Positions 1-11,524 of a stretch of DNA of 11,524 nt are shown here, piece by piece. The stretch lies in contig CANLAY010000016.1 of the NCBI GenBank assembly GCA_947488635.1, positions 1-11,524 on the forward strand, in the 5' to 3' direction. The translations under genes and the position numbers were made by a program. The notes below the pieces were generated by a model. It was not told the origin of the DNA, searched no databases, and saw nothing but the letters and a program-made list of their open reading frames with translations. Source of the DNA: Candidatus Nanopelagicaceae bacterium (GTDB taxonomy: Bacteria; Actinomycetota; Actinomycetes; Nanopelagicales; Nanopelagicaceae). Position 1 is the first letter of the stretch; each line of letters starts with the position of its first letter.

Positions 1-828
1 CATGCCCTCTATTTCGCTAGTGGTATTTATGTCACTGCTATTTTGGTCAACGACTTTAAGGTCAACTTATTCCTAGCCATATTTTGTGCAATTATCTTCA
101 CTGCGATTTTGGCCGCATTAACTGGTGCTGCGTCATTGCGCACCACTGGCATCACTTTCGCTATGGTTACGCTGGCCTTTGGCCAAGCTGGCCATGTTGT
201 AATCAGTCGTGACTTTGGTGGTTTTACAAATGGTGATGATGGCCTACCTATTAATGCCGAACGAGTACCTGATTTCTTTATTGGTGTTGTAAACACCAAA
301 TATCTCTATCTTCTTGCCTTAGGCATCTTGGTCTTTATCTACTTTGCGGCTTGGTGGATTACCGAAAGTTCAGCTGGTCGAGTATTTGCCGCCCTTCGTG
401 ATAACGAGCAACGTGTCTCTGTCCTGGGCTTAAATCCAAATCGCTTCAAGTTGTTATCTTTTGTGCTATCAGCTGCCATGGCTGCGCTAATTGGCGCTGC
501 AATGTTAATTGTTAGTGGCTCCGGGTCCCCTCGATATGCAGATGCAGGTACCACGATTGCGCTTTTGTTAATGGTTATTCTGGGCGGCCCAGTTACCCGC
601 TGGGGCGCCGTCCTTGGTGGCATCGTTTACTCAGTGCTAAGCACGCGATTAAACGTGCTTAGCGAAGGTTCGGCATTTGATTCATTGCCAAGTTTCATAA
701 GTGGCCCACTATCTGAGCCAGCCTTTACGTTAGGCATGATCTTTATCTTGATCGTAATGTTCGCACCCGGTGGAATCTCAGGTGCTTACTACCGAGCTCG
801 CTTTAAGTATTTAAATAAAGGCAAGTAA
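1..828 (+). CDS. livM: Branched-chain amino acid ABC transporter permease, LivM family (5' end outside window)
   Basis: The reading frame is open from the first base, so the gene is cut by the window edge; 275 codons are visible. It would be one of the two membrane permeases that carry leucine, isoleucine, valine or related amino acids across the cytoplasmic membrane. The visible part is mostly hydrophobic helices. It contains the LivM signature region LRTTGITFAMVTLAFGQ followed by a GGFTNGDDGL stretch, and later the cytoplasmic coupling loop ALRDNEQRVSVLGLNPNRFK (around 391-460), where the ATPase normally docks. The C-terminus ends in a short basic tail, as is usual in the family. A TTG at 43 is an internal codon, not a start. 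The other transporter genes (livH, the ATPases, the binding protein) are not in the window and presumably lie upstream. The stop codon directly touches the start of the next gene. Family assignment is firm; the exact substrate is not shown. Confidence 0.9.
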   Translation, partial: HALYFASGIYVTAILVNDFKVNLFLAIFCAIIFTAILAALTGAASLRTTGITFAMVTLAFGQAGHVVISRDFGGFTNGDDGLPINAERVPDFFIGVVNTKYLYLLALGILVFIYFAAWWITESSAGRVFAALRDNEQRVSVLGLNPNRFKLLSFVLSAAMAALIGAAMLIVSGSGSPRYADAGTTIALLLMVILGGPVTRWGAVLGGIVYSVLSTRLNVLSEGSAFDSLPSFISGPLSEPAFTLGMIFILIVMFAPGGISGAYYRARFKYLNKGK

Positions 829-2754
829 TTGAGCAACGAGCTTCTTTGGCAACCAAGCGATGAAGCTATTGCCAATAGCGCTCTAACTTCATTAACTAAC
901 GCTGCCATAGCTAAAACTGGCTTAAACCTTGACTCATATGCCGATCTACATAAGTGGAGCATCAGCCAACCCGGCGACTTCTGGTCACTGGTTTGGGATC
1001 ACTTAGAAATAATTGGCGATAAGGGAAGCGTTAACTACTCCCCTGGCAAGAACTTTATTGATGCCAAGTTCTTTCCGGAAAGCTCTCTTAACATTGCCGA
1101 GAATATTCTGGCCCAAGGCAAAGAAAATGAGGTTGCCATCATTGCCATCGATGAAGCCGGCAATCGCAGTGAAGTAACTTGGGCTCAATTACGAAGTAAG
1201 TCAGCGGCTGTTGCTGCCGCCCTTACAGACCTAGGTGTTGTAGTTGGCGATCGCGTTGTTGCTTGGACTCCTAACTATGCTGAAGTAATCATTTATGCAC
1301 TCGGCGCTTTAAGTATTGGCGCTGTAGTTAGCACTTCTTCTCCTGATTTTGCCCCTAATGCAGTCCTTGATCGCTTTGGCCAAATTGAACCTAAAGTACT
1401 GCTGGCGGCTCAGAGTTATTCATATAACGGCAAATCATTTGATTGTCTTGAGCGGTTAACCGAGATTGCAGCTTCGCTGCCAACTTTAGTCAAGACCGTG
1501 TTAATCAGCGATCAAGTAACTGAGTTCACAACTTTTGATAACTGGATTGCCCCTTACCTGGGCGCAGAAGCCAAGTTTGTTCGGCTACCTTTTAACCACC
1601 CAGGTTTTGTGCTCTTCTCAAGTGGCACTACGGGTAAACCAAAGTGCATTATCCATAGCGCAGCCGGTGTTTATCTAAAGGCGGTAGCTGAGCATCGCTA
1701 TCAATTCGATACCAAGGCCGGCGATAAAGTTTTCTTCTACACAACTTGTGGCTGGATGATGTGGAACTGGCTTGCAACTGGCCTAGGTGCAGGTGCCACC
1801 ATCGTGTTATTTGATGGCCAACCGATGTATCCAAACCCGCAAAGGCTCTTTGATATTGCCCAGAACGAGAAACTTGATTTCTTTGGCGTATCTGCCAAGT
1901 TCATCGATTCAGCCGCAAAGGCTGAGTTAAAACCAATGCAGAGCCATGATTTAAGCAGCCTAAAGGTAATCGGTTCTACCGGTTCAGTTTTAGCCCCTGA
2001 GAGTTTTGATTATGTTTATCGCGAAGTGAAGAAAGATGTGCACTTGGCTTCGATGTCTGGTGGCACCGATATCTGTGGTTGTTTCGCAGCTGGTATTTCA
2101 ACCCAAGGTGTTTATCGTGGCGAACTACAAGGCGCAGTGCTCGGCATGGCTACCGATGTCTTTGACGTGCAAGGAAATTCTGCCGCGGCAGATGAAAAAG
2201 GCGAGCTAGTTTGCACCGTGCCGTTTCCTTCAAAGCCAATTGGGTTCTGGGGCGATGAAGATAACGCCAAGTATCGCAGCGCATATTACGAAGGTTTTGC
2301 TGGTGTGTGGACCCATGGTGACTTTGCTGCTAAAACTAAATCAGGTGGCTTCGTTATCTATGGCCGCAGTGATGCCACGCTAAATTCAAAAGGTGTGCGC
2401 ATCGGTACTGCTGAGATTTATCGAGTGGTTGAAACCTTTGCCCAAGTGCAAGAAGCCATGGCAGTTTCACAAGACTTCGAAGGCGATACCCGAGTTGTTC
2501 TCTTTGTAACTCTTAAGGGCATCGCGGAACTAACACCAGAGCTTGAGAAAGAACTTAAGACCGCACTTCGCGTGCAAGCCAGCCCGCGACATGTGCCAGA
2601 CCTAATTGTGGCCGCTCCTGAACTGCCTCGCACTAAATCGAATAAGTTAGTTGAGTTGGCAGTCGGTGATGTAATCAATGGTCGCGAAGTCCGCAATCGC
2701 GATGCTTTAGCTAACCCGCAAGCACTTGATTGGTTTAAGCAGTTCACGCTTTAA
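829..2754 (+). CDS. aacS: Acetoacetyl-CoA synthetase (acetoacetate-CoA ligase)
   Basis: Activates acetoacetate with ATP and CoA to acetoacetyl-CoA in the cytoplasm. The protein has 641 residues, within the usual range for this enzyme, and belongs to the ANL adenylate-forming superfamily. Visible landmarks are the P-loop-like SSGTTGKPK (residues about 264-272), the aromatic motif GWMMWNW (308-314), SGGTDICG (part of the acetoacetyl-CoA synthetase-type acyl pocket), the hinge and CoA motif beginning YGRSDATLNSKGVR (511-524), and a C-terminal RTKSNKL whose Lys606 aligns with the lysine needed for adenylation. The usual SGK there reads SNK. The start is TTG, immediately after the livM stop (TAATTG); AAAGG at 817-821 is a weak ribosome binding site 7 bases upstream. 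The N-terminus (LLWQPSDEAIANS) matches the family's usual beginning, which supports this start. Joint expression with livM fits use of acetoacetate made from leucine. An acyl-CoA synthetase of slightly different specificity is the only real alternative. Confidence 0.92.
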   Translation: MSNELLWQPSDEAIANSALTSLTNAAIAKTGLNLDSYADLHKWSISQPGDFWSLVWDHLEIIGDKGSVNYSPGKNFIDAKFFPESSLNIAENILAQGKENEVAIIAIDEAGNRSEVTWAQLRSKSAAVAAALTDLGVVVGDRVVAWTPNYAEVIIYALGALSIGAVVSTSSPDFAPNAVLDRFGQIEPKVLLAAQSYSYNGKSFDCLERLTEIAASLPTLVKTVLISDQVTEFTTFDNWIAPYLGAEAKFVRLPFNHPGFVLFSSGTTGKPKCIIHSAAGVYLKAVAEHRYQFDTKAGDKVFFYTTCGWMMWNWLATGLGAGATIVLFDGQPMYPNPQRLFDIAQNEKLDFFGVSAKFIDSAAKAELKPMQSHDLSSLKVIGSTGSVLAPESFDYVYREVKKDVHLASMSGGTDICGCFAAGISTQGVYRGELQGAVLGMATDVFDVQGNSAAADEKGELVCTVPFPSKPIGFWGDEDNAKYRSAYYEGFAGVWTHGDFAAKTKSGGFVIYGRSDATLNSKGVRIGTAEIYRVVETFAQVQEAMAVSQDFEGDTRVVLFVTLKGIAELTPELEKELKTALRVQASPRHVPDLIVAAPELPRTKSNKLVELAVGDVINGREVRNRDALANPQALDWFKQFTL

Positions 2755-4607
2755 GAAATACAGCGGAACGAGATATTCTCACTTCGAGACATACCTAGCC
2801 CCATTAGCAGCAGCTTTTCCACCCAACTCGAATCGCGCTTTCCGCCATCGACATACCAATCTGATTCGGCGATACCGCTAGTTGATTTAGCACCTTGACC
2901 ATTGCGCACGTTGTAGTCAGAGCCGCCTTTAAGGATTAAGAAGCGAGTGCGGCCATCGCTTTGTTCGCTGTCAGTTAAGTTCCAGCAAAGCGGTGTTCTG
3001 CGCTCAATTCCAGCACTATTTAGCTGCCACTCCCACTCAGTTGGAATCCGAGCCCCTCGCCATGTGGCATACGCCTGGGCATCTGCTAAATCTACATAAG
3101 TAACAGGTTGTTCAAGTTGCTCAGCAGTTGGCGCGCCAGCTACCCAATGCGCCAAGAAACGATTTGCCACCTTTGGTTGATAGCCAGTTGCTTTAATGAA
3201 TTCAAAGTATTGGCCGTTGCTAACTTCAGACTTATCAAGCACACCAGTTTTAACAGGCACGGTAATGCGATCGCTAAAGAGTTGATGAAAGTTAGGCGGC
3301 AGTGGTTTCCAGGTATCAATGAAATGAGTCTCGGTATAAAGACTGCACTCGCGGTTTCGGTATGAGAACTCAAATTCTTTATCACCACCAGTTAGTTCAA
3401 CTTTGCAAATATTCTGGTGCTTCGGAAATTCGGCTGACTTAGCTGCATAGGTAAATTCGAGTAACACACTTTCAGCCGGCATCTGCCAGATGGCAGCAAC
3501 GCCATGTGCTGGCACAATGCCAACTAAACCAAACGCAATCTCGCCGTGATAGTCCTGGGCGCTTTTATTTACGATAGTCAAAAGTGAGTTGCCTTCGCTG
3601 CTAAATCTAGAGGCATAGATTCCAGCAGCTTCAGCGGCATCAGCTAATTTAGTTAAGGGTTCCCAATCACCGCTCGTAACAAGTTCATGATGTTTGCGCA
3701 GCACCGCCACCATTTCGCGCCACATAGTTTGTTGTTGGTCATCCCAGCCGACCCAAGAGCCAAAGACGACTTCCCAGATCAACATGCCAGCGCCATTTAG
3801 CCAAGCAACCTGCATCTCTTCGCGGTGCGAACGATTCCAGCGCCGGGTCTGATGCAACATATGTCGACGTTCAAACCATTTAGCGCGCATGACGCCAGGA
3901 ATTTCACTATCGCCAAACCACTGCGCCCAAGACATGACGTGATCACAGATTCGCTCTTGCTGCACGCGAGCTTCGCCACCAACGATTACATCGGGTTTAA
4001 CGGCCAAAATAGGCGCCATAAATGCCGGGTCGGCCGACTTCATGGTGTCTAGAAAAACCCCATCAAAGCCATATAAATCAACGATTTTAGCTAGCTCTAC
4101 TTGATCGCTCTCTGGTGCGCGATTAGTCCATTTATCCCAAGGGTTGTAATTGAGATGCACTTTCACGCCCTGTGATTGCAGATCTGTAATTAACTTGGCC
4201 AGCCCTGGCACTTGGTTATAGAAATCGAATTGATTTCGTGAATCAATACCTATGACTGGATAGGCATGCCACAAGATGATGTCATCAAAGCCACCAAAGC
4301 GTTGGGCATCTGCTAATAACTTCTTAGGCGTAAAGATTTGGTTCTCAAAGTCAAAGAGCAATTCATCCCAGAGCCAGATTAGAGCTGCGTTGTAGTTAGC
4401 GCGACCGGCAATTACTTTATTTTTATATGTGCGGTCATCGTAATTAAATCTTTTGATCGCCTCACTTCGCCAATTAACTAGGTCGGCCCGCCATTGTTCG
4501 CGTTCAGCTAGCGATGCTGGCCCGGCAAAGATCTTGGCTTCATCATCGCCAACGGGAGCCGGCAGATCTACCCCACGAGGTTCTTTTGAGTTCAGATCTG
4601 TCAGCAT
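2751..4607 (-). CDS. Putative TIM-barrel glycosidase fused to a C-terminal SUMF1/FGE-like domain
   Basis: A 618-residue protein without signal peptide or membrane helices, so probably cytoplasmic. Residues about 65-310 look like a glycoside-hydrolase-type (beta/alpha)8 barrel: DDIILWHAYPVIGID (108-122), VKVHLNYNPWDKWT (148-161), YGFDGVFLDTMKSAD (179-193) and VIVGGEA (207-213). Asp187 and Glu212 sit at strand ends where such enzymes carry catalytic acids. A beta-rich stretch follows (about 330-420). Residues about 445-618 match the formylglycine-generating-enzyme fold: EVSNGQYFEFIKATGY (461-476), PVTYVDLADAQAYATWRGAR then IPTEWEWQ (501-528), LKGGSDY (559-565), SDWYVDGG (582-589) and a terminal SFRC. 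The paired catalytic cysteines of true formylglycine-generating enzymes are absent, so sulfatase activation is unlikely; a structural or sugar-binding role is more probable. It is the last gene of the operon, 6 bp after its neighbour, with no clear ribosome binding site, suggesting translational coupling. Substrate unknown; the barrel assignment rests on motif appearance only. Confidence 0.7.
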   Translation of the reverse strand: MLTDLNSKEPRGVDLPAPVGDDEAKIFAGPASLAEREQWRADLVNWRSEAIKRFNYDDRTYKNKVIAGRANYNAALIWLWDELLFDFENQIFTPKKLLADAQRFGGFDDIILWHAYPVIGIDSRNQFDFYNQVPGLAKLITDLQSQGVKVHLNYNPWDKWTNRAPESDQVELAKIVDLYGFDGVFLDTMKSADPAFMAPILAVKPDVIVGGEARVQQERICDHVMSWAQWFGDSEIPGVMRAKWFERRHMLHQTRRWNRSHREEMQVAWLNGAGMLIWEVVFGSWVGWDDQQQTMWREMVAVLRKHHELVTSGDWEPLTKLADAAEAAGIYASRFSSEGNSLLTIVNKSAQDYHGEIAFGLVGIVPAHGVAAIWQMPAESVLLEFTYAAKSAEFPKHQNICKVELTGGDKEFEFSYRNRECSLYTETHFIDTWKPLPPNFHQLFSDRITVPVKTGVLDKSEVSNGQYFEFIKATGYQPKVANRFLAHWVAGAPTAEQLEQPVTYVDLADAQAYATWRGARIPTEWEWQLNSAGIERRTPLCWNLTDSEQSDGRTRFLILKGGSDYNVRNGQGAKSTSGIAESDWYVDGGKRDSSWVEKLLLMGLGMSRSENISFRCIS

Positions 4608-4613
4608 TGCGAC

Positions 4614-5954
4614 TTAGACCAGTGCGTGAGTTCGAACTGCTAAATCAGTAAATTTGATTTGATCACAATCTGGGATGCTCGAAGTCAAACGATTATCAAT
4701 TGGATCGGCCCACTGTGCCGGAATCGCAGCGCCACCCAGCATCGCGCCACAAATTGAACCAACTGTGGCGCCAATTGAATCGGTATCCCAGCCGCCCATC
4801 ACGGTGTGGGTAATGGCAGTTGAGAATTCACCCTTGCTGCGCGCTAAGGCCAATACGCCAAGGGCTGCGTTGTTAACGGTGTGCACCCAGTGCATGCCAT
4901 CGACATGTTCGTATAACTTATCAACTGTTAGTTCGTAATCAAGATCTGAATTTCCAAGCTCGCGAGTTAGCGCACAAGCTTTATAGATGGCACTCTCTGG
5001 CGGCAGCACTGAGAAACCAGCATCTAGAACTTGATCAATATCTTTAGTAACCATGGCCATGGCATTCATCGCAGCGCTCATAGCCGCGCCATATAGGCCG
5101 TTGCGGCGATGGCTGAGCCAAGCGTCGCGAACTGCCATCTGGGCTGCTGCCTTTGGGTTACCTGGGTTAATCCAGCCATATAGATCTGTGCGAATCAGCG
5201 CCCCAATCCACTCCTTAAATGGATTGTTCAGTCCACCCACAACCATCGGATCTAAGCCATCGAGCAAATTGCGATAAACAATGCGCTCGGCTGTGAAAAC
5301 TTTGCCAGCTGGCAGATTCTTTAACCATTGATCGGCAATGTGATCGGTATTGAAATCTCGGCCAAACTTTTCAACTGTCAAGAGTGCAATCAATGGATAA
5401 TTTAAATCATCATCTTCGGCCATGCCATCGATATTCTCTTGTAAACAAGTCTTACCGCTCTGGGTATTCCACGGGTGCCTAACTAAAACTTCAGCAGGCA
5501 CGCCTTGGGCGGTGAAATATTGCTTCAGCGGCCAACGCCCACTTGATTCAAGAATTGCGCGAATGCCAACTCGTTGAACTTTTTCAACTGGTTTGCCAAG
5601 TAAGCAACCTGCTGCCCGACCTAGCCAAGCACCATGAAAAGTATTTAGATCGGGCTTTTGCGCAGACGGTGTATCAGGTAGATCGTTTAAGAATTTTTCA
5701 TAATCTAATTCAGGATTTGCTTGTAACTTTGCTTCGACCCGAGCACAGATAGCACCTGCGAGCTCACGCATTTGCGCTGATGCCGGCACTGCACTGGCAC
5801 CGACAACTGACGCTTGCGAGACTCCCCCAGCAGCTTCCCATTCCGAGATTTCTGCGGCAACATCAACGCCTTCATACTTTGCTTGGCCGAAAAAGTGCCC
5901 CACTAAATCTTCTGGCTGTGCCCAAGTAACTCGTAACTTAAATGGGCTGCTCAT
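4614..5954 (-). CDS. ADP-ribosylglycohydrolase-fold protein, long form with N-terminal extension
   Basis: A 446-residue cytoplasmic protein of the ADP-ribosylglycohydrolase (DraG/ARH) family: all-alpha hydrolases that use a dinuclear Mg or Mn site to break a glycosidic bond at a ribose C1. The core starts near residue 105 with FHGAWLGRAAGCLLGKPVEK. The first metal motif appears as AEDDDLNY (179-186) in place of the common TDDT. The second is intact as GGWDTDSIGA (387-396). Residues 1 to about 100 are an extension (WAQPEDLVGHFFGQ, then a helical, acidic region) not found in the minimal family fold. The protein differs clearly from the shorter paralogue just upstream, so this is not a recent duplication. 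The start ATG lies 2 bp after that gene's stop, with no clear ribosome binding site, consistent with coupled translation. Its place behind sugar-import genes suggests a small imported glycoside or nucleoside-like substrate rather than ADP-ribosylated protein. Family is firm; substrate is unknown. Confidence 0.85.
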   Translation of the reverse strand: MSSPFKLRVTWAQPEDLVGHFFGQAKYEGVDVAAEISEWEAAGGVSQASVVGASAVPASAQMRELAGAICARVEAKLQANPELDYEKFLNDLPDTPSAQKPDLNTFHGAWLGRAAGCLLGKPVEKVQRVGIRAILESSGRWPLKQYFTAQGVPAEVLVRHPWNTQSGKTCLQENIDGMAEDDDLNYPLIALLTVEKFGRDFNTDHIADQWLKNLPAGKVFTAERIVYRNLLDGLDPMVVGGLNNPFKEWIGALIRTDLYGWINPGNPKAAAQMAVRDAWLSHRRNGLYGAAMSAAMNAMAMVTKDIDQVLDAGFSVLPPESAIYKACALTRELGNSDLDYELTVDKLYEHVDGMHWVHTVNNAALGVLALARSKGEFSTAITHTVMGGWDTDSIGATVGSICGAMLGGAAIPAQWADPIDNRLTSSIPDCDQIKFTDLAVRTHALV

Positions 5955-5956
5955 AC

Positions 5957-7099
5957 TTAATTATTACCGAAAAGAGCAGCTGATGCTTTAGCCACAACCG
6001 CGGCCTTTTGCGCATCGCGGGCCGCAACTTCGGTAGCAATCTTTGCCAGCTTCTTGCCATTAGCAACTAAATCAATGCGGCTTTCGCGCTCAATAGTCTC
6101 AGCCCAGTTATGCGGAATCACCTGGCGGCCGTTCATGGCGCCACTTAGCGAACCAAACATGGTTGCGATTGAATCAGAGTCACGGCCATAGTTAATTGCA
6201 CCGAGTACGCCATCTTCAAAGTTGCCCTTTGAGACTTGCAAATATGCCAGCGCCAATGGCAACTCTTCAATTGCCTTAAGGCGTGAAGGTTTACGGGCAT
6301 CTGGACCTGGTTCGCGGTAGGCCTCACCTAGTGAATCAAATGGTGCCATAGCAGCACGCAGTTGATGAAAACTAGTTTCCCAAGATTTAACGTTTTTAGC
6401 TTCATCGGTCACAGCTTGAATTGCCGCCTTAGTGCCATCGTGAGCGAAAGCAATTGCATTGTTAATTACCTCATCGATGGTGGCCCCTGGCGTCATGGCA
6501 GTGGCAACAGCTGCTGCAAATACGCCAGCTGCTTCGCGACCATAACTTGATTGGTGTGCGCCAGCAATTTCAATTGCTTCTTTATAAGCAGCTTCGGGAT
6601 TACCGGCATTGATAATGCCAACTGGGGTCATATACATAGTTGCACCGCAGTTAACAATGTTGCCGTAACCAGCTTCGCGTGGGTCAGCATGTGCATGGAG
6701 AAGTTTTAACACTAACCACTTTTCAGCATGAAAGACGCGGTGAATTAAAAGTGATTCGCGTTCTAGTTCAGGGATCCAACGCTCTTTGGCCATCATTTCA
6801 GGCACGATGCCTTCGGCAAAAGTAAATGCATCTAGGTGATCGCGCACTTGATCGTAAACATTGATCAGCGCTTCAGTCATCAAAGTGTCATCAGTTATAT
6901 GGCCGTTGCCTTTGTGAAAAGGTGAAACTGGCCGAGCTGTTTTCCACTCAACATTAAAGGGCCCAACAATGTCGCGGACTAATCCGCCAAAGCGCTCTTG
7001 TAGTACTTCTGGGCTATAGCCTTCAGTTGCACCGCCGAGTGAATCTCCGACAGCAGCACCTGATAAGGCGCCAATAGCTTTTTCTTCCAAGAGCGACAT
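5957..7099 (-). CDS. ADP-ribosylglycohydrolase-fold protein, compact form
   Basis: A 380-residue cytoplasmic member of the DraG/ARH family, close to the usual family size. It starts with the family's typical AIGALSGAAVGDSLGGATEG (residues 8-27). Both metal-binding motifs are present: ITDDTLM (68-74) and GRDSDSIA (305-312, with Asp307 and Asp309), and a GAMNG turn follows at about 320-324. These residues bind two divalent metals that position water for attack on a ribose-linked glycosidic bond. The C-terminal 30 residues are alanine- and lysine-rich and look like a tail. ATG at 7097-7099 is chosen because the conserved N-terminus begins directly after it; GGATAAAG just upstream is at best a weak ribosome binding site. 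It is the first gene after the hairpin-containing gap and is followed at 2 bp by the long-form relative. Possible roles include hydrolysis of an imported ribosyl compound or removal of ADP-ribose from a protein; the operon context favours the first. Confidence 0.87.
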   Translation of the reverse strand: MSLLEEKAIGALSGAAVGDSLGGATEGYSPEVLQERFGGLVRDIVGPFNVEWKTARPVSPFHKGNGHITDDTLMTEALINVYDQVRDHLDAFTFAEGIVPEMMAKERWIPELERESLLIHRVFHAEKWLVLKLLHAHADPREAGYGNIVNCGATMYMTPVGIINAGNPEAAYKEAIEIAGAHQSSYGREAAGVFAAAVATAMTPGATIDEVINNAIAFAHDGTKAAIQAVTDEAKNVKSWETSFHQLRAAMAPFDSLGEAYREPGPDARKPSRLKAIEELPLALAYLQVSKGNFEDGVLGAINYGRDSDSIATMFGSLSGAMNGRQVIPHNWAETIERESRIDLVANGKKLAKIATEVAARDAQKAAVVAKASAALFGNN

Positions 7100-7233
7100 C
7101 TTTATCCATTCTTAAATTTATTAGTTATTACATGAAAAGTTTGCATCCGGTGAAGTCCAGTTGGGGCGGCATTTTAGAGCCGCCCCAACTGGTTCATTCA
7201 TCCTCGGATGATCAATCAGGGATTAATCAGCGA
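7100..7233 (-). other. 134-bp gap between the binding-protein gene and the first ADP-ribosylglycohydrolase gene
   Basis: No open frame of note. The right part holds a strong GC-rich hairpin and a short tandem repeat next to the binding-protein stop codon (both listed separately). The left part, 7100-7140, is AT-rich and could carry a weak promoter for the enzyme genes (for instance TAATAA-like boxes on the - strand), but no box pair is convincing enough to call. Confidence 0.5.
7157..7192 (-). terminator. Perfect 14-bp GC-rich hairpin after the binding-protein gene; terminator, attenuator or mRNA stabiliser
   Basis: The arms CCAGTTGGGGCGGC (7157-7170) and GCCGCCCCAACTGG (7179-7192) are exact reverse complements around an 8-base loop ATTTTAGA. 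On the - strand the hairpin begins 41 bases after the binding-protein stop codon and is not followed by a run of T, so it is not a textbook intrinsic terminator. Actinobacterial terminators often lack a clear T-run, so termination or partial termination remains possible. An alternative is protection of the binding-protein mRNA 3' end, giving more binding protein than the downstream enzymes. The hairpin itself is certain; its role is inferred. Confidence 0.75.
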
Positions 7234-7236
7234 TTA
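7214..7236. repeat. Short tandem repeat at the end of the binding-protein gene
   Basis: AATCAGGGATTA (7214-7225) is followed, sharing one base, by AATCAGCGATTA (7225-7236). They differ at one position, with a period of 11 bases. The second copy contains the binding-protein stop codon (TTA on the + strand at 7234-7236). It looks like a small local duplication; no function can be assigned. Confidence 0.5.
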
Positions 7237-8502
7237 ACGAATAGCTTTAAAGCCATCTACTAGACGCTTCTTAAGCTCTGTTACTGAGATCTTGCCCTGC
7301 AAGTACTGCTGCATCGCAGGTTGTAGAACTGTGTCCTTCCACTTCTGGTACTTAGGTACCAAAGTGAATGGAGCAAGAGCTAGTGCTTCGCCGTCATCAA
7401 GAATCTGAGTCCAGCCAGCGCTATCTTTCTTAGTCGCAAGTGCAGACTTTAGTGAACCCTTTGTTGAAGGAATAAGGCCTTCGCCAAGTGCTAGTTCAGA
7501 TAAATTTGCATCCTGAAGCATGTAGCGAATAAACGCTGCAGCTTGCTTTGGATACTTGCTCTGCTTAGATACAGATAGTGTCTGTGGGTTTGCACCTTGC
7601 TTGTTGGTGACACCCTTAAGCAATGGAAGTGCTGTCCAGTTGAAACCAGCAGCCTTAGCAGCAACATCTAGATCTGCAGCAACGTAGCTAGCAGCGAAGA
7701 TCATTGCGTACTTACCAGCTAGGAATCCTGGCACTGGGCCAGCACCTGACATGGATAGTGCAGCAGGGTCAATTGACTTATCTGTGTAGATCATGTCCCA
7801 AATACGTGTTGGTACTTCGAGTTCGGGCTTATTAACACTCAAAGTTGGGCCAGCTGAAGTTGTTAAGCCACGGAAGAATTGAGCATTGTAGTTCATACCC
7901 ATGATCATGGTCATTGCAGCTGGTGAACGAAGTCCCCATGCCACGCCGTACTTACCATCGGTTGTGAACTTCTTTGCCAATTCGCGGTAGTCATCCCAAG
8001 TAAAGGTATTTGTACCGGTAGGAATCTTCACGCCAGCCTTCTTAAACGCATCAACGTTTGCGAAAACTGTGTAGGTCTGAGTCATTGTTGGAGCGCCGTA
8101 TAGCTTGTTCTTGTATGAACCAACAGCCCAAAGACCAGCTGGAATTGAGCTCTTAAGTGGAGCCATTTCCTTTGATAGGTCAGCAAGGTAACCCTGCTTT
8201 GAGAATTCCAAAATTGAAGCAGCTTCATGTTGGAAGATATCTGGAGCAACATTTCCAGCGAAAGCTGTTGTTAGTTTGTCCTGCATGTTGTTAACGTCGC
8301 CGTAAACAATCTTTACAGTTGCATTTGGATTAGCTTTGTTCCAGTCAGCCACGATGCGCTCAGTTGAAGCAACAGTGCCCTTTAGATAAGCCGGGGTTAG
8401 ATAAGTCATTTCAATTCCAGCAGCACGTGCAGGAATTGTGACGGCAAGGCTTGCAGTCATGGCAAAAGCTGCCACTACTGCAAATAACTTACTCTTCTTC
8501 AC
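7234..8502 (-). CDS. Sugar ABC transporter substrate-binding protein, SBP family 1 (CUT1 type)
   Basis: Captures the sugar substrate outside the membrane and delivers it to the two permeases encoded just upstream. The 422-residue length is normal for family 1 binding proteins. Residues 1-28 form a Sec signal peptide: basic MKKSK, a hydrophobic core (LFAVVAAFAMTASLAV), then PARA before AG, which suits signal peptidase I. There is no lipobox cysteine, unusual for a Gram-positive binding protein. The mature part has typical features: ADWNKANPNATVKIVYGD (about 48-65), GNVAPDIFQHEAASILEFSKQGYLADLS, and FLAGKYAMIFAASYVAA. The start is GTG at 8500-8502, supported by a strong GAGGAGA ribosome binding site and the signal peptide directly after it. 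The gene follows its permeases instead of preceding them, and gaps on both sides set it apart, suggesting separately tuned, higher expression. Substrate cannot be read from the sequence. Confidence 0.93.
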   Translation of the reverse strand: MKKSKLFAVVAAFAMTASLAVTIPARAAGIEMTYLTPAYLKGTVASTERIVADWNKANPNATVKIVYGDVNNMQDKLTTAFAGNVAPDIFQHEAASILEFSKQGYLADLSKEMAPLKSSIPAGLWAVGSYKNKLYGAPTMTQTYTVFANVDAFKKAGVKIPTGTNTFTWDDYRELAKKFTTDGKYGVAWGLRSPAAMTMIMGMNYNAQFFRGLTTSAGPTLSVNKPELEVPTRIWDMIYTDKSIDPAALSMSGAGPVPGFLAGKYAMIFAASYVAADLDVAAKAAGFNWTALPLLKGVTNKQGANPQTLSVSKQSKYPKQAAAFIRYMLQDANLSELALGEGLIPSTKGSLKSALATKKDSAGWTQILDDGEALALAPFTLVPKYQKWKDTVLQPAMQQYLQGKISVTELKKRLVDGFKAIR

Positions 8503-8507
8503 TTAGT

Positions 8508-8514
8508 TCTCCTC
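8508..8514 (-). promoter_or_regulatory. Strong ribosome binding site of the binding-protein gene
   Basis: The - strand reads GAGGAGA, with 6 bases (ACTAAG side) before the GTG start at 8500-8502. It fixes the choice of GTG. The core AGGAG is flanked by two copies of AACTAAG (+ strand CTTAGTT at 8502-8508 and 8514-8520), a small local repeat. It is the best ribosome binding site in the window together with that of the regulator gene. Confidence 0.85.
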
Positions 8515-8528
8515 TTAGTTAATTAATA

Positions 8529-8550
8529 AGCTACTCATCGGTGAGAAGCT
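8529..8550. repeat. Imperfect inverted repeat upstream of the binding-protein gene (hairpin or operator candidate)
   Basis: On the + strand AGCT-A-CTCA is followed by TCGG and then TGAG-A-AGCT. Eight of nine arm positions pair, with an A-A mismatch in the middle. The centre contains CG, as LacI-family operators do, but the half-site does not match the clear operator at 11490-11509, so a different regulator or an RNA hairpin in the leader is equally likely. Confidence 0.45.
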
Positions 8551-8562
8551 CTTTACTGCTAA

Positions 8563-8585
8563 AGATCTGACACTTATGTAGATCT
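8563..8585. repeat. Imperfect inverted repeat with two AGATCT boxes
   Basis: AGATCT (8563-8568), an unpaired G, ACA, loop CTTA, TGT, AGATCT (8580-8585): nine pairs with one bulge. On the + strand it is followed by CTTTTTG, which resembles a terminator, but no transcript is expected on that strand here. As part of the - strand leader it could form a hairpin; function unknown. Confidence 0.4.
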
Positions 8586-8667
8586 CTTTTTGATGATCAT
8601 CCGGTTTTGAACAAATTACTTCTAATTCGAACTAAACCTTTCTCGCTGTAGCTTTTATCCGACCCCC

Positions 8668-9546
8668 TTATCCCTTAACGGCACCGGCTAATAAGCCGCT
8701 AGCAAGTTTGCGTTGCATGATTCCGAAGATCACCAGTGATGGGATCGTCGCTAAGAAAGCACCAGCTGCTAATGGGCCAAGTAATACCTGACCTTCAGAG
8801 CCCATAAAGCGCGCCAAAGTAAGTGGCAACGTTTCATTTTCGGGTGACTGAATTAGTACTAGCGCAAAGAAGAATTCATTCCAGGAATTAAGGAAGGTAA
8901 AGAGCGCAGTTGCCACGATTCCCGGAACCAGCAGTGGGAAAACGATTCGGCGCAGAATTTGAAATGAAGATGCGCCATCCATAGCGCCGGCTTCTTCGAG
9001 ATCTAACGGAATTGAAGATACGTAACCTTTTAACATCCAGAGCGCGAATGGCAAGCTAGCTACAAGGTAGACCAGCACCAGACCCCAGATGGTATCTAGC
9101 AAGCCAATCCGCCTGACTGCCATAAAGAGCGGAATGATAATTAGCGATACCGGGAAAACTTGGCTAACTAAAATCCAGCCAGTTGCAATGCCTGAAAACA
9201 CTTTGCGCAGGCGAGCAATTGCATATGCAGCTGGCACTGTAAAGACTGTGGTCAGCGCAGCTGTTAGCAGCGCAATTACAAAGCTATTTTTCGCCGAGTT
9301 AATCAGACCGCGCTTTTCGATAATATCTATGTAGTTCTGCCAGTAGAAACCATCTGGAATAAGTGAAGGATTTAGCTGCAATAACTCATACGGGCTCTTT
9401 AGCGAAATACTAAACATCCAGAGAAACGGGAATCCTAAGAAGAGCAAGTAGAAGATAACAGCAATATAGGTCGGAATTAAGTAGTACTTACGCTTTTTCT
9501 TCTCAAGTGGAAGATCCGCGAGATTGACTTTCGTTGTATTACTCAT
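8668..9546 (-). CDS. Sugar ABC transporter permease, MalG-like (CUT1 family)
   Basis: One of the two membrane subunits of the sugar importer. The protein has 292 residues and six likely membrane helices (about 22-46, 85-110, 121-142, 152-173, 206-232, 258-276). The cytoplasmic EAA loop that contacts the ATPase is clear: EEAGAMDGASSFQILRRIVFPLL (184-206, conserved Glu185, Ala186 and Gly191). The segment FLNSWNEFFFALVL (218-231) after it is typical of MalG-type permeases. The N-terminus is cytoplasmic and lysine-rich. The ATG overlaps the stop of the preceding permease gene by 4 bp (ATGA), and AGAGGA lies 9 bases upstream, so translation is coupled. No ATPase gene accompanies the pair; CUT1 systems in actinobacteria often share an MsiK-type ATPase encoded elsewhere, which is the likely case here. 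Confidence 0.93.
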   Translation of the reverse strand: MSNTTKVNLADLPLEKKKRKYYLIPTYIAVIFYLLFLGFPFLWMFSISLKSPYELLQLNPSLIPDGFYWQNYIDIIEKRGLINSAKNSFVIALLTAALTTVFTVPAAYAIARLRKVFSGIATGWILVSQVFPVSLIIIPLFMAVRRIGLLDTIWGLVLVYLVASLPFALWMLKGYVSSIPLDLEEAGAMDGASSFQILRRIVFPLLVPGIVATALFTFLNSWNEFFFALVLIQSPENETLPLTLARFMGSEGQVLLGPLAAGAFLATIPSLVIFGIMQRKLASGLLAGAVKG

Positions 9547-10478
9547 CGCTGAGTATCCTCTCGCTTGCTCACCTTTAGGTAAATTGAAAGCATGCCCACA
9601 ATTGCAAGGGCCATGACGACACCCATAGAGGCGGCATAGCCGAAATTTCCATATTTAAATGCTTCGTTATATGCAAAGAGCGCGGGCACAAAGGTTTTGC
9701 CACCTGGCCCGCCCGCCGTAAGAACGAAGACCAAACCGAAGGAACTAAAGTTCCAGATAATATTTAGCGCAACTAACGCAGTTGTAATTGCGCGCACTGC
9801 TGGCAGGGTTATAAACCTAAAACGCTGCCAAGCATTAGCGCCATCGATTACCGAAGCCTCAACCATTTCAGTTGGAATTCCTTGAAGCGCTGCCAAAATA
9901 GAAACGGTGATAATTGGCATGCCGACCCAGGCGCCAATTAAAATAACGGTCGGAAGCGCAGTATTGAAATCACCTAGCCAGTCAGTACGTGCTCCTGGAA
10001 TGTGCAAGAAAGTGAAGATGCCTTCAATTGGACCGCTCGTTGGACGCAATAAAAGGCTCCACATAATTGCAACAACTACTGGCGGCATTGCCCAAGGGAC
10101 AAGTGAGAGAACACGCATCAGCCCAAGCAAACGCAGCTTTTGATTTAACAGAAGCGCTAAACCGAAACCAAGAACTAAAGCCAGAAGTGTTACTGAAACG
10201 GCCCAGATAATGCCGATTCTAAATGACTGCCAGAAAAGAGTATCGCCAGCTAATCTGCGGAAGTTCTCAAAGCCAATGAAGGAAACCGTTACTTCAAATC
10301 CCGCTACTGAATCAGTAAAGGCAGTCCAGATAGCTTGAACCAAAGGCACAACGCTAAGCAGCACTAGTGGGATAAAGGCCGGCAGGGCATAGATCCAGGC
10401 ACCGCGGTTATACATCTTGGCCTTACTAGATTTTTTAGCCTTCTTTAACTTAACTTCTTTCACAGCTGTATTACTCAT
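9543..10478 (-). CDS. Sugar ABC transporter permease, MalF/UgpA-like (CUT1 family)
   Basis: The partner membrane subunit of the importer. The protein has 311 residues: a very basic N-terminal tail (residues 8-21, rich in lysine), then about six membrane helices (roughly 28-53, 86-112, 124-146, 175-196, 229-256, 279-301). The EAA loop reads EASVIDGANAWQRFRFITLP (207-226). FVLTAGGPGGKT (251-262) is the family's usual stretch before the last helix. The ATG overlaps the regulator's stop by 4 bp, and its own stop overlaps the next permease's start by 4 bp, so regulator and both permeases form one coupled translation unit. Only a weak ribosome binding site is visible. The family is certain; the transported sugar is not determined. 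Confidence 0.93.
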   Translation of the reverse strand: MSNTAVKEVKLKKAKKSSKAKMYNRGAWIYALPAFIPLVLLSVVPLVQAIWTAFTDSVAGFEVTVSFIGFENFRRLAGDTLFWQSFRIGIIWAVSVTLLALVLGFGLALLLNQKLRLLGLMRVLSLVPWAMPPVVVAIMWSLLLRPTSGPIEGIFTFLHIPGARTDWLGDFNTALPTVILIGAWVGMPIITVSILAALQGIPTEMVEASVIDGANAWQRFRFITLPAVRAITTALVALNIIWNFSSFGLVFVLTAGGPGGKTFVPALFAYNEAFKYGNFGYAASMGVVMALAIVGMLSIYLKVSKREDTQR

Positions 10479-11470
10479 TTCTTTGCCGTTGATTCTCTAA
10501 TTACCAATTTGGGTTCAACGGTGATCTGCTTTGAAGCTCGATCAGGGTTAGCTAAACGATCAAGTATCAATTGCGCCGCGATTTCGCCACGCTCTTCGGC
10601 CTTTAAATCAACGCTGGTAAGAGTCGGATGCAAAAGCGAAGCTATATCAGTGTTATCGATACCAACAATTGCAATATCTCCCGGAATCGAAATACCGTTT
10701 TCAGATGCAAACTTCATCGCACCTGCGGCCAACTGGTCGTTCGCGCAAATGAAAGCATCGAACTTTGAAAAGTCATTAATCTCAGAGAAAGCGAAATAAC
10801 CAGCTTCAGGTGAGAAAGTATTGGCTTGAATAACACTTGCTTTATCAAATTTAAATCCAGCTGCCTTGATAGCTTTTTCAAATGCGGCCTTACGGCGAAC
10901 ACCTGGCTTGGTAGTTAGCGGACCGTTAATCAAACCAATCTTGGTGCGACCAGTTTGAATTAAATGTTCAACCGCCATTGCGATACCGGCACTTGAATCA
11001 ACATGCACGTTATCAACATCTACCCCGTCAGGCAGGTTTCCAATTAGAACAACTGGCATTTGTAGCGCTGAGATCAATTTAGTAATTCGCTCATCGCTAT
11101 AAATTGGCGAAATGATTAAGCCATCGGCAAAGCCGCGACCCATAGTTTGTAAGTGCTTAACAATCTCTTCAACGCTAGAAAAAGCCGAAGATAAAATCAA
11201 GCGATACTTAGATGAACTTAGCTCGCGCCCAACACCGCGGGTCATCGCGATATATGCCGGGTTTGCAAGATCATCGAAAGATAAACAGATCTGCTCTGAT
11301 TGGCGCACCTTTAGTGCACGCGCTGCTGAGTTTGGTTGGTAATCCAATTCGGCAATTGCTTTGCGCACTCGCGCTTCAGTATCAGCACGAGCTGCAGTGC
11401 CATTGATTACGCGAGATACCGAGGCCACGGAAACGCCAGCCTGCTTGGCTACCGCCTCAATATTGGCCAC
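10475..11470 (-). CDS. LacI-family transcriptional regulator of the sugar operon
   Basis: A cytoplasmic DNA-binding repressor, 331 residues, normal for the family. The helix-turn-helix occupies about residues 3-22 (IEAVAKQAGVSVASVSRVIN), and the hinge helix is PNSAARALKVR (46-56), which inserts into the central CG of the operator. Residues 60-331 are the periplasmic-binding-protein-like sensor domain, with VDSSAGIAMAVEHLI (157-171), a conserved Arg pair in PGVRRKAAF (189-197), ANDQLAAGAM (243-252) and IVGIDNTDIASLLHPTLTSV (268-287); in this family these regions line the sugar pocket. The start is GTG at 11468-11470, with GGGGGAG 6 bases upstream and the helix-turn-helix directly after it. It is the first gene of the - strand operon, with a matching operator in its own leader, so it very probably controls itself and all downstream genes. 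Its effector is likely the imported sugar or a breakdown product. Confidence 0.93.
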   Translation of the reverse strand: MANIEAVAKQAGVSVASVSRVINGTAARADTEARVRKAIAELDYQPNSAARALKVRQSEQICLSFDDLANPAYIAMTRGVGRELSSSKYRLILSSAFSSVEEIVKHLQTMGRGFADGLIISPIYSDERITKLISALQMPVVLIGNLPDGVDVDNVHVDSSAGIAMAVEHLIQTGRTKIGLINGPLTTKPGVRRKAAFEKAIKAAGFKFDKASVIQANTFSPEAGYFAFSEINDFSKFDAFICANDQLAAGAMKFASENGISIPGDIAIVGIDNTDIASLLHPTLTSVDLKAEERGEIAAQLILDRLANPDRASKQITVEPKLVIRESTAKK

Positions 11471-11476
11471 TTAGAA

Positions 11477-11483
11477 CTCCCCC
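11477..11483 (-). promoter_or_regulatory. Ribosome binding site of the lacI-family gene
   Basis: The - strand reads GGGGGAG, 6 bases before the GTG start at 11468-11470. The good match and spacing decide the start codon. Confidence 0.8.
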
Positions 11484-11489
11484 ACGCTT

Positions 11490-11509
11490 AACTGTAATCG
11501 TTTACAGTT
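11490..11509 (-). promoter_or_regulatory. LacI-family operator in the operon leader
   Basis: The + strand reads AACTGTAATCGTTTACAGTT: perfect 8-bp arms around TCGT, with the central CG typical for LacI-family sites. The - strand core TGTAAACGATTACA differs from a symmetric TGTAAACGTTTACA site by one base. It lies 20 bases upstream of the regulator's GTG, so a bound repressor would block transcription of the whole - strand operon. The promoter must overlap it or lie just outside the window. TACAGT inside the site is a possible -10 box, but no good -35 box can be paired with it. Confidence 0.85.
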
Positions 11510-11524
11510 GCGATGCTGAAGTTA

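Follow-up and report, generated by a model that had tools for sequence, protein, structure and literature searches.

The locus

ARH-fold proteins are routinely read as erasers of ADP-ribosylation, and the known enzymes of this fold act on ADP-ribosyl groups. What, then, might two of them do in an operon with a sugar importer? The question is raised by a contig of a Candidatus Nanopelagicaceae bacterium (genome 0.92 Mb, 61% complete), the whole of which, 11,524 nt, is referred to here as the window. Seven minus-strand genes run in one direction behind a LacI-type operator (Table 1), and the contig ends 15 bases beyond that operator. From lacI to the barrel gene, the intergenic spacings are -4, -4, 165, 134, 2 and 6 nt; hence, real gaps occur solely on either side of the gene for the sugar-binding protein (SBP). 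Coordinates and spacings thus agree with the tight packing, except around the SBP gene, described in the initial annotation of this DNA.

Table 1. Features of the locus, in window coordinates
Feature	Position	Strand	Basis
LacI-type operator palindrome AACTGTAATCGTTTACAGTT	11490..11509	.	pattern match in window and relatives
LacI-family regulator	10475..11470	-	Pfam LacI and Peripla_BP_3; best NCBIfam match RbsR/PurR-like, below cut-offs
CUT1 permease, UgpA/MalF-like	9543..10478	-	profile matches
CUT1 permease, GlcU/MalG-like	8668..9546	-	profile matches
SBP, hydrophobic N-terminal signal	7234..8502	-	Pfam SBP_bac_1
RNA hairpin, SBP-ARH gap	7157..7192	-	14 perfect pairs
ARH short, ARH/DraG-fold hydrolase	5957..7099	-	PF03747, 149 bits
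ARH long, ARH/DraG-fold hydrolase, ~100-residue N-terminal extension	4614..5954	-	PF03747
Glycosidase-like barrel + beta-sandwich + degenerate SUMF1/FGE-type domain	2751..4607	-	

Pfam returned LacI, BPD_transp_1 (twice), SBP_bac_1, PF03747 (twice) and PF03781, confirming the two ARH-fold proteins and the SUMF1 domain noted earlier. A scan of the window's nine main reading frames found no kinase, isomerase or Pfam-recognised glycosidase.

Operator and importer

The operator palindrome pairs at 9/10 positions and lies 19 nt from the lacI start. Its pattern matches the window once, as the initial annotation held, and matches none of 200 shuffled sequences. The sequence ACTGTAAACGATTACAGT precedes lacI in freshwater members with a readable lacI, and 64 of the 69 readable loci have a related palindrome upstream of lacI. 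In eight of nine genomes searched, the operator core occurs exactly once, always directly upstream of the operon lacI; a second exact site was found in none of the nine. The core is absent from the remaining genome (G177), which has a lone, full-length barrel gene; the 20 kb read there contain no other gene of the window's operon.

The importer is an ordinary CUT1 system, comprising an SBP_bac_1 protein and two MalFG-type permeases. It does not make this an Rbs operon, in which a CUT2 importer (RbsABC) accompanies RbsK: the importer here is CUT1, and a kinase is present in relatives only. The best solved relative of the SBP is Lmo0181 (5f7v, 73 bits), and its best solved relatives are by name sugar or oligosaccharide binders, none of them riboside-specific. 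Candidate MsiK/UgpC-like ATPases (62–64% matches) are encoded elsewhere in all five genomes searched, including the window's own.

Between the SBP and ARH genes lies a strong predicted RNA hairpin (z -5.9). Uninterrupted stems of 14–17 bp occupy the same place in five of six freshwater relatives inspected, the exception being L073. This hairpin would perhaps set SBP expression above that of the enzymes.

Enzymes of the operon

Judged by crude hydropathy, the N-termini of both ARHs and of the barrel protein have no strongly hydrophobic stretch, in keeping with the earlier observation that they carry no signal peptides. The PF03747 scores (162.2 and 149.3 bits) stand well above the gathering score of 26.2. 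In ARH-fold enzymes, a binuclear metal site is formed by a (T/D)DD motif close to the N-terminus and a DxD(S/T) motif close to the C-terminus. Both motifs are complete in each ARH and invariant across the alignments, in 40/40 rows for ARH long (36–39 sequences plus the window) and in 30/30 rows for ARH short (29 of 77 plus the window), where the residues are T69 D70 D71 and D307 D309 S310. ARH long is modelled with an ARH3-like fold, and its distribution is patchy (12/296).

The barrel has no Pfam glycoside hydrolase match; its predicted fold resembles GH129 and GH13. In these families the catalytic residues are an Asp after strand 4 and a Glu after strand 5. The barrel has D187 and E212 in these places, assigned by strand order rather than residue-level superposition, and both are invariant (39 of 80 barrels plus the window). 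Formylglycine-generating enzymes have a pair of active-site cysteines in their C-terminal segment. In 40 aligned rows, the SUMF1 domain lacks this pair: Cys is frequent only at C616 (34/40) and at 514, before the GGS motif (20/40), with no recurring Cys between that motif and C616. A role as sulfatase activator was rejected because the pair is absent. A role as sulfoxide synthase was also rejected, with weak EgtB and SenA scores.

Recurrence in Actinobacteria

We collected 80 actinobacterial barrel loci, the best-scoring of 333 relatives, so the counts favour close relatives. Four of them (L072–L075) are on the same contigs as L030, L031, L033 and L034. Gene presence was scored by translated BLAST (plus strand, E <= 1e-6), and the diversity described comes solely from scanning genomes, contigs and plasmids. 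Among these best-scoring loci, the order of the detected genes is identical in 79/80, and all ten genes are present in 61 of the 70 with enough flank. The full order is LacI, permease, permease, SBP, ARH, ARH, ribokinase, barrel/SUMF1, CoA transferase and CitE-like lyase. The set occurs in many genera, including Kribbella, Amycolatopsis, Nocardioides and Promicromonospora. Since one gene order spans these genera and we found no description of the set in the open-licence PMC literature, there is good support for the initial proposal of an undescribed glycoside pathway.

There are exceptions. L135 has barrel and kinase only; in L106, LacI, ARH short, kinase, transferase and lyase were not found; L144 has a displaced LacI and no kinase. 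The kinase is missing from L105, L138, L145 and L074, and kinase, transferase and lyase from L143, L070, L071 and L076. Acetoacetate-CoA ligase was rejected as an operon member: its convergent gene comes after a LivM-like one and, among the loci searched, turned up in L070, L071 and L076 only. Esterase-like matches occur in 15/80 loci, with PF00756 confirmed on two. Distance correlations among nine operon genes are high across 61 loci (Spearman 0.67–0.87, species kinship not factored out) and are given no weight here.

The distribution is broad but patchy. Among 396 sampled genomes of the phylum, only the window's own has a full-length barrel; 68 others have matches to SUMF1-type stretches only. 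In the window's family, 18/201 genomes have a barrel match, six of them full-length. ARH, ribokinase and CUT1 genes also occur together on plasmids of Mycolicibacterium and Deinococcus; Nonomuraea has this combination as well, there with four ARHs. A Sphingopyxis plasmid carries barrel, ribokinase and CoA transferase.

The kinase and acid genes

A ribokinase-family gene lies between the ARHs and the barrel in 64 of 73 testable loci. For the one example compared (L090), every one of the 11 solved relatives reaching E <= 1e-30 bears the name ribokinase, and the protein has the GGKGANQA and DTTAAGD motifs in common with them. Ribokinase scores of 240 and 260 fall below the curated cut-off of 300. 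CoA transferase and CitE-like C-C lyase are each present in 70/76 operon copies. At this locus, neither the window nor its three closest relatives have any of these three genes. The absence of a kinase gene stands for the window's reading frames but is not diagnostic of the system, most orthologous operons having one; it is a trait of the window's lineage.

Ribokinase-like genes were found elsewhere in six of six related genomes searched. Neither acid gene has a match in the window's own genome (61% complete). The three closest relatives encode a CoA transferase (71–72%) and a CitE homologue (45–46%) elsewhere. These may serve another pathway, as in two of the three they lie beside amidohydrolase, cyclase and PrpD-like genes; the exact operator core is absent there.

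Importer-less loci

Seven Streptomyces-like loci (L203–L209) combine a set of four ARHs with a CoA transferase and a lyase. In none is a CUT1 importer or LacI found beside this enzyme core, and the kinase is undetected in two. The enzymes thus occur apart from the transporter in Streptomyces-like genomes, a pattern that goes part of the way towards one named in advance as counting against a joint pathway; in most barrel loci, the importer is kept. The extra ARH pair and the barrel never occur together (0/80; 0/8), as expected if both do the same kind of job. Flanking genes are presumably gltB, lgt, dsbA and trpAB. By position, S. coelicolor SCO2028–2031 probably correspond to this importer-less form, with its four ARHs near trp genes, and probably belong to this gene system.

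Proposed pathway and alternatives

On balance, we think that the window probably carries a pared-down version of a recurring operon for LacI-controlled import and intracellular cleavage of a ribose-type glycoside/acid conjugate. From the gene set, its order and conservation, the motifs, predicted folds and operator, we infer the substrate, every reaction and the step order as follows. LacI would repress the operon from its one operator until released by substrate or product. The SBP and permeases, with an ATPase encoded elsewhere, would import a ribose-type (furanosyl) glycoside, which in the full system probably bears or esterifies a malate-, citramalate- or HMG-type hydroxy-dicarboxylic acid. 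In the cytosol, glycosidic bonds would be cut by the barrel/SUMF1 protein, acting as a glycosidase of GH13/GH129-like type and bearing a lectin-like tail, and also by the two metal-dependent ARH-fold hydrolases. Ribokinase, which most taxa examined encode within the operon and which the window's lineage may obtain from elsewhere in its genome, would phosphorylate the sugar. In full operons, CoA transferase would activate the acid and the CitE-like lyase would split the resulting CoA ester, yielding central metabolites. Of the particular substrates weighed, RG-II, arsenosugar, methanopterin and HMG-ester compounds, none could be supported.

The ribokinase-family gene between the ARHs and the barrel in orthologous operons favours a ribosyl compound, as initially proposed. 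Its nucleoside-like or ADP-ribose-derived variants are less likely, since CoA transferase and lyase in most copies point to an acid conjugate. Salvage of such compounds, with the ARHs as nucleoside or ADP-ribose hydrolases, is accordingly rather improbable, though the E. coli yegTUV operon encodes an ARH, a sugar kinase and a nucleoside symporter, all three putative (PMC10819704). Neither a CUT1 importer nor a glycosidase-like barrel, a CoA transferase or a CitE-like lyase has an obvious role in salvage. Outside the ten genes, no family, most being unannotated, is common to more than 9 of 32 clustered loci.

A greater, if still minor, chance attaches to a glycoside operon whose sugar is not ribose: another furanoside (arabinofuranoside, apioside, aceric-acid-like) or a pyranoside, the kinase having shifted in specificity. 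The sub-cut-off kinase scores would fit this, as would the Sphingopyxis barrel, which lies beside a GH127-type protein (its sole NCBIfam match, aceric acid hydrolase, scores 83 bits where the cut-off is 950), and PF03747 members may be functionally diverse. Against it, the best solved relatives of the kinase are ribokinases, and ARHs are known to act at ribose C1. It is very improbable that the ARHs are regulatory ADP-ribosyl erasers co-transcribed by chance, as PF03747 membership might suggest: in nearly all loci examined, two to four paralogues accompany ribokinase and/or CoA transferase and lyase genes. Two reports list SCO2028–2030 (PMC5087735) and SCO2028–2031 (PMC9411070) as ADP-ribosyl hydrolases; in a third, SCO2028 and SCO2030 are inactive on U-ADPr, one substrate only (PMC13036486).

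We suggest, tentatively, that across Actinobacteria the conjugate pathway acts on an acid-bearing ribofuranoside: the ARHs would be catabolic ribosidases, the barrel and second ARH pair interchangeable, the acid consumed by CoA transferase and CitE, and SCO2028–2031-type proteins pathway enzymes rather than erasers. If the ARHs are catabolic, an actinobacterial branch of PF03747 has been misread, probably including proteins screened as Streptomyces ADP-ribosyl hydrolases. The operon would also imply that soil and fresh water offer a sugar-acid conjugate, and its ten co-conserved genes provide a handle for finding it, many of them being carried by isolated strains of the genera named above.

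Relation to known systems

Actinobacterial CUT1/LacI oligosaccharide loci comprise LacI, SBP, two permeases and intracellular hydrolases, with a shared MsiK-type ATPase. Like them, the window operon has no ATPase gene; unlike them, it encodes ARH-fold and unclassified barrel hydrolases in place of Pfam-recognised GH families and, in most copies, a CoA transferase/CitE acid module. The L203–L209 clusters differ in having no barrel, LacI or CUT1 genes alongside, and SCO2028–2031 differ in being treated in print as enzymes of ADP-ribosylation reversal (PMC5087735, PMC9411070, PMC13036486). The yegTUV operon likewise joins a putative importer, ARH-fold hydrolase and sugar kinase under a dedicated repressor; it has one ARH, an MFS nucleoside-type symporter and a GntR-type repressor, and its function is stated to be unknown (PMC10819704). 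With three genes, it is without barrel, CoA transferase and lyase. The RipABC, citramalyl-CoA and malyl-CoA pathways resemble the acid module in that a family III CoA transferase is followed by a CitE-like CoA-ester lyase. The module differs in scoring far below the equivalog cut-offs, in its absence at the window's locus and in being tied to glycoside uptake.

A recurring ten-gene operon in Actinomycetota

We searched the barrel/SUMF1 family in 84,980 species genomes, found relatives in 333 stretches, and fetched the best 80 of these, scoring ten genes in each. Going by sequence titles, all 80 belong to the Actinomycetota, with genera including Amycolatopsis, Kribbella, Nocardioides, Promicromonospora, Georgenia, Cellulosimicrobium, Micromonospora and Nocardiopsis. 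In those of the best 80 that reach 9 kb or more upstream, LacI is present in 71/73, each CUT1 permease and the sugar-binding protein (SBP) in 72/73, ARH short in 71/73, ARH long in 72/73 and a ribokinase-family gene in 64/73. Of the 76 loci that extend 2.5 kb or more downstream, 70 have a family III CoA transferase; a CitE-like lyase is likewise found in 70. Of the 70 loci with both flanks, 61 hold the complete ten-gene set; across all 80, the detected genes are collinear in 79. An esterase-like protein is matched in 15 of the 80; PF00756 was confirmed for two examples, one of which (L146) also has SBBP beta-propeller-type repeat matches.

Among 396 sampled genomes of the phylum, a full-length barrel match was found in the window's own genome only, and within its family in 6 of 201 genomes. 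Separately, several genomes of this family encode proteins of ~500 residues with SUMF1-type matches (L009–L016, L021–L028); in a given genome these fall either in two adjacent proteins or twice within a single frame. The gene set was not described in the literature searched (open-licence papers only). The operon is real and recurring, taxonomically broad yet patchy, probably catabolic and apparently undescribed.

A glycoside-type catabolic pathway, with every reaction proposed, would accommodate these genes. The SBP would capture a sugar conjugate for import, the barrel and ARHs may then open it, and a ribose-type sugar could be phosphorylated. In the full operons, the transferase would activate the leftover acid as a CoA ester, which the CitE-like lyase would then cleave. 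Best relatives of the lyase are RipC/CitE/malyl-CoA-type enzymes, and those of the CoA transferase are glutarate, hydroxymethylglutarate, oxalate, formyl-CoA, carnitine and mesaconate transferases; where an equivalog cut-off has been set, the scores of both proteins lie far under it.

The window carries a reduced version

The window spans the whole of contig C16 from a small actinobacterial genome (0.92 Mb, 61% complete). Its minus strand encodes lacI, two CUT1 permeases, the SBP, two PF03747 (ADP-ribosylglycohydrolase, ARH) proteins and a 618-residue protein in which Pfam recognises nothing but a C-terminal SUMF1/FGE-type domain. The initial annotation had claimed a seven-gene, one-strand set with a LacI operator, and this is borne out by gene calls, Pfam, gap lengths (−4, −4, 165, 134, 2 and 6 nt) and the palindrome. 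Genes for a LivM-like permease and an acetoacetate-CoA ligase converge on the operon from the plus strand, and this neighbour pair is also kept in L070, L071 and L076. The lack of an obvious lipobox cysteine in the SBP is unusual for a Gram-positive binding protein.

Coordinates of features in the window and of clusters in L177 and L178
Sequence	Positions	Feature
Window	2751–2754	4-base overlap of the convergent acetoacetate-CoA ligase and barrel genes
Window	7157–7192	Perfect 14-bp hairpin, 3′ of the SBP gene, before the ARH short gene
Window	8404–8502	SBP N-terminus; signal-like, ends in ARAAG, without obvious lipobox cysteine
L177	5118–14099	IclR regulator, allantoinase/dihydropyrimidinase-like amidohydrolase, CoA transferase, arylformamidase-like cyclase, PrpD-like protein, CitE-like lyase (proteins scanned)
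L178	4434–11361	Same make-up as L177, assigned by similarity

Like its closest relatives among the best 80 of 333 (L070, L071 and L076; barrel identities of 90%, 83% and 92%), the window is without ribokinase, CoA transferase and lyase at the locus, and carries a reduced version of the recurring operon. Loci L072–L074 retain CoA transferase and lyase and are without ribokinase. L071, whose operon proteins are 83–98% identical to those of the window, is a public contig titled as a Bifidobacterium breve MAG, probably a mislabel.

It seems that the window lineage either uses the sugar half only or depends on genes elsewhere. Ribokinase-like genes (39–42% identical) lie off-operon in 6/6 genomes tested, including the window's own, as do MsiK/UgpC-like ATPases in 5/5 genomes searched. 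The genomes of L070, L071 and L076 hold a CoA transferase (71–72%) and a CitE homologue (45–46%) at a different site; a tie to the operon is uncertain, because in two of the three the neighbours are an allantoinase/dihydropyrimidinase-like amidohydrolase, an arylformamidase-like cyclase and a PrpD-like protein. The L177/L178 cluster looks like a separate ring-opening pathway with a CoA-ester lyase as its last step. A search of the window genome (61% complete) gave no match to either the CoA transferase or the CitE homologue.

Regulatory elements

A LacI-type palindrome, with 9 of 10 positions pairing, lies 19 nt upstream of the window lacI. Its core, CTGTAANCGNTTACAG, occurs in exactly one copy in eight of nine related genomes, always immediately before this lacI; the ninth (G177), in which a lone barrel gene is the only operon gene found, lacks it. 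Related TGTAA- or TGGAA-type palindromes precede lacI in 64 of 69 readable loci among the best 80, 12 of them matched by a looser pattern only.

Uninterrupted stems of 14–17 bp occupy the place equivalent to the window hairpin in 5 of 6 freshwater relatives checked. This conservation, after the SBP gene, suggests separate control of SBP and enzyme levels. As no T-run follows the hairpin, it is perhaps an mRNA-stabilising or processing element.

Other arrangements of the ARH genes

At E ≤ 1e-20, 12 of 296 phylum genomes, including that of the window, gave a match to ARH long, and 13 contexts were fetched from ten of the 12. Seven of these (L203–L209), each from a different genome of one genus (7.8–9.9 Mb), hold four ARHs in a row (ARH-A, ARH-B, short and long), followed in 7/7 by CoA transferase and then CitE-like lyase; ribokinase is present in 5/7, and barrel, LacI and CUT1 gave no match beside the cluster in any of the seven. 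The flanks, which we take to be gltB and lgt-dsbA-trpAB, presumably mark a Streptomyces-like setting; the clusters read as one chromosomal position, between gltB-like and trpBA-like genes, in all seven genomes. The remaining six contexts contain weaker ARHs (33–41%), with CUT1 permeases in one, ribokinase in one and a distant CitE-like match (27–28%) in two.

Nonomuraea combines LacI, CUT1 and ribokinase with the same four ARH kinds; over a distance of 12 kb, barrel, CoA transferase and lyase gave no match there. Plasmids of Mycolicibacterium and Deinococcus carry ARH-ribokinase-CUT1-LacI sets. The barrel and the extra ARH pair look like alternative solutions to the same step, since they were never found together: the pair is absent from all 80 barrel loci (best 80 of 333), and the barrel from all eight extra-ARH loci. 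Elsewhere, the barrel adjoins ribokinase, a GH127-type protein and CoA transferase in Sphingopyxis, and in Spirosoma it lies amid sugar genes, where none of the neighbours is annotated as an ARH.

Comparison with known systems

PMC5087735 lists S. coelicolor SCO2028–2030, and PMC9411070 SCO2028–2031, as uncharacterised DraG/ARH hydrolases; SCO2028 and SCO2030 are reported as inactive on U-ADPr (PMC13036486). SCO2038 is trpX, within the trpCXBA locus (PMC5036795). By position, close to trp genes, SCO2028–2031 would fit the L203–L209-type clusters and are probably their counterparts. A further parallel is E. coli yegTUV, an operon of no known function whose products are given in PMC10819704 as putative (nucleoside symporter, ARH and sugar kinase): there, as in the operon described here, transporter, ARH and sugar kinase are grouped.
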